NCBI GenBank assembly: GCA_025062245.1
Contig: JANXAD010000001.1
Coordinates: forward strand, 1-64,000
Direction: 5' to 3'
DNA length: 64,000 nucleotides
DNA from: Thermodesulfobacteriaceae bacterium
Lineage (GTDB): Bacteria; Desulfobacterota; Thermodesulfobacteria; Thermodesulfobacteriales; Thermodesulfobacteriaceae
The position numbers and the translations under genes were made by a program. A model generated the notes under the pieces. That model did not search any database, was not told the DNA's origin, and saw nothing but the letters and a program-made list of their open reading frames with translations. Numbering within the stretch: the first letter of the stretch is position 1; each line of letters starts with the position of its first letter. Below are positions 1 through 64,000 of the stretch, one piece after another.

Positions 1-116
1 TTTGATGGGAGATGGGGTTAGTGAGAAGCTAAACAATTGATTTTCAATTTTAACACCTTTTTTCCTTCTAAAAAGACCTTGAACTTATGCAGGTGGGGGG
101 AGGGGAAAAGAAAGAC

Positions 117-1058
117 TTAATTATTTTTAACTAACCTTATGGCTAACTTCACGGCTGACAGAAAACTTTTGGGATTAGCAAGTCCTTTACCTGCAAGATC
201 GTAGGCTGTTCCATGGCAGGGAGAGGTTCTAACTATGGGTAGTCCTAAGGTTACATTTACTCCGTCTTCAAAGTGAACTAATTTAAAGGGTGAAAGTCCC
301 TGGTCGTGATAAAGAGAAACCACTAAGTCAAATCTACCCTTGTAAGCCCAATAAAAGAGGCTGTCTGCTGGATAAGGTCCAGAAACTGGAATTTTCCTCT
401 TTTCACATTCCCTTAAAGCAGGCTCTAAAAGAGTCTTTTCTTCTTCTCCTAATAGTCCCCCTTCTCCTGCATGGGGATTTAAACCACAAAGGGCTATTTT
501 TAGATTCCCTTTTCTTTTAACTTTTTTTAAAAACTCGTAGGAGAGTTCGCAGACCTTTAAAATTTTTTGAGAATTTAGTTTAAGGGGCACCTCCTTTAAG
601 GGAATATGGATAGTAACCAAGGAGACGATTAGTTTTTTTCCGTAAAAACACATTACATAGTCTTTAACTTGAAATTCCTTAGCTAACCAATCGGTATGTC
701 CGCTATAGGGAAATCCTGCTTTATTAAGACCTTCTTTACTTATAGGAGCAGTGACTATAGCTTGTATTTCTCCTCTCTTAGCTAATTCTATGGCAGTCTG
801 AAAGTAGAAACCCATAGCTTTATAACCTTCTATAGTAGGCTTTCCTGGGATTAGCTTCAGGGCTGAAAGAGATAAAATCTCCACAGGTGGTAATTCACAC
901 TTTAATCTTTGAGAGGTATCTTGAAGAACCCTTTTATCTCCAATTATTAAAAGATTGGGCCAGTATTTTTTAAGGTCAAAAAGACTTTTAAGGATAACTT
1001 CAGGACCTATACCTGCTGGACATCCTAAGGAAATTCCAATTTTAAAGTTAGAGGACAT
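117..1058 (-). CDS. pdxA: 4-hydroxythreonine-4-phosphate dehydrogenase
   Basis: ORF with PdxA motifs (GISLGCPAGIGPEVILK, SGHTDWLA, YHDQGLSPFKL, TSPCHGTAYDLAGKG). Confidence 0.95.
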   Translation of the reverse strand: MSSNFKIGISLGCPAGIGPEVILKSLFDLKKYWPNLLIIGDKRVLQDTSQRLKCELPPVEILSLSALKLIPGKPTIEGYKAMGFYFQTAIELAKRGEIQAIVTAPISKEGLNKAGFPYSGHTDWLAKEFQVKDYVMCFYGKKLIVSLVTIHIPLKEVPLKLNSQKILKVCELSYEFLKKVKRKGNLKIALCGLNPHAGEGGLLGEEEKTLLEPALRECEKRKIPVSGPYPADSLFYWAYKGRFDLVVSLYHDQGLSPFKLVHFEDGVNVTLGLPIVRTSPCHGTAYDLAGKGLANPKSFLSAVKLAIRLVKNN

Positions 1059-1104
1059 AAATTAAAAAATAGGGGGGGAGAGGAACCCCTTTTAAAAAAA
1101 CCCT

Positions 1105-3003
1105 TTATTTCATTTCCTCAAAATCTGCATCGATAATATCTTCCCCACCCTTCTTAGATTTTTCCTGAGAAGTATAGGCTCCTGCTGAAGCTTTTTCGCG
1201 ATAAAGCATTTCTGCCAATCTGTAAGAGGCTTGAGTTAATTCGTCACTGGCTCTACGAATGGCATTAATATCTTCTCCTTCCATAACCTCTCTAAGACGA
1301 GCTATTTTCTCTTCTACTTCCTTTCTTAGAGGTTCTGATACTTTATCTCCAAGTTCTCTGAGAGTTTTTTCTACAGAGTAAATCAAGCTATCTGCCTGAT
1401 TTCTTGCTTCTGCCAATTCTCTTTTTCTTCTATCTTCTTCTGCATACTGTTCAGCTTCCCTTATCATTCTTTGAATTTCTTCTTCAGTTAGTCCAGAGGA
1501 GGGTCTTACAACTATAGATTGTTCTCTTCCTGTTCCTAAGTCCTTGGCTGTAACGTGTAAAATTCCATCGGCATCAATATCAAAGGTAACCTCAATTTGA
1601 GGTATCCCTCTGGGGGCAGGAGGAATACCTACCAGGTCAAAACGGGCAATACTTTTATTATCTTTCACCAAAGGTCTTTCTCCTTGTAAAACATGAATAG
1701 TTACGGCAGTTTGATTATCAGCTGCTGTGGTAAATATTTGGCTTTTCCGGGTGGGAATAGTTGTTCCTCTGGGAATAATGACTGTGAATACCCCTCCCAA
1801 AGTTTCGATACCAAGAGAAAGGGGAACCACATCTAAAAGAAGAATATCCTTAACTTCACCTTTTAAAACTCCTGCTTGAATAGCAGCTCCCATAGCTACC
1901 ACTTCATCTGGATTGACCCCTTTTACGGGTTCCTTACCAAAAATTTCTTTAACCTTTTGTTGAACCCTGGGCATGCGGGTCATTCCACCTACTAAAATCA
2001 CTTCATTGATATCCTTAGGCGTAACTCCCGCATCTTTCATAGCAATTTTGCAAGGTTCCTCTAACTTCTGAATTAAATCTTCTACCAAACTTTCAAGCTT
2101 AGCACGGGTAATCTTCATAACTAAATGTTTAGGACCCGTGGCGTCGGCAGTAATAAAGGGTAAATTTATTTCTGTTTCCAAGGTGCTTGAAAGTTCTATT
2201 TTAGCCTTTTCAGCTGCCTCTTTTAGTCTCTGTAAAGCCATTTTATCCTTTCTTAAATCGATACCATGTTCTTTCTTGAATTCCTCAGCAATGTAGTCAA
2301 CCAATCTCATGTCAAAGTCTTCTCCACCCAAGAAGGTATCTCCGGAGGTAGCTTTGACTTCAAAAACCCCTTCTCCAATTTCTAAAATTGAAATGTCAAA
2401 GGTTCCTCCACCAAGATCAAAAACGGCTACCAGTCCTTCCTTTTTCTTTTCCAAACCGTAGGCTAAGCAAGCAGCGGTAGGCTCATTGATAATTCTCAAA
2501 ACATTAAGGCCAGCAATTCTTCCAGCATCCTTAGTGGCCTGTCTTTGAGTATCATCAAAGTAGGCAGGAACAGTAATTACAGCTTCTGTAACCTCTTGAC
2601 CTAAATATTCTTCTAAATCCTGTTTGATTTTTCTGAGTATCATCGCAGAGATTTCTGGGGGACTATACCTTTTATTTCTTACTTCCACATGGGCATCTCC
2701 GTTAGGAGCTTCTATTATTTTATAGGGAATCTTTTTTCTCCATTCCTGAACCACAGGATCACCAAACTTTCTCCCCATTAATCTCTTAATTCCAAAAATA
2801 GTATTTTCAGCATTTATAATAGCTTGCCTCTTAGCAGGAAGTCCTACTACAATCTCTCCATTTTCTAAAAAACCCACTATAGAAGGGGTAGTTCTGGTTC
2901 CCTCTCTATTGGGAATTACCTTAGGTTCTCCACCCTCTAAAATGGCTACACAAGAATTAGTGGTCCCCAGATCAATTCCTACGATAGGTCCCTTTTTAGC
3001 CAT
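1105..3003 (-). CDS. dnaK: Chaperone DnaK (Hsp70)
   Basis: [41 protein letters not shown]-terminal [12 protein letters not shown]. Confidence 0.99.
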
Positions 3004-3041
3004 TTTTTTCCCTCCCTATTTTTATAATTTTCTATATTAAA

Positions 3042-3632
3042 TTATTCATCTGGAAAATCTTGATTCTCAGATTTATAATCTTCTAAAGGCCTTTCTTCTT
3101 TTTTACTCATACAAACACAAACTAAAGCCGGTCTGAGCACTCTATCATGAAGTTTATATCCCTTCTGGTAAACCCGAATAATTCCTCCATCAGGAACTTC
3201 AGGATGAAAGTCAGTAGCTAAGGCTTCATGATAATGGGGATGGAAGCTATCTCCTATAGCTGGGGCAAACTGTTTTAAACCAAATTTTTCCAAAGTTTGA
3301 TAAATAACCTTTAAGCTCAAATAAACCCCTTCCCTTAAGGCTTCAATATTAGAAGAATTTTCAAAGGCTTCTAAAGCTCTCTCTAAATTATCAATAGAAG
3401 GAAGTAGCTCCTTAAATACCGTTTCTAAAGCAAACTTATAATACTCCTCCTTTTCTCTCTTAAAGGACTTTTTTAAGTTTTCTACCTCAGCTGCGTATCT
3501 CAAAGCTTTATCCTTCCATTCTTTTAATTCCTGTTCCATATGTTTTATTTTTTCTTCTAAAGAAACCTCAGCTACCGTTTCAGAAACCTCTTTGACTTCA
3601 GAAGATTCCTTAAAAAATTCAGCCTCTCCCAT
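3042..3632 (-). CDS. grpE: Nucleotide exchange factor GrpE
   Basis: Coiled-coil N-terminus, LLPSIDNLERAL, HPHYHEAL, GYKLHDRVLRPALV; directly upstream of dnaK. Confidence 0.95.
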   Translation of the reverse strand: MGEAEFFKESSEVKEVSETVAEVSLEEKIKHMEQELKEWKDKALRYAAEVENLKKSFKREKEEYYKFALETVFKELLPSIDNLERALEAFENSSNIEALREGVYLSLKVIYQTLEKFGLKQFAPAIGDSFHPHYHEALATDFHPEVPDGGIIRVYQKGYKLHDRVLRPALVCVCMSKKEERPLEDYKSENQDFPDE

Positions 3633-3732
3633 TTATAAAACCTCCTCTTTGGGCTCTTTACTTTTATTTGTGTTAAGTTATGATAAAAATAAGACCTATC
3701 TTAAAATTTTCCAGAGGTTTAACTTTAAAAAA

Positions 3733-4599
3733 ATGGAAAAATGGAAAATTCGCAAAATAATAGAAAAAGCCTTAGAAGAAGATTTGCCCTTTGAGGATTT
3801 TACTACCGAACTTTTAATTCCACCTAATCTTTATGGTAAAGCCTTTTTTTTAGCTAAGGAATCCTTAGTAGTGTGTGGAGAACCTGTAGTGGAAGAGGTC
3901 TTTAATCTTTTAGACCCAGAACTTAAAATCTCTTGGTCTGTTAAGGAAGGAGAGGAAGTGGTGCCTCAAACTAAACTGGGTTTTATAGAAGGTAAAGTTC
4001 AGAATATTCTTAAGGGTGAAAGGGTAGCTCTAAACTTTTTTCAACATCTCTCAGGAATTGCAACTTATGTAAGAAATATAGTTAAGAAGTTAAAAAGTTC
4101 TTCTCTCATTCTGGATACCAGAAAAACCCTCCCAGGACTTAAACTCTTACAAAAATACGCTGTAAGAGTAGGAGGAGGGCAAAATCATCGTTTCTCCCTA
4201 TCAGATGGAATTCTCATTAAGGATAATCATATTAAAGCCTTAGGAGGAATTTCTAAGGTTTTAGAAAAATTAGAAAGGGAAAAACTTCCCCACTATCTCA
4301 AAATTGAAATAGAGGTAAAATCTATAGAAGAATTAGAGTTAGTGCTTAATTCAAAGGCCCCTATAGATATCATTCTTTTAGATAACTTTTCTACTGCTGA
4401 ACTTAAGAAAGCTGTCAAATTAGTTAAAGAAAAAAAACCTTTCCTCAAATTAGAAGCCTCTGGTGGAATAAAATTAGAAAATATAGAAGAGTATGGGGAG
4501 CTAAATTTAGATTATCTCTCTTCAGGAACGATTACCCATTCCGTAAAGGCAATTGATATAAGTTTAAAAATTCAAGAAGTTTTTTTAAATTTTTCTTAA
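3733..4599 (+). CDS. nadC: Nicotinate-nucleotide pyrophosphorylase (carboxylating)
   Basis: LNFFQHLSGIAT, ILDTRKTLPGLKLLQKYAVRVGGGQNHRFSLSDGILIKDNHI. Track start 3592 overlaps grpE; the likely start is ATG at 3733 (MEKWKIRK). Confidence 0.95.
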   Translation: MEKWKIRKIIEKALEEDLPFEDFTTELLIPPNLYGKAFFLAKESLVVCGEPVVEEVFNLLDPELKISWSVKEGEEVVPQTKLGFIEGKVQNILKGERVALNFFQHLSGIATYVRNIVKKLKSSSLILDTRKTLPGLKLLQKYAVRVGGGQNHRFSLSDGILIKDNHIKALGGISKVLEKLEREKLPHYLKIEIEVKSIEELELVLNSKAPIDIILLDNFSTAELKKAVKLVKEKKPFLKLEASGGIKLENIEEYGELNLDYLSSGTITHSVKAIDISLKIQEVFLNFS

Positions 4600-4603
4600 T
4601 TTA

Positions 4604-4621
4604 CCCCCCGGAAAAGGGGGG
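4604..4621. terminator. G/C hairpin between convergent nadC and ppaC
   Basis: CCCCCC-GGAAAA-GGGGGG perfect 6-bp stem in the short convergent intergenic gap. Confidence 0.6.
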
Positions 4622-4640
4622 CTTAACTACGGTCTACTAA

Positions 4641-5597
4641 TTAACCAGCAAAGGCTTTCTCTAAGGGAGGAACTACCTGTTTTTTTCTACTCATTACCTT
4701 ATCTAACCACACACTCTTTCCTTCTAATTTCTTTCCAAAAGCCTTTTCTATCACAGAGGGGTCATCAGTTATAACCATCAAGTCAGTTCCCTCTTTCATA
4801 ATATCAGTTAACATAAATACTATGCTATGATAGGCTCCCTCTGACTTCATCTTCTGAAGTTCATTGTATATCTCTTCTCTTCTTCCTTCAATTAAAGAAA
4901 GATCAATTAACTCAATCTGTCCTACTCCTACTTTTTTACCACTCATATTATAATCTTTATAGTCTCTCATAATGATATCCTTTACAGCCATACCACTTAC
5001 ATCGGAAAGTTTAGCCTTTACTTCTATACCAAATTTGGTGATATCCTCTATGCCTACCACCTTAGCAAGTTCCTCTGCTACCATTTTATCCATATCAGTT
5101 GTAGTGGCTGATTTAAAAATAACCGTATCACTTAAAATAGAAGCTAAAAGAAGACCTGCCATATTTTGAGGTAAAGAAACCCCTGTTTTATCAAAGAGAA
5201 ATTTTAATACTGTAGCTGTACAACCTACAGGAAAGTTTACAAAGAGAATCGGATTAGGAGTAACTACATCTCCGATTTTATGATGATCAACTACAGCTAC
5301 AATTTCTGATTTATCAATATTATCTAAACTTTGAACTTTATCGGAATGATCTACCAAAGCTACAGTTTTTCCTTCGCCTTCGGTCATAATTTCTGGAACT
5401 GAAAATCCAAATTTTTCTAAAACGAACTTGGTTTCTGCATTAGGTTCCCCTTGAATAATAGGAACAGCTTCTTTGTCTACTTTCATAATTTTACAATCCA
5501 TTTTTTTCCATTCATTAAGGAGATAGGCAAACACTATGGCAGAACATACGGAGTCGGTATCGGGATTTTTATGGCCCACTACATAAACTTTATCCAT
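4641..5597 (-). CDS. ppaC: Manganese-dependent inorganic pyrophosphatase (family II, DHH)
   Basis: VVGHKNPDTDSVCSAI, VDHSD, VVDHHKIGD, LLLASILSDTVIFKS, SRKKQVVPPL. Confidence 0.95.
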   Translation of the reverse strand: MDKVYVVGHKNPDTDSVCSAIVFAYLLNEWKKMDCKIMKVDKEAVPIIQGEPNAETKFVLEKFGFSVPEIMTEGEGKTVALVDHSDKVQSLDNIDKSEIVAVVDHHKIGDVVTPNPILFVNFPVGCTATVLKFLFDKTGVSLPQNMAGLLLASILSDTVIFKSATTTDMDKMVAEELAKVVGIEDITKFGIEVKAKLSDVSGMAVKDIIMRDYKDYNMSGKKVGVGQIELIDLSLIEGRREEIYNELQKMKSEGAYHSIVFMLTDIMKEGTDLMVITDDPSVIEKAFGKKLEGKSVWLDKVMSRKKQVVPPLEKAFAG

Positions 5598-5721
5598 ACT
5601 ATACCCCCTTTTAGTTTTAATTTTTAAAAAATATTTACAGTAAATTCCTTATCTTGTCAAGGGGAATTTCTAATATATAATTTTTAAAAATAAAGAATTT
5701 TAAAAATTTTTTTATACCTGT

Positions 5722-5748
5722 TAAAGTTTTTTAAATTTTTTCCGACAT
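5722..5748 (+). promoter_or_regulatory. Candidate sigma-28 (FliA) promoter for pilZ-motA-motB
   Basis: TAAAGTTT (8/8 to consensus -35) - 11 nt - TCCGACAT (5/8 to GCCGATAA, CCGA core intact), 12 nt before the first ATG. Confidence 0.6.
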
Positions 5749-5760
5749 TTTAAGGCAAAA

Positions 5761-6285
5761 ATGGAAAAATTAGAAAGGGAAGCAGTAAGAATAGATGTAA
5801 TTTTGCCTTTTGAAGTAAGAACCATTTCTGAGGAAGAAATCAAAAATTCTGTGGCCAGAACCGTAGGAGATGTTCCTCTTTTTTCTTATATTCCTTTGAA
5901 GGACACCCTGGATGAAGCCCTAAATAACTGGTTAAAACTCATTAATGCTAAATTAGATTATTTAATCAATCTCTTAACCAGGGAAAAAGAAGGGTTTCAC
6001 AAACTTCCTTATAGGAAAGTAAACATAAGTGAAAAGGGCTTAAGATTTAAGTCTGAAAGTCCCTTTCAAATAGGGGATCCAGTAGAAATTAAGATTGTTT
6101 TAGACCTCTATCAACCTTTAGGTTTTTACATTTATGGAAAAATTCTAAGATGTGAAAAAAAAGATGAAGAGTATGAAGTAGCTTTAGAATTTGTTAATCT
6201 TCCTACCCATATTAGAGAAAAAATTGGTTTTTTTATCCTTAACAAAGAAAGAGAAATGATTAGAGAAAAAAGGGTAGCTAAATAA
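5761..6285 (+). CDS. PilZ-domain-like protein upstream of motAB
   Basis: C-terminal PilZ-like pattern (KVNISEKGLRFKSESPFQIGDPVEIKIVL...YGKILRCEKKDEEYEVALEFVNL); stop overlaps the motA start (TAATG). Confidence 0.7.
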   Translation: MEKLEREAVRIDVILPFEVRTISEEEIKNSVARTVGDVPLFSYIPLKDTLDEALNNWLKLINAKLDYLINLLTREKEGFHKLPYRKVNISEKGLRFKSESPFQIGDPVEIKIVLDLYQPLGFYIYGKILRCEKKDEEYEVALEFVNLPTHIREKIGFFILNKEREMIREKRVAK

Positions 6286-7139
6286 TGCCCTCCATAGTTG
6301 GAGTTATAGTAGTTATAATTTGTGTTTTTGGAGGTTATCTTTTAGAAAGGGGAAATGTTTCTGTTCTTCTCCAACCTGTGGAGTGGCTTATTATTTTTGG
6401 AGCAGCCACAGGGGCTCTTTTAATTGCCACTCCTATGTCTGTGCTCAAAAGTCTCATAAGTAATATAATTATGGTTCTTACTAAACCCGGTGGTTATACT
6501 AAAAACGATTATATTGAACTTCTGCTTTTACTTAACGAAATTTTTAGAAAAATTAAAAAAGAGGGACTCATTTCTATTGAACAAGACATAGAAAATCCAG
6601 AGGGAAGTAGAATTTTTTCTAACTATCCTAAGATTTTAAACAATCGTTTAGCCTTAAACTTCATAAGAGATACCTTTCGCTCTATCTTAACTACCAACAT
6701 AACCCACTTTGAATTGGAAACCCTTTTAGATAATGAAATAGAAATCATTCATCATGAACTTTCCTCTCCGGCCCATCGTCTTTCTACCTTAGCTGATTCT
6801 ATGCCTGGTTTAGGGTTAGTAGCAGCGGTTTTAGGAATTATTATTACCATGGGAAAAATTGATCAACCTCCTGAAGTTTTAGGCCATAGCCTTTCTATTG
6901 CTTTAGCTGGCACTTTCATAGGTATTCTTACCTGTTACGGATTTATGGCTCCTATGTCTCAAAAAATGGAAATCTTTTGTAATGAGCAAAAGGAATACTT
7001 AAATGTTATAAAGACAGCTATAGTCTATTTTATAGGAGGAGGTGCACCCCAAATTGCGGTAGAATTTGCCAGAAGAAGTATACCTCCTCACATGAGACCA
7101 AGTTTTGAAGAGTTAGAAAACTTAATGAAAAGAAGATAA
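6285..7139 (+). CDS. motA: Flagellar motor stator protein MotA
   Basis: Four-TM stator protein, ADSMPGLGLVAAVLGIIITMG, LAGTFIGILTCYGFMAPMS. Confidence 0.93.
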   Translation: MPSIVGVIVVIICVFGGYLLERGNVSVLLQPVEWLIIFGAATGALLIATPMSVLKSLISNIIMVLTKPGGYTKNDYIELLLLLNEIFRKIKKEGLISIEQDIENPEGSRIFSNYPKILNNRLALNFIRDTFRSILTTNITHFELETLLDNEIEIIHHELSSPAHRLSTLADSMPGLGLVAAVLGIIITMGKIDQPPEVLGHSLSIALAGTFIGILTCYGFMAPMSQKMEIFCNEQKEYLNVIKTAIVYFIGGGAPQIAVEFARRSIPPHMRPSFEELENLMKRR

Positions 7140-7144
7140 AAACT

Positions 7145-7927
7145 ATGTCTACCCCCCCTATTATAGTTAAAAAAATTAAAAAAATTACCGGAGGTCATCA
7201 CGGAGGTTCTTGGAAAATAGCCTACGCAGACTTCTTAGCGGGCATGATGACCTTTTTCCTTCTTATGTGGTTAATTACTCTTATGGAACCTAAGCAAAAA
7301 GCTTCCGTTGCTGCCTATTTTAAAAAATTTAATATCTTTCAAAAAGCAGGAGTTAGCATGCTTATGGAGTACTATAGAACCGGAAAGGTTGAAACCCATC
7401 GAATTGTTCAACCCCTTCCTCACGAAATCCCACCAGTTAAAGGTGAAGGAGAAAGATTTAAAAGAATTTTAGAAACCAGATTAAAATCCCTTAAAGAACA
7501 TGTGCTTATAGAAACCTTAGAAACTCAAACTAAGGAGAGGGTAGTTAAAATTGAAATAGTTGAATTTTTAAATAAACCCTTATTTCATTCTGGAAGTGCT
7601 GAACTTACTTCTGAAGCTAAGGAAATTCTTAAGGTCTTAGCTGAGGAAATTAAAAATTTACCGGTTACAGTCTCAGTTCAAGGACACACCGATGCTATAC
7701 CATCTCGTAGAGGTAAGATTGGTAACTGGGAACTTTCTACAGCCCGGGCAACCTCTGCTATGTTGGAATTAGAAAAACACGGAGTTCCCTCAGAAAAAAT
7801 CTTAGAAGTAGCTGGTTATGCAGATACCTCTCCCCTTATAAAGGAAGATCCTACCGATCCACGCAATCGCAGAATAACCCTTCTTCTTCACTTCAAACCT
7901 CAACCAGCTCCTAAGGAATCTCCCTAA
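7145..7927 (+). CDS. motB: Flagellar motor stator protein MotB (OmpA-like C-terminus)
   Basis: GGHHGGSWKIAYADFLAGMMTFFLLMWLI and OmpA-like VQGHTDAIP...NWELSTARATSAM. Confidence 0.95.
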   Translation: MSTPPIIVKKIKKITGGHHGGSWKIAYADFLAGMMTFFLLMWLITLMEPKQKASVAAYFKKFNIFQKAGVSMLMEYYRTGKVETHRIVQPLPHEIPPVKGEGERFKRILETRLKSLKEHVLIETLETQTKERVVKIEIVEFLNKPLFHSGSAELTSEAKEILKVLAEEIKNLPVTVSVQGHTDAIPSRRGKIGNWELSTARATSAMLELEKHGVPSEKILEVAGYADTSPLIKEDPTDPRNRRITLLLHFKPQPAPKESP

Positions 7928-9237
7928 TCCCTTAATCTAAATATCACCTTAACTGGAACTTGAGTAAAACCTAACCTTGTTTTGATTTGATTTCTAAAAA
8001 ACTTTTCTACTTGCAAAGGAATCCTTTCAGGAGAAATATTTACAAAGATAACAAAAGTAGGAGGTCTAATATCTACTTGAGTGGCATAATAAAATTTTAA
8101 TTTCCTATTTTCTAAAGTAAAAGTATACTTACCCTTAAGTTCTTCTAACACCCTATTTAATAAAGAAGTAGAGACTCTTAAACTATACTGGGAATATATC
8201 TCTTCCACAAGGGGTAGGATTTTTTTAATTCCCTTTCCTTTAAGGGCAGAAATAGGCAAGACAGGAAGCCAGGGAATAAACCTTAAACCGTATCTAAGTT
8301 TTTCTAACATGATCTTTTCAGCATCCCCTTTATTTTCTAAAAGGTCCCACTTGTTCACCAAGAGAATACAGGCTTTATAATTTTTTTCTATCTGTCTGAG
8401 AAGTCTCTTATCTTGATGGGTAAGCCCTTCTTCAGCTGAAATAACCAAGAGAACTATATCTACTTTTTTTAAAACCTCTAAAGCCTTATCCACACTAAAC
8501 TTTTCAACCCTTTCCTCAATCTTAGCTCTTCTTCTTATTCCAGGGGTATCTATTAAAAGGTAGTTTTTTCCGTTAGGTAAAGTTAATACTACATCTATAC
8601 AATCACGGGTAGTCCCAGGTATCTCAGAAACCATCATTCTTTCATAGCCTATCAATCTATTAATAAGAGTGCTTTTTCCCACATTCGGTCTCCCTAAAAC
8701 TGCTATCTTCTTAGCTAATACCTCAGGAATCTCCTCTAAAAACTCCTTTCCAACCTCTTTAATCTGCTCCTTAAGTTCCTCAATATTTTTTCGATTCTTA
8801 GCAGAAATAAAAATTAACTTTTTAAATCCCAAACGGTAAAATTCTAAAACTCTTTCCTCTTCCTCTCTACTTTCCACCTTATTTACTACTAAAATAGTTT
8901 CTCGATTGGTCTTTCTCAAATAATCTGCTATTTTAAAGTCTTCCGAAGTTAAACCCTCCTTAGCATCTACTACCAAAAGCACAAGAGAACTTTCCTTTAA
9001 AAGGAGTTCCACTCTCTTAAAAATTTCTTGTGAAAAAAAATCCTCTCTCTCCCAACTTAAACCTCCTGTATCTATAAGCATAAATCCCTTATTGTTCTCT
9101 ACTTCCACATATCCACAAATAAAATCCCGAGTAACTCCAGGAGATCTCTCCACAATAGCCTTTCTTTCTCCTATAAGGGTATTAAAAAGAGTAGATTTCC
9201 CCACATTGGGTCTTCCAACTATTAAAACTTTAAACAT
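7924..9237 (-). CDS. der: Ribosome-associated GTPase Der (EngA)
   Basis: Two tandem GTPase domains (GRPNVGKSTLFN and GRPNVGKSTLINR), KH-like C-terminus. Confidence 0.97.
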   Translation of the reverse strand: MFKVLIVGRPNVGKSTLFNTLIGERKAIVERSPGVTRDFICGYVEVENNKGFMLIDTGGLSWEREDFFSQEIFKRVELLLKESSLVLLVVDAKEGLTSEDFKIADYLRKTNRETILVVNKVESREEEERVLEFYRLGFKKLIFISAKNRKNIEELKEQIKEVGKEFLEEIPEVLAKKIAVLGRPNVGKSTLINRLIGYERMMVSEIPGTTRDCIDVVLTLPNGKNYLLIDTPGIRRRAKIEERVEKFSVDKALEVLKKVDIVLLVISAEEGLTHQDKRLLRQIEKNYKACILLVNKWDLLENKGDAEKIMLEKLRYGLRFIPWLPVLPISALKGKGIKKILPLVEEIYSQYSLRVSTSLLNRVLEELKGKYTFTLENRKLKFYYATQVDIRPPTFVIFVNISPERIPLQVEKFFRNQIKTRLGFTQVPVKVIFRLRD

Positions 9238-9240
9238 ACC

Positions 9241-10770
9241 TTAAAAATTTTTAAGTTTTTTCATAACAGTAGGAAAAAGATTTCTATTGACATGGGGAAA
9301 AAAAAGGGCTCCAGTTAAAAGTTGCATGAATCTTGGTTCTACATTGAGTTCAAGATAGGTTATGGTTTCCATAATTTTTTTTATCTCTTTAAGGTTAGCT
9401 TCTTTTAAAAATTTTAAAGCACCCTTTCCAGCTGCATTTCCTAAGGGATAGGCCTTATTTAGAGCCTCTTCTGGAAGCATTCCTATATCTACCGCAGCTT
9501 CAACTTTAATGTGATTACCAAAACTTCCTGCTATGTAAAATCCCTCTACTTCGTCAAAGCTTATACCAAGCTTTTCACAAAGTAAACTTAAAATGGTATA
9601 CATAGCACCTTTAGAACGAATAAAACTTCTGACTTCGGAAGCTTTTATGTAAATAGGTTTTCCTGTAGCACTTTCTTCAGGAGGCACTACTATAAAAGCC
9701 TTCTCTTCATTTATTTCGGTAAATCTTTCAGGAAAAGATTGAAGGTTAAACTTGCCTTCAGGAGTTAAAATTCCCTTAATAAAAAGTTCTGCCATAAGTT
9801 CTATTACTCCGGAACCACAAATTCCAACTGGCTTTTGAGTTCCTATGGTTTGGTATTCTATCTTTTTAACTTGGGGATAAATTTTAATACTTTCAATGGC
9901 TCCGTCTTTGGCTTGACATCCGCAGTCAAAAATTCCGCCCTCTAAAGCTGGACCAGCTGCTCCTGCACAGGCTAACAAAAAATCTTTATTTCCCAAAACT
10001 ACCTCAGCATTGGTTCCCACATCTATAAAAAAACTCATCCTTTCCCTTTTGTAAATCTCAGAAAAATATAAACCTGCCACTAAGTCTCCTCCAAAATAAG
10101 TTCCAGCAGAAGGAAAAACAAAAATTCTACCCTCAGGATGAATCTCAAAACCCACCTCCTCCTTTTTAAAAATTCCATACCAGTTAGCACAGGGAACATA
10201 AGGCTCAACAAAAAGGTAATTTACCGGAAGACCTAAAACAAAGTGACTCATAGCAGTATTCCCACAAAGACTTACATAAAAAATAGAAGCCCCATCTATC
10301 TCCCTTAACTCTCGATTAATACTTTCTAAGGTAATTTCTCTTATATAGTTAAGATTTTCCTCTTTTTTAGCTAAATGAAGTCTGGTAAGAATGTCTTCTC
10401 CCATAGGAATTTGGGGATTTAAAATAGAATACTCTTTTATAATCTTTTTTTCTAAAAAATTATAAAGGTAAAAGGCAATAGAAGTGCTTCCAAGGTCAAT
10501 GGCTACCCCTAAAACCCTTTCAGGCTTCTTTGAAAAGATTTCACTTACTATCCATCCCTCTTCTTCCTTTACTAATATTACCCATACCTTGTGGCCTCCT
10601 TCTCTTAAAACCTGAGGTAACTTTCTTAAAACATACAGGGAAATTTTTAAAAAGCTCTCTCCTAAAACTTTTTTTAAAGCCTTTAAAAGTCTTTCTGAAT
10701 CAAAATTAGCCTTTCCTAAAACTGGTTTTTCCACCTCTAACTCTAAAATCCTTACGGCCGATTCTTTCAT
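9241..10770 (-). CDS. ASKHA-type RACo-like / DUF4445-family protein without N-terminal ferredoxin domain
   Basis: GVAIDLGSTSIAFYL, MGEDILTRL, VFPSAGTYFGGDLVAGL, FIDVGTNAEVVLG, GGIFDCGCQAKDGAI, AGSFGNHIKVEAAVDIGMLPE. Start placed at 10770 (ATGA overlap with archease). Confidence 0.8.
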   Translation of the reverse strand: MKESAVRILELEVEKPVLGKANFDSERLLKALKKVLGESFLKISLYVLRKLPQVLREGGHKVWVILVKEEEGWIVSEIFSKKPERVLGVAIDLGSTSIAFYLYNFLEKKIIKEYSILNPQIPMGEDILTRLHLAKKEENLNYIREITLESINRELREIDGASIFYVSLCGNTAMSHFVLGLPVNYLFVEPYVPCANWYGIFKKEEVGFEIHPEGRIFVFPSAGTYFGGDLVAGLYFSEIYKRERMSFFIDVGTNAEVVLGNKDFLLACAGAAGPALEGGIFDCGCQAKDGAIESIKIYPQVKKIEYQTIGTQKPVGICGSGVIELMAELFIKGILTPEGKFNLQSFPERFTEINEEKAFIVVPPEESATGKPIYIKASEVRSFIRSKGAMYTILSLLCEKLGISFDEVEGFYIAGSFGNHIKVEAAVDIGMLPEEALNKAYPLGNAAGKGALKFLKEANLKEIKKIMETITYLELNVEPRFMQLLTGALFFPHVNRNLFPTVMKKLKNF

Positions 10771-11201
10771 ACATCTACCACACACTGAGCTACCCAAAAA
10801 TGATTTTCCTTTTCTACCTTGGCTAAGGTAAAAGTTGCTCCCTTCACTTCAACTCCATAACCAAACTTTTGAGGCTCAAACTTTGTTCCATAAATAAAAC
10901 CTCTCAAAAAATAACCTCCCTCCTGTAGATCAATTTTTCCTTTAAATTCAAAAAACAAAATTCCTTCTAAATAGGTATAGGTTAAAACTTTATTTATGTA
11001 ACTTACCAAAAGTTCATCTAAGAACTCTGCTGAAACTTCGATCTCCACTTCACATTTAAGTTCTAAGGCTTCTAAAAAAACTTCCTCTATTAGTAAAGAC
11101 GCTAAGGCTTTCAAAATATTAGAAAAGGCCTCCTCTAAAGTCTGGCCCCTTCCTCTTATGCCTATATCTGCTAAATGTTCAAAGGTTTCAAAAAGTTTCA
11201 T
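10767..11201 (-). CDS. Archease (RtcB RNA ligase cofactor family)
   Basis: MKLFETFEHLADIGIRGRGQTLEEAFSNILKAL ... GVEVKGATFTLAKVEKE; start refined to ATG at 11201. Confidence 0.9.
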   Translation of the reverse strand: MKLFETFEHLADIGIRGRGQTLEEAFSNILKALASLLIEEVFLEALELKCEVEIEVSAEFLDELLVSYINKVLTYTYLEGILFFEFKGKIDLQEGGYFLRGFIYGTKFEPQKFGYGVEVKGATFTLAKVEKENHFWVAQCVVDV

Positions 11202-11299
11202 AGTTTTTTTTAATTCTTTTTTATAAGAAACTTTTGAAACTCTAAATTCCACAAACCCATCTCTTAATTCTCTCTACCTGATATCCTTTCTTACTACCT

Positions 11300-11560
11300 A
11301 AACCTTTCTCTTGTCTATATTAGGTCTTCCCACTTATCAACTCAAATTCCTTACCTCCTATAGGTCTTCCTCTCAAGTTCCTTAAAACCTTCACCATATA
11401 TCCTTATATTTTCCAGTGATTGGCAAAATCTACCTATAGTTAAAAGATCTAACACCTCCTTTTCTTAGGCAAGCCCTAACAACTTTAGATACCTTCTGCC
11501 ATTTTTTCTATAATCTTATCTTAAAATCTTCTTTAAACTCTTCAATTTTACCAAGGTCTC
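11300..11560 (-). pseudogene. Possible decayed IS256/mutator-type transposase C-terminal fragment
   Basis: Stop- and frameshift-riddled reverse-strand reading: KIEEFKEDFKI..KKWQKVSKVVRACLRKGGVRSFNYR then, after a frameshift, FCQSLENIRIYGEGFKELERKTYRR; resembles the IS256-type pattern FPxSLWKYIRTTNxIEGFxKELRRKT. Confidence 0.4.
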
Positions 11561-11571
11561 CTTTACGATTT

Positions 11572-13968
11572 TTAATTTTTATGATAATTAAATTTAAAAC
11601 AGTGGTCAACCTCTATTAAAGCTGGAATAATTGGAAATAACCAATTTTCTATAAAGTTTTTTCTTTTTTCCCTTTCAGAACAAACTAAAAAATATTCCCT
11701 TTTAGGAAAAAAGTAAAGGGCTCCCTCCTTTTCAGTGGTAACCCAAAAAATTCCCTTAGAATCTAAAAGCTTTATCGTTTCAGGATGGGGAAAATACTTA
11801 CCTCTCCCAGAAACTATAACTATTTGAGGGCCTAATCTTTCTAAAATTTCTCGATCTAATCCCCTATAAGAACCGTGATGGGGAGCTAAAAGAAGTTCTA
11901 CTCTTAAAAGCTCCCCCCTTTCTATCATTCTATAAAATCTAATTACATCTATATCACCCGGTAAAAGAAAAGTTAAACCACTCAGATGTTCCACATAAAC
12001 AACTAAACTTTCTCGGTTGAGCTCTTCATAGGGAACTTTCCCAGGAAAAAGAAATAACTCAAAGGATGAAAAAGAAAGGCCATAGGGATTAGAGATTCTT
12101 TCTGGTAAAAGAAGCAGATTAGCCTTTTCCCAATCCCTTTCCTCAAAGGGGCCAGAGAGCACCCTTTTTACCCAAAATTCCTCCTTAAGAGTTCTTAACC
12201 CTCCACTATGATCTAAATCTGGATGAGAAACAATTATCAATTCAAAATCCCTAATTCCCATCTTTCTTAAAGAGGGAACTAAGTAGATCTTAGTCCAATT
12301 AAAAGAGGAGTTTGAAAAATTAGGTCCTGTATCAAATAAGAAGTAGGAAGATCTAAAAAGGGAGTTTGATTTTAATAAAATAGCATTAGCTTTGCCTACA
12401 TCAAAAACAACAATAAAAAAGATAGAATTATAAATAAGTTCTATCAAAAAATAACAAATGAAAAATAAAGCAAAATGAAAGATATAAAGATGTTTTAGGT
12501 GAAAAATCTTTTTAAACACTAATGTTAAAAAAAGGCTTAAAAATATAGCAAATAGAATTAAATTTACAGATAAATTAGGATAAAAATTTAATTCAAAAAA
12601 GGGAATTTTTATATAAAGTTCAAAAATATGAGCTACAAAGTTTAAAAGAAAAATTGCTATATCTTCTTTTAAAAAGGAAAGAATAGCACCTAAGATAGAA
12701 ATAGGTATAAAAAGAAAACTCCAAATGGGAGTAGCTATTAAATTATTAATTGGCATAGCTATAGGAAAAAATCCTGTATAATAGATTAAAAAAGGAAAGG
12801 TTAAAAAACTTATCAACCATGAAATAAAAAAAGCTTTTAAAATTTTTAAAATTAAATCTCTAAAAAGTATTTCTATCTTAAATTTTTCTATCCATAAATT
12901 AAAGATTCTATTTCCTAATATAATTCCTAAGGTAGAGATAACGGAAAGTTGAAAAGAAAGGTTTCCGACTAAATAGGGTTCAAAAATTAATATTAGAGTT
13001 ACTCCCCATAAAAGAATAATAAAAGAGGTAGTTTTAACTAAAAGAAGTTTAGAAAATACAAAAAGAATTAATAAGATAAAAGCTCTTAAAGCTGAAGGAC
13101 AAAATCCTGAAAAAAGAAGAACTAAAAAGGCACCAGGTAAGGCTAAAAAATAAGAAAATAATTGAACCGGATAACCTAACTTTAAAAAAGGTGTATGACT
13201 AAGTATTACTTTAATTATTTTGTAAAAAATAAGATAAAGTACGGCTAAATTAAAACCAGAAATGGCTAAATGGTGATAGAGTCCCTGAGTTTTTAGTTTC
13301 TCTATGTATTCCTGAGGAAGATTGACCTCTACTCCTAAAACTAAGGCTTGAAAAAGACCGCGAGCTAAGGGTTCTAACTTTTCTGAAAATTTTAAAAGCC
13401 TAAAACGAAAGTAGTTTAAATTAAATTCTTCTTCCTTAGCACAAACATACTCTTCCTTTTTCAAAAATCCTAAATCTTCTACTAAACCCATAGCCTTAAG
13501 TCTAAGTTCTCTTTCAGAATAAAAGGGATTAAGATAATCTTGATATTTTTTACTTCCTAAAAAGAGTAAACAATTTTGGCCTGGAAAAAAATTAAGCTTT
13601 TCAGTTTTAAATCTAAAATTTCCTAAATCCTTAGAAAAGGCCAATACTAAATAACCGTTATACCAGGGATTAACTTCCTTTATTTCCACCCAAAATTCTT
13701 CTTTTATTTTCCCCTTTTGAAACCAACCTTTAAAGTAAAAATTTCCTACTTGGTAGAAAAAAACTATTCCCAAAAGGTAAATTAAAAATGTTTTATTTTG
13801 CAGTATTTCTTTAAAAAGAAGGACTATTAACAAGAAGAGAAGAAAAATTATAATCCTAAAGGGAACTTGATAAAAACTTAAGAACAAACCTAAGATAAAG
13901 GAAAGGGATAAAAAGGTAAAGGGAACCTTTTCATAAATAACTTCTTTTACCAAAGAGGGCCTCTCCAA
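11572..13968 (-). CDS. comEC: ComEC/Rec2 family DNA internalization protein
   Basis: Competence domain (GLYHHLAISGFNLAVLY, FCPSALRAFILL), C-terminal metallo-beta-lactamase (VSHPDLDHSGGL, APHHGSYRGL). Confidence 0.93.
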   Translation of the reverse strand: MERPSLVKEVIYEKVPFTFLSLSFILGLFLSFYQVPFRIIIFLLFLLIVLLFKEILQNKTFLIYLLGIVFFYQVGNFYFKGWFQKGKIKEEFWVEIKEVNPWYNGYLVLAFSKDLGNFRFKTEKLNFFPGQNCLLFLGSKKYQDYLNPFYSERELRLKAMGLVEDLGFLKKEEYVCAKEEEFNLNYFRFRLLKFSEKLEPLARGLFQALVLGVEVNLPQEYIEKLKTQGLYHHLAISGFNLAVLYLIFYKIIKVILSHTPFLKLGYPVQLFSYFLALPGAFLVLLFSGFCPSALRAFILLILFVFSKLLLVKTTSFIILLWGVTLILIFEPYLVGNLSFQLSVISTLGIILGNRIFNLWIEKFKIEILFRDLILKILKAFFISWLISFLTFPFLIYYTGFFPIAMPINNLIATPIWSFLFIPISILGAILSFLKEDIAIFLLNFVAHIFELYIKIPFFELNFYPNLSVNLILFAIFLSLFLTLVFKKIFHLKHLYIFHFALFFICYFLIELIYNSIFFIVVFDVGKANAILLKSNSLFRSSYFLFDTGPNFSNSSFNWTKIYLVPSLRKMGIRDFELIIVSHPDLDHSGGLRTLKEEFWVKRVLSGPFEERDWEKANLLLLPERISNPYGLSFSSFELFLFPGKVPYEELNRESLVVYVEHLSGLTFLLPGDIDVIRFYRMIERGELLRVELLLAPHHGSYRGLDREILERLGPQIVIVSGRGKYFPHPETIKLLDSKGIFWVTTEKEGALYFFPKREYFLVCSEREKRKNFIENWLFPIIPALIEVDHCFKFNYHKN

Positions 13969-14617
13969 TTCTTATCAAAGTGGCACCCTCTTCAATAGCT
14001 ACTGAATAGTCCAGACTGGTTCCCATAGATAATTCCCTAAAATCTTCTCCTAAGAAGGGCTTAAACCTTTCAAAAAGTTCTTTAACCTTTTTAAAATAGG
14101 GTCTTACTTCTTCTACCTCCCTTTTATAGGGAGGTAAACTCATAAAACCCTTAATTTTAATCTTTTCTAACTTTAAAACCTCCTCTATAAATTTTTCCAA
14201 ATCTTCAGGGAATACTCCTGCTTTAGACTCCTCTTTACCTACATTTATCTCTATAAATACCAAAACTTCTTTTTTTAGTTTTTCTGCTTGTTTTTGAATT
14301 TCATAGGCTAATTCAAGTCTATCTAAACTTTCAATTACGGAAAACAAATTTAAAGCTTTTTTTACTTTGTTAGTCTGTAATCTTCCTATAAAATGCCACT
14401 CTATGGGGTAGGTTTGTAACTCCTTTATCTTTTTCTCTGCTTCTTGAACATAGTTCTCTCCAAAGAGTTTAATTCCTGCTTCAAAAGCTTCTTTTATTTT
14501 TTCTACAGGTTGAGCTTTGGAGGCTCCAAGGATTTTTATTTCTTCTGGATTTCTACCTATTTTAAGACAAACCTTTTCAATCTTTTCTTTAATTTTTAGG
14601 TAATTCTCTTTAACCAT
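13931..14617 (-). CDS. YggS/PROSC family pyridoxal-phosphate homeostasis protein
   Basis: ILGASKAQPVEKIKEAFEAGIKLFGENYVQEAEKK, WHFIGRLQTNK, LSMGTSLDYSVAIEEGATLIRIGEALFG. Confidence 0.93.
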   Translation of the reverse strand: MVKENYLKIKEKIEKVCLKIGRNPEEIKILGASKAQPVEKIKEAFEAGIKLFGENYVQEAEKKIKELQTYPIEWHFIGRLQTNKVKKALNLFSVIESLDRLELAYEIQKQAEKLKKEVLVFIEINVGKEESKAGVFPEDLEKFIEEVLKLEKIKIKGFMSLPPYKREVEEVRPYFKKVKELFERFKPFLGEDFRELSMGTSLDYSVAIEEGATLIRIGEALFGKRSYL

Positions 14618-15178
14618 TTAAAAAACTCCTTCTTCCGTTACTACTAAATCAACTCTTTGGTCATGTTCCTCTAAGGGTAATCTTTCAAAAATTTGAAAAG
14701 AAAAAGCCACTCCTACTTTAAGGGCCTTAGTTTGAGCTAAGACTCTATCATAAAATCCTACTCCGTATCCCAATCTTCCTTTATATAAATCAAAGGCTAC
14801 TCCAGGAACAAAAATGAGATCCAATTGAGAAACCTCTATAAGGGGGGCTGAAAGAGGAGGTTCTAAGATCTTAAAAGCTCCGGGTTTTAAATCACTTAAA
14901 GAAAAAATTTGATGAAAGGAAAGTCTTTTTTCTTTAAACCAGGTCTTAGGAAGAAAAACCCTTTTGTTTTTTAAAAACGCCTCTCCTATTAATTCTTCCA
15001 GATTCACTTCCTTATCTATAGCTGAATAAAATCCTATATTTTGTGAAATTAACCAATCTTTTAGGCTCCTTATTTTTTGACAAATTTTTAAACTATTTTC
15101 TTTCCAAAGTAAAAGAGAATATTTCCTTCTTTTTTGAAAGACTAACTTTCTAAAATCAGACTTGCTAATTAAGTTCAT
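14618..15178 (-). CDS. 5-formyltetrahydrofolate cyclo-ligase
   Basis: IFVPGVAFDLYKGRLGYGVGFYDRVLAQ; E/D-rich ligase C-terminus. Confidence 0.92.
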   Translation of the reverse strand: MNLISKSDFRKLVFQKRRKYSLLLWKENSLKICQKIRSLKDWLISQNIGFYSAIDKEVNLEELIGEAFLKNKRVFLPKTWFKEKRLSFHQIFSLSDLKPGAFKILEPPLSAPLIEVSQLDLIFVPGVAFDLYKGRLGYGVGFYDRVLAQTKALKVGVAFSFQIFERLPLEEHDQRVDLVVTEEGVF

Positions 15179-15193
15179 GAAAGGAGTAAGGCC

Positions 15194-15229
15194 ATAGACT
15201 CCTCCCCCCTTTTAAAGGGGGGAGTCTAT
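15194..15229. terminator. Strong hairpin downstream of atpC
   Basis: ATAGACTCCTCCCCCCTTT/AAAGGGGGGAGTCTAT inverted repeat with a 3-nt bulge, between atpC and the FTHF cyclo-ligase gene; T-run lies on the + strand side. Confidence 0.5.
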
Positions 15230-15236
15230 TTTTTAA

Positions 15237-15665
15237 CTAACGAGGATGTCCTGCTTTACCTCTTTCGGCAACTAATAAACGAGTTAAAGCTCTTTGCAGA
15301 GCTGCTCTGGCACGAGCATAATCTATTTTTTCTGCTTGAGCGTGAGCTTGTTGAAGTCTTTTTTCAGCTCTTTCTTTGGCTCTTAAAGCCCTTTCCACAT
15401 CTATTTCTTCAGCTTTTTCAGCTGCTTCTACTAAGAAGGTTATTTTATTTTGAGAAACTTCGCAAAAACCTCCACTTATGGCAACCCATTGCACTCTATC
15501 TCCCACTCTATATCTGAGAGGCCCTATTTTTAGAGCTGCTACCATAGGAGCATGATTGGCCATAACTCCAAATTCTCCCATGACTCCTGGAGCAGTAACG
15601 ATATCAACTTCTTCACTTACTACTACTCTATCAGGAGTTATAATTTCTAATAAAATTCTGGCCAT
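15237..15665 (-). CDS. atpC: F-type ATP synthase subunit epsilon
   Basis: LEIITPDRVV..VDIVTAPGVMGEFGVMANHAPMVAALKIG; position after atpD. Confidence 0.97.
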   Translation of the reverse strand: MARILLEIITPDRVVVSEEVDIVTAPGVMGEFGVMANHAPMVAALKIGPLRYRVGDRVQWVAISGGFCEVSQNKITFLVEAAEKAEEIDVERALRAKERAEKRLQQAHAQAEKIDYARARAALQRALTRLLVAERGKAGHPR

Positions 15666-17090
<1,425 letters not shown>

Positions 17091-17132
17091 TTAACCCCCT
17101 TTGAACTTATATATCTATTTTCAAACCTTTCT

Positions 17133-18005
17133 TTATCCTTTTACTAAAGCTTCAGCTCCTCCAACAATATCCATTAATTCCTTCGTAATAGAAGCCTGTC
17201 TGGTTTTGTTAAAAAGAAGGGTAAGCTGTTTTACCATATCTCCACAAGCTCTATTAGCATTGTCCATAGCGGTCATTCTGGCTGCTTGTTCACTTACGGC
17301 AGTCTCTAACATAGCAGAAAAAACTAAAACATTTACATAAAGAGGAAGAATCTGAGGTAGTAAAAGTTCCTCCACAGGTTCATAAAGGTAACTTCCAGAA
17401 ACCTTTTTTTCTTCGGTTTTTTCAAAGGTTAGGGGTATAATCCTTTCTATCTTCGGAATCTGTCTAACTACATTTATAAAGTAACCATAAATTATATACA
17501 CCTCATCCCACTCTCCCGTAATAAAGGCACTCATAGCTGAACGAGCTACTCTGCGGGCATCTTGCATTAAAATCTTACCCATTACCTCCGTATAGGCTTC
17601 CCTAACTTTAGCTCTTTTTCTAAAATAGGTAGCTCCCTTTCTGCCTACACAAATTAATTCTACCTCCTTTCCTTCTCTTTGTAATCTTTGAATAGTTTTT
17701 TCAGTCTCTCTTATTAAATTAGAATTAAAAGCCCCACAGAGCCCTCGGTCTGCACTAATCAAAATTATACCTACCCTCTTAACCTCACGCACTTGAAGAA
17801 GGGCTACTTCCTTAGGATTTAAATCTCCAGAACTTAAAAGTTGTCCTATAACCTCTTCAAATTTATTTCTATAAGGTCTAAAACCTTCCAGTCTTCCCTG
17901 AAGAGAACGCAACTTAGCTGCAGCTACCATATTCATAGCTTTAGTAATTTGACCTATTTTCCTTACCGCCTCTATTTTTCTTCTGATATCACGTAAACCA
18001 GGCAT
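17133..18005 (-). CDS. atpG: F-type ATP synthase subunit gamma
   Basis: MPGLRDIRRKIEAVRKIGQITKAMNMVAAAKLR; ADRGLCGAFN. Confidence 0.98.
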   Translation of the reverse strand: MPGLRDIRRKIEAVRKIGQITKAMNMVAAAKLRSLQGRLEGFRPYRNKFEEVIGQLLSSGDLNPKEVALLQVREVKRVGIILISADRGLCGAFNSNLIRETEKTIQRLQREGKEVELICVGRKGATYFRKRAKVREAYTEVMGKILMQDARRVARSAMSAFITGEWDEVYIIYGYFINVVRQIPKIERIIPLTFEKTEEKKVSGSYLYEPVEELLLPQILPLYVNVLVFSAMLETAVSEQAARMTAMDNANRACGDMVKQLTLLFNKTRQASITKELMDIVGGAEALVKG

Positions 18006-18044
18006 TCTTTTCCTCCAAAATTTCTATTTTAGAACCCCCTCTCT

Positions 18045-19592
18045 TTAAGGAATGGGAACAGGTTCTACATTATATCTTCTCTTAAATTCCTCATTAAATT
18101 CTCTAAAAGCCCTATTCATTTTATCTTCCAATTCAGGACTTATTTCCTTCTTTTCTTTAATTTCCTTGTAGATTTCTGGATATTTATTTTCTACAAATTC
18201 GTAGAGATCCTTTTCATATTGAGCTAATACCTCTAAGGGCATTTCATCTAAGAATCCTCTGGTTCCAGCAAAAAGAATACATACTTGTTTTTCAACTGGT
18301 AAGGGTTGATATTGGGGTTGTTTAAGAACTTCCACCAAGCGGGCTCCTCTATGTAAAACTCTCTGAGTGGCTCTATCAAGTTCTGAACCAAACTGAGCAA
18401 AGGCTGCCAGTTCTCTGTATTGGGCTAACTCAAGTCTTAATCTTCCAGCCACCTGTCTCATAGCCTTAATCTGAGCAGCTCCTCCTACTCGAGAAACTGA
18501 AAGTCCCACATTAATAGCCGGACGAATACCAGCAAAGAAAAGACCTGGTTCTAAATAAATTTGTCCATCCGTAATAGAAATAACATTAGTAGGAATATAA
18601 GCCGATACGTCACCCTGTTGAGTTTCAACTATAGGTAAGGCAGTTAAAGAACCTGCTCCATAGGCATCATCTAACTTAGCAGCCCTTTCTAAAAGTCTGG
18701 AGTGGTTATAAAAAATATCTCCAGGAAAGGCTTCTCTTCCAGGAGGTCTTCTTAAAAGAAGAGAAATCTCACGATATTCAGCAGCTTGCTTAGAGAGGTC
18801 ATCATAAATTACTAAGGCATGTCTTCCTGTATCTCTAAAATATTCTCCCACAGCACATCCAGAATAGGGAGCTATCCACTGAAGGGCTGCCGAATCTGAA
18901 GCACAGGCAGCTACTACCGTAGTATATTCCATAGCTCCATATCTGCGTAAGATATCTACAATACGAGCCACCGTGGACCTTTTTTGTCCAATAGCCACAT
19001 AAATACAATACACATCTGTATCCTTTTGGGCTAAAATAGCATCAATAACAATAGCTGTTTTCCCAGTCTGTCTATCTCCCAGAATTAATTCTCTTTGACC
19101 CCTTCCTATAGGAGTCATAGCATCTATAGCCTTTATCCCGGTGTACATGGGCTCATGAACAGGTTTTCTTCTAATAATTCCAGGAGCTTTCAACTCAATT
19201 CTTCTATATTCCTTAGCTTCAATAGGCCCCTTTCCATCTAAAGGTCTTCCCACAGGATCTATAACTCTTCCTATAACAGATTCTCCCACCGGAATAGATG
19301 CTACCCTTCCTGTTCTTTTAACCACATCTCCTTCCTTAATCTTAGCGTAATCTCCCATAATGGGAACTCCAACATTGTCAAACTCTAAGTTTAGCGCAAT
19401 ACCAACTTCTCCGCTTTCAGGAAACTCAATAAGTTCCATATATTCACAATTTTTTAACCCAAACACACGGGCAATTCCATCACCTACAGAAATAACTATA
19501 CCCATTTCATCTAAATCTATTTTCTTCTCGTACTCCTCAATTCTTTTTTTAATCAGATCACTAATCTCTTCTACTCTAAGTCCTTGCATCAT
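18045..19592 (-). CDS. atpA: F-type ATP synthase subunit alpha
   Basis: [62 protein letters not shown]. Confidence 0.99.
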
Positions 19593-20140
19593 AGTAGCAC
19601 CTCTCCTTTTATAGTTTCTTTAATCTTTCTTAGTTGGGTCTTCATACTTCCATCAAAGATTAAATCTCCTATCCTAATTTTAATTCCCCCTATGATACTT
19701 TCATCTAACTTAGGCTCTAAATAAACTTCCTTTTTCAAAAACTCACTTAAAACTCCCTCTAATTCCTTTCTTTCTTCTTCATCTATAGGATAGGCTGTAA
19801 TTAATTCTCCCCTGGCAATGTTAAGCTCTTCATCCACTAATTCACTATAAACTCTGACTATTTCATCAATATACTGAATTCTTCTTTTCTCCACTAACAT
19901 TCTTAAAAATCTCTCTAACTCGGGATCTAAACCCAAAACCTTTAATAAATCATTGATAATTTCCATTTTTAAATCAGGAGGATAAATAGGATTTTGCAAA
20001 GCAGAAAGAACTTCAGGCATACTATCTAAGAGAAGCTTAACTCTTTGTAACTCTTCAGCAAATTGTTTAAATTTACCCAATTCCTTAGCTACTAAAAATA
20101 ACCCTTTAGCATACTTTAAAGCAATTATTGTGCGCCTCAA
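19589..20140 (-). CDS. atpH: F-type ATP synthase subunit delta
   Basis: [17 protein letters not shown] ... [35 protein letters not shown] coupling to atpA. Confidence 0.95.
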
Positions 20141-20730
20141 TGGAGTACCCTCCCCTTAATTTCATTTATAAAGGTTTTTAAAATTTTCTTCTGATCCTCA
20201 GGAGTAATATTTTTTTTCAAAAGTTCTTCTGCCAAAGCTAAGGATAGCTCTGCTATTTCCTCTCTGAGAGAGGCCTTAGCCTTACTAATTTCTTGGGCAA
20301 TATAAAGTTCAGCCTGTTGTTTTATTCTTTCAGCTTGAGCATGAGCCTCAGCTATAATCCTTTCCTTTTCTTTCATCCCCTGTTCTACATAGTTTTGATA
20401 AACCTCCTGAGCTTCCTTTTCTAAATTTTTAATCTTCTCCTGAAGTTCAATATATTTAGCCTCGGCCTCCTTCTTTTTCTCTAAAAGCTGATTATACTGG
20501 TTAACGATATTTTCTTGACGAGTTTTAAATAAATTTAAAAAAGGTTGCCTTCCAAATTTATATAAAATAACTAAAAGAAGTAAAAAATTAACGGTCCACC
20601 ATATTAAGTTCCTAATTTGAGAAGAAGTTACACCATGATGCTCCCCTCCAGCTCCAGCAGCCCATAATAAACCTATACTTAAAAATAGAACTATTATAAA
20701 GACTAAACCTATTTTTTTAATTAACTTCAT
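20137..20730 (-). CDS. atpF: F-type ATP synthase subunit b
   Basis: TM plus charged coiled coil (FKTRQENIVNQYNQLLEKKKEAEAKY), operon position. Confidence 0.9.
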   Translation of the reverse strand: MKLIKKIGLVFIIVLFLSIGLLWAAGAGGEHHGVTSSQIRNLIWWTVNFLLLLVILYKFGRQPFLNLFKTRQENIVNQYNQLLEKKKEAEAKYIELQEKIKNLEKEAQEVYQNYVEQGMKEKERIIAEAHAQAERIKQQAELYIAQEISKAKASLREEIAELSLALAEELLKKNITPEDQKKILKTFINEIKGRVLH

Positions 20731-21152
20731 ACCTTCCTCCCTAAAAGTCTTTCCACTATTAAATTAGCAAAATATTCCCTTTGACCTAAGAGATTAGCTC
20801 GAATCACTTCCAATTGCTTGGAAAACTCCTGAGACCATTTAGCCTTATATTCCTCCACCTCTTTAGTAACTTTCATTAAGAGTTCCTTTTCTAATTTACG
20901 AGCCTCCTCCTTAAAAAGCTCTCTTTTTTGAACTCCCTCCATACGAGCTTTACTTAATTCCTCTTGATACCTCCTAATAGACTCTTCTGCTAAAGTAAGA
21001 TACTCTTGAGTTTCCCTTTCTAAAGCTTGAAATTGATTCTCCCTTTCTTTAATATTACTCATCACAGGCTTTATAAGAATTTGATTCAAAATAAAAGTAA
21101 GAATTAAAGCTTCCCCAATTTGAATAATTAAAGTAATATCAAAATTTAACAT
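20727..21152 (-). CDS. F-type ATP synthase subunit b'
   Basis: Second b-like TM/coiled-coil protein directly upstream of b (LNQILIKPVMSNIKERENQFQALE). Confidence 0.85.
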   Translation of the reverse strand: MLNFDITLIIQIGEALILTFILNQILIKPVMSNIKERENQFQALERETQEYLTLAEESIRRYQEELSKARMEGVQKRELFKEEARKLEKELLMKVTKEVEEYKAKWSQEFSKQLEVIRANLLGQREYFANLIVERLLGRKV

Positions 21153-21251
21153 CTTCCCACTCCATTAGTAAATTTTATTTCCACTCTTAAACCTTCTTTT
21201 TTATTATAAATTTCTAAAAAGTCAAGTTCTAAAAATAATCAAAAAATGGAA

Positions 21252-22355
21252 TTATTTAAAGAAAGTTCGCTTAAAGGCTATGTTAAATAACAAAGATATC
21301 AAAATATAAGTAGAAACAGTTATAGAACCACCATAACTAATAAAGGGTAAAGGGATACTGGTCATAGGTAAAAGGCCTATTACCCCTCCAATGTTAAAAA
21401 AGGCTTGCCAAAAAAGAATTAAAGCTATGCCTAAGCTTAAGTATTTACCTAAGAGGTCCTTAGCAGTTTCAGAAACTAAAATGGCATAATAAACTAAAAA
21501 TCCATAAAGAAACAAAAACACACTTACCCCTATAAGTCCCCAGGTTTCAGACCATACCGCAAAGGCTAAATCGGTCCTTTTGGCAGGTAGGTAGTGTAGT
21601 TTAGTAGACCATCCCTTTTTAAAACCCTGTCCTATAATACCCCCAGAACCAACAGCAATAAGGGACTGATTTAACTGATATCCCCAAGTTTGGGAATACT
21701 TTTCTGGATATAAATAACCTAAAATCCTTCCTTTTTGATGGGGCTTAAGTTTTGACCATCCCAAGGGAACCATTAGGATACTGACTAAGGCTCCTATTAA
21801 TATTAAAATCAACAAAACCCTTTTAGGAATTCCCAAGAAAAGTACAAAAAAAACAAACATACCACCCATAATAAAAGCATAATCAAGATCTAAAGGAGCA
21901 ATGAAAATAAGAGGCACTAAAATAAGCCCCATCAGTTTAAGTAAAGTTTTTAAACTCAAATAAATAGAGGCCTCTTTAACTACTATTAAACTTATTAAAA
22001 AAATGAGAAGAGGTTTTATAAATTCTGAAGGCTGTAAATTGAAAAAACCTAAATTTAACCATCTCTTTTGAAAAAGTAAACATATTAATAAAATAAAATT
22101 TAAAAATATATAAATAGAAAAGACTATCTTAAGGGTAATTTTCCGGTAGTCTCCCAAAAAACCTAAAAATACCAAAATACCTATACCTAAAATATGGGAG
22201 GCTAAATTCTTCCAAAGATAAAGGTATTCTTCACCCATTCCCAATTGATTTAATTCACTTATCAAAATTAAAAAAAATAAGACTATAAAGGGAAGTTTAA
22301 AAGTTTTAAAAATCAGTTTTATCTTATCTTTCTCCATGGTTATACAAAGTTTCAT
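21252..22355 (-). CDS. rodA: Rod-shape glycosyltransferase RodA (SEDS family)
   Basis: LQPSEFIKPLLIF, GWGYQLNQSLIAVGSGGIIGQGFKKG, LPMTSIPLPFISYGGS-type SEDS motifs; follows PBP2. Confidence 0.93.
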   Translation of the reverse strand: MKLCITMEKDKIKLIFKTFKLPFIVLFFLILISELNQLGMGEEYLYLWKNLASHILGIGILVFLGFLGDYRKITLKIVFSIYIFLNFILLICLLFQKRWLNLGFFNLQPSEFIKPLLIFLISLIVVKEASIYLSLKTLLKLMGLILVPLIFIAPLDLDYAFIMGGMFVFFVLFLGIPKRVLLILILIGALVSILMVPLGWSKLKPHQKGRILGYLYPEKYSQTWGYQLNQSLIAVGSGGIIGQGFKKGWSTKLHYLPAKRTDLAFAVWSETWGLIGVSVFLFLYGFLVYYAILVSETAKDLLGKYLSLGIALILFWQAFFNIGGVIGLLPMTSIPLPFISYGGSITVSTYILISLLFNIAFKRTFFK

Positions 22356-24234
22356 TATAGATTTCTTCTAAGGGTATTTCTTCTATAGTTTCCTGTTCCT
22401 TTAGAGTAGGTAAAGGGATAAAGAGGTTATAAAATTTTCGGTAAATCAATCCTGCTAAGGGTGCAGCTACTGCACCTCCTGAACCACCATGTTCTACCAG
22501 AATAGCACTTACTATTTCAGGTTTTTCCTTTCCTGCATAACTTATAAACCAAGCATGATGTTCTAAATTTTTAGTCTTTTTAGCTAAACTTACTACTTGA
22601 GCGGTTCCGGTTTTTCCTGCCACAAAAATTTCAGGAACAAAAGCAGCTTTACCTGTGCCCTCTTTAACTACTTTAACCAAACCTTCTCTTATCCACTCTA
22701 AGTGGGTTAAATCTACTTCCACTTTTTTCTCCAAAATAGGAGAAAATTCAACTTCCGTTCCATCTAATTTTTTAATCTTTTTCACTATATAGGGTTTATA
22801 AATTAGTCCTCCATTAGCTATAGCCATATAAACCTTAGCAAGTTGGATAGGAGTGGTAGAAATATAACCCTGTCCTATTCCTAAAACTACGGTTTCACCA
22901 GGGTACCATTCCTGTTGGTAGACTCTTTTTTTCCAGGCTCTATCTGGAATAAGTCCTGCCTTTTCGTTAGGATACCCTAAACCTGAAGGTTTACCTAATC
23001 CAAATTCTCGGGAAATCTCAGCCAAAAGATTAACTTCCACCTTAGAGGAAATCCAATAAAAAAAGATATCACAGGAAACTGCCATAGCTTTAAGTAAATT
23101 TACACCTCCGTGTCCTCTCTTTTCCCAACATCTAAAAACTCTGGTGCCAAAGGGAAAGTAGCCTGGACAATATGCACTGGTATTTAAATCCTTAATTATT
23201 CCTGACTTTAGTCCAGCTAAAGCAGTAATCACTTTGTAAGTAGAACCTGGAGGATAGGCTTGAAAAACTCTATTTAAAAAGGGTTTCTTGGGGTCTAAAT
23301 TTACTTTTTCCCACTCTTCCTTACTAAAACCTTCTATAAACTTATTAGGATCTATAGATGGAGTACTTACTAAGGCTAAAACTTCTCCACTCTCAGGAGA
23401 AAGAGCTATTATTCCAGCCCTTTTCTCTTTAACCAATTCATAAATAAACATTTGTAAATCATGTCTTACGCTTAAAATTAGATCGTTACCGGCTTGGGGT
23501 TCTGACCTTCCTATAACTTTTCCCAATCTTCCAAAGGCATCCCTTTCTATCTCTATAACTCCATTTTTTCCCTTAAGCTCTTTCTCAAAAAGCCATTCTA
23601 ACCCACCTCTTCCAATATAATCCTCCATTGAATATCCCTTATCTTTTAAGGTTTCATATTCTTCTTGAGTAACCTTAGAGATATAACCTAAAAGGTGAAA
23701 ATAGGCTTCCCCATAGGGATAATACCTTTCCGTTTCTACTTCAATGCTTACCCCTGGTAAGTAATAAAGTCTCACCATAAGTTTAGCTACCTCATCCCAA
23801 GAAAGATTTCTCCTAAGAAGAACTCTGGCTAAGGAACTCTTTTTAGCTAAATAGTATCTTTCTTTTAAAACTGAAAAGTCCTCTCTTAAAATTTTACTTA
23901 ACTTATATAAAAGCTCTTCTTCTCTATTTTTTATAATTTCTATATCTAAGTAAAGTTGAAAAACAGCTTTACTGGTAGCAACCACCACGCCGTCAGCGGT
24001 ATAAATTTGTCCTCGGGGAGCTTTCAAAATATAATTAACTACAGACCTTTCCTTAGCTTTTTTATAATAATAGGGATGCTTTAAGGTCTGAAGATAAACA
24101 ATTTTAACTATACAAATCAAAGAGAGAAGACCTAACAAAATTTTTACCCAGTAGATTCTATGAGGCCAAAAATCTGTTTTTAAAATAGTTTCCTTTTCAA
24201 CTTCTTTATAATTCTTATTATTCCACCTTATCAT
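22324..24234 (-). CDS. mrdA: Penicillin-binding protein 2 (elongation transpeptidase)
   Basis: APRGQIYTADG, SxxK in AYPPGSTYKVI, SCD in AVSCDIFFYWI, KTG in VAGKTGTAQV; all catalytic motifs intact. Confidence 0.95.
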   Translation of the reverse strand: MIRWNNKNYKEVEKETILKTDFWPHRIYWVKILLGLLSLICIVKIVYLQTLKHPYYYKKAKERSVVNYILKAPRGQIYTADGVVVATSKAVFQLYLDIEIIKNREEELLYKLSKILREDFSVLKERYYLAKKSSLARVLLRRNLSWDEVAKLMVRLYYLPGVSIEVETERYYPYGEAYFHLLGYISKVTQEEYETLKDKGYSMEDYIGRGGLEWLFEKELKGKNGVIEIERDAFGRLGKVIGRSEPQAGNDLILSVRHDLQMFIYELVKEKRAGIIALSPESGEVLALVSTPSIDPNKFIEGFSKEEWEKVNLDPKKPFLNRVFQAYPPGSTYKVITALAGLKSGIIKDLNTSAYCPGYFPFGTRVFRCWEKRGHGGVNLLKAMAVSCDIFFYWISSKVEVNLLAEISREFGLGKPSGLGYPNEKAGLIPDRAWKKRVYQQEWYPGETVVLGIGQGYISTTPIQLAKVYMAIANGGLIYKPYIVKKIKKLDGTEVEFSPILEKKVEVDLTHLEWIREGLVKVVKEGTGKAAFVPEIFVAGKTGTAQVVSLAKKTKNLEHHAWFISYAGKEKPEIVSAILVEHGGSGGAVAAPLAGLIYRKFYNLFIPLPTLKEQETIEEIPLEEIYNETLYNHGER

Positions 24235-24727
24235 AGCTCAATTTAGAAAATTTTATAATAACTAAATATAAAAGCAGAGTCCAACCATAGGTTAAGCCAA
24301 AGTAAACTAAAAACTTTAAAATTAAAGAACTTATAAGTTCTAAATTTATTTTGATTTTTAAACGGTAAATAAAAAAGAATAAATTAACTAAGGTTATTAA
24401 AAAAATACTAATACTCCATAGAATAAGTTTTAATTTAAATCCTTCTAATTTAAAATATTTTTCAAATTTTTCCCAAGCCAGTCCTAAAAGAACAAAGATT
24501 ACTCCCCAAAAGATTTCTCCTATGAGAAGGATTCCTTTAAAAACCCCCAAAAAGAATAAACTAAGAAAAACCCAAAAACTGAAAATTTTAAAAGAGAGAA
24601 TAACTAAAGCTAAAGCTAAAAAGGGATCTCCTAAATAAAAAGAAAAAAGGGTGCCTTCTAAAATTTTTATAAAGAATAACCATAAGAGTAAAGGCAAAAG
24701 AACATAAAAAGAAAACTTAATACCCAT
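24218..24727 (-). CDS. mreD: Putative rod shape-determining protein MreD
   Basis: Small multi-TM protein between mreC and mrdA. Confidence 0.7.
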   Translation of the reverse strand: MGIKFSFYVLLPLLLWLFFIKILEGTLFSFYLGDPFLALALVILSFKIFSFWVFLSLFFLGVFKGILLIGEIFWGVIFVLLGLAWEKFEKYFKLEGFKLKLILWSISIFLITLVNLFFFIYRLKIKINLELISSLILKFLVYFGLTYGWTLLLYLVIIKFSKLSYDKVE

Positions 24728-24732
24728 AGGGG

Positions 24733-25563
24733 TTAAAAGGAAATTTCAGGGGTTTTTATTAGCACAAAAACTATTCCCAAATTATGAAGATCCACCCAAG
24801 GCTTAACTTCAGCCTTCTTAAAAAGACCCTGGGTCTCTTCTCTACTTACCGAAACTACCTCTCCTACCATTAAACCCGGAGGAAATAAGGCATCCTGTCC
24901 GGAGGTGACTATCAAGTCCTTAGGTTGAACTTGAGAATAAAGAGGAAGGTATTCTAAGTTACAAAGAGGTTCAGCCTTACCTTTAAGAATACCCCTATCT
25001 CTGGTTCTTTGAACTACCACATCCACTGCAAAAGAGGGATCGGTAATCAATATGGCTTTGCTCCAATTTCTATAAACTTCAACTACCTGTCCTACTAAGG
25101 TTAGGCCTTTTTCTCCAGCTGAAGACAAAATGGGCATTTGAGGTAAAATTCCATCTTGACTTCCCTTATCTATAAAAATAACCCCTAAAAAGGGGTCCAT
25201 AGGTTTTAAAATTATTCTAGCTCCCACCTTAGGATAGGAAAGAAAAGGAGAAATTTTGTAAAACCTTTCTAACTCTTGATAAAGGGCCTCCCTTTCCCTG
25301 TAAAGGTTTAATTCTGACCTGAGCTTTAAAATTTCCTCTTTTAGCTTTTCATTTTCCCTCTTTAACTCCACTAAGGCTAAGTAATCTCTATAAAAACTTT
25401 TCAATTCCCATCCCAAAAAACTTCCCGATTTCCATAAGGGGGAAAAAACATAACCCAAAATTTCACTAAAAAATCCCTTCTTTCTTAGTCCATACCAAAT
25501 TCCTCCTAAAAAAACTACTAAAGTTAATACCAGAAAAATAAGAAAAAATCTCTTAAGGGACAT
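24733..25563 (-). CDS. mreC: Rod shape-determining protein MreC
   Basis: N-terminal TM, coiled coil, LKPMDPFLGVIFIDKGSQDGI..MPILSSAGEKGLTLVGQVVEVYRNWSKAILITDPSFAVDV. Confidence 0.93.
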   Translation of the reverse strand: MSLKRFFLIFLVLTLVVFLGGIWYGLRKKGFFSEILGYVFSPLWKSGSFLGWELKSFYRDYLALVELKRENEKLKEEILKLRSELNLYREREALYQELERFYKISPFLSYPKVGARIILKPMDPFLGVIFIDKGSQDGILPQMPILSSAGEKGLTLVGQVVEVYRNWSKAILITDPSFAVDVVVQRTRDRGILKGKAEPLCNLEYLPLYSQVQPKDLIVTSGQDALFPPGLMVGEVVSVSREETQGLFKKAEVKPWVDLHNLGIVFVLIKTPEISF

Positions 25564-25565
25564 CC

Positions 25566-26960
25566 TCAGATTAAAGCTTTATCTTGAAGAAAACTTTTAA
25601 CCCTTTCCACTTCAGAAGGTAAAACTTCAAATTTTTTAGGAAGCGCATAAAGTCTTTTTATTTCTTCAGGAAGGTCAAAATTAAAACCTAAAGCTTTATT
25701 TACGGTTTCTGGAAATTTAGCTGGATGGGCAGTGGCTAAACAAATTAGGGGAAAATTATCCTTAAATTTAAGCCCAGCTCTTACTCCTACAGCAGTGTGG
25801 GGATCTAAAATATAGTTAGTTTCTTTAAAAAATTCCCTAATAGTCTCTAAAGTCTCCTCTTGGGTAACCGCAGAAGAAAGAAAATCTTTCTGAATTTTTT
25901 GAACTTCCTCTCTTGAAAAACTTAATTTTCTCTCTCTTAAAAACCTTTCCATACTCTCACGAGTCTTATCTGGATCTTCCTCATAAAAATAGTATAAATA
26001 CCTTTCAAAGTTACTGGCTACTTGAATATCCATAGAGGGGCTTAGGGTAGGAATCACCTCTTTAACGGAATAATCTCCCTTATTAACCCATCGAGCTAAG
26101 ATATCATTTTCATTGGTAGCTAAAATTAAACGCTCAATTCTATCCTCTCCCAGCATTCTTTTAGCTAAATAGCCTGCAAAGATATCTCCAAAGTTTCCCG
26201 TAGGAACGGAAATACGAACTTGGGCCTTTTTTTCCTTTTCAGTTACTCTAAAATAAGCCCAAAGGTAATATACCATTTGAGCCATAATCCGAGCCCAGTT
26301 TATAGAATTTATAGCAGAAAGAGAATATTTCTTTTTAAAAGGGAGATCCATAAAAATACTTTTAACTATAGCTTGGCAGTCGTCAAAGGTTCCCTCTATA
26401 GCTAAGTTGTAAACTCTGGGTCTTACTACAGTAGTCATCATCAAAAATTGAATTTCAGAAATCTTTTGATAGGGATGTAAAATAAAAATAGCTATATTTT
26501 TCTTATCCATAACTCCGTAAATAGCAGCTGAGCCTGTATCCCCAGAGGTAGCTCCTAAAAGGTTAATTTTCCTTTCGGTTTCTAAAAGTAGTTTTTCAAA
26601 GAGCACTCCTAAAAACTGTAAAGCAATATCTTTAAAAGCCCAGGTAGGTCCATGGAAAAGTTCTAAAATATACAGGTCTCCCCAATTTTTAAGAGCTACT
26701 ACCTGGGAAGTTCTAAAGCTTTGATAAGATTTATAAATTATTTCTCTTAGCTCCCCAGGAGAAAGATCAGATACATAGAGAGAAAAAATTCTAAAGGCCA
26801 ATTCTTGATAGGTTAAATCTTTTAATTCTTCTATTTCTTTTTTAGTTAGGAGAGGAATTCTTTCAGGAACTAATAAACCTCCATCAGGAGCTAAACCTTC
26901 AAAAACCGTATCTTTAAAACTTAAATGGAACGCTCTTTTTCTGGTGCTCACATATAACAT
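25566..26960 (-). CDS. thrC: Threonine synthase
   Basis: FHGPTWAFKDIALQFLG (PLP Lys), GATSGDTGSAAIYG, SVPTGNFGDIFAGY-type motifs. Confidence 0.96.
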   Translation of the reverse strand: MLYVSTRKRAFHLSFKDTVFEGLAPDGGLLVPERIPLLTKKEIEELKDLTYQELAFRIFSLYVSDLSPGELREIIYKSYQSFRTSQVVALKNWGDLYILELFHGPTWAFKDIALQFLGVLFEKLLLETERKINLLGATSGDTGSAAIYGVMDKKNIAIFILHPYQKISEIQFLMMTTVVRPRVYNLAIEGTFDDCQAIVKSIFMDLPFKKKYSLSAINSINWARIMAQMVYYLWAYFRVTEKEKKAQVRISVPTGNFGDIFAGYLAKRMLGEDRIERLILATNENDILARWVNKGDYSVKEVIPTLSPSMDIQVASNFERYLYYFYEEDPDKTRESMERFLRERKLSFSREEVQKIQKDFLSSAVTQEETLETIREFFKETNYILDPHTAVGVRAGLKFKDNFPLICLATAHPAKFPETVNKALGFNFDLPEEIKRLYALPKKFEVLPSEVERVKSFLQDKALI

Positions 26961-26961
26961 T

Positions 26962-27180
26962 TTAAATTCCTCTGGTTTTTATGATTTCTAAACGATTTTT
27001 CATTCGATCTATAAATTGCCTAATTTCAGCTTTAAACTCCGCTAAGGTGGGATGATTTTTTTGATAAATCTTGATTAATTCCTCTAACCAATATTCCAAA
27101 GTCTCTCTTTCTTTTTGAATTAGTTCTTTTTGAAACTTTTCTTTTAACTTAGCTAAAAGTTTAGGATCTAATTTTTCCAT
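26962..27180 (-). CDS. Small conserved-looking coiled protein of unknown function
   Basis: 72-aa ORF tightly packed between thrC and an MBL-fold gene; no family recognised. Confidence 0.55.
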   Translation of the reverse strand: MEKLDPKLLAKLKEKFQKELIQKERETLEYWLEELIKIYQKNHPTLAEFKAEIRQFIDRMKNRLEIIKTRGI

Positions 27181-27193
27181 CTTTCAGAGCCCT

Positions 27194-27952
27194 TTATAAG
27201 TTTATTTCCATCAGATCTTCTGCTAAAATTATTTCACCCTTAAAACTTTTTTTAATTAACTCAATATTAGGATTTTCACTGTGGGGATAAAAATGGGACA
27301 AAACTAAGGTTTTTACTTGGGTCTTTTCTACAATAGAGGCTATCTCTTGGGGACCCAAATGATGGTTTACGGAAAAGTTTTCACTGTTAGAACATTCTAA
27401 GATTAACAGATCTACTTTTTTCGAAAGTTTTACTATTTGTTCGCAAAAGCCGGTATCCCCTGAATAAACCAAAGTTTTTCCTTGATGTTCTAACCTTAAG
27501 GCTAAACTTTCCGGATTATGTTTTACAGGACTGGTTTGAGCTTTAAAAGGACCTATATAAAAGGAATAATTCTCAATTAAGGGAAGTTCTTCAATTTTTA
27601 AAAGACCCTCAGGTGGAGAGACCCAAATTCCAAAGGCTTCTTTTAATTTCTGATAAAAAGTTAAAAAACCCTTTCCCGCATACAAAGTAAAGGGTTCCCT
27701 TCGGTGATAGCCTAAGTTATAACGGGTGGCAAAAAAGAGGGGAATGAGATCGGAGAGATGATCCGGATGAAAGTGAGAAATAAAAATAGCTGAAATATCC
27801 TCTAATTGATAACCCTTTTTTAAGAGCTGTTTTAAAACTCCAGGACCACAGTCCAGGAGAAGATAAAAATTCTCTACCTGAACTAAATAGCCAGGAGCAT
27901 TACGCTCCACTCTGATCCAACCAGTTCCCGAACCAAGAATGGTTAGTTTCAT
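27194..27952 (-). CDS. MBL-fold hydrolase, RNase Z-like
   Basis: LGSGTGW..RNAPGYLVQ, ISHFHPDHLSDLIPLFFATRY, YSGDTGFCEQ, LVLSHFYPHSENP. Confidence 0.88.
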   Translation of the reverse strand: MKLTILGSGTGWIRVERNAPGYLVQVENFYLLLDCGPGVLKQLLKKGYQLEDISAIFISHFHPDHLSDLIPLFFATRYNLGYHRREPFTLYAGKGFLTFYQKLKEAFGIWVSPPEGLLKIEELPLIENYSFYIGPFKAQTSPVKHNPESLALRLEHQGKTLVYSGDTGFCEQIVKLSKKVDLLILECSNSENFSVNHHLGPQEIASIVEKTQVKTLVLSHFYPHSENPNIELIKKSFKGEIILAEDLMEINL

Positions 27953-29460
27953 TTCACTTTTAAGTTAAACTCTTTTGCAATTTTTTCAAATTGGGACTTC
28001 GTTAAACGTTTTTTCGCTTCTCTTATGAGAAGTTCTGAAATTTCAGGTTCCTTTTTAAAGTAAAGATAAAGCCAAGCTAAAAATAAAAGGGCCTCTCCAT
28101 CTCTTTCAGAAAAGGTAAGAAGTTCTTTTAACCTTTCAAAAGCTTTTTCATAATCCCTTTTTAAAAAATACACCTTTCCCAAGAAAGCCTTTTCCTTAAT
28201 ACTAAGATTTCCCACTCCTCTAAGAAGTTCCTCTATTTCTTCTAAATTTCTTGTTTCCCACAAAAATTCCACTAAGGTTTCTCTAAAAAGTTTATTTTCA
28301 GGTTCTAAAAGATAGGCTTTATAAAAATGAAACTTAGCCTCTTCTATCTTTTTCTTTTTTGAGAAAATTAAGCCTAAGTTGTAGTGCACCAAGGGATCCT
28401 CCTTTAAACCTTCCTCAAGCTGTCTTTTCAAAATCCTTTCTGCCTTTTCTAATTGGTCTAAGAAGTAATGAATAGCAGCTTTACTTAAATTTAACTCTAA
28501 AATTTGTTTAGTATAGGGTTCAGCTAAGGTATAATATTTTAAAGCCTTACCAAAGTCTTTCCATTCTAAATAAAGATCTCCAATGACATGAAAGGTATAG
28601 CCTTCAAAAAGCACTACCTTTTTTTGAGCTCTTTTAGCATGTTCAAAAGCTCCTATTACCATAATTAAAGGAGATACTTCCTTAGGAAAAAAATCTTTAA
28701 AAATAGCGTGAGACAAAACCCCTATCTTAAGCTCAGGAAACTCTGATTCTATCTTTAAAATTAGGGATTCTAAAAACTGAGGATCTAACTCTTTTATCAG
28801 ATAGAGATAGGTTTTAGAGAAAATTTTAGTTTTATGAGGAATAGAATCCAAAAGGGGGTCTATTTCTAAGTTACTGAGTATAAAGACTGAAGAGGAATTT
28901 TTTAAAAAATTTTGAATTAACTCCTCTAATTTTTCGCTCTCTAAGGTAGGGAGATAATTTTCTAAATCCCTTTTAGCTGTTTCAGTAAGTAAAGAAAAAT
29001 CAAGAAGACTTAAAAGTTGTAAGTTCTTTTTTAGGTCCTCCAAAATCAGAGGCTTTTTTAAACAAACTACTTGAGCTTGAAAGTTTTTCTTATTTTTCCA
29101 AAGAAAATTTAAAAGTTTAACTCCCTTTCCCCATTCCAGAGGATAAAAAAAGAGTTCTTGCTCTAATTTAAATAAAGTAAAGTTTCTTATCTTATGAGGG
29201 GTCTTTATTAGGTACCCGTAAATTTCTCTTTCTTCTAAAACCATTTCTAACAAAGGTAAAGAATAAAAACCCTGAGAAAGGTTCTCCCTCATAAATCTTT
29301 CTGCTAAGAGGAATTCTAAAAGCTTAGAAGAACTTAAAGACATTTCCATAAGTTTGGAAGTGGAAAGTTTAAAAAGTTTAGGATTAGGAATTTCTTCTAA
29401 GGAAAGATGTTTTTTAAGATAGGGTAAAAACCAGGCAATATTATCTGGAAAAATACTCAT
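27949..29460 (-). CDS. TPR-repeat protein
   Basis: C-terminal TPR-like helices (GDLYLEWKDFGKALKYYTLAEPYTKQILELNLSKAAIHYFLDQLEKAERIL..). Confidence 0.75.
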   Translation of the reverse strand: MSIFPDNIAWFLPYLKKHLSLEEIPNPKLFKLSTSKLMEMSLSSSKLLEFLLAERFMRENLSQGFYSLPLLEMVLEEREIYGYLIKTPHKIRNFTLFKLEQELFFYPLEWGKGVKLLNFLWKNKKNFQAQVVCLKKPLILEDLKKNLQLLSLLDFSLLTETAKRDLENYLPTLESEKLEELIQNFLKNSSSVFILSNLEIDPLLDSIPHKTKIFSKTYLYLIKELDPQFLESLILKIESEFPELKIGVLSHAIFKDFFPKEVSPLIMVIGAFEHAKRAQKKVVLFEGYTFHVIGDLYLEWKDFGKALKYYTLAEPYTKQILELNLSKAAIHYFLDQLEKAERILKRQLEEGLKEDPLVHYNLGLIFSKKKKIEEAKFHFYKAYLLEPENKLFRETLVEFLWETRNLEEIEELLRGVGNLSIKEKAFLGKVYFLKRDYEKAFERLKELLTFSERDGEALLFLAWLYLYFKKEPEISELLIREAKKRLTKSQFEKIAKEFNLKVK

Positions 29461-30820
29461 TTTTTAGATTCTGGAAGGCTCTTTTAATTTCCTCTAAATC
29501 TTCATCAAAAAGACATCTTACATCTAAAACCATTTTGTCTTCTTCTATACGAGTTATAATAGGAATTTTATGGGCTCTTAGATATTTTTGAAGTTGGGAA
29601 GGTGAAAGTTTAGAAGAATAGGCTATTACGCTATAGGAGGGAAGTTCTAAGGTAGGTAAGGCTCCTCCTCCGGTTTTACCAATGGTTTCCACAATTTTAA
29701 ATTCAATTTCGTTAAGATTTAATCCCTTTAAAAGTCGGTAAAGCTTTTGAGCCTTTTTCTTTAGCTTTTCTTTGGGCGCTAAAATAAAGGAAAGAACTGG
29801 AATATACTTTATAGCCAGATTTTCATCTCTATAAAGTCTTAAAGTGGCTTCTAATCCAGCTAAGGTAAGTTTATCTATTCTTATAGCTCGATTGAGAGGA
29901 TTTTTTCTAATTTTTTCAATGAGTTCCCTTTTACCTAAAATGATTCCAGCCTGAGGACCTCCTAAGAGCTTATCACCAGAAAAGGTAACTAAATCTACTC
30001 CGGCTTTTAAGGTTTCTTGAACGGTAGGTTCCTTTTTTAATCCATACTTAGAAAAATCTATGAAACAACCACTTCCCAGATCTTCCATAACTAAAAGATT
30101 ATACCTTTTAGCTAAGTTTACCAATTCTTCTGCTGAAACTTCCTCAGTAAAGCCTACAATTTCGTAATTGCTTTTATGTACCTTTAAAAAAAGGGCTGTT
30201 TTATCAGAAATGGCTCTTTCATAGTCGTAAAGATGGGTTTTGTTAGTGGTTCCCACTTCTTTTAAGATAGAACCTGCCCATTTCATAACCTCAGGGATTC
30301 TAAAAGAACCACCTATTTCAATTAGCTCTCCCCGGGATACAATTACTTCCTTTTCAAAGGCTAAAGTGTTTAAGGAGATAAGCACTGCAGCAGCATTATT
30401 GTTTACCACCAAGGCTCCCTCAGCAGAAGTAATTTCCTTTAATAGCTCTTCCACATGAACATACCTACTTCCTCTTTTTCCCTCTTTTAAGTCGTATTCC
30501 AAATTGGAATAGTATTTTCCAATGGTTATAATTTCTGAAAGTACCTTTTCTGAGAGGGGAGCTCTTCCAAGATTAGTATGAATTACTATTCCCGTAGCAT
30601 TAATTACTCTCTTCAAATGAGGAGTTTCGTAATCTTCAAAAGTTTTTCTAATTAGAGATTCTAAAAAGGGTTCCGAAAGTTCAGAAATTTCTCCTTTTTG
30701 CCACCTTTCTCTTATAATTTGAGCTACCTTCCTAGCCGGAAAGGTAAAATAGGAAAGAGGATAAGAAGGAAAGAGTTGATGAAATTTTTCCTTTAGTTCA
30801 TTTACCGAGGGAATTCTCAT
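29441..30820 (-). CDS. selA: L-seryl-tRNA(Sec) selenium transferase
   Basis: RVINATGIVIHTNLGRAPLS, VHKSNYEIVGFTEEVSAEELV, TFSGDKLLGGPQAGIILG. Confidence 0.95.
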   Translation of the reverse strand: MRIPSVNELKEKFHQLFPSYPLSYFTFPARKVAQIIRERWQKGEISELSEPFLESLIRKTFEDYETPHLKRVINATGIVIHTNLGRAPLSEKVLSEIITIGKYYSNLEYDLKEGKRGSRYVHVEELLKEITSAEGALVVNNNAAAVLISLNTLAFEKEVIVSRGELIEIGGSFRIPEVMKWAGSILKEVGTTNKTHLYDYERAISDKTALFLKVHKSNYEIVGFTEEVSAEELVNLAKRYNLLVMEDLGSGCFIDFSKYGLKKEPTVQETLKAGVDLVTFSGDKLLGGPQAGIILGKRELIEKIRKNPLNRAIRIDKLTLAGLEATLRLYRDENLAIKYIPVLSFILAPKEKLKKKAQKLYRLLKGLNLNEIEFKIVETIGKTGGGALPTLELPSYSVIAYSSKLSPSQLQKYLRAHKIPIITRIEEDKMVLDVRCLFDEDLEEIKRAFQNLKNEYFSR

Positions 30821-32025
30821 GAAGAGAGCAACTTTTTTACAAACCTTTCCAATCTATCCAGAGCTTCCTCTAAAACCCTTTCTTCAGGAAGAAAGATTAT
30901 TCTGAAATGTTTACTTCCAGGTTTTTGACCAAATCCACTTCCGTGAACCACTACCACACCTTCATCTAAAATGAGTCTTTTAGTAAATTCTAAATCACAA
31001 ACATTGGGGATTTCTATCTTAGGAAAGGCATAGAAAGCTCCTTGAGGCTTTACACAGGAAACACGAGGAATTTGATTTAATCTTTCCCAAAGTAAATCCC
31101 TTCTTCTTCGTAAAACTTCCAACATATTCTTAAGGTAGCCATTTTCGTTATTTAAAGCTATGGGTATAGCGAACTGAAAGGGATGGGGAGCACAAAGTCT
31201 GGCGCGTCCTAACTTATGAATAGCCTCTATATAATCCTCTAAAACTTCCTTAGGTCCAGAAATAATACCCCATCCAATTCTAAAACCTGGAGCAAAATAA
31301 CACTTAGAAAGCCCGTTAAAAGTCACTACCGGAACCTCATCACTTAACGAAGCAATAGAAATATGTTCCACATCTGGGTCTAAAATAAATTGGTCATAAA
31401 TTTCGTCTGAAAAAATTACTAAATGATATTTTTTAGCTATTTCTACTATAGCTTCTAAGGTTTTTTTAGAGTAAACTCCACCTGTGGGATTATTAGGATT
31501 AATAATTACAATTCCTTTAGTTTTTTCATCAATACAACTTTCTATGGTATCCAAATCGGGTTCCCAGTTTTTTTCTTCTTCTAAATAGTAAAATCTGGGT
31601 TCAATTCTGAATTTAGAAACTATAGCTTGATAAAGGGGATAACAGGGGCAGGGAAGAAGAAGATTTTCTCCAGTATTAAGAAGAGAACAGATGGCAAATT
31701 CTATAGCTTCACTTGCTCCTTGGGTAATGAAAATATCTACGGGTTTAATACCCTTTCTTTCTGCATAGGCTTTAATAGCAGAAATAGCTTCTGGAATGCC
31801 TTCTGATTCAGAGTAGGAATTATGGTTTTCTAACATAGCTTTGTAAACTGCTTCAATTAGAGGACGAGGGGTGGTAAAACCATACTTTACAGGGTCTCCG
31901 ATGTTAAGATAAATAAGTTCTTTCCCTAAGGATTTAGCTTTTTTTGAGGTCTCCACTATATCTCTTATAGCGTATTCTACACCAAGAGTTCTTACTGCTG
32001 GTTGAATCTTTTTAAAGAGGCCCAT
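30817..32025 (-). CDS. Class I/II pyridoxal-phosphate aminotransferase
   Basis: LNIGDPVKYGFTTPRPLIEA, NPNNPTGGVYSK, SDEIYDQF, FNGLSKCYFAPGFRIGWG. Confidence 0.93.
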   Translation of the reverse strand: MGLFKKIQPAVRTLGVEYAIRDIVETSKKAKSLGKELIYLNIGDPVKYGFTTPRPLIEAVYKAMLENHNSYSESEGIPEAISAIKAYAERKGIKPVDIFITQGASEAIEFAICSLLNTGENLLLPCPCYPLYQAIVSKFRIEPRFYYLEEEKNWEPDLDTIESCIDEKTKGIVIINPNNPTGGVYSKKTLEAIVEIAKKYHLVIFSDEIYDQFILDPDVEHISIASLSDEVPVVTFNGLSKCYFAPGFRIGWGIISGPKEVLEDYIEAIHKLGRARLCAPHPFQFAIPIALNNENGYLKNMLEVLRRRRDLLWERLNQIPRVSCVKPQGAFYAFPKIEIPNVCDLEFTKRLILDEGVVVVHGSGFGQKPGSKHFRIIFLPEERVLEEALDRLERFVKKLLSS

Positions 32026-32092
32026 TTTAGATGCACCTCAAAAAAATTTTTATTAAATCTTAAATCATCCTACAAAATCTTAATTTGTCAAT

Positions 32093-32997
32093 GGATTGAG
32101 GAGTTTTTTTCTTAATCATCTGCATAAGTATCGCCTGTTATCGGAAGGTAAGAAAGTGGTAAAATTAAAAAATCAAAAAATCAATCCCAGGAGGGCCTCT
32201 CTATGAAAAAGGGAAAAAAACCCAAGGTAAGTGTGGAATCAAGATACAAAAATACTTGAAAGACTTAAACTTTATTAAAGAAGCTTCTTTTAAAGATTCA
32301 TAACAAATATGGCACTCAAGCTACTAAAGAAGCTTATGGAGTATCTAAAAGCACTGTTTACAGGTGAAAGAAATTTTTAAGGGAAAGTGGAGGTAAAGAG
32401 AAAGGCTCAGAGGCAGTGGAGATAGGAGATCCCGAATAGGTAAGGAAAAGCTTAAGCCTTTTTTTATGCAAAGACAGGGAGGCTTGTGGAGAAGGTGAAA
32501 AAGAGGAATAAGAGGAGATATAAGGGCAAGAGAGGGAAAGGGCCTTGGGGAGCTAGTGAGAATAGATAGCATAGTGTATTTTTTAAAACGAGATAAAGAG
32601 GTATATAATAGCTGGGAAGATACACATAGGAGATTTGGATTGGCTATGGGGATAGTAATTTATTTATTGAGGAGGAGTGCGAAGGATTTTATGAAAGAGG
32701 TTTAGAGGGGTAGCGCCTTTTGAGATAAAAGGGGGGTGCAAAGAAGAATAATGGGAGTTAAGTTTTTGAGGGAATTTGAGAGGTATTTAGAGGAAGAGGG
32801 GATAGAGCACTATTTTAATTATTTGAGGAATCCGAAGGAGAATAGTAGTGTTAAGCGATTTAATAGGAGGTTGGATGCGGATTTGAGAGACCTATATGGA
32901 GGAGTTGTGGTATGAGGTGGAGAGGGGCCTTATGGATTGAGTGAAAATTTCCGTTAAGATGGTATTACGAAAATTAGTCAAAAGTTTTACTCAGTCC
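32093..32997 (+). mobile_element. Decayed ~0.9 kb insertion sequence (rve/IS481-like) with degenerate terminal inverted repeats
   Basis: Left GGATTGAGGAGTTTTTTTCTTAATC.. and right-end reverse complement GGACTGAGTAAAACTTTTGACTAAT.. are alignable; flanks tCAAT/cCAAT; transposase remnant inside. Confidence 0.65.
32203..32965 (+). pseudogene. Decayed rve-type (IS481-like) transposase
   Basis: Across frames and stops: MKKGKKPKVSVESRYKNT*, NKYGTQATKEAYGVSKSTVYRWKKFLRESGGK, ELVRIDSIVYFLKRDKEVYNSWEDTHRRFGLAMG, GVKFLREFERYLEEEGIEHYFNYLRNPKENSSVKRFNRRLDADLRDLY. Confidence 0.8.
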
Positions 32998-33062
32998 CCA
33001 ATCATATGGTCTTATACATCATCTTGGAGAAACTAAAAAATTTTGGTAAACTAAATTTTAGA

Positions 33063-34331
33063 ATGAAAGGAGCTCTTATCTTTGTAGGTAACGAACTGGT
33101 TTCAGGAGAAATCTTAAATACCAATAGCTTTTTAGCCTGTCAAAGGTTAACCCAAGAGGGTTACTCAATTAAAGAAATAGTAACCCTTCCTGATGAAAAA
33201 GATCTTTTAGTAAAGTATTTAAGAAAATTCTTTAAAAAATACGAATTCATATTAGTTTCGGGAGGATTGGGACCCACAGATGATGATATAACCAATTTGG
33301 CTGTAGCTAAAGCCTTTGACCTACCTTTAATAGAAGATTCAAATTTCAGTTCAGCTATTTTAAGTTCCAAGGATTATAAATTTTCTCAAGAAATAGCTCA
33401 AAAGATGGCCCTACTTCCTAAAGGTGCCCTAACTCTTTCTAAAAATTTTTCCATGGCGGGTTACTATTTAGAATTAGAAAATAAACTTCTATTTTTTTTG
33501 CCTGGAGTACCAGAACAATTTAGTTTTTTACTGGAAACGGAAGTTTTGCCCCTTCTTAAAAAAAAGAAAACCGTTATAACCCAAATAGAAAGTTTGGTCT
33601 TTCGCTTTTTTGATCTCAGTGAAACCGATTTAAATCTATTTTTAAATCAACTCCAAAAAAAAGAGGTTTACAAAAATCTAAGTATAGGATATTATCCTAT
33701 TTTTCCTGAAGTAAAATTGGTAGTTAAAGGAGAAAAAGAAGAAATAAAGCCTTTAGAGGATTTGCTTAAGGAACAATTTAAGTATAATCTGGTAAGCCTT
33801 GAAGATGAAAGTTTACCTTTGGTGGTTGGTAAACTTTTAACCCAGAGAGGAGAGAAGCTTTCTGTAGCTGAATCCTGTTCGGGAGGATATCTTTCTTCTT
33901 TAATTACCTCTGTTTCTGGAAGTTCTCAGTATTTTGAGAGGGGCTTTATAACCTATAGTCCCTTAAGTAAGATAGAACTTTTGGGAGTCAAAGAGGAAAC
34001 CCTTGAAAAATTTGGAGTAATAAGTTTTGAAACTGCCTTGGAGATGGCAGAAGGGGCTCTAAAACGAGCTAAGGTAGATTACGCTTTGTCTCTAACTGGA
34101 TTAGCAGGACCTACAGGAGGAACAGAAGAAACTCCTGTGGGTACGGTCTTTATTGGATTAGCTGGTAAAAACAACCTTAAAGCCTTTAAGTTTAAATTTT
34201 CAGGAAACAGAAAAGAAATTCAAACTTTAGCAAGTTATACTGCTTTAGACCTCTTAAGGAGGAAAATTCTTTATGGTGAGGGCTTTTTTAGCTATAGATT
34301 TGCCCTGGGAGTTAAAGAAAAAAATCTATGA
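33063..34331 (+). CDS. cinA: CinA family competence/damage-inducible protein (nicotinamide-nucleotide amidase)
   Basis: MKGALIFVGNELVSGEILNTNS, VSGGLGPTDDDIT, VAESCSGGYLSSLITSVSGSSQYFERGFITYS, SLTGLAGPTGGTEETPVGTV; start refined to 33063. Confidence 0.95.
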   Translation: MKGALIFVGNELVSGEILNTNSFLACQRLTQEGYSIKEIVTLPDEKDLLVKYLRKFFKKYEFILVSGGLGPTDDDITNLAVAKAFDLPLIEDSNFSSAILSSKDYKFSQEIAQKMALLPKGALTLSKNFSMAGYYLELENKLLFFLPGVPEQFSFLLETEVLPLLKKKKTVITQIESLVFRFFDLSETDLNLFLNQLQKKEVYKNLSIGYYPIFPEVKLVVKGEKEEIKPLEDLLKEQFKYNLVSLEDESLPLVVGKLLTQRGEKLSVAESCSGGYLSSLITSVSGSSQYFERGFITYSPLSKIELLGVKEETLEKFGVISFETALEMAEGALKRAKVDYALSLTGLAGPTGGTEETPVGTVFIGLAGKNNLKAFKFKFSGNRKEIQTLASYTALDLLRRKILYGEGFFSYRFALGVKEKNL

Positions 34332-34848
34332 ACTAAACTCTTTCCCTATCCCTAACTCTCTGAAAATTAAATGGGTAGAAGAGAAAAACCTACATCTAAC
34401 TTTGAAATTTTTTGGAAACATTTCAGAAAATTTACTTATAAAACTTTATCAAGAAACCCTACAGGGCTTTAAAGATTTTACAAGCTTTGAACTCCTCTTA
34501 GAAAATCTGGGATTTTTCCCTGAAAAGGGACTTCCCAAAGTAGTTTGGATAGGAATAAAAGATGAGAAGGAAAAACTTTGGGAAGTTTATAAAACTTTAA
34601 AAAAAATTTTGAAAAAATATAAACTTGAAAACTCTGCTGAGAGGTTTCATCCCCATATCACTTTATTTAGAATTAAAAATCTGGGAAATAAAGAAGACTT
34701 TGAAAAATATTTCCAAGAGATAAATAGCCAAGCTAAATCCTTAAAAAATTTGAAATTTTTAGTAAAGGGCTTAACTTTTTTTAAAAGTACCCTTTATTCT
34801 CACGGACCTATATATAAGGTTCTTTATGAAGTTCTTTTTAAAAACTAA
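34273..34848 (+). CDS. thpR: RNA 2',3'-cyclic phosphodiesterase (2H family)
   Basis: VRAFLAIDLPWELKKKI, two HxT/L motifs LHLTLKFFGN and FHPHITLFRI; overlaps cinA 3' end. Confidence 0.92.
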   Translation: MVRAFLAIDLPWELKKKIYELNSFPIPNSLKIKWVEEKNLHLTLKFFGNISENLLIKLYQETLQGFKDFTSFELLLENLGFFPEKGLPKVVWIGIKDEKEKLWEVYKTLKKILKKYKLENSAERFHPHITLFRIKNLGNKEDFEKYFQEINSQAKSLKNLKFLVKGLTFFKSTLYSHGPIYKVLYEVLFKN

Positions 34849-34865
34849 GTGGAGGAGGTTTTAAG

Positions 34866-35921
34866 GTGAACAGAGATAAAGAAGTTATTTGTTTTTTTGA
34901 GATGCCCTTAGAGTGGCAAAGACAAAAGTATATCCGTAAACTTACGAAAAAACTTGAAGAAATAAATAGGGAAGCTGAACTTCTTTTTGTGGACTATCCT
35001 CTTAATGAAAATACTGCCTCAGAACATTATAATATCTCCATTGCAGTAATTTACATTAACTCCTGTATAAATTCCCAAACCTTAGAAAAGTTACATAATT
35101 TAAGGTTTTTAATTACCAGGACTACAGGAATAGATCATATTGACCTTTTGGCTTGTAAACGCAGAGGAGTTACAGTAGCAAATCTTCCCTATTATGCCTC
35201 GGTTACGGTAGCTGAACATACTATAGCTTTTATGTTTGCTTTAGCTAGAAAAATGAAAAGTGCCATAGAAAAAACTCAGAGATTTAATTTTTCTCGGGAT
35301 GGACTTTTGGGTTTAGACCTTTATGGAAAAACCATAGGAGTTATCGGAACAGGTAACATAGGAAAAGAGATAGTAAGAATGGCCTACGGAATAGGTATGA
35401 AAATTTTAGCTCACGATATTAATCCCTCTAAGGAATTGGCAGAAAAATATGAAGTAAATTATGTAAGCTTAGAAGAACTCTTAGAAAAATCAGATGTCAT
35501 TATTGTGATGGTGCCCTATTATTCTAAAACTCATCATCTTATAAATAAAAATAATATTAAATTAATCAAGGATACTGCCATGTTAATTAATACTGCCAGA
35601 GGACCTGTGGTAGATACAGAGGCTCTGATATGGGCTTTAGAGAATGGAAAACTTAAGGGGGGGGTAGCTTTAGATGTCTTTGAGGGAGAAAAGGTCTTAT
35701 TAGAAAGAAGTTATTTAAAGGAGGAGGTTCAACTCTCTATAGAGGAAAGAAAAGCTCTGAGAACCTTACACCTCTTACAGTATTCAAACGTGATGCTTAC
35801 TCCCCATGTAGCCCATTATAGTGCAGAAGCAGTAGAAAGAGTTATAGATTGTGTAGTGGAAGATATTATCTATTTTCTTTTATATAGAACCAGTAAAGTT
35901 ACTTTTCAAGTTTACTTTTAA
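34866..35921 (+). CDS. D-isomer-specific 2-hydroxyacid dehydrogenase, copy 1 (catalytic His retained)
   Basis: GVIGTGNIGKEIVRMA, NTARGPVVDTEALIWALENGKLKGGVALDVFEGE, LTPHVAHYS; GTG start. Confidence 0.9.
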   Translation: MNRDKEVICFFEMPLEWQRQKYIRKLTKKLEEINREAELLFVDYPLNENTASEHYNISIAVIYINSCINSQTLEKLHNLRFLITRTTGIDHIDLLACKRRGVTVANLPYYASVTVAEHTIAFMFALARKMKSAIEKTQRFNFSRDGLLGLDLYGKTIGVIGTGNIGKEIVRMAYGIGMKILAHDINPSKELAEKYEVNYVSLEELLEKSDVIIVMVPYYSKTHHLINKNNIKLIKDTAMLINTARGPVVDTEALIWALENGKLKGGVALDVFEGEKVLLERSYLKEEVQLSIEERKALRTLHLLQYSNVMLTPHVAHYSAEAVERVIDCVVEDIIYFLLYRTSKVTFQVYF

Positions 35922-35939
35922 AAAAGAGGAGGTCTTTTT

Positions 35940-36986
35940 ATGCACGAAAAAATTTGTTTTTTTGAGATCACTAAGGATTGGGACCCGGAATCCTATTCTC
36001 AAAAAATAAAAAATAAATTGGAAGAAGTTCAAAAAAGAGCAGAGATTCTTTTTGTAGAGGAACCTTTAAAGGAGGAAAATGCAGGAAATCATTGGGACAT
36101 TACCATAGCTTCTATTTACTTAGATTCGGTGATAAATGAGCAAATTTTACAAAAAATGCCTTCCCTAAAACTTATCATTACCAGAACGGTAGGGTTTGAC
36201 CACATAGATATCTTAGCCTGTAAAAGAAGGGGTATTATAGTTTCTAATGTTCCAAGTTATGCCCCTATTACAGCTGCAGAATATGTTTTCAGTTTAATTT
36301 TTACCTTAGCCAGAAGATTTCAAGTCGCCTTAGAAAAGATTAAAAATTTTGATTTTTCAAGAGAAGGACTTTTAAGTATAGACCTTTTCCAAAAGACCAT
36401 AGGTATCATAGGAACAGGAAACATTGGAAGTGAGGTAGCCAGATTAGCCTATGGAATAGGAATGAGAGTTATAGCCTACGATATTAATCCTTCTTCTCTA
36501 CTGGTAGAAAAATATAAGGTAGAATATGTTTCTTTAGAACAGCTTTTAAAAGAGTCAGATATCATCATTTTAATGATTCCCTATTATTCTAAAACCTATC
36601 ACTTTATTAACAAAGAAAATATAAGATTGGTTAAGGAAAATGCCATGTTAATTAATGTAGCCCGAGGTCCTTTAGTTGAGACTGATGCCTTGCTATGGGC
36701 TTTAGAGAATGGAAAACTTAAAGGAGGAGTGGCTTTAGATGTTTTTGAGGGAGATTACCTTTTTTTAGAAGAACTTTATTTAAAAGATCAAAGCATACCT
36801 TGGGAGGAGTGTCAAAAAAGTTTAAAAGCTCTTAAGCTTTTAAGTTATCCCCAAGTGATTTACACCCCAAGACTGGCAGATTATACTGAAGAAGGATTGG
36901 AAAAATTAAAAGAATTAGTCATAAGAGATATCGTACACTTTTTAACTTACGGAAGTTGTATAACTAAGGTAGAACCTTACTTTTAA
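35940..36986 (+). CDS. D-isomer-specific 2-hydroxyacid dehydrogenase paralogue, copy 2 (catalytic His replaced by Arg)
   Basis: GIIGTGNIGSEVARLA, NVARGPLVETDALLWALENGKLKGGVALDVFEGD, but YTPRLADYT where copy 1 has LTPHVAHYS. Confidence 0.88.
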   Translation: MHEKICFFEITKDWDPESYSQKIKNKLEEVQKRAEILFVEEPLKEENAGNHWDITIASIYLDSVINEQILQKMPSLKLIITRTVGFDHIDILACKRRGIIVSNVPSYAPITAAEYVFSLIFTLARRFQVALEKIKNFDFSREGLLSIDLFQKTIGIIGTGNIGSEVARLAYGIGMRVIAYDINPSSLLVEKYKVEYVSLEQLLKESDIIILMIPYYSKTYHFINKENIRLVKENAMLINVARGPLVETDALLWALENGKLKGGVALDVFEGDYLFLEELYLKDQSIPWEECQKSLKALKLLSYPQVIYTPRLADYTEEGLEKLKELVIRDIVHFLTYGSCITKVEPYF

Positions 36987-38164
36987 AAGCTATAGCCTGC
37001 GGAAACCACTGAAACCACTGAACCTGGACCAAAGGGTAATCCCTCTTGATAATAAATCTCTAAGGAACCTTTTAAATTAGCATAACGCAAAAAAAGATTT
37101 AAAAAATAAAGACAACCGAGACCACAAATTTTCATATCTTTATACTCCTCTGCTTTTTCTAAGAATTTTTCCTCCTCTCCATCTATCGAAAGTTCCATAA
37201 AGATCTTATCAATTTGTAAGGCTTTCTCTATATGGGTATCCGTGGCAGGAAAGAGATCTCCGTATCTAATTCCTAAGTGACAAAAGTCTATTCCCAATAC
37301 TATGTAAGTTTTTTCATCTATTAATTCTATTAAGCCCTCTATTAAGGAACGCACTAAGTCTCTTTGATTAACTAAATGAAAAAGAGGACCTATTAAAATA
37401 GGTAACATTACAAATTCATCTTTCAGCAGATAGTGTAAAAAAAGAGCTTGAAATTCAATAGAGTGTTCCAGTTTATGAGCAATATGGTCAGGATAAAGTT
37501 CTAACCTTTTACTCCTATTAAGGTAAAGAACTCCTCCTCGATCGTTTTTAATTATTCCAAAGGGAGAGGCTAAGTTTTTGGTTAAAACGGAGTAGGGAAG
37601 ATCTAAGTGGTGCCCCACTCCTAAAACAATTATTCTTGAACCTGTAACAGGTTTAAACTTTCTATAGCTTTCCCCAAAAGCTCTGGCTCCTACTTTTATA
37701 TCTATATGAGGAGCAATAAGAATCCGGGGTGAGCTTGAAGAGGGTTGAGCTAAATTTAAAATATCTTCTACAAAAAATTTAGCCTCAGCAGAAGACAAAG
37801 GATAGGCTTGATTTGCATAGGCCATAGGTCTAACCTTTAGTTCCAGCCACTTCTCATAAACCCTATTTTTTATTTCCTCAAATTTCTCACTCCATAAAAA
37901 TCCTTTTTCATTAAGATATTCTACTATTTTTTGAATTTCCTCTAAAGGAACCAAGACTCCCAATTTTTTAGTAGCTTCTACCTGCAAATCTCTTAAATCG
38001 TGATTTCCATCCATCAGAGCCAATAGAAAGCCTAAACTCTGAGGAATTACTAAAATTTCTTCAACCAAACCTACTGGATCTTTAAGTAAAAATACAGGTT
38101 GTCCTTGCCACTCAGAGGGAATAGCATCCACTAACCTCAAAATAGGCTTATAATCGGGACTCAT
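36983..38164 (-). CDS. AmmeMemoRadiSam system protein B (MEMO1 family) with an N-terminal extension
   Basis: ILIAPHIDIKVGARAFGESYRKFK, IIVLGVGHHLDLPYSVLTKN, HSIEFQALFLHYLL, YIVLGIDFCHLG; ~120-aa N-terminal extension. Confidence 0.85.
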   Translation of the reverse strand: MSPDYKPILRLVDAIPSEWQGQPVFLLKDPVGLVEEILVIPQSLGFLLALMDGNHDLRDLQVEATKKLGVLVPLEEIQKIVEYLNEKGFLWSEKFEEIKNRVYEKWLELKVRPMAYANQAYPLSSAEAKFFVEDILNLAQPSSSSPRILIAPHIDIKVGARAFGESYRKFKPVTGSRIIVLGVGHHLDLPYSVLTKNLASPFGIIKNDRGGVLYLNRSKRLELYPDHIAHKLEHSIEFQALFLHYLLKDEFVMLPILIGPLFHLVNQRDLVRSLIEGLIELIDEKTYIVLGIDFCHLGIRYGDLFPATDTHIEKALQIDKIFMELSIDGEEEKFLEKAEEYKDMKICGLGCLYFLNLFLRYANLKGSLEIYYQEGLPFGPGSVVSVVSAGYSF

Positions 38165-38946
38165 TAGCCAACCTCTCCAAAATCTTCTGAAGTTAATTCT
38201 TCACAGGCTAATTTTACCCTCTCTATAGCAGAGTAAAACTCTTCTTCTATAGTTCTAACTCTTAAACCAAAGGCTTTTTGAAAGGCCTTTCTTACAATCT
38301 CACCTTTAAGTAAGGCATTTTCCCAACCAAATTCAGCATACTTTTGATTTACCACCTGATTAAGTTCCATAAGGGCTTGAGCTCTTTTTCTTCTTTCCTT
38401 AGCTGCCTCCTCCAAAGGAAGATCTAAAAACTGATCTATCTTAGAAACAAAATTTTCGTAAAAACTGGCAGGAAATCTACTATCATATTCCTCTATGGCA
38501 AAGCCAAAGGTAATAAAGATAGGATCTTTAAAATAGGTAAAAAGCTCGCTTTCCACTATCTCGGAATTTTCCTTTAAAATATCCATGTATAATCGATAGG
38601 CCTGTTTAGATTTTTCCTTTACATTAGGAGGCTTTTCTGTATTAAATTCTAAAATATAATGATAAAGACTTTCATCTACGATGATAGCTAAAATTTCTCT
38701 AGCTCCTAAATCTCTCATAGCTTCTAAACGATGTCTGCCATCTACTACATAATACTTACCATCCTTGGGAGCTACAATTATGGGAGTTAAAAAACCTAAC
38801 TTTTCTATGACCATTTCTAAGTGCTTTTTCAAGCTCTCAGAGATATCCCTTTGAAAGGGTGGAATAAATATTTCGTCTAATTTAAATAAAGCCAATTTAA
38901 GAACCTGTTTTTTGACAGGCTCTTCAAAGGTAGCAATCTCTTTCAC
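38164..38946 (-). CDS. ParB/Srx-fold N-terminal domain protein
   Basis: IFIPPFQRDISESLKKHLEMVIEKLGFLTPIIVAPKDGKYYVVDGRHRLEAMRDLGAREILAIIVDES. Confidence 0.8.
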   Translation of the reverse strand: MKEIATFEEPVKKQVLKLALFKLDEIFIPPFQRDISESLKKHLEMVIEKLGFLTPIIVAPKDGKYYVVDGRHRLEAMRDLGAREILAIIVDESLYHYILEFNTEKPPNVKEKSKQAYRLYMDILKENSEIVESELFTYFKDPIFITFGFAIEEYDSRFPASFYENFVSKIDQFLDLPLEEAAKERRKRAQALMELNQVVNQKYAEFGWENALLKGEIVRKAFQKAFGLRVRTIEEEFYSAIERVKLACEELTSEDFGEVG

Positions 38947-38969
38947 ACCAACTCCCTCCTTTCACTAAA

Positions 38970-40094
38970 TTAATCGGCACTTCTTCTAAGAAAGGTAGGG
39001 ATTTCCAGTAAATCCTCAGTAATAAAGTCTAAGGAAAATTTTTTCCTCCTTTCTTCTTTTCTTTTCAGAGATTCGTCCAAATAAATTAAACCTTCCTTTT
39101 CTGAGGTTGGGACTTTTTTATCTTCCTTTAATCCTGTAGCAATTACCGTAATCCTTAAAAGATCTCCTAAACTTTCATCAAAAACTATACCCCAAAAGAC
39201 TTTAGCATCTGGATGAAGTTCCTTAGAAATAGTAGAGGTAATAATTTGGGTTTCCTGTATAGTGAAAGTTTCAGGACTTACGGTGATATTTAAGATTAAG
39301 CCTTTAGCTCCAGAAATAGATAAATCTTCTAAGAGGGGACTGGAGATGGCCATTTGAGTTGCAATTTCTGCTCTTTCTTCACCGTGGGCCTCCCCCATTC
39401 CCATAAGAGCCAATCCTCCGCTTTCACCCATAACCATTTTTACATCTGCAAAATCAAGATTAATATAACCGGGTGAAAGAATTAAATCTGAAATACCCTT
39501 TACGGCATAATATAATACATCATCTGCTTTTTTAAACATTTCAAAGAGTTTTTCCTGGGGAGCTCCTAAGGTAATTAACCTGTCGTTAGGTATAACTATC
39601 ATAGTATCTACATATTTTTTCAACTCTTCTAAACCCTCTTCAGCCACCTTCATTCTAAATCTTCCTTCAAAGGTAAAAGGTTTAGTTACTACCGCTACCG
39701 TTAAAATTTCCATTTCTTTACATATTCGGGCTATTACGGGAGAAGCTCCTGTTCCTGTGCCTCCTCCCATGCCAGCAGCTATAAAAACCATATCGGCATT
39801 GGCTAAACATTCTCTAATCTCCCTTTCACTCTCTAAAGCAGATTGTCTTCCAATTTCAGGATCCCCCCCTGCTCCTAATCCTTTAGTTAAATTTTTACCT
39901 AAATGAATTTTAGTTGAGGCTAAATTTAAGCTTAAAATCTTATAATCGGTATTGGCTGCTATAAATTCCACTCCTTGAAGTCCCTTTTTTATCATATTTC
40001 CTAAGGCGTTTCCTCCTCCACCACCTACTCCTATAACTTTTATATTAGGTTGAATCTTTAAGTCTCCCTCTTCCCTAAAAATAGAATTAGCCAT
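38970..40094 (-). CDS. ftsZ: Cell division protein FtsZ
   Basis: KVIGVGGGGGNALGNMI, FIAAGMGGGTGTGASPVIARICKE, PNDRLI; divergent C-terminus ending EIPTFLRRSAD. Confidence 0.98.
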   Translation of the reverse strand: MANSIFREEGDLKIQPNIKVIGVGGGGGNALGNMIKKGLQGVEFIAANTDYKILSLNLASTKIHLGKNLTKGLGAGGDPEIGRQSALESEREIRECLANADMVFIAAGMGGGTGTGASPVIARICKEMEILTVAVVTKPFTFEGRFRMKVAEEGLEELKKYVDTMIVIPNDRLITLGAPQEKLFEMFKKADDVLYYAVKGISDLILSPGYINLDFADVKMVMGESGGLALMGMGEAHGEERAEIATQMAISSPLLEDLSISGAKGLILNITVSPETFTIQETQIITSTISKELHPDAKVFWGIVFDESLGDLLRITVIATGLKEDKKVPTSEKEGLIYLDESLKRKEERRKKFSLDFITEDLLEIPTFLRRSAD

Positions 40095-40109
40095 CTTATC
40101 CCTCCTAAG

Positions 40110-41324
40110 TTAAAATTTTGATTTGATTAATTCTTTAATTCTTTCCCAAAGACTTTTACCTTTGGATTTTACCTCAGCTTCAGTCTCTAAGGCACTATAG
40201 GCGTAAAGCAACAAACCTACTGCGGTGGCATACTGGGGATGATAAATCTCTTCAGTAAGGCCTGGAAGCTTAGGTGGATAACCTATTCTGGTGGGTAGAT
40301 CTAAAATCTGGTCTGCTAAATAAATTAATCCAGGGATAAGAGCAGAACCTCCAGTTAAAACTAAACCACTGGTAATTTTCATTTTGTCCCCAAAATTACT
40401 TAGTTCCGCCTCCACTAATTCCAAAAGTTCTCTTACTCTAAGCTCTAAAATTTCGGCTAAAACTTTTCGACTCAATTTTTTAGAGGGTCTATTCCCTATT
40501 CCAGGCACCTCCACAATCTCCTCATCTTGTACCAATTCCTTTAAGCAAACCCCTGATTGAATCTTTAATCTTTCAGCCTCGGTTCTGGAAGTTCTTAACC
40601 CTATAGCTAAATCATTAGTAAGAAGTTCTCCTCCCACAGGAATAGAGGATACAAATCTTAAAACATTATCCCAAAAACAAATTATATCTGTAGTTCCTCC
40701 TCCAAAATCTATAAGCACTACCCCTAATTCCTTTTCTTCAGGAGTTAAAACTGCTTCGGCAGAAGCTATTCCCTGAAAAACTATTCCCTCTATTTCCAAA
40801 TTTAACTTTTCAAAACAGCGGATCAAATTCTGCAAAACCGAACGATTAGCTGTAATAAACTGGACATGGGCCTCCAATCTCATGCCTGTCATTCCTACAG
40901 GATGTAAAATCCCTCGGTGTTGGTCCACAATAAATTCTTGAGGAATAACATGTAAGATAGTTCTATCAGGAGGTAGTTCAATAGCTTGGGCAGATTCTAA
41001 CACTTCTTGAACTTCTAAAGAGGTAACCTGTTTTTCCTTTAAAGCCACTACTCCCATTCCAGAAACAGTTTTAATATGACTTCCAGCTATACTGGTATAA
41101 ACACTTTTAACATTTACCTTAGCTTGACCTTTAGCCTTTTCTATAGCACTTTTTATACTTAAAGTAGCTTCTTCTATATTAATAATTATACCTTTTTTTA
41201 ATCCCTTAGAAGGAACTACTCCCATACCAGTAACCCAAAGTTTACCTTCCCTTTCCTCTCCTATCAAAGCACAAATTTTAGTAGTTCCTATGTCTACTAC
41301 TAAAATAGCCTCTTCTTTACCCAT
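40110..41324 (-). CDS. ftsA: Cell division protein FtsA
   Basis: VVDIGTTKICALIGE, VLIDFGGGTTDIICFWD, LVLTGGSALIPGL. Confidence 0.97.
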   Translation of the reverse strand: MGKEEAILVVDIGTTKICALIGEEREGKLWVTGMGVVPSKGLKKGIIINIEEATLSIKSAIEKAKGQAKVNVKSVYTSIAGSHIKTVSGMGVVALKEKQVTSLEVQEVLESAQAIELPPDRTILHVIPQEFIVDQHRGILHPVGMTGMRLEAHVQFITANRSVLQNLIRCFEKLNLEIEGIVFQGIASAEAVLTPEEKELGVVLIDFGGGTTDIICFWDNVLRFVSSIPVGGELLTNDLAIGLRTSRTEAERLKIQSGVCLKELVQDEEIVEVPGIGNRPSKKLSRKVLAEILELRVRELLELVEAELSNFGDKMKITSGLVLTGGSALIPGLIYLADQILDLPTRIGYPPKLPGLTEEIYHPQYATAVGLLLYAYSALETEAEVKSKGKSLWERIKELIKSKF

Positions 41325-41327
41325 TTT

Positions 41328-42056
41328 TTAACTCCTAAATTTAATTAAAGCTTTACCAAAAGGATAATCCATTCTTATTACTTCAATTTTTTCCATTAAG
41401 TTCTTTTCATAAAAATAAGTTACAATTCTATCCAAATTTTTATATAAAAATTGCCAGTCCTTTTCCATAATTAAAGGAAAATAGATTTTAACCTGATTTT
41501 TAGTAATAAAAATAATACTATCTTCTTCTAAAATAATTTTAGAAAAACTTTCATATACTGGTAAATAGGATTTATTACTTTTAAGCCAACTCAAAAAGTT
41601 AAAAAAGTTTTCCCTAAATTCTTCATTTTTTATCTCTACTATAGGATAAAATAGGTAATCTTCAGGTAAAATACCACTTATTATTTCTCCTCTTTTACTT
41701 ATCAAGAATCCTTTATTATCTTTTATTAAAATAGCTAAGGGTTCCTTTTCTTTTACTTTTATCTCTAAAAGGCCAGGAAGATGCCTAATTACTAAAACCT
41801 CTTCTATTCTGGGATGTTTCAGAAGTTTTTCTCTGATTATGGAGAGAGAAATTTTATAAAGCCTTTCTCCTCCTTTGAGTTCAGTAAATTTAATAATTTC
41901 TTCTTTGCTTATTTTATTATTACCAACTATCCTAATTTCCTTAAGTAAAAAGAGATCGGTAAAATAAAGTAAATAAAAAATAGTAAAAAATAAAAAGAAA
42001 AGCACACCTCCACCAATTACAAAGGGGTTTTTTATCAATTTTTTTACAAGCTGCAT
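41328..42056 (-). CDS. ftsQ: Cell division protein FtsQ (POTRA)
   Basis: Single TM plus POTRA-like LKEIRIVGNNKISKEEIIKFTELKGGERLYKIS; between murB and ftsA. Confidence 0.88.
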   Translation of the reverse strand: MQLVKKLIKNPFVIGGGVLFFLFFTIFYLLYFTDLFLLKEIRIVGNNKISKEEIIKFTELKGGERLYKISLSIIREKLLKHPRIEEVLVIRHLPGLLEIKVKEKEPLAILIKDNKGFLISKRGEIISGILPEDYLFYPIVEIKNEEFRENFFNFLSWLKSNKSYLPVYESFSKIILEEDSIIFITKNQVKIYFPLIMEKDWQFLYKNLDRIVTYFYEKNLMEKIEVIRMDYPFGKALIKFRS

Positions 42057-42958
42057 CCTAAGAACTTTACCTCCGGTTCTAAAAAGGTTTGAAATCTTAG
42101 GTAAACCTCTTCTTGAGCTTTTCTAATAAGTTCTAAAACGTCTTCAGCCTTAGCTCCTCCTAAATTTACTATAAAATTAGCATGTTTTTCTGAGATTTTA
42201 GCTCTCCCTACTTTGTATCCCTTTAATCCACAGGCTTCTATAAACCATCCTGCATAACAACAAGGAGGATTCTTAAAAACAGAACCAAAGGTTTTTTCCA
42301 AAAAAGGTTGAGTTTTCTTTCTCCTTTCTATGTAATTTTGCATTTTAGTCCAAATTTTTTCTTTCTCCTCCTTTACAAATTCCAGTTCAGCAGAAAGAAT
42401 CACTCCCTCTTCTTTAAACCATCTATAACCCCAAAGATTAGAAGAAGAACTTACTACTTTAATTTCACCCTTTTGATAGAGCTCAACCTTTTTAACTACT
42501 TCTGAAACGCTTTGATGGAAAGCTCCGGCATTCATCCGAATAGCACCCCCTAAGGTAGCAGGTACCCCCACCAAAAACTCTAATCCAGAAAAACCCTCTT
42601 TAAAGGTAAATCCGATAATCCTATTAACTAAAGTTCCTGCCAAAACCTTTACTCTTAACTTACTTTTTTCCTTCTCTATTACCTCTATCCCTTTAAAATT
42701 TCTTAAATTGATTACTACTCCTTTAAAACCTCTATCCCCCACTAAAAGATTACTTCCTCCTCCTAAAATGAAATAGGAAAGATTTTCTTTTTCTAAAAGA
42801 TTTAGCAAGTTAACTAAGTCTCTTATATTTTGGGGAAAAATCATTCTTAAGCATGGTCCTCCGATTTTGATAGTGGTATAGGGAGCTAAAACTTCCTCTT
42901 CTTTAAAGGGAATTTCCCACTTTTTTAAATATAAATCTAACTTTAATAAATCTTTCAT
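42044..42958 (-). CDS. murB: UDP-N-acetylenolpyruvoylglucosamine reductase
   Basis: PYTTIKIGGPC, ILGGGSNLLVGDRGFKGVVINL, GSVFKNPPCCYAGWFIEACGLKGYKVG. Confidence 0.95.
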   Translation of the reverse strand: MKDLLKLDLYLKKWEIPFKEEEVLAPYTTIKIGGPCLRMIFPQNIRDLVNLLNLLEKENLSYFILGGGSNLLVGDRGFKGVVINLRNFKGIEVIEKEKSKLRVKVLAGTLVNRIIGFTFKEGFSGLEFLVGVPATLGGAIRMNAGAFHQSVSEVVKKVELYQKGEIKVVSSSSNLWGYRWFKEEGVILSAELEFVKEEKEKIWTKMQNYIERRKKTQPFLEKTFGSVFKNPPCCYAGWFIEACGLKGYKVGRAKISEKHANFIVNLGGAKAEDVLELIRKAQEEVYLRFQTFLEPEVKFLGCSL

Positions 42959-44325
42959 TTCTTTAATAGGTTATGAAGTTTGTAAATATCTCCTGCTCCC
43001 ATAGTTACTATTACTTGTCCTGGTTCTACTATTTTTTTTAAGATTTCTACTGCATTGGGGAGGTCTTTGGTAAAAAAGGTGGGTTTATTACTTCTTAAAC
43101 TATTCACATTTTCAAAAAGAGTTCTTCCGCTAATTCCAGGAAGGGGAGCTTCGCTGGCAGGATAAATTTCAGTTAAAATTAAAATATCCGGTTCCTTTAA
43201 AACTATCAAAAAATCTTCCCAAAGGGCTTTCACTCGAGTATAACGATGGGGTTGAAAAACTAAAAGGAGTTTTTTATCAGAATACATTTTTCTTAAAGTT
43301 GATAAGGTTTCTTCTACCTCCTTAGGATGATGCGCATAATCGTCAAGAAGATAACATCCTTCCCACTCACCCTTGAATTCCAATCTTCTTCCAACCCCTT
43401 TAAAATTCTCTAAAACCTCTAAAACCTTAGCTATGGGCAAGTTAAGTTCTAAAGCTACCCCTAGGGCTCCTAAAGCATTAAGCACATTATGGGTCCCAGG
43501 AACCCCTAATTTCATTTTACCTAAGGGTTTATCCTCCTTGTAAATTTCTACCAAAGGATAGGCTTTATCCTCAAGAATTTTACCTCTTAAAAGATTTTTC
43601 TCTAAAAATCCATAAAAAAGAAAGGGCCCAAAAATTTCCTTAGAAATATCTTGGACTCCCTGATCGTCTCCGCATAGAATAACCTTTCCTTGAGCAGAAC
43701 ACCTTTTAATAAAATTAATAAAAGCCTTTTTAACGGCCGAAAAGTCTGCATAAAAGTCAAGATGTTCCCTATCTATGTTGGTAATCACCTCTATAAAGGG
43801 GTTATAACATAAAAAAGAACCATCACTTTCATCAGCCTCAGCCACTAAAAATTCGCTTTTACCCAAAACAGAGTGACTATTAATATTTTTAATAATTCCT
43901 CCTACTATTACCGTAGGATTCTTCTTAAGAGCTATAAGGATTTCTGCGATCATAGAAGTGGTGGTGGTCTTTCCGTGAGAACCAGCTACTACGATACTTT
44001 TGGGATACAAATTCATCACTTGAGAAAGCATCTGGGCTCTTGGAATTACCCACAATCCCATTTCCTTAGCTTTTACCAGCTCTACATTTTCTAAGGAGAC
44101 CGCTGAAGAGTATACTACTATTTCAGGTTTTTCCTTTTCTAAGTGTTTTTTAGAATGCTCATAATACACTGTTATACCCTTTTTTTCTAAAATTTGGGTA
44201 TACTTACTTTGACTTATATCACAGCCTGTAACCCTATGTCCTAAGGTAGCCAAAACTAAAGCTAAACTACTCATTCCTACTCCACCAATACCCACAAAAT
44301 GAATATTTCTCTTTTTCTCAAGCAT
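42955..44325 (-). CDS. murC: UDP-N-acetylmuramate--L-alanine ligase
   Basis: HFVGIGGVGMSSLA, VAGSHGKTTTTSMIAEI, DDYAHHPKEVEETL. Confidence 0.97.
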   Translation of the reverse strand: MLEKKRNIHFVGIGGVGMSSLALVLATLGHRVTGCDISQSKYTQILEKKGITVYYEHSKKHLEKEKPEIVVYSSAVSLENVELVKAKEMGLWVIPRAQMLSQVMNLYPKSIVVAGSHGKTTTTSMIAEILIALKKNPTVIVGGIIKNINSHSVLGKSEFLVAEADESDGSFLCYNPFIEVITNIDREHLDFYADFSAVKKAFINFIKRCSAQGKVILCGDDQGVQDISKEIFGPFLFYGFLEKNLLRGKILEDKAYPLVEIYKEDKPLGKMKLGVPGTHNVLNALGALGVALELNLPIAKVLEVLENFKGVGRRLEFKGEWEGCYLLDDYAHHPKEVEETLSTLRKMYSDKKLLLVFQPHRYTRVKALWEDFLIVLKEPDILILTEIYPASEAPLPGISGRTLFENVNSLRSNKPTFFTKDLPNAVEILKKIVEPGQVIVTMGAGDIYKLHNLLKK

Positions 44326-45400
44326 TTTCCACCAAGGCTTCCATCTCTTTTATAATTATTTCTTCTGAATTTTCTACATAAAAATCTTCCATAGCTTTAG
44401 CCATATTTTTAAGCTTTTTTTCATCTTGAAAGAGCTCTTTAAGCAAAGAGTATACCCTATCGGGAGTTGCTACTTCCTGCCTTAAGTAAAAGGCTCCTCC
44501 CTTTTTAGCTACAATTTCTGCATTTCTTTCTTGATGATTTTTGGTGGCATAGGGGAAGGGAATAAAAAGGGCAGGTTTCCCTAAGGCAAAAAGTTCTGCT
44601 AAGGTAGTTGCTCCTGCTCTTCCCAAAATTAAATCTGCCTGGGCATAAGCCCAAGCCATATCTTCAATAAAAGAAAAAACCTTTATTCTCTCTAATTGTT
44701 CTTGAGATAAAATTTTTAAGTACTCCTCCCTAACCCAATCCAAATCTTCTAAACCTGTTTGATGGATAACTAACAAATTTTCAAATTCAGCTAAAAGTTG
44801 GGGCACTACTTTAAGGGCAAGTTGATTGATAAATCTGGCTCCCAAGCTTCCTCCTAAAATTAAAAGTCCCTTTCCAGAATGTTCTTTTTCCCTCCTTTTT
44901 TTAATTTCCCCTCTTACAGGATTTCCAGAAAAAACCACCTTTTTAGAGGGAAAAAATTTTTCACTTCCTGGTATACTAATAAAAACTTTATCTACTAATT
45001 TACTTAATACTTTATTAGCTAAACCTGGTTCTAAATTTTGCTCGTGCAAAGAGGTTCTTTTACCCTTAAGTTTGCCTGCCAAAACTACGGGAAAGGAGAT
45101 ATAACCACCTGTAGCAAAGATAATCTGAGGTTCTATAGTTTTTATAAATTTACAGGCCTTTAAAAAAGCCTTTATCATTTTGTAACTGGCTTTTATTTTA
45201 TCTTTAAGAGCTCTGCCTAAGAATCCTTCTACCTCTAATTCTAAAACTGGAAAGGGTTTATTTTTTAAAATTAGACGTTCTATTTTTCTCGTGCCAGAAA
45301 TAAAGTAAACCTCTCGTCCTCTTTCTAAAAGGCTTTGAGCTAAGGCTAAACCTGGAAAAATGTGCCCCCCTGTTCCACCTGCTACAATTAACCACCTCAA
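44318..45400 (-). CDS. murG: UDP-GlcNAc:lipid I GlcNAc transferase MurG
   Basis: VAGGTGGHIFPGLALA, LHEQNLEPGLANKVLSKL, ILGGSLGARFINQL, GRAGATTLAEL. Confidence 0.97.
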   Translation of the reverse strand: MRWLIVAGGTGGHIFPGLALAQSLLERGREVYFISGTRKIERLILKNKPFPVLELEVEGFLGRALKDKIKASYKMIKAFLKACKFIKTIEPQIIFATGGYISFPVVLAGKLKGKRTSLHEQNLEPGLANKVLSKLVDKVFISIPGSEKFFPSKKVVFSGNPVRGEIKKRREKEHSGKGLLILGGSLGARFINQLALKVVPQLLAEFENLLVIHQTGLEDLDWVREEYLKILSQEQLERIKVFSFIEDMAWAYAQADLILGRAGATTLAELFALGKPALFIPFPYATKNHQERNAEIVAKKGGAFYLRQEVATPDRVYSLLKELFQDEKKLKNMAKAMEDFYVENSEEIIIKEMEALVENA

Positions 45401-46803
45401 TGGTAAACCTCTTTTTTATCTTCTAAAGCTCTTTCTTTAAAAAAAGAGGGAGCATATTTTAAAACCAGTTCTCTAAAAATTTCTCCTCTTTCTTGATAAT
45501 CACTAAATTGGTCAAAACTTGAACAGGCTGGGGAGAAAAGAACCGTATCCCCTGGTTGAGAAATTTTAAAAGCTAAGGCTAAAGCCTCAGCTAAGTTGTC
45601 TACCATGTAAGTTTCTGTTAAACCTTGAAGCTCTTCAGCTATAATATACTTAGCTTCTCCCATTAAAATAAGACTTTTAACCTTTTCTTTGATGAAAGCT
45701 GCCAAAGGTAAGTAAGAAGCTCCCTTATGTTTACCTCCTAAGATCAGAATTACAGGATAATTAACTGAATTTAAAGCCTGTAAAGTGGCATCCACATTGG
45801 TAGCTTTGGAATCATTAATGAAATAAACTCCTCCGAAGCTTCCAACAAACTCCAATCTATGAGGAAATCCTGTAAATTCTTTAATAAGCTTAGCTATACT
45901 CTCTTTGGAAGCTCCAAGCAAACGAGCTCCTAAACTACCTGCTATATAATTTAGTTTATTATGTATCCCTTTAAGTTTAAAGCCTAAAAAGGAAAAAACC
46001 TCTTCTCCCTCTTCCGTAGTTAACACGAATTCTTCTTCACCTTTCAAATAGGCCGAAAGATTTTTTTCCTTTCCAAAAAAGAGAAGAGTTCCACCTATCA
46101 TATTTTTAAACTTTTCAAACCAGGATTCCTTATAAGGCAAAATGCTAAAGTCTTCTTTTCTCTGCTTTTCAAAAAGTCTATATTTATAATAGGCATATTC
46201 TTCTTCGTTACGGTATCTTTCCAAGTGATCAGGGGTTATATTTAAAAGAATTCCGATTTTGGGAAAAAAGTTTTCAATCGTTTCTAATTGAAAACTTGAA
46301 ACCTCTAAAACTAATTTATCTACTTTAGCTTGAGATAAAACATATTCAGAAAGGGGAATCCCGAAATTAGCTCCGGTAAAGACTTTGTAACCTGAAAGTT
46401 TTAATAATTCAGAAACTATGGAAGTGGTGGTGGTCTTTCCGTTAGTTCCAGTAATAGCAATAGTGTTTTCCTTTTCCTTTTCAGAGAGAAATCGCCAAGC
46501 AAGTTCTAATTCACTCCATACTGGTATTTCCCTTTTATAGCAAATTGCGTAAACTTCTCTTGGAACCCCAGGGCTTACTACAATCAAATCTGCAGAAAGC
46601 AAAGTCTCTTTCTTATGCCCACCTGTTTCAAAGATTACCCCTCCACTTATTTCAAAGGTTGAAATCAGAGAAGGGGGAAGCTCCTCTTTCTTTCTTTTTT
46701 CCGAAATAATTACATTGGCTCCCTTTACTAAAAGAAGCCGAGTAGCTGCTATTCCACTTTTTCCATATCCTATTACTACTACCCTTTTATTTCTAAGATT
46801 CAT
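45397..46803 (-). CDS. murD: UDP-N-acetylmuramoylalanine--D-glutamate ligase
   Basis: VVIGYGKSGIAATRLLL, AITGTNGKTTTTSIVSELL, FINDSKATNVDATLQAL; overlaps murG start with no ftsW between. Confidence 0.97.
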   Translation of the reverse strand: MNLRNKRVVVIGYGKSGIAATRLLLVKGANVIISEKRKKEELPPSLISTFEISGGVIFETGGHKKETLLSADLIVVSPGVPREVYAICYKREIPVWSELELAWRFLSEKEKENTIAITGTNGKTTTTSIVSELLKLSGYKVFTGANFGIPLSEYVLSQAKVDKLVLEVSSFQLETIENFFPKIGILLNITPDHLERYRNEEEYAYYKYRLFEKQRKEDFSILPYKESWFEKFKNMIGGTLLFFGKEKNLSAYLKGEEEFVLTTEEGEEVFSFLGFKLKGIHNKLNYIAGSLGARLLGASKESIAKLIKEFTGFPHRLEFVGSFGGVYFINDSKATNVDATLQALNSVNYPVILILGGKHKGASYLPLAAFIKEKVKSLILMGEAKYIIAEELQGLTETYMVDNLAEALALAFKISQPGDTVLFSPACSSFDQFSDYQERGEIFRELVLKYAPSFFKERALEDKKEVYH

Positions 46804-46828
46804 GGTTTCCCTCTCTATCTTGTTTTTT

Positions 46829-47905
46829 CTATCTTATTTTTAAAGTACTTAAGGCTATTAGTCCACAAATCACAGAAACAATCCAAAACCTTATAACTAC
46901 TTTACTTTCCTTCCAGTTTAAGAGTTCAAAGTGATGATGGAGAGGAGCCATTTTAAAAATTCTTTTTCCTTTAGTCAATTTGAAGTATCCTACTTGAAGA
47001 ATAACGGAGAGAGCCTCCACTACAAAAACTGCTCCTGCAATAACCAAAATAAATTCCTGTTTAATCATCAAAGAGATAGCTCCTAAGGTAGCTCCTAGGG
47101 AAAGGGAACCTACATCTCCCATAAAAATTTCTGCTGGGTGGGAGTTATACCAAAGAAATCCCAACCCTGCTCCCCCTAAAATAGCACAAAAAATAGCTAA
47201 CTCTCCAGCATAGGGTATATAGGGAATAAATAAATAGTTAGCAAATTTAACATGTCCTGCTATGTAAGAAAAGACAGCATAAACCCCAGCAACCACACAA
47301 AAAGGAACTATAGCTAATCCATCCAGTCCATCGGTAAGATTCATAGCATTAGAACTTCCCAGAATTACTAAAATAGAAAAAATTAGATAGCCTAAGCTTA
47401 GTTCTAAAAAAAGGTTTTTAAAAAAGGGGAAGTAAAGAATGGTACTATGATTTAAGTGATGATAAAGGATTAGATAAAATACTCCTACTAAAAGGACTTG
47501 GATAGCAAGCTTTTGTCTGGCCTTTAATCCCAAATTGTGTTTTTTCTTTACCTTTAAGAAATCATCCCAAAAGCCAATAGCTCCAAAACCCATAAGAGTA
47601 AAAAGAGCTAACCAAATAAAGGGATTAGCAAGATTGCACCACAGAAGAGTTGAAATAACTATACTTACAATAATAATTAATCCTCCCATAGTGGGAGTTC
47701 CTGTTTTAACTTGATGGTGAGTTGGCCCCTCTTCTCTTATGATTTGTCCAAACTGCTTTTCTTTCATGTATCTTATAAAAGGTGGCATCAAAAGATAGAC
47801 TAACAAAAAGGCTGTTAAAGAACCGTAAATTAAACGGAAGGTAATGTATTTAAAAAGATTAAAAACACCAATCCATTCACTAAGATAATGAAGGTAATAA
47901 AACAT
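46829..47905 (-). CDS. mraY: Phospho-N-acetylmuramoyl-pentapeptide transferase
   Basis: TPTMGGLIIIVSI, FWDDFLKVKKKHNLGLKARQKL, NLTDGLDGLAI, MGDVGSLSLGATLG, PLHHHFELLNWKE. Confidence 0.98.
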   Translation of the reverse strand: MFYYLHYLSEWIGVFNLFKYITFRLIYGSLTAFLLVYLLMPPFIRYMKEKQFGQIIREEGPTHHQVKTGTPTMGGLIIIVSIVISTLLWCNLANPFIWLALFTLMGFGAIGFWDDFLKVKKKHNLGLKARQKLAIQVLLVGVFYLILYHHLNHSTILYFPFFKNLFLELSLGYLIFSILVILGSSNAMNLTDGLDGLAIVPFCVVAGVYAVFSYIAGHVKFANYLFIPYIPYAGELAIFCAILGGAGLGFLWYNSHPAEIFMGDVGSLSLGATLGAISLMIKQEFILVIAGAVFVVEALSVILQVGYFKLTKGKRIFKMAPLHHHFELLNWKESKVVIRFWIVSVICGLIALSTLKIR

Positions 47906-49307
47906 TTTGGGTTTTCTCAGATAACAATTTTTCTACAATTCTTTCCATCTTTAAAGCTCTTGAACCCTTTATTAAAATAATGGCTTTTTCAAATTTTAAC
48001 TCCCTTTCCAAATCCTTCAAAAGGGCTTCAACTTCTGAATAAATTTTAAAGGGTTTTTTAGATAGAGAAAAACCCTGGGCATACTCTTCAGCCATCTCCC
48101 CTACAAAATAAGCTTCTTCTACCACCTCTCCTGCTTTTCTACCTATTTCTCTATGAAATTCCTTGGCATAACTTCCTAATTCTTTCATATCTCCTAAAAT
48201 AGCTACTTTTTTCATCTCCTTTACACCAAGGGTTAATAAAAACTCTAAGGCTGTCTTCATAGAACCTGGATTGGCATTATAAGTATCATCAATAACCCAA
48301 AAATCAGCGGCCTTATAAACCTTAATTCTTGAGTATAGAGAAATTTTCTTTCCCAAGTTTTCCAAAATTTCCTTTAGGTCTAATTCAAAACAAGAAGCTA
48401 CTGCTAAACCAGCTAAAAGGTTTAAAAGATAGTGCTTTCCAAAATTTGGGATTTCTAAAGGATAGGTATTCCCTTGATAACTAATTTGAGCCTTTATTTT
48501 ACTTTCCTCTATTTCTACTTTTGATATTGAAAAATCTGCTTCAGGATTAAAACCAAAGGATATTTTGCGTTGAGAAAAAAGTTTAGTCCTTTCTCTCACC
48601 AGAGGCTGGTCATAGTTATAAATTAGGGTTCCACTTGAAGAGGTATACTCAAAGAGTTTAATTTTTTCTTCTAAAACTCCTTCCACACTTCCCAGGCCTT
48701 CTAAATGGGCAGGATAAACGCAAGTAAGAACTGAAATTTGAGGTTCGATAATTTGAGCTAACCTTTCAATCTCTCCAGGAGCATTAGTTCCCACCTCTAA
48801 TACAGCTATCTCAGTATCCTCTTTAAAGGACAGGATGGAAAGGGGAACCCCTATTAGATTATTATAATTAGCTAAATTTTTGGAAGTCTTAAAATAGAGG
48901 TTTAAGATGGAAAAGGTGAGTTCCTTAGTAGTAGTTTTACCACAAGAACCTGTAATCCCAATTACCTGAAAATTAAGTTTTTTTCTCCAAAAATTTCCTA
49001 AATCTCCCAAAGCTTTTAGGGTATCTTTGACCAAAATTACCGAAATAGTTTTAGGAATCTCTTCTACTTTAAAACCCTCAGGAAAGTAAGCCAGCACTAA
49101 ACCTTTAGCTCCTTTATCTAAAGCAGTCTTCCAAAAGGTATGTCCGTCAAAGTTTTTACCTTTTAAAGCCCAAAACAAGAATCCAGGCTGAATAATTCTC
49201 GTATCTGTGGAAATACCCTGAAAAGGAATACCCATATCACCATTTATTAAAAGTCCTTGAGTAGCTCTAATAATATCTTCCGTGGTAAGTTTGACTTCTA
49301 CATTCAT
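47880..49307 (-). CDS. murF: UDP-N-acetylmuramoyl-tripeptide--D-alanyl-D-alanine ligase
   Basis: ITGSCGKTTTKELTFSIL, ANYNNLIGVPLSIL, IDDTYNANPGSMKTALEFL. Confidence 0.96.
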   Translation of the reverse strand: MNVEVKLTTEDIIRATQGLLINGDMGIPFQGISTDTRIIQPGFLFWALKGKNFDGHTFWKTALDKGAKGLVLAYFPEGFKVEEIPKTISVILVKDTLKALGDLGNFWRKKLNFQVIGITGSCGKTTTKELTFSILNLYFKTSKNLANYNNLIGVPLSILSFKEDTEIAVLEVGTNAPGEIERLAQIIEPQISVLTCVYPAHLEGLGSVEGVLEEKIKLFEYTSSSGTLIYNYDQPLVRERTKLFSQRKISFGFNPEADFSISKVEIEESKIKAQISYQGNTYPLEIPNFGKHYLLNLLAGLAVASCFELDLKEILENLGKKISLYSRIKVYKAADFWVIDDTYNANPGSMKTALEFLLTLGVKEMKKVAILGDMKELGSYAKEFHREIGRKAGEVVEEAYFVGEMAEEYAQGFSLSKKPFKIYSEVEALLKDLERELKFEKAIILIKGSRALKMERIVEKLLSEKTQNVLLPSLS

Positions 49308-50764
49308 AGGGGCTTAAGATTTTCCACAATTTTTAGAATTTCTTCTTTATCTGAAAAGGGAATTCTTTGGCCCTTAATTTCCAAATAATTTTCATGTCCT
49401 TTCCCAGCTATTAACAATATATCACCCTTTTTTAAATTTTTGAGAGCCCACTCTAAAGCTAATTTTCTATCAGGAATAACTTCATAAGGAGTTTTATGAT
49501 TTAAGCCTTTTTTTATGTCCTTTATAATTTCTAAGGGTTCTTCAAATCTGGGATTATCAGAAGTTAAAATTACTAAATCTGAAAGTTCACTGGCAATTTT
49601 ACCCATAAGGGGCCTTTTAGAGGCATCCCTATTTCCTCCACATCCAAAAAGAACTATAAGTCTATTTTTCTTAAGAGGGTTAAGACTCTTTAAGGCTACT
49701 TCTAAGGCCGATGGGGTATGAGCATAATCGATTAAAATTTTAGCCTCCTTAAATTCAGCTACTAATTCAAGTCTTCCTGGGGGATTTTTTAAATCCTTTA
49801 AAACTTTAATAAAATCTTCTTCCTCATAACCTAGGGCTAATAAAATACCCCAAAGGGTCATCAAATTTTTAGCTTGATAGTCTCCTACGAGAGAGGTAGA
49901 GATTTGATATTCTTTACCTCTACTTTTAACCTTCAAAAGTAAGCCTTCAGTTCTTTCTAAAATTTCTACTCCTATTTCTCCATCGTTTACTAAAAGTTTA
50001 GGAAGGTCACTAAGTTCTTTTGCCAATCTTTCTCCGTAAGAAGTTTCCAAGGAAATCACAGCCTTTCCCTCGGGTTTTAAGTAATGGGTAAAAAGTTTTT
50101 TCTTAGCCTGGTAGTAGTTTTCCATAGTAAGATGATAATCCAGATGGTCTTGGGAAAGATTAGTAAAAACTCCAAGATCAAACTTAATTCCCCAGATTCT
50201 ATCTTGATCTAAAGCATGGGAAGAAACTTCCATAACTATGGTATTTATTCCCTTTTTTACGGTTTTTTGAAAAAGTTTTCCTAAGGTCAAAAGAGAAGGC
50301 GTAGTCTCTTTAGCTTCCAAGATTTCATCTCCTAATTCATAAAAGAGGGTTCCTAAATAAGCACTCTTAAGTCCTAAGTTAGAAAGAACCTTCTTGGTAA
50401 AATAACTTACCGAAGTTTTACCATTAGTCCCGGTAACTCCTATTAGGAAAAGTTTATCAAGGGGCACTTCATAATAGTTAAAAACCAATTGAAAAAGAGC
50501 TTTTTTAAGGTTTCTAACTTGAATTTGAAATACTTCCTTAAAAAGAGGATCTGGAGGAGTTTCTCTTAAAATAGCCTTAGCTCCCTTGGAAATAGCCTCT
50601 GGAATAAAATCTTCTCCATTTAAGGTACAACCTCTTTTAGCTATAAAGAGATAGCCTGGTAAAACTTCCTTAGAATTTTCCGTTATTCCATTTATAAAAA
50701 TTTTTGAAGGTTGAGGAACTATTTTAACTATTTCTCCCTCTAAGATTGAAATTAATTCTTTCAT
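49304..50764 (-). CDS. murE: UDP-N-acetylmuramoyl-tripeptide synthetase (meso-DAP type)
   Basis: GVTGTNGKTSVSYF, TNLSQDHLDYHLTMENY, DNPRFE motif indicating meso-diaminopimelate addition. Confidence 0.96.
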   Translation of the reverse strand: MKELISILEGEIVKIVPQPSKIFINGITENSKEVLPGYLFIAKRGCTLNGEDFIPEAISKGAKAILRETPPDPLFKEVFQIQVRNLKKALFQLVFNYYEVPLDKLFLIGVTGTNGKTSVSYFTKKVLSNLGLKSAYLGTLFYELGDEILEAKETTPSLLTLGKLFQKTVKKGINTIVMEVSSHALDQDRIWGIKFDLGVFTNLSQDHLDYHLTMENYYQAKKKLFTHYLKPEGKAVISLETSYGERLAKELSDLPKLLVNDGEIGVEILERTEGLLLKVKSRGKEYQISTSLVGDYQAKNLMTLWGILLALGYEEEDFIKVLKDLKNPPGRLELVAEFKEAKILIDYAHTPSALEVALKSLNPLKKNRLIVLFGCGGNRDASKRPLMGKIASELSDLVILTSDNPRFEEPLEIIKDIKKGLNHKTPYEVIPDRKLALEWALKNLKKGDILLIAGKGHENYLEIKGQRIPFSDKEEILKIVENLKPL

Positions 50765-51753
50765 AGCTTTTGAGCTAAATGTTTTAAATTATTCAATTTT
50801 ATTTGAGGTTTTTCTACAATTTCATCCATTAAAATTATAAGTCTATCTTTTTTAAAAGCCAAATAAAGAACTTTGTTCTCCAGATAAAAGATACAGGGAA
50901 ATTTAGCAAACACTTCTAAGGAGGGTTGACAAAGGGGGACTCGAGGTAAAAGAGTAAGTTCCTCCGTATTATTACAAGCCTTGTTAAAAAACCACTTAGC
51001 CAAATGAAGAGGAGTTATTTTAACCTTAGAATTTTTATTAACTACCTTTATCTCTCCCAACTCCCAACGCAAAGAGGAAACTTCTTCCCTATTTAAACCA
51101 AAGTCTGAGAGAGGAAAATACTGAGTAAAATAAGAGCTTTCAGAGGGTTCCCAGTAAACTAAAAATTCTCCGCTTTTTAAATCTATTACCGCTACACTCA
51201 AAGGATTATTTTTTATTCTATGGTATAATTCCCTCTGAAGTTTCATGTCCAAAGATATTCTAATCCAATTTCCTTCCTTTAAAACCCCATTAAAAATCAT
51301 CTCTAATCCAGAAACTCCTGTTTCGTTGATCACTTCCCCTATAAGAAATTTCATAAAAGGCTGTAAAAGGAGGCGAACATAATAACTCTCTATAAAAACA
51401 TTTTCTTCTCTTTTTAATTTTTCAACTTCTTTGGAATCTATGTTATCTGAAAGCAACCACAAACCCTTTTTAGGAAGTTCTAAAAAGGAAGGCAGATATT
51501 TAGCAACTAAAGGAGAAGGATTTTTACTAAAAAAACCTTCCTCAATTAAATAATAGGCTTTATAAAATTCTGTAGAAAGAGCAATGGGTTCAAAATTTCT
51601 ATCTAAAATAGCACCCCTTTTAACACTTGAGGAGATATCAGTCTTACCTTTTACTTTTGGCGTAGTCAAGCTTGAAGTAGAAATTAAGATAAAAATAAAG
51701 AGAAAGGAAAAAAAGCTAAATTTAAAGGGGGGCTTCATTTTTCTAATTTCCAA
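50761..51753 (-). CDS. Truncated FtsI-like protein at the ftsI position, without recognisable transpeptidase catalytic motifs
   Basis: FtsI/PBP pedestal motifs KRGAILDRNFEPIALS, IGEVINETGVSGLEMIFNGVL, ISLDMKLQRELYHRI, AVIDLKSGEFL, ITPLHLAKWF; no SxxK, SxN or KTG in the expected region. Confidence 0.8.
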   Translation of the reverse strand: MEIRKMKPPFKFSFFSFLFIFILISTSSLTTPKVKGKTDISSSVKRGAILDRNFEPIALSTEFYKAYYLIEEGFFSKNPSPLVAKYLPSFLELPKKGLWLLSDNIDSKEVEKLKREENVFIESYYVRLLLQPFMKFLIGEVINETGVSGLEMIFNGVLKEGNWIRISLDMKLQRELYHRIKNNPLSVAVIDLKSGEFLVYWEPSESSYFTQYFPLSDFGLNREEVSSLRWELGEIKVVNKNSKVKITPLHLAKWFFNKACNNTEELTLLPRVPLCQPSLEVFAKFPCIFYLENKVLYLAFKKDRLIILMDEIVEKPQIKLNNLKHLAQKL

Positions 51754-52094
51754 TAATCCTCTTTTTGAGGGGCTCTTAATCCCAAACTTTTAGCCTTTTC
51801 TAAAAGCACCTCTTGAGAAGTTAGCTTTTTATATTCTTCCCTAAGAGCTTTATTTTCCCTTTCTAAGGTTTTTCTTTCTATTTTGTATTTAATAAATAGA
51901 TAACCTTGGTAACCAAAAGCTATCCAAGAAAGGAGATTTAAAAAAATAAGTATAAATATTAAGCTCTTTAACAGGCACTCCTTTAAAAATTCCTTTAAAG
52001 AAGAGATAGAAGACTCTGAAGAAAAATCCCTTTCCATGGAGGAATAATTAGGCCCTATAGAAGGCTTATAAATTATAGACTTAGGCATTTTCAT
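51735..52094 (-). CDS. ftsL: FtsL-like single-TM coiled-coil protein
   Basis: Single TM (SLIFILIFLNLLSWIAFGYQGYLF) then coiled coil ERKTLERENKALREEYKKL; sits between rsmH and the ftsI-like gene. Confidence 0.75.
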   Translation of the reverse strand: MKMPKSIIYKPSIGPNYSSMERDFSSESSISSLKEFLKECLLKSLIFILIFLNLLSWIAFGYQGYLFIKYKIERKTLERENKALREEYKKLTSQEVLLEKAKSLGLRAPQKEDYWKLEK

Positions 52095-52972
52095 ATTCTT
52101 TCCCCTACCCTCATTTTAGCACTACGAGAACGGGGATTATGCTTGATTTCTGTTAAATCAGGAACGATAGGCTTTTTAGTAAGGACCTTTAGTCTCCCAT
52201 CCCTTTTAAAGAATTCTTTTACTAATCTATCTTCCAAGGAATGAAAGGAAATAACCACCAATCTTCCTCCAGGCTTTAAAATTTCAGGTAGGTCCTCTAA
52301 AGCCTTTTTCAAATTCTCTAACTCCTTATTTACCTCTATTCTCAAACTTTGAAAAACTATAGGTAAAATTTGATTAATTCTTTTAGGAGAAGGATAAAGT
52401 TCTTTTATGAGGGTTACCAAGTCAAAGGTAGTTTCAAAGTTTTTTTTCTTTCTCTTTTCTACAATTTTTTTAGCTAAGCTTTCTGCTTTAGGAACTTCTC
52501 CTTTTTTAAAAATGGTTACCAATTCTTCATAGGAAGAACGATGGAGAAGATCTTTAGCTGTAAGATTTAGCTCTAAGTTTATTCTCATATCTAAGGGTTC
52601 GTCTTTTTGATAGGAAAAACCTCTTTTAGAACCCTCTAAAAGAAAGGAGGAAAGTCCAAGATCTAAAAGAATTCCATCAACTAAAACCTTTTCTTGTTGA
52701 AGGATTTCTTTAGCAAAGATAAAATTTTGATTATAAAGTTTAATTCTTTCTTTATATTTTTCTAATCTTTTTAAGGCTAATTCATAGGAATCTTCATTCC
52801 ATTCAAATCCGTAAAGAAAAGAAGTATCTGAATTTTCTAAGATAGCTAAACTATGTCCTCCCAATCCCACGGTAGCGTCTAAATAAACTTTTCTATTTTT
52901 TTCTTCCACTTTTAACCACTTTAAAACCTCTTTTAGTAAAACTGGTTCATGATAGGGTGTTTTTGTCTCCAT
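52091..52972 (-). CDS. rsmH: 16S rRNA (cytosine(1402)-N(4))-methyltransferase
   Basis: YHEPVLLKEVL, LDATVGLGGHSLAIL, GILLDLGLSSFLL, ISFHSLEDRLVKEFFK. Confidence 0.97.
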   Translation of the reverse strand: METKTPYHEPVLLKEVLKWLKVEEKNRKVYLDATVGLGGHSLAILENSDTSFLYGFEWNEDSYELALKRLEKYKERIKLYNQNFIFAKEILQQEKVLVDGILLDLGLSSFLLEGSKRGFSYQKDEPLDMRINLELNLTAKDLLHRSSYEELVTIFKKGEVPKAESLAKKIVEKRKKKNFETTFDLVTLIKELYPSPKRINQILPIVFQSLRIEVNKELENLKKALEDLPEILKPGGRLVVISFHSLEDRLVKEFFKRDGRLKVLTKKPIVPDLTEIKHNPRSRSAKMRVGERI

Positions 52973-53411
52973 TTAGAAAGGAACTAACCTGTTTCCACAG
53001 TTGGCCAAAATTTTCTTTAGTTTCTTTAAATTCCTTTTCTAAAACCTTAGGATTCCAAATTTCAAAGTGATTGAGCATCCCCACTAAGACTATTTCTTTT
53101 TCTAATTTCATTTCTTCTCTTAAAGATTGAGGGATTAGAAGTCTTCCTTGTCTGTCAGGGTAGCATTCTTCTGCTGCTCCCCAAAAGTATCTAATGTATT
53201 GTCTTATTTGGGGAATATCCCAGGGAAGCTTTAGAAGTTTTTCTTCAATTTTTTTCCATTCCTCTAAGGGATATACCACTAAGTAATCTGGAAAATTAGT
53301 AACAATAAGAACTTCACTTCCATATTTCACTCTTAAAATTTCTCTAAACTTATTAGGAAGGGCTACCCTTCCTTTTTCATCTAAGTGATGTTTATATTTT
53401 CCTCTAAACAC
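52947..53411 (-). CDS. mraZ: Transcriptional regulator / division protein MraZ
   Basis: FRGKYKHHLDEKGRVALPNKFRE, two AbrB-like halves (CYPDRQGRLLIPQSLRE); GTG start. Confidence 0.95.
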   Translation of the reverse strand: MFRGKYKHHLDEKGRVALPNKFREILRVKYGSEVLIVTNFPDYLVVYPLEEWKKIEEKLLKLPWDIPQIRQYIRYFWGAAEECYPDRQGRLLIPQSLREEMKLEKEIVLVGMLNHFEIWNPKVLEKEFKETKENFGQLWKQVSSFLNGDKNTLS

Positions 53412-53441
53412 TATTTTCCATCTATTTCCACTTTATACCAC
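53412..53441 (-). promoter_or_regulatory. MraZ-box-like triple direct repeat, 10-bp period, overlapping the mraZ 5' leader
   Basis: Minus strand GTGGTATAAA-GTGGAAATAG-ATGGAAAATA immediately before GTG start; upstream TTGACT (53468-53473), 17-nt spacer, TAAGCT. Confidence 0.6.
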
Positions 53442-53501
53442 TAAAGCTTATTAAGAAATTTTTAAAAAGTCAAGACCCTGTGAAGTAGTTATTTAGAAGT
53501 G

Positions 53502-53678
53502 GTTTCCAATAGTAGTGACAAACTAAGTAAGAATATTAATTTTTCCAATTTTAAGTGGCAAAATTCCCAAATCTTTTCCAACTTGAAGAACTCTCCCCAG
53601 AGATGAGAGTTATCAAGCTATCCAGATATATCCCGCCTCATTCCACATCATCCCACTTTGTCACTTCCCTTCGGAAAC
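53502..53678. repeat. Imperfect inverted repeat pair (177 bp apart end to end)
   Basis: GTTTCCaatagtAGTGACAAA (53502-53522) versus reverse complement of TTTGTCACTtcccttcGGAAAC (53657-53678). Confidence 0.45.
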
Positions 53679-53741
53679 GACAACATTTATGTCAATTTTG
53701 GATATTACTCTATACCTATTCTCTTGTTTAAGAAAATAGAA

Positions 53742-53747
53742 TATAAT
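53742..53747 (+). promoter_or_regulatory. Candidate -10 box for the downstream glycosyltransferase gene
   Basis: TATAAT with a weak -35 (TTCTCT) 17 nt upstream, 35 nt before the ATG. Confidence 0.35.
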
Positions 53748-53782
53748 TTGGGTCAAAATTTGCGAATTTTAAAGGGTGCTAA

Positions 53783-54836
53783 ATGCTTTTTTTAAATGCT
53801 AAATTTTTAACTCAAAATTTTTCAGGAGTTCAAAGGTTCAGCTATGAATTAGCTAAAGAATTAATTAAAGAAAAATTTGAAATAAAAATAATTTCTCCCC
53901 AGAAGAGATATTGGAAAAAAGAATGGACCTATGGTGAAATTGAAATAGCTGGAAAATTAAAAGGAATTTTATGGGAACAAGTAGAATTACCCTTTTATTT
54001 GAAGAAAAAAAAATAGTCCCTTTTTAATAAATCCAGGAAATACAGCCCCTATGAAATATGAGAAAAATATAGTTTTTAATCATGGTCTGGCTTGGAAAAG
54101 ATATCCCCTATCCTTTTCTAATAAGTTTAGAATGTGGTATAATTTTTTGATTCCCAGAATATTAAAAGAAGCCCATTTAATTTTTGTGGTGAGTCAATTT
54201 AATAAGGAAGAATTAATTGAAGAATTTAAAATTGAAGAAAATAAAATAAAAATCTTATACCCAGGAATTTCAGAAAAATTTAAGTTTATGAATCTAAAGA
54301 GAGAAAATTTTATTCTTTATGTTGGGAATATACAACCTTATAAAAACTTAAAAAATCTTTTTAAAGCCTTCCAAATTTTAAGAAGAAATGGAAGAGAAAT
54401 AGAACTATGGATAGTGGGAATAAAGGATAAAAGGGTATTTAAAAATGAGGAATTTAGGGAATTTAATTTTCAAGGAGTGAAATTTCTTGGATATAAAGAA
54501 GATCAAGAACTTTTAGAATTATACAATAAAGCTCAAAGCCTGGTTTTACCAAGTTTTTATGAAACCTTTGGTTTTCCGTTACTTGAAGCTATGGCTTGCG
54601 GATGTCCTGTCATAGCTTCCAAAATCCCAGCTCTTCTTGAAATAGCCCAAGACTCAGCTTTATTTATAAATCCTCATAAACCAGAAGAAATAGCAAATGG
54701 GTTAGAGGAAATTTTAGATAATCAAAATTTAAGAGAAAACTTAATTCAAAAAGGATTTAAAAGAGTTGAAAAATTTAGGTGGAATTATGCCATAAAGACC
54801 TTCTTAACCACTTTAAAAGACTTTAATCTCCTTTAA
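53783..54836 (+). pseudogene. Glycosyltransferase family 4-like gene interrupted by a +1 shift in a 9-A run
   Basis: ORF 53783-54016 ends LPFYLKKKK*; with 8 A's the frame continues KKKNSPFLINPGNTAPMKYEKN.. into 54051-54836, which carries PSFYETFGFPLLEAMACGCPVIAS. Confidence 0.75.
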
Positions 54837-54844
54837 AAGTTCTT

Positions 54845-55204
54845 TTAAGTTTCTGAAGAGGCTTTTTCCCTTTTCTTTGATGGAAAATCCATCCAAAGTT
54901 CTTCTAAAGCATATACTTTCCTAACAGGTTCATAAAAAAGGTGAACTATTACTGTATCGTAATCTAACACAATCCACTGCCCCAGTTCCAAACCTTCAAT
55001 ACCTAAGGGCTTAATCTTAAACTTTTCTAATTCCGTAATTAAATAGTCTACCAACCCTTGGGTGTGCCTGGTTGAATAGGCACTACAAATCACAAAAAAA
55101 TCCGTAAAATCTACCTTCTTTCTAAGGTCTATAACTACTATGTCTTCAGCCTTTTTAAACTCTAAAAGCCTTACAATTTCTTGAACTAAAACTTCGCTAT
55201 CTAT
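54845..55204 (-). CDS. rsfS: Ribosome silencing factor RsfS, with putative ATA start
   Basis: Extending the track ORF upstream gives (I/M)DSEVLVQEIVRLLEFKKAEDIVVIDLRKKVDFTDFFVICSAYSTRHTQGLVDYLI.., full-length RsfS (119 aa); no ATG/GTG/TTG before the conserved region, SD GGAGAGG 5 nt from ATA. Confidence 0.85.
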   Translation of the reverse strand: MDSEVLVQEIVRLLEFKKAEDIVVIDLRKKVDFTDFFVICSAYSTRHTQGLVDYLITELEKFKIKPLGIEGLELGQWIVLDYDTVIVHLFYEPVRKVYALEELWMDFPSKKREKASSET

Positions 55205-55404
55205 ACTTTCCTCTCCATTACCAATTTTGCAAAAAGTTCAAAACTTCTATCATAGGTAGCTTCATATTCTTTGGGAAAAAAACACCCTGGAAGCTGACGC
55301 ATCCTGAGATGATACTTTAAACACTCACAACAAATTCCCTTTTTAGAACAAGGTTCATAGGTGCACCTACAAAACTTTAAGTTTTCTTCTTTTTGGCACT
55401 CCAT
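55201..55404 (-). CDS. Small Cys-rich protein (resembles DUF6485)
   Basis: ECQKEENLKFCRCTYEPCSKKGICCECLKYHLRMRQLPGCFFPKEYEATYDRSF; metal-binding-like cysteines. Confidence 0.75.
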   Translation of the reverse strand: MECQKEENLKFCRCTYEPCSKKGICCECLKYHLRMRQLPGCFFPKEYEATYDRSFELFAKLVMERKV

Positions 55405-55429
55405 TCCTTAAGCCTCCTTTAAAAAAGAC

Positions 55430-57274
55430 TCATTCTACTGTGACACTCTTAGCTAAGTTTCGCGGTTTATCTACATCACAGCCCCTAAGCACAGCTATTT
55501 CGTAAGCTAAGAGCTGTAACGGAATCACATAAAATATAGGTAAAAATTCCCAACAGGTTAAGGGAACTTCAATTAAATCATCAGAAACTTTACGAAACTC
55601 CTCTGAACCCTTAGTAACTACCGAAATAACAGGTCCTCTTCTGGCTTTTACTTCTTCAGCATTGGTTAGGGTTTTTTCAAAGATAATTCCTGTCTCTTTA
55701 GCAGCTAAAATAACCGTAGGAACCTTTTCCTCTATTAAAGCAATAGGACCGTGTTTCATCTCTCCTGCTGCATAACCCTCTGCATGAATATAGGAAATTT
55801 CCTTAAGCTTCAAAGCTCCCTCTAAAGCTATAGGAAATAGAAGATTTCTTCCTAAATAAAGAAAATTTTTAGCCTTATACCAGATTTTAGCCACTTCCTT
55901 TATCCTTTGATGTACTTCTTCGGTAAAACTTTTTAGCTGAGAAGGTAAATGAATTAAGTCTTCTATCCAAGATTTTTGAAATTCAAAGGAATTAAAAAAA
56001 GACTTTAAGTAAAAACTAAGGAGTATAAGAATTAACACTTGAGTCACAAAGGCTTTAGTTGAAGCTACACTAATTTCAGGTCCTGCCTGAGTATAAATTA
56101 CCAAGTGACTCTCTCGAGCAATACTACTTCCAAGCACATTACAGATGGAAAGAATTTTAGCTCCCCTTTCTTTAGCCATTTTTAAGCTGGCTAAGGTATC
56201 TGCAGTTTCTCCTGACTGGGAAATGGCTACAAAAAGGGTTTGAGAATTAATTAAAGGGGCTCGATATCTAAACTCAGAAGCTAAATCTACCTCTACGGGA
56301 AAACCTACATGTTTTTCTAAAAGATATTTTCCAACTAAAGCTGCATGAAAGGAAGTACCACAAGCAACTAAAAAAAATTTTTGAATATCCTTAAAAAAGT
56401 TTATCTCCAGCCCCTCCTTGGAAAAGTCAACCTTACCCTTATCTAAATCTATTCTTCCTAACAAAGTGTTTTTAACAGCCTCAGGTTGTTCATAAATTTC
56501 CTTTAACATAAAGTGGGGAAATCCACCCTTTTCTGCTGAAGCTAAATCCCACTTAATTTCTACCACCTCTTTCTGAATCTTCTCCCCACTTAGTTTATAA
56601 AGTTCAACCTTTTCCTTGGTAAGAAGAGCAAGTTCTTCGTCTTCTAAAAAGAGAACCCTTTTAGTAAAGGGAAGAAGAGCAGGAATGTCAGAGGCTATCA
56701 AATTCTCTCTCTCCCCTAATCCGATCACCACAGGACTTTGATTTTTAGCCACTAAAAGAAGATCGGGATGTTTTAACGAAATTAAAGCCACCGCATAAGC
56801 TCCCTTTAAACGCTTAAGAGCAGAAATAAAGGCTTCCTTTAATTCTAAGCCCTGATTTAAAAATTCTTCTACTAAGTGAACTATTACCTCAGTATCGGTA
56901 GCTGAACTAAATTGGTGACCTTTAGCCTCTAATTCCTTTTTTAAGGAATAATAATTTTCTATAATTCCGTTATGAACTAAGGCTAAATTTCCTTTACAAT
57001 CTAAGTGAGGATGGGCATTCTCTGTGGAGGGTTCTCCATGGGTGGCCCATCGAGTATGCCCCAATCCTGGAGCTTTACTTTCCGTAAAACTCTCTCCCAA
57101 AATTTTTTCCTGTAAGTTTAAAATCTTACCTTTAACTTTGACCACTCTAATTCCCTTTTTATCAAAAAAAACCACTCCTGCAGAATCATATCCTCTATAT
57201 TCTAACCTTCTTAAACCTTCCAGAAGAACAGCCAAAACATTTCTATCTCCTATATATCCTATTATTCCGCACAC
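55430..57274 (-). CDS. glmS: Glutamine--fructose-6-phosphate aminotransferase (isomerizing)
   Basis: Start refined to GTG 57274 so the Ntn Cys is residue 2 (CGIIGYIG); GLGHTRWATHGEPS, ACGTSFHAALVGKY, SQSGETADTL, AEGYAAGEMKHGPIALI, KPRNLAKSVTVE. Confidence 0.97.
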   Translation of the reverse strand: MCGIIGYIGDRNVLAVLLEGLRRLEYRGYDSAGVVFFDKKGIRVVKVKGKILNLQEKILGESFTESKAPGLGHTRWATHGEPSTENAHPHLDCKGNLALVHNGIIENYYSLKKELEAKGHQFSSATDTEVIVHLVEEFLNQGLELKEAFISALKRLKGAYAVALISLKHPDLLLVAKNQSPVVIGLGERENLIASDIPALLPFTKRVLFLEDEELALLTKEKVELYKLSGEKIQKEVVEIKWDLASAEKGGFPHFMLKEIYEQPEAVKNTLLGRIDLDKGKVDFSKEGLEINFFKDIQKFFLVACGTSFHAALVGKYLLEKHVGFPVEVDLASEFRYRAPLINSQTLFVAISQSGETADTLASLKMAKERGAKILSICNVLGSSIARESHLVIYTQAGPEISVASTKAFVTQVLILILLSFYLKSFFNSFEFQKSWIEDLIHLPSQLKSFTEEVHQRIKEVAKIWYKAKNFLYLGRNLLFPIALEGALKLKEISYIHAEGYAAGEMKHGPIALIEEKVPTVILAAKETGIIFEKTLTNAEEVKARRGPVISVVTKGSEEFRKVSDDLIEVPLTCWEFLPIFYVIPLQLLAYEIAVLRGCDVDKPRNLAKSVTVE

Positions 57275-57570
57275 CTTTTTCCCTCTTTTAAAATTTTTAA
57301 ATACTCTTCCCACTCCCAAGGCAATAAATATTTCTTTTTAAAGTTACATTCCCTACAAGCAGAAACTATGTTAGAACGTTCTGAAGTTCCTCCACAAGAA
57401 AGGGGAATTTTATGATCCATAGTTAACTCCTTAGGAGATACCCTTTTCCCACAATAATAACAAATTCCCCTCTCAATCTTTCTCTTCCACCATTTAGTAT
57501 TTTTAAGCTTGCGAGCTTTTATTCTCTCTCTTTTAATAAATTCTTCTAAACTTAAGTTCTCATTCTTCAT
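57262..57570 (-). CDS. HNH endonuclease domain protein
   Basis: GICYYCGKRVSPKELTMDHKIPLSCGGTSERSNIVSACRECNFKKKYLLPWEW. Confidence 0.85.
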   Translation of the reverse strand: MKNENLSLEEFIKRERIKARKLKNTKWWKRKIERGICYYCGKRVSPKELTMDHKIPLSCGGTSERSNIVSACRECNFKKKYLLPWEWEEYLKILKEGKRCAE

Positions 57571-58228
57571 AATTTTTTATCAATCTTAAAATTTTTTCTA
57601 AAACCTCTTCTGGAGACAAATAAGAGGTATCTATTAAGTAAGCTCCCTCAGGGATAACTAAAGGTGAAACCTCTCTCGTACTATCTAATTCATCTCTTTC
57701 TTTTAAATTTTTGAGTATTTCTTCATAACTTCTTTTCTCTTTCAAAGTAAGTTCCCCATGTCTACGCCTGGCTCTTATTTCTTCCTTAGCTGTAAGAAAG
57801 ATTTTAAACCTGGCCCAAGGAAAAACCACACTTCCCATATCCCTTCCTTCAGCTACCAAATTTTTATCCCATGTAAGTTCTCTCATATAGGAAGTTAGAA
57901 AATTCCTTACTTCTTTAAGAGAAGAAATCTTAGATACCCATTCTTCTACTTCCTTACTTCTAAGCTCCTCTTTTAAAAATCTATTTTTCCAATAAATTAA
58001 TGTTCCCTTAGAAGTTAAATCTATTTTTACTTCTTTAAAAAGTTTTTCTATTTCTTCTAAAGGATTCTCTTGGTTTTTGAAATAATTTAAAAACCAATAG
58101 GTAACCAATCGGTAAAGACTACCGGATTCTAATAAATAAAAATTTAACTTAGAAGCTAACATTTTAGCTATAGTGCTCTTACCTGAAGAGGCAAGACCAT
58201 CAATGGTAATGATGAAGCTCTCTACCAC
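57560..58228 (-). CDS. cmk: Cytidylate kinase
   Basis: [64 protein letters not shown]. Confidence 0.94.
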
Positions 58229-58653
58229 CTTGAGTTAGCCTCTACTTTTAATAGTTCCTTCTTATAAATACTATCTAAAACTCCGTTGATAAAGGCTGGA
58301 GAATCGTCAGTTCCGTAAATTTTGGCTAACTCTATAGCTTCGTTAATAGAAACAATTTCTGGAATTTCGGGTCTAAAAAAAAGTTCATAAATAGCAATTC
58401 TTAAAATATTTTTATCAGTAAGATTAAGTCTTTCAAAGGGCCAAGAAGGAACATGCTTTTTTATTAGCCCATCTATAAAGTCTAACCTTTCTACAATTCC
58501 CCTTACCAGTTCTTCTCCAAACTCTAAAGCTTTTTCATTTTCTATATTAAAATGGGTCTTATAAATATTTATAGTTTCCTCTAAAGGATTTTTAGTTATT
58601 TCTTTTTGGTAAAGAATTTGTAGAGCTATTTCTCTCCCCTTTCTTCTTATCAT
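58222..58653 (-). CDS. nusB: Transcription antitermination factor NusB
   Basis: [62 protein letters not shown]. Confidence 0.95.
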
Positions 58654-58662
58654 ATTAAATCT

Positions 58663-59886
58663 TTATAACATCTTTTCAGCTATATAAACCGTTAAATCTC
58701 CTAACATGTTAGTATAGGAACCTAATTCGTTATCATACCATCCATAGACTACTACTTGGGTTATAGGAATTTCTACGTGAGTACAAATGGTTTTTCCTAT
58801 TTCTGGGAGGGCTCTACAGATATCTACTTTAGCTAAAGCTGTGCGAGTATGGGTTTCTGTTCCTTCAATAATAGCTGCAGCCCTGGGATAGCCTATAATG
58901 TCTGAAGATACATTTTGTTCCATACTAAAAATAAGATAATCCTTATACTTAGTCTCTGAAGCCTCTTTATAAATTTGATTAATTAGTTCACGATTGATAT
59001 GATTTTCTATACTTTCGTCTTGAATATTAACCGTTAGAATTATTAAACTTCCTGTAGTCAGAGGAACTCTTACACTTTCAGCCATAAAACCTATTTTTTT
59101 CATTTCAGGTATTACTAAAGCTAAGGCATCTGCTGCACCTGTAGTAGTCAAAATAATATTATTAAAGACGCTTCTGGCTCTTCTTAAATCTCTGTCTCCC
59201 TCCTTAGGGACTTTATCCAAAACTACTTGCGAACTGGTAATCGCATGAACAGTCACCATAAAAGCTGAAAGTATCCGATCGGCTCCAAAATAATCTAAAA
59301 GAGGTTTCATCATATAGGCTAAACAAGTAGTAGTACAGGAAGCACCAGATATGATATGATGCCTATTAGGCTGATACATTTCCTCGTTTATTCCGTAAAC
59401 TATAGTTATAGCCTCTTCAGGAAGACCCTTTTCTTTATCCTTTATTCTAAAAGGTGCAGATACAATAACTTTTTCAGCTCCACTTAAAAAATGTCCCCTT
59501 ACCGAACCCTTAGCACTTTCAGGATCTGCATTGGGATCCCTAAATTTACCTGAACAATCTACTACCAATCTAACCCCTTCCTCCCTCCAGTTTATATCCT
59601 TAGGATTTCTATTTTTTCTTAAAATTTTTACCTTTATTCCATCTACCCACATAGTTCCTTCTTTTTCATCTAAGTTTTCTATAACCCTTTTACCCCTATA
59701 TCCATAAAGATAGGTAGGAAGCCATCCATAGGTACTATCCTTTTCTATGTAATTAGCAATATCTGTAAAGGAAGTTCCTACTTCTCTTCCAATATTTACT
59801 ACAATTTCTTTAAAATATTTTCTGGCTACATGATGCCAGAGGGTAAGTTTCCCTATCCTACCTAATCCATTTATTCCCAATTTCAT
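58663..59886 (-). CDS. Long-form glyceraldehyde-3-phosphate dehydrogenase variant (407 aa)
   Basis: GINGLGRIGK, ISGASCTTTCLAYMMKPLL, AESVRVPLTTGSLIILT, VVVYGWYDNELGSYTNML. Confidence 0.88.
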   Translation of the reverse strand: MKLGINGLGRIGKLTLWHHVARKYFKEIVVNIGREVGTSFTDIANYIEKDSTYGWLPTYLYGYRGKRVIENLDEKEGTMWVDGIKVKILRKNRNPKDINWREEGVRLVVDCSGKFRDPNADPESAKGSVRGHFLSGAEKVIVSAPFRIKDKEKGLPEEAITIVYGINEEMYQPNRHHIISGASCTTTCLAYMMKPLLDYFGADRILSAFMVTVHAITSSQVVLDKVPKEGDRDLRRARSVFNNIILTTTGAADALALVIPEMKKIGFMAESVRVPLTTGSLIILTVNIQDESIENHINRELINQIYKEASETKYKDYLIFSMEQNVSSDIIGYPRAAAIIEGTETHTRTALAKVDICRALPEIGKTICTHVEIPITQVVVYGWYDNELGSYTNMLGDLTVYIAEKML

Positions 59887-59910
59887 CTCTATTTCCCCCC
59901 TTCTTTTATT

Positions 59911-62900
59911 TTATATTTTACACTCACTGAGTCTCCCTTTAAAGATGTGTCCATTTAAACCGTTTATAGTAATCCAATCTCCCAATTTTAAAGTAATTCC
60001 CTCAATTCTGGCTTCCTTTTGTAAGTCATTGATGCTTAACTTTTCACATCCCACCACACACACCTTTCCTAATCTGGAAGCCACTATGGCAGCATGGGAA
60101 GTTTGCCCACCTCGAGCAGTTAAAATTCCATCTACCAAGGAAATCTCCCTAATGTTATCAGGAACCGTATCGTATCTTAAAAGAATTAAAGGCTCTCCTT
60201 GAAGCTTAAGAACTTCTATATCTTGAAGATTAAACACCACCCTTCCCGAAAGTAATCCTCCTGAAACTCCTATACCCTTACCTATATATTCTAAATCCGA
60301 TAGCACTTCCTTTTTTACGAAAGGAACCATCTTTTCTTCTCTCAAGATAATATCTCTTACTTGAAGAATATAAAGATCTTCACTTTTTTCACTTTCAAAG
60401 GTAAATTCTATCTCTTGATGTCCCCAATCTTTTTCATAAACTAAGTAATAAGCTAAATCCAAAAGGGATTTATAAATTTCAGGGAAAGCCTCTTCTAAAC
60501 TGGGGCCCTCTCTTTCTTCCCACTTCCTCTGTTCTATAGAAATAGGATAGGTATTTACTAAACCAGATACAATATCTTCCCCTTGATTGTGGGTAGTATA
60601 GTCTCCCCAGAGCACAACCCTGGGAAATTTTCCTATCGGAGAGGTAGTAAAACTTACCCCTGTGCCTGCCATAGGACCCTTGTTTCCAAAAACCATTTGC
60701 TGAACAATAACCGCTGTTCCCCATTCTTCAGCTATTTGCATAATTTCTCGATAGGTGTTAGCTTTATTATTATACCAAGAATCTAAAATAAGTTCTATAC
60801 TTTTAAAAAGTTGCTCCCAAGGATCATCACTAATTTCAATACCCTGTTCCAAAACCTTCTCTCTATATAAAAGGGCTAATTCTTGCATCTGTTCTCCGGT
60901 AAATTCTCTCTTCATTTTTACACCATATTTTCTTTTATGTTCCCTCATCAAGTTATTAAAAAAGTCTCTATTTACTCCATAAGCCATAGCCCAACTTTGC
61001 ACAAATCTTCTATAGGTATCCCAGGCAAACCAAAGATTTTGTGTTTTTTCAGCTAGCCCCTTCACTAAGTCTAAATTAAGACCTACATTCAAAATGGAAC
61101 TCATCATCCCTGGCATAGAAATAGCTGAACCACTTCTTACGCTCAAAATTAAAGAATTATTTACGCATCCATACTTCTTACCAGTTAAGACCTCTAAAAC
61201 CCTTATAGCCTCCTTAAGGGTATTCTTATAATCTTCCTCTAATTCAGGATACCTTTTCATTAATTCATAACATCTAAAAATTTCCGTAGTCAAAATAAAG
61301 CCATAGGGAATTTTAAAATTTTTAACCTTCTCATCTCTTGAAAGAAGTAGAAGATTATAACCTTTATTACCTAAATAAATCAAGTCTGAGACCAAAAAAT
61401 TAGGCTGATGAATAAAAGATATGGTCTTTCTTTTATCATAACTCATAAGAAGATTTAAATCCCTTTTATCAAACTTATCTATATAATCAGATAAGAGTTG
61501 ATAAACCTTTCTTAAAAATTTATCTAAGTATTTTAAGGCAAATCCAGATCCTATTATTTCTCTAATAATAATTTCACTTATATAAAAATATCTTTCCTCA
61601 GGATTTAACTTATCTAAATATTGTTTATATTTAAAACATAAATTTTCAGAATCTAAATTAGAAAAAATTAAAGGAAAAACTTTGAGATAGGGATTAATAT
61701 AATAAGACTTAACAATGTGTTGAACACCATCTATAAGTCCCTTAAATATATCTAAATACTGATAATAAGAAAGGGGATAACTTTTTAAAGAATTTTCTAA
61801 TAGTTTTAAATATAAATTAAATTTTTGAGAAGATATACCATCTATTACTAAAGCCTTTTTAAAAATTTTTAGAATCTTTAATATTTCAAAAAAGCTTAAT
61901 TTAGTAATAATAGAAAGTTCAAAGTTGTCTACAATTTCTTCAAAATATTTATTAGCTAAATATTCTAACCTGAAGGTTAAGCCTAAAGCATCAAATTTTT
62001 TTTCCTTATATCTTCCATACATAGAAGGAATATCTACTGCTACATGTCTTTTTAATATAATTTCTTCTACAGGAGTAAATTTTTCAGAAGATAAAATTAT
62101 TTTATCTTTTAATTCGTTTAACCAAAAAAGTATTTTATCTAATTTGTTATAAACTGAAATTTTTGATTCCACTAAAGATTCAATTTCTTGAACAAATTCA
62201 AATCCAGCTTGTTTATATTGATTAACAAACATTTTAATATCATTTAACATTCCATAATACTTTTGATATTCAAGTTTATATAAATAAATAAGTAAATATA
62301 ATTTCTTTTTATAAATTTCCTCTCCCTCTACTTGTTCCAATTTCTCTTTAATATAATTTATATCCTTTTCAAGAAGTATTTCTAAATTTTCTAAATTCAA
62401 ATCTTTAAGTAGAGAATGTAAAATATTATATATAGGTATATAATAATCTCGGTCTTCTTTTAAAATTTTCTCTAATAAAACATCAGGAATATAGCTTTTA
62501 ATAAAATTTTCATCTAAAGTATACCAAAATTTTAAAATATCTTTAATAAAACTAATGGCTAAACTTGAATTTTCTATATGAATAAATTTTCTTAAAAAAT
62601 GTATTAATGTATCACTTCTTTGAAATAATTCGTCAATCTCAGTAGATAAATCTCTGATTAATCCTTCTGCACCAATCTCATTATAATAAACAGGTAAACA
62701 TTTACAAAACTGCTTAACTAAGTTATAAACTGGTTTAATAGTTGAATTTAAGAGCTTAGTTACCTCTCTTTGAAAAAGATCGGTATCTCTAATAGAAACT
62801 CCATAGAGTTTTAAATTTAAAGTTAAGGCAGAAAGTAAACTACTACACCATTCAGGATTGGTTTCAAAAATTTCTAACCATACCTTTATGTTCAAGAGAT

Positions 62901-64000
62901 GATTGGGATTTTGTTTTATCCTCCAGGTCTCATCTATCCCTTCAATTTTAGGAGGTTGAAATCCAAATTTTACTATTTCGTTTATTAATAACTCCGTAAG
63001 ATAAACATCCTTCTTATTTAAAATACAAATCCCTATGTTTTTAATACACTCTAAGGCTGTCGAAGGATATAAATTTAAATTTTCCTTTAAAATTCTAAAA
63101 AATTTAGTCAAAAATTCCTCTAAATTTTTAAAAATTTTAGACTCAATTAAAATAATCAAAATTCTATTTACCTCTCTAATAAGTTCCTCATGAATTAGGT
63201 TTAATCCAGGATTTTCTATGAGCTTGAATAAAAATAAAAGCCTCTTTTCATCAGAAAAAACACTATCATCTAACTTATTAATTTCATAAATTATTTCTTT
63301 AAGCTCTTTTAATAAGTCTAAATGGTCAGGATATTGTAATAAAACTTCTAAATTAAATTGATTTTTTTCTAAAGCCTCTGCCAGACGATTAAAATAGGAA
63401 AAACTAAAGTTTAGTACCTTAGACACTTTATTTTCTAAAGGTTTTAATAAATTTTCTACCTCTCCTTCCACTAACTTTTTCCACAACTCATAAGTTAAGT
63501 TATATGCTCTTTTTAGTAAATATATACATATATCATTTAACTCTTCATCTAATTTAAACCGATTTAATTTTTTAATTAGTTTTTTGAAGGAATAATAATT
63601 TTCTAAAAAATTTAAAAAGTAAACCAAGGGCAAATTAGATACAGCTTTTAAAACTTCCTTTAATACTTGAGAAAATTCTTCAAAGTCCTTTTCAAAAATA
63701 ATATCTAAGGTTCTATCTAAAATAGAGAAAATAGTTTCAGAGGTTTTAATATTAATCTGTCTATTTTCTTCAAAGAATTTAAAAAGAAGATCAAAAATAA
63801 GCCAATATCCCTGAATTTTATAGGGATGTCTAATTAAAAAGGGAAGGTTTCGGATGAAAAAATTGCGAAATTCTTCTAAGACTAAGAGATTATTCTTATA
63901 GGGATGAAAGATTTCCTTAAGTAAGGTTTCTATTTGAGATTTAAGGGCAGGAAATTTTTCAAAAATTTGCAAAAAAATACTATATTTAGGATCATAATAA
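59911..64000 (-). CDS. Giant PPDK-like protein: long helical N-terminus, ATP-grasp and phosphohistidine domains, no PEP/pyruvate barrel; open at the window edge
   Basis: LILSVRSGSAISMPGMMSSILNVGLN, GGQTSHAAIVASRLGKVCVVG (catalytic His), ends ~40 aa later. The frame stays open past the track TTG start at 63972 to the window edge (..YYDPKYSIFLQIFEKF). Confidence 0.8.
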   Translation of the reverse strand, partial: YYDPKYSIFLQIFEKFPALKSQIETLLKEIFHPYKNNLLVLEEFRNFFIRNLPFLIRHPYKIQGYWLIFDLLFKFFEENRQINIKTSETIFSILDRTLDIIFEKDFEEFSQVLKEVLKAVSNLPLVYFLNFLENYYSFKKLIKKLNRFKLDEELNDICIYLLKRAYNLTYELWKKLVEGEVENLLKPLENKVSKVLNFSFSYFNRLAEALEKNQFNLEVLLQYPDHLDLLKELKEIIYEINKLDDSVFSDEKRLLFLFKLIENPGLNLIHEELIREVNRILIILIESKIFKNLEEFLTKFFRILKENLNLYPSTALECIKNIGICILNKKDVYLTELLINEIVKFGFQPPKIEGIDETWRIKQNPNHLLNIKVWLEIFETNPEWCSSLLSALTLNLKLYGVSIRDTDLFQREVTKLLNSTIKPVYNLVKQFCKCLPVYYNEIGAEGLIRDLSTEIDELFQRSDTLIHFLRKFIHIENSSLAISFIKDILKFWYTLDENFIKSYIPDVLLEKILKEDRDYYIPIYNILHSLLKDLNLENLEILLEKDINYIKEKLEQVEGEEIYKKKLYLLIYLYKLEYQKYYGMLNDIKMFVNQYKQAGFEFVQEIESLVESKISVYNKLDKILFWLNELKDKIILSSEKFTPVEEIILKRHVAVDIPSMYGRYKEKKFDALGLTFRLEYLANKYFEEIVDNFELSIITKLSFFEILKILKIFKKALVIDGISSQKFNLYLKLLENSLKSYPLSYYQYLDIFKGLIDGVQHIVKSYYINPYLKVFPLIFSNLDSENLCFKYKQYLDKLNPEERYFYISEIIIREIIGSGFALKYLDKFLRKVYQLLSDYIDKFDKRDLNLLMSYDKRKTISFIHQPNFLVSDLIYLGNKGYNLLLLSRDEKVKNFKIPYGFILTTEIFRCYELMKRYPELEEDYKNTLKEAIRVLEVLTGKKYGCVNNSLILSVRSGSAISMPGMMSSILNVGLNLDLVKGLAEKTQNLWFAWDTYRRFVQSWAMAYGVNRDFFNNLMREHKRKYGVKMKREFTGEQMQELALLYREKVLEQGIEISDDPWEQLFKSIELILDSWYNNKANTYREIMQIAEEWGTAVIVQQMVFGNKGPMAGTGVSFTTSPIGKFPRVVLWGDYTTHNQGEDIVSGLVNTYPISIEQRKWEEREGPSLEEAFPEIYKSLLDLAYYLVYEKDWGHQEIEFTFESEKSEDLYILQVRDIILREEKMVPFVKKEVLSDLEYIGKGIGVSGGLLSGRVVFNLQDIEVLKLQGEPLILLRYDTVPDNIREISLVDGILTARGGQTSHAAIVASRLGKVCVVGCEKLSINDLQKEARIEGITLKLGDWITINGLNGHIFKGRLSECKI

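Follow-up and report, generated by a model that had tools for sequence, protein, structure and literature searches.

The locus

The absence of ftsW from its usual place among the division and cell wall genes raises the question of which enzyme builds the septum in such a bacterium, and what becomes of FtsI, the usual partner of FtsW. The window analysed here, that is, the whole stretch of 64,000 nucleotides at the start of contig JANXAD010000001.1 from a heat-loving Thermodesulfobacteriaceae bacterium, carries a dcw cluster that extends from mraZ (53411) to ftsZ (38970), minus strand, in the order mraZ, rsmH, an ftsL-like gene, a degenerate ftsI (hereafter ftsI*), murE, murF, mraY, murD, murG, murC, murB, ftsQ, ftsA and ftsZ. 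Apart from the absent ftsW, the cluster is complete and its gene order is preserved. At the usual ftsW site, murD (45397..46803, minus strand, 468 aa; Pfam Mur_ligase_M/C and MurD N-terminal models) and murG (44318..45400, minus strand, 360 aa; Pfam Glyco_transf_28 and Glyco_tran_28_C) share the 4 bp TTGA (45397..45400, minus strand): the 3' end of murD reads ...GTT TAC CAT TGA, and the TTG start of murG falls within it. The original prediction that this overlap excludes an ftsW between the two genes was confirmed, since the shared TTGA leaves no room for it there.

The other division genes of the cluster, all on the minus strand, are the ftsL-like gene (51735..52094, 119 aa), recognised by its position and by weak NCBIfam FtsL matches (E 2e-4 and 0.006); ftsQ (41328..42056, 242 aa; POTRA_1, PRK05529); and ftsA (40110..41324, 404 aa) and ftsZ (38970..40094, 374 aa), both assigned by position and translated sequence and conserved in relatives. 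The same ftsW-less cluster was found in every genome of the order with a contig spanning it, closed genomes included, and no SEDS gene stood between murD and murG in any genome of the order from which the dcw cluster was recovered. Closed genomes and identical architecture ruled out chance, assembly error or frameshift error behind the missing ftsW. Beside the dcw region, the plus strand of the window also holds a tandem pair of similar D-2-hydroxyacid-dehydrogenase-like genes (34866-35921 and 35940-36986).

A single SEDS gene of the RodA type

The window genome is 93% complete and split into 89 contigs, and the absence of ftsW there is, taken alone, weak evidence. The comparison covered every one of the order's 41 genomes, which fall into 3 families and 10 genera; 7 of them are assembled as a single contig, and the nearest named relative of the window is Thermodesulfobacterium sp. 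GB_MAG6_111 (L034). A PF01098 profile search of the window genome returned one SEDS gene, the intact rodA of the window (21252..22355, minus strand, 367 aa), and the same search gave one SEDS locus in 41/41 genomes of the order, split across two contigs in G027. Neither a second SEDS gene nor a relocated ftsW was found with this profile in the window genome or across the order, which rules out relocation. The seven single-contig relatives, each with one SEDS gene, remove the doubt left by the incomplete window genome. They also largely refute the explanation that there is an FtsW which has diverged beyond the reach of PF01098, or which lies in an unassembled part; the 93% completeness speaks for this explanation, while the abutting murD and murG, which leave no slot in the window, and the loss of the FtsI catalytic motifs in the same genomes (see below) speak against it, so that we hold it to be very improbable.

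By profile scores the window protein is nearer to RodA (244 bits) than to FtsW (198 bits), both values being below the respective cut-offs (336.7 for TIGR02210). In a SEDS tree of 69 rows all dcw FtsW proteins lie on one side of a branch (99*) and the window protein lies on the RodA side, not branching with dcw FtsW. Its gene also sits in the mre region and adjoins that of PBP2 (mrdA, 22324..24234, minus strand, 636 aa; TIGR03423 595 bits against a cut-off of 455), in which STYK, SCD and KTG are present. The pair is intact and lies downstream of mreC (24733..25563, minus strand, 276 aa; TIGR00219 above cut-off) and of a probable mreD (24218..24727, minus strand, 169 aa), which has no NCBIfam match and was assigned by hydrophobicity and by its position between mreC and pbp2; MreB is kept. 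A PF00905 search of the window genome found two transpeptidases, PBP2 and a PBP1A-sized gene also carrying GT51, and apart from PBP2 no intact class B PBP was found there. Likewise, each genome of the order has one strong class B PBP, adjoining the SEDS gene where the contig permits. The expectation that rodA, paired with an intact PBP2, is the only SEDS gene of the window therefore holds for the whole genome, and the genome-wide check for an intact ftsW-ftsI pair elsewhere found none in the genome or the order.

The window protein has all the residues aligned to W102, E114, K117, D159 and D262 of E. coli RodA, which we take to be the catalytic residues of SEDS proteins; across the order, W102, E114, K117 and D262 are kept in 33/33 sequences and D159 in 32/33. 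Four other positions, G161, Q250, F263 and G333, are invariant in 56-57/57 other RodA and FtsW proteins and are changed in 31-32/33 RodA proteins of the order (L004-L033 and the window, not f2/G001), namely G161→D, Q250→S, F263→L and G333→S. The first lies two residues past D159 and the third is next to D262. Further changes, Y206→H, H260→R/N and E271→T/A, occur in parts of the order, and the active-site neighbourhood of its sole SEDS protein may have been remodelled.

FtsI is retained without its catalytic motifs

The gene ftsI* (50761..51753, minus strand, 330 aa) occupies the slot flanked by the ftsL-like gene and murE. As had been predicted, its product is degenerate: it has no Pfam match, SxxK, SxN and KTG are all absent, and its layout is that of an N-terminal TM helix and a pedestal-like region followed by a mostly eroded transpeptidase domain, with no PASTA domain. 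The slot is filled throughout the order, and the reading frame is unbroken in all genomes examined. The length of FtsI* falls by family, from 522 aa in f2 and 449-474 aa in f3 to 379-392 aa (genera g4/g5, full-length copies) and 291-340 aa (g1/g2/g6) in f1. A C-terminal PASTA domain is present in the f2, f3 and g5 forms tested, and the f2 form still matches PBP_dimer and part of Transpeptidase; none of the three motifs occurs in any aligned FtsI* of the order. A profile built from 17 short FtsI* sequences has matches in SpoVD and FtsI (E 2e-6 at best). On SpoVD the alignment covers the pedestal and runs into the first part of the transpeptidase domain, stopping short of the catalytic serine; the short forms thus correspond to a TM helix with a pedestal-like region. 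An AlphaFold2 model of the window protein was set aside as evidence (mean pLDDT 49; no Foldseek match at E <= 0.001).

Such shrinkage, stepwise across families, would also be expected of a functionless, decaying pseudogene product in cells that divide with no need of FtsI, and ftsI* is, together with ftsL, the fastest-evolving gene of the cluster. Nevertheless, six close pairs give it a dN/dS of 0.09-0.22 (about 0.2 for the window gene), which resembles that of ftsL and is mostly above that of the mur genes, and such values indicate purifying selection and not decay. The intact frames, a conserved TM helix with an RGxxxDR / GxSGLE pattern and the retention of the gene through at least two independent losses of ftsW (see below) also argue against this explanation, to which we give hardly any credence. 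Judged by its dN/dS and its missing motifs, FtsI* is a protein that persists under selection and is enzymatically dead.

Repeated loss of ftsW in the phylum

The sample was widened to 158 genomes of the phylum, 150 of them outside the order. Among these 150, 28 have one SEDS gene and 1 has none; by neighbourhood, the single gene is a RodA beside PBP2 in 22 and an FtsW in the dcw cluster in 6, so that RodA is the only SEDS protein in 22/150. The dcw loci retrieved for the 22 RodA-only genomes and the SEDS-less one contain no recognisable ftsW, and the FtsI catalytic motifs are absent wherever the slot could be read. In a second, pattern-based test, FtsI had all three motifs in order in 25/25 ftsW-bearing genomes, and SxxK or KTG in 0/54 ftsW-less ones.

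In an eight-gene tree, a quick one (LG+G4) with uneven composition, the ftsW-less genomes fall in three places. A single origin for all of them was rejected (AU p = 0.0013), ruling out one ancestral loss and implying at least two independent losses of ftsW; joining family f15 to the main ftsW-less clade was compatible with the data (p = 0.72), and f15 may be part of it. As far as motifs and trees tell, the loss of FtsW and the catalytic death of FtsI went together at least twice, independently. The idea of a coordinated loss of the septal pair from the cluster therefore stands for ftsW and for FtsI catalysis, the motifs being lost wherever ftsW is absent, but not for FtsI itself, which is kept in a non-catalytic form.

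Two further observations concern the same genomes. The SEDS-less genome (G123, family f12, L193), 99% complete, also has no strong PBP2 match and is left with only PBP1A-like genes and a dead FtsI; its missing SEDS gene could be an assembly gap. Moreover, at eight loci (L036, L192, L193, L195, L196, L198, L201 and L203), spanning several ftsW-less families, MurE and MurF are apparently fused, sharing a single frame of about 980-1050 aa.

Families f21/f45 and locus L047 (JAOADT010000004) show a different style of loss. Exactly between murD and murG they carry an ORF of 261-264 aa for a multi-helix membrane protein (L047:12405-13193, with the same slot in L181-L184, L186 and L187), which has no Pfam match and shows 10 helices in a low-confidence structure model. 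Position and helix number fit an eroded FtsW and are the other point in favour of a cryptic one. However, the hhalign match to FtsW (P = 0.046) was no better than a reversed-profile control (0.019), and homology is consequently not claimed; the ORF may be an eroded FtsW or a replacement. The FtsI of these genomes (248-318 aa) has a TM helix, a shortened transpeptidase-like middle and a PASTA-like end, and the pedestal motif was not found in it. Independent losses have thus retained different parts of FtsI, which weakens a single universal scaffold mechanism.

How the septum may be built

We propose that the septal SEDS-bPBP pair was taken apart in the ancestor of the order and of related groups of the phylum: the cluster would have lost ftsW by deletion, and FtsI would have lost its transpeptidase activity but stayed in the divisome as a non-catalytic, membrane-anchored component alongside FtsL, FtsQ, FtsA and FtsZ. 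RodA-PBP2, the last SEDS-bPBP synthase, would then make both the lateral wall, with MreB, and the septal wall, with FtsZ. The TM helix and pedestal-like region of FtsI* may contact FtsQ/FtsL, and FtsI* may help to recruit or activate RodA-PBP2 (or PBP1A) at the ring. We favour this scheme, in which RodA-PBP2 would build both walls, with fair though limited confidence. Its extension, to which we lean only slightly, is that several diderm groups would divide with one SEDS-bPBP machine time-shared between elongasome and divisome, with the FtsI pseudoenzyme as a divisome adaptor, an arrangement that would have arisen at least twice, FtsI catalysis always dying with FtsW.

Experimental systems offer partial likenesses. 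In B. subtilis, cells can divide with PBP2B(S309A) when the catalysis comes from another PBP (PMC5656894); as proposed from sequence for FtsI*, an inactive divisome bPBP suffices if another PBP transpeptidates. PBP2B(S309A) is a laboratory point mutant in cells with FtsW, whereas FtsI* is a natural, fixed pseudoenzyme in lineages that lost ftsW. C. difficile, from a different phylum, resembles the scheme proposed for the order in having RodA-PBP2 as its only essential SEDS-bPBP pair and a vegetative septum made without FtsW-FtsI (PMC10693644). It differs in that active dcw-encoded SpoVE/SpoVD are kept for sporulation and PBP1 makes the septum, while the order has no ftsW and a dead FtsI.

The absence of ftsW in Thermodesulfobacteria and Desulfobulbaceae is already known, having been noted in passing. 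The relevant phrase of Leonard et al. 2022 reports its loss from the cluster in Thermodesulfobacteria (PMC8871954), and the cable-bacteria paper, in its passages on division, reports it missing in four Desulfobulbaceae genomes (PMC7873302); the same gene is thus absent from dcw in the same or related lineages. Those passages speak of no dead FtsI, SEDS count, phylogeny or mechanism, and we found no published statement of a catalytically dead FtsI in these lineages in the open-access literature. The genome-wide single pair and its extent, the status of FtsI as a pseudoenzyme and the recurrent coupling of the two losses appear to be new.

FtsW-FtsI has been called the universally conserved septal synthase (PMC10693644); the entire order dispenses with it, as do at least 22 other genomes sampled from the phylum, while FtsZ, FtsA, FtsQ and a dead FtsI are kept. 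These are natural experiments on what the divisome requires of FtsI besides transpeptidation, on how FtsQLB signalling can be rewired and on whether a lone SEDS-bPBP pair can be enough for elongation and division alike. They also bear on cable bacteria, reported without ftsW: the passages of that paper on division treat FtsI as a recruited divisome member and describe septal synthesis by FtsI from E. coli, assuming its activity (PMC7873302). For annotation, an entry 'ftsI present' is no proof that such a genome has a working septal transpeptidase.

For glycan synthesis the order still has RodA-PBP2 and PBP1A, to which some genera add an MtgA-like enzyme. Nearly all 41 genomes carry a PBP1A-type GT51-TPase, and many, belonging to certain genera, also have a monofunctional MtgA-like GT51. 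For this reason septation by RodA-PBP2 stays a proposal: PBP1A, with or without the MtgA-like enzyme, might make the septum, with FtsI* recruiting PBP1A and RodA-PBP2 confined to elongation. There is experimental precedent for this in C. difficile, where a class A PBP, PBP1, and not RodA-PBP2 drives vegetative septation (PMC10693644), although the retention of SpoVE/SpoVD there makes the parallel partial. In addition, no GT51 was found in one 99%-complete relative (G028); since the PBP1A gene adjoins an rRNA operon and its neighbour is also unrecovered in that genome, an assembly gap is possible. On balance we regard PBP1A septation as conceivable but rather unlikely, and consider that, on gene content, RodA-PBP2 (or a backup enzyme) probably builds the division septum too.

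At L223 (G000:C21:8000-20629) the PBP1A gene lies beside a ccsA-like cytochrome-c-biogenesis gene and a gene for a putative reverse gyrase of 1179 aa, and adjoins short ORFs resembling an rRNA operon. In one relative (G015:C14:13967-14443), an MtgA-like GT51 gene is broken by stop codons.
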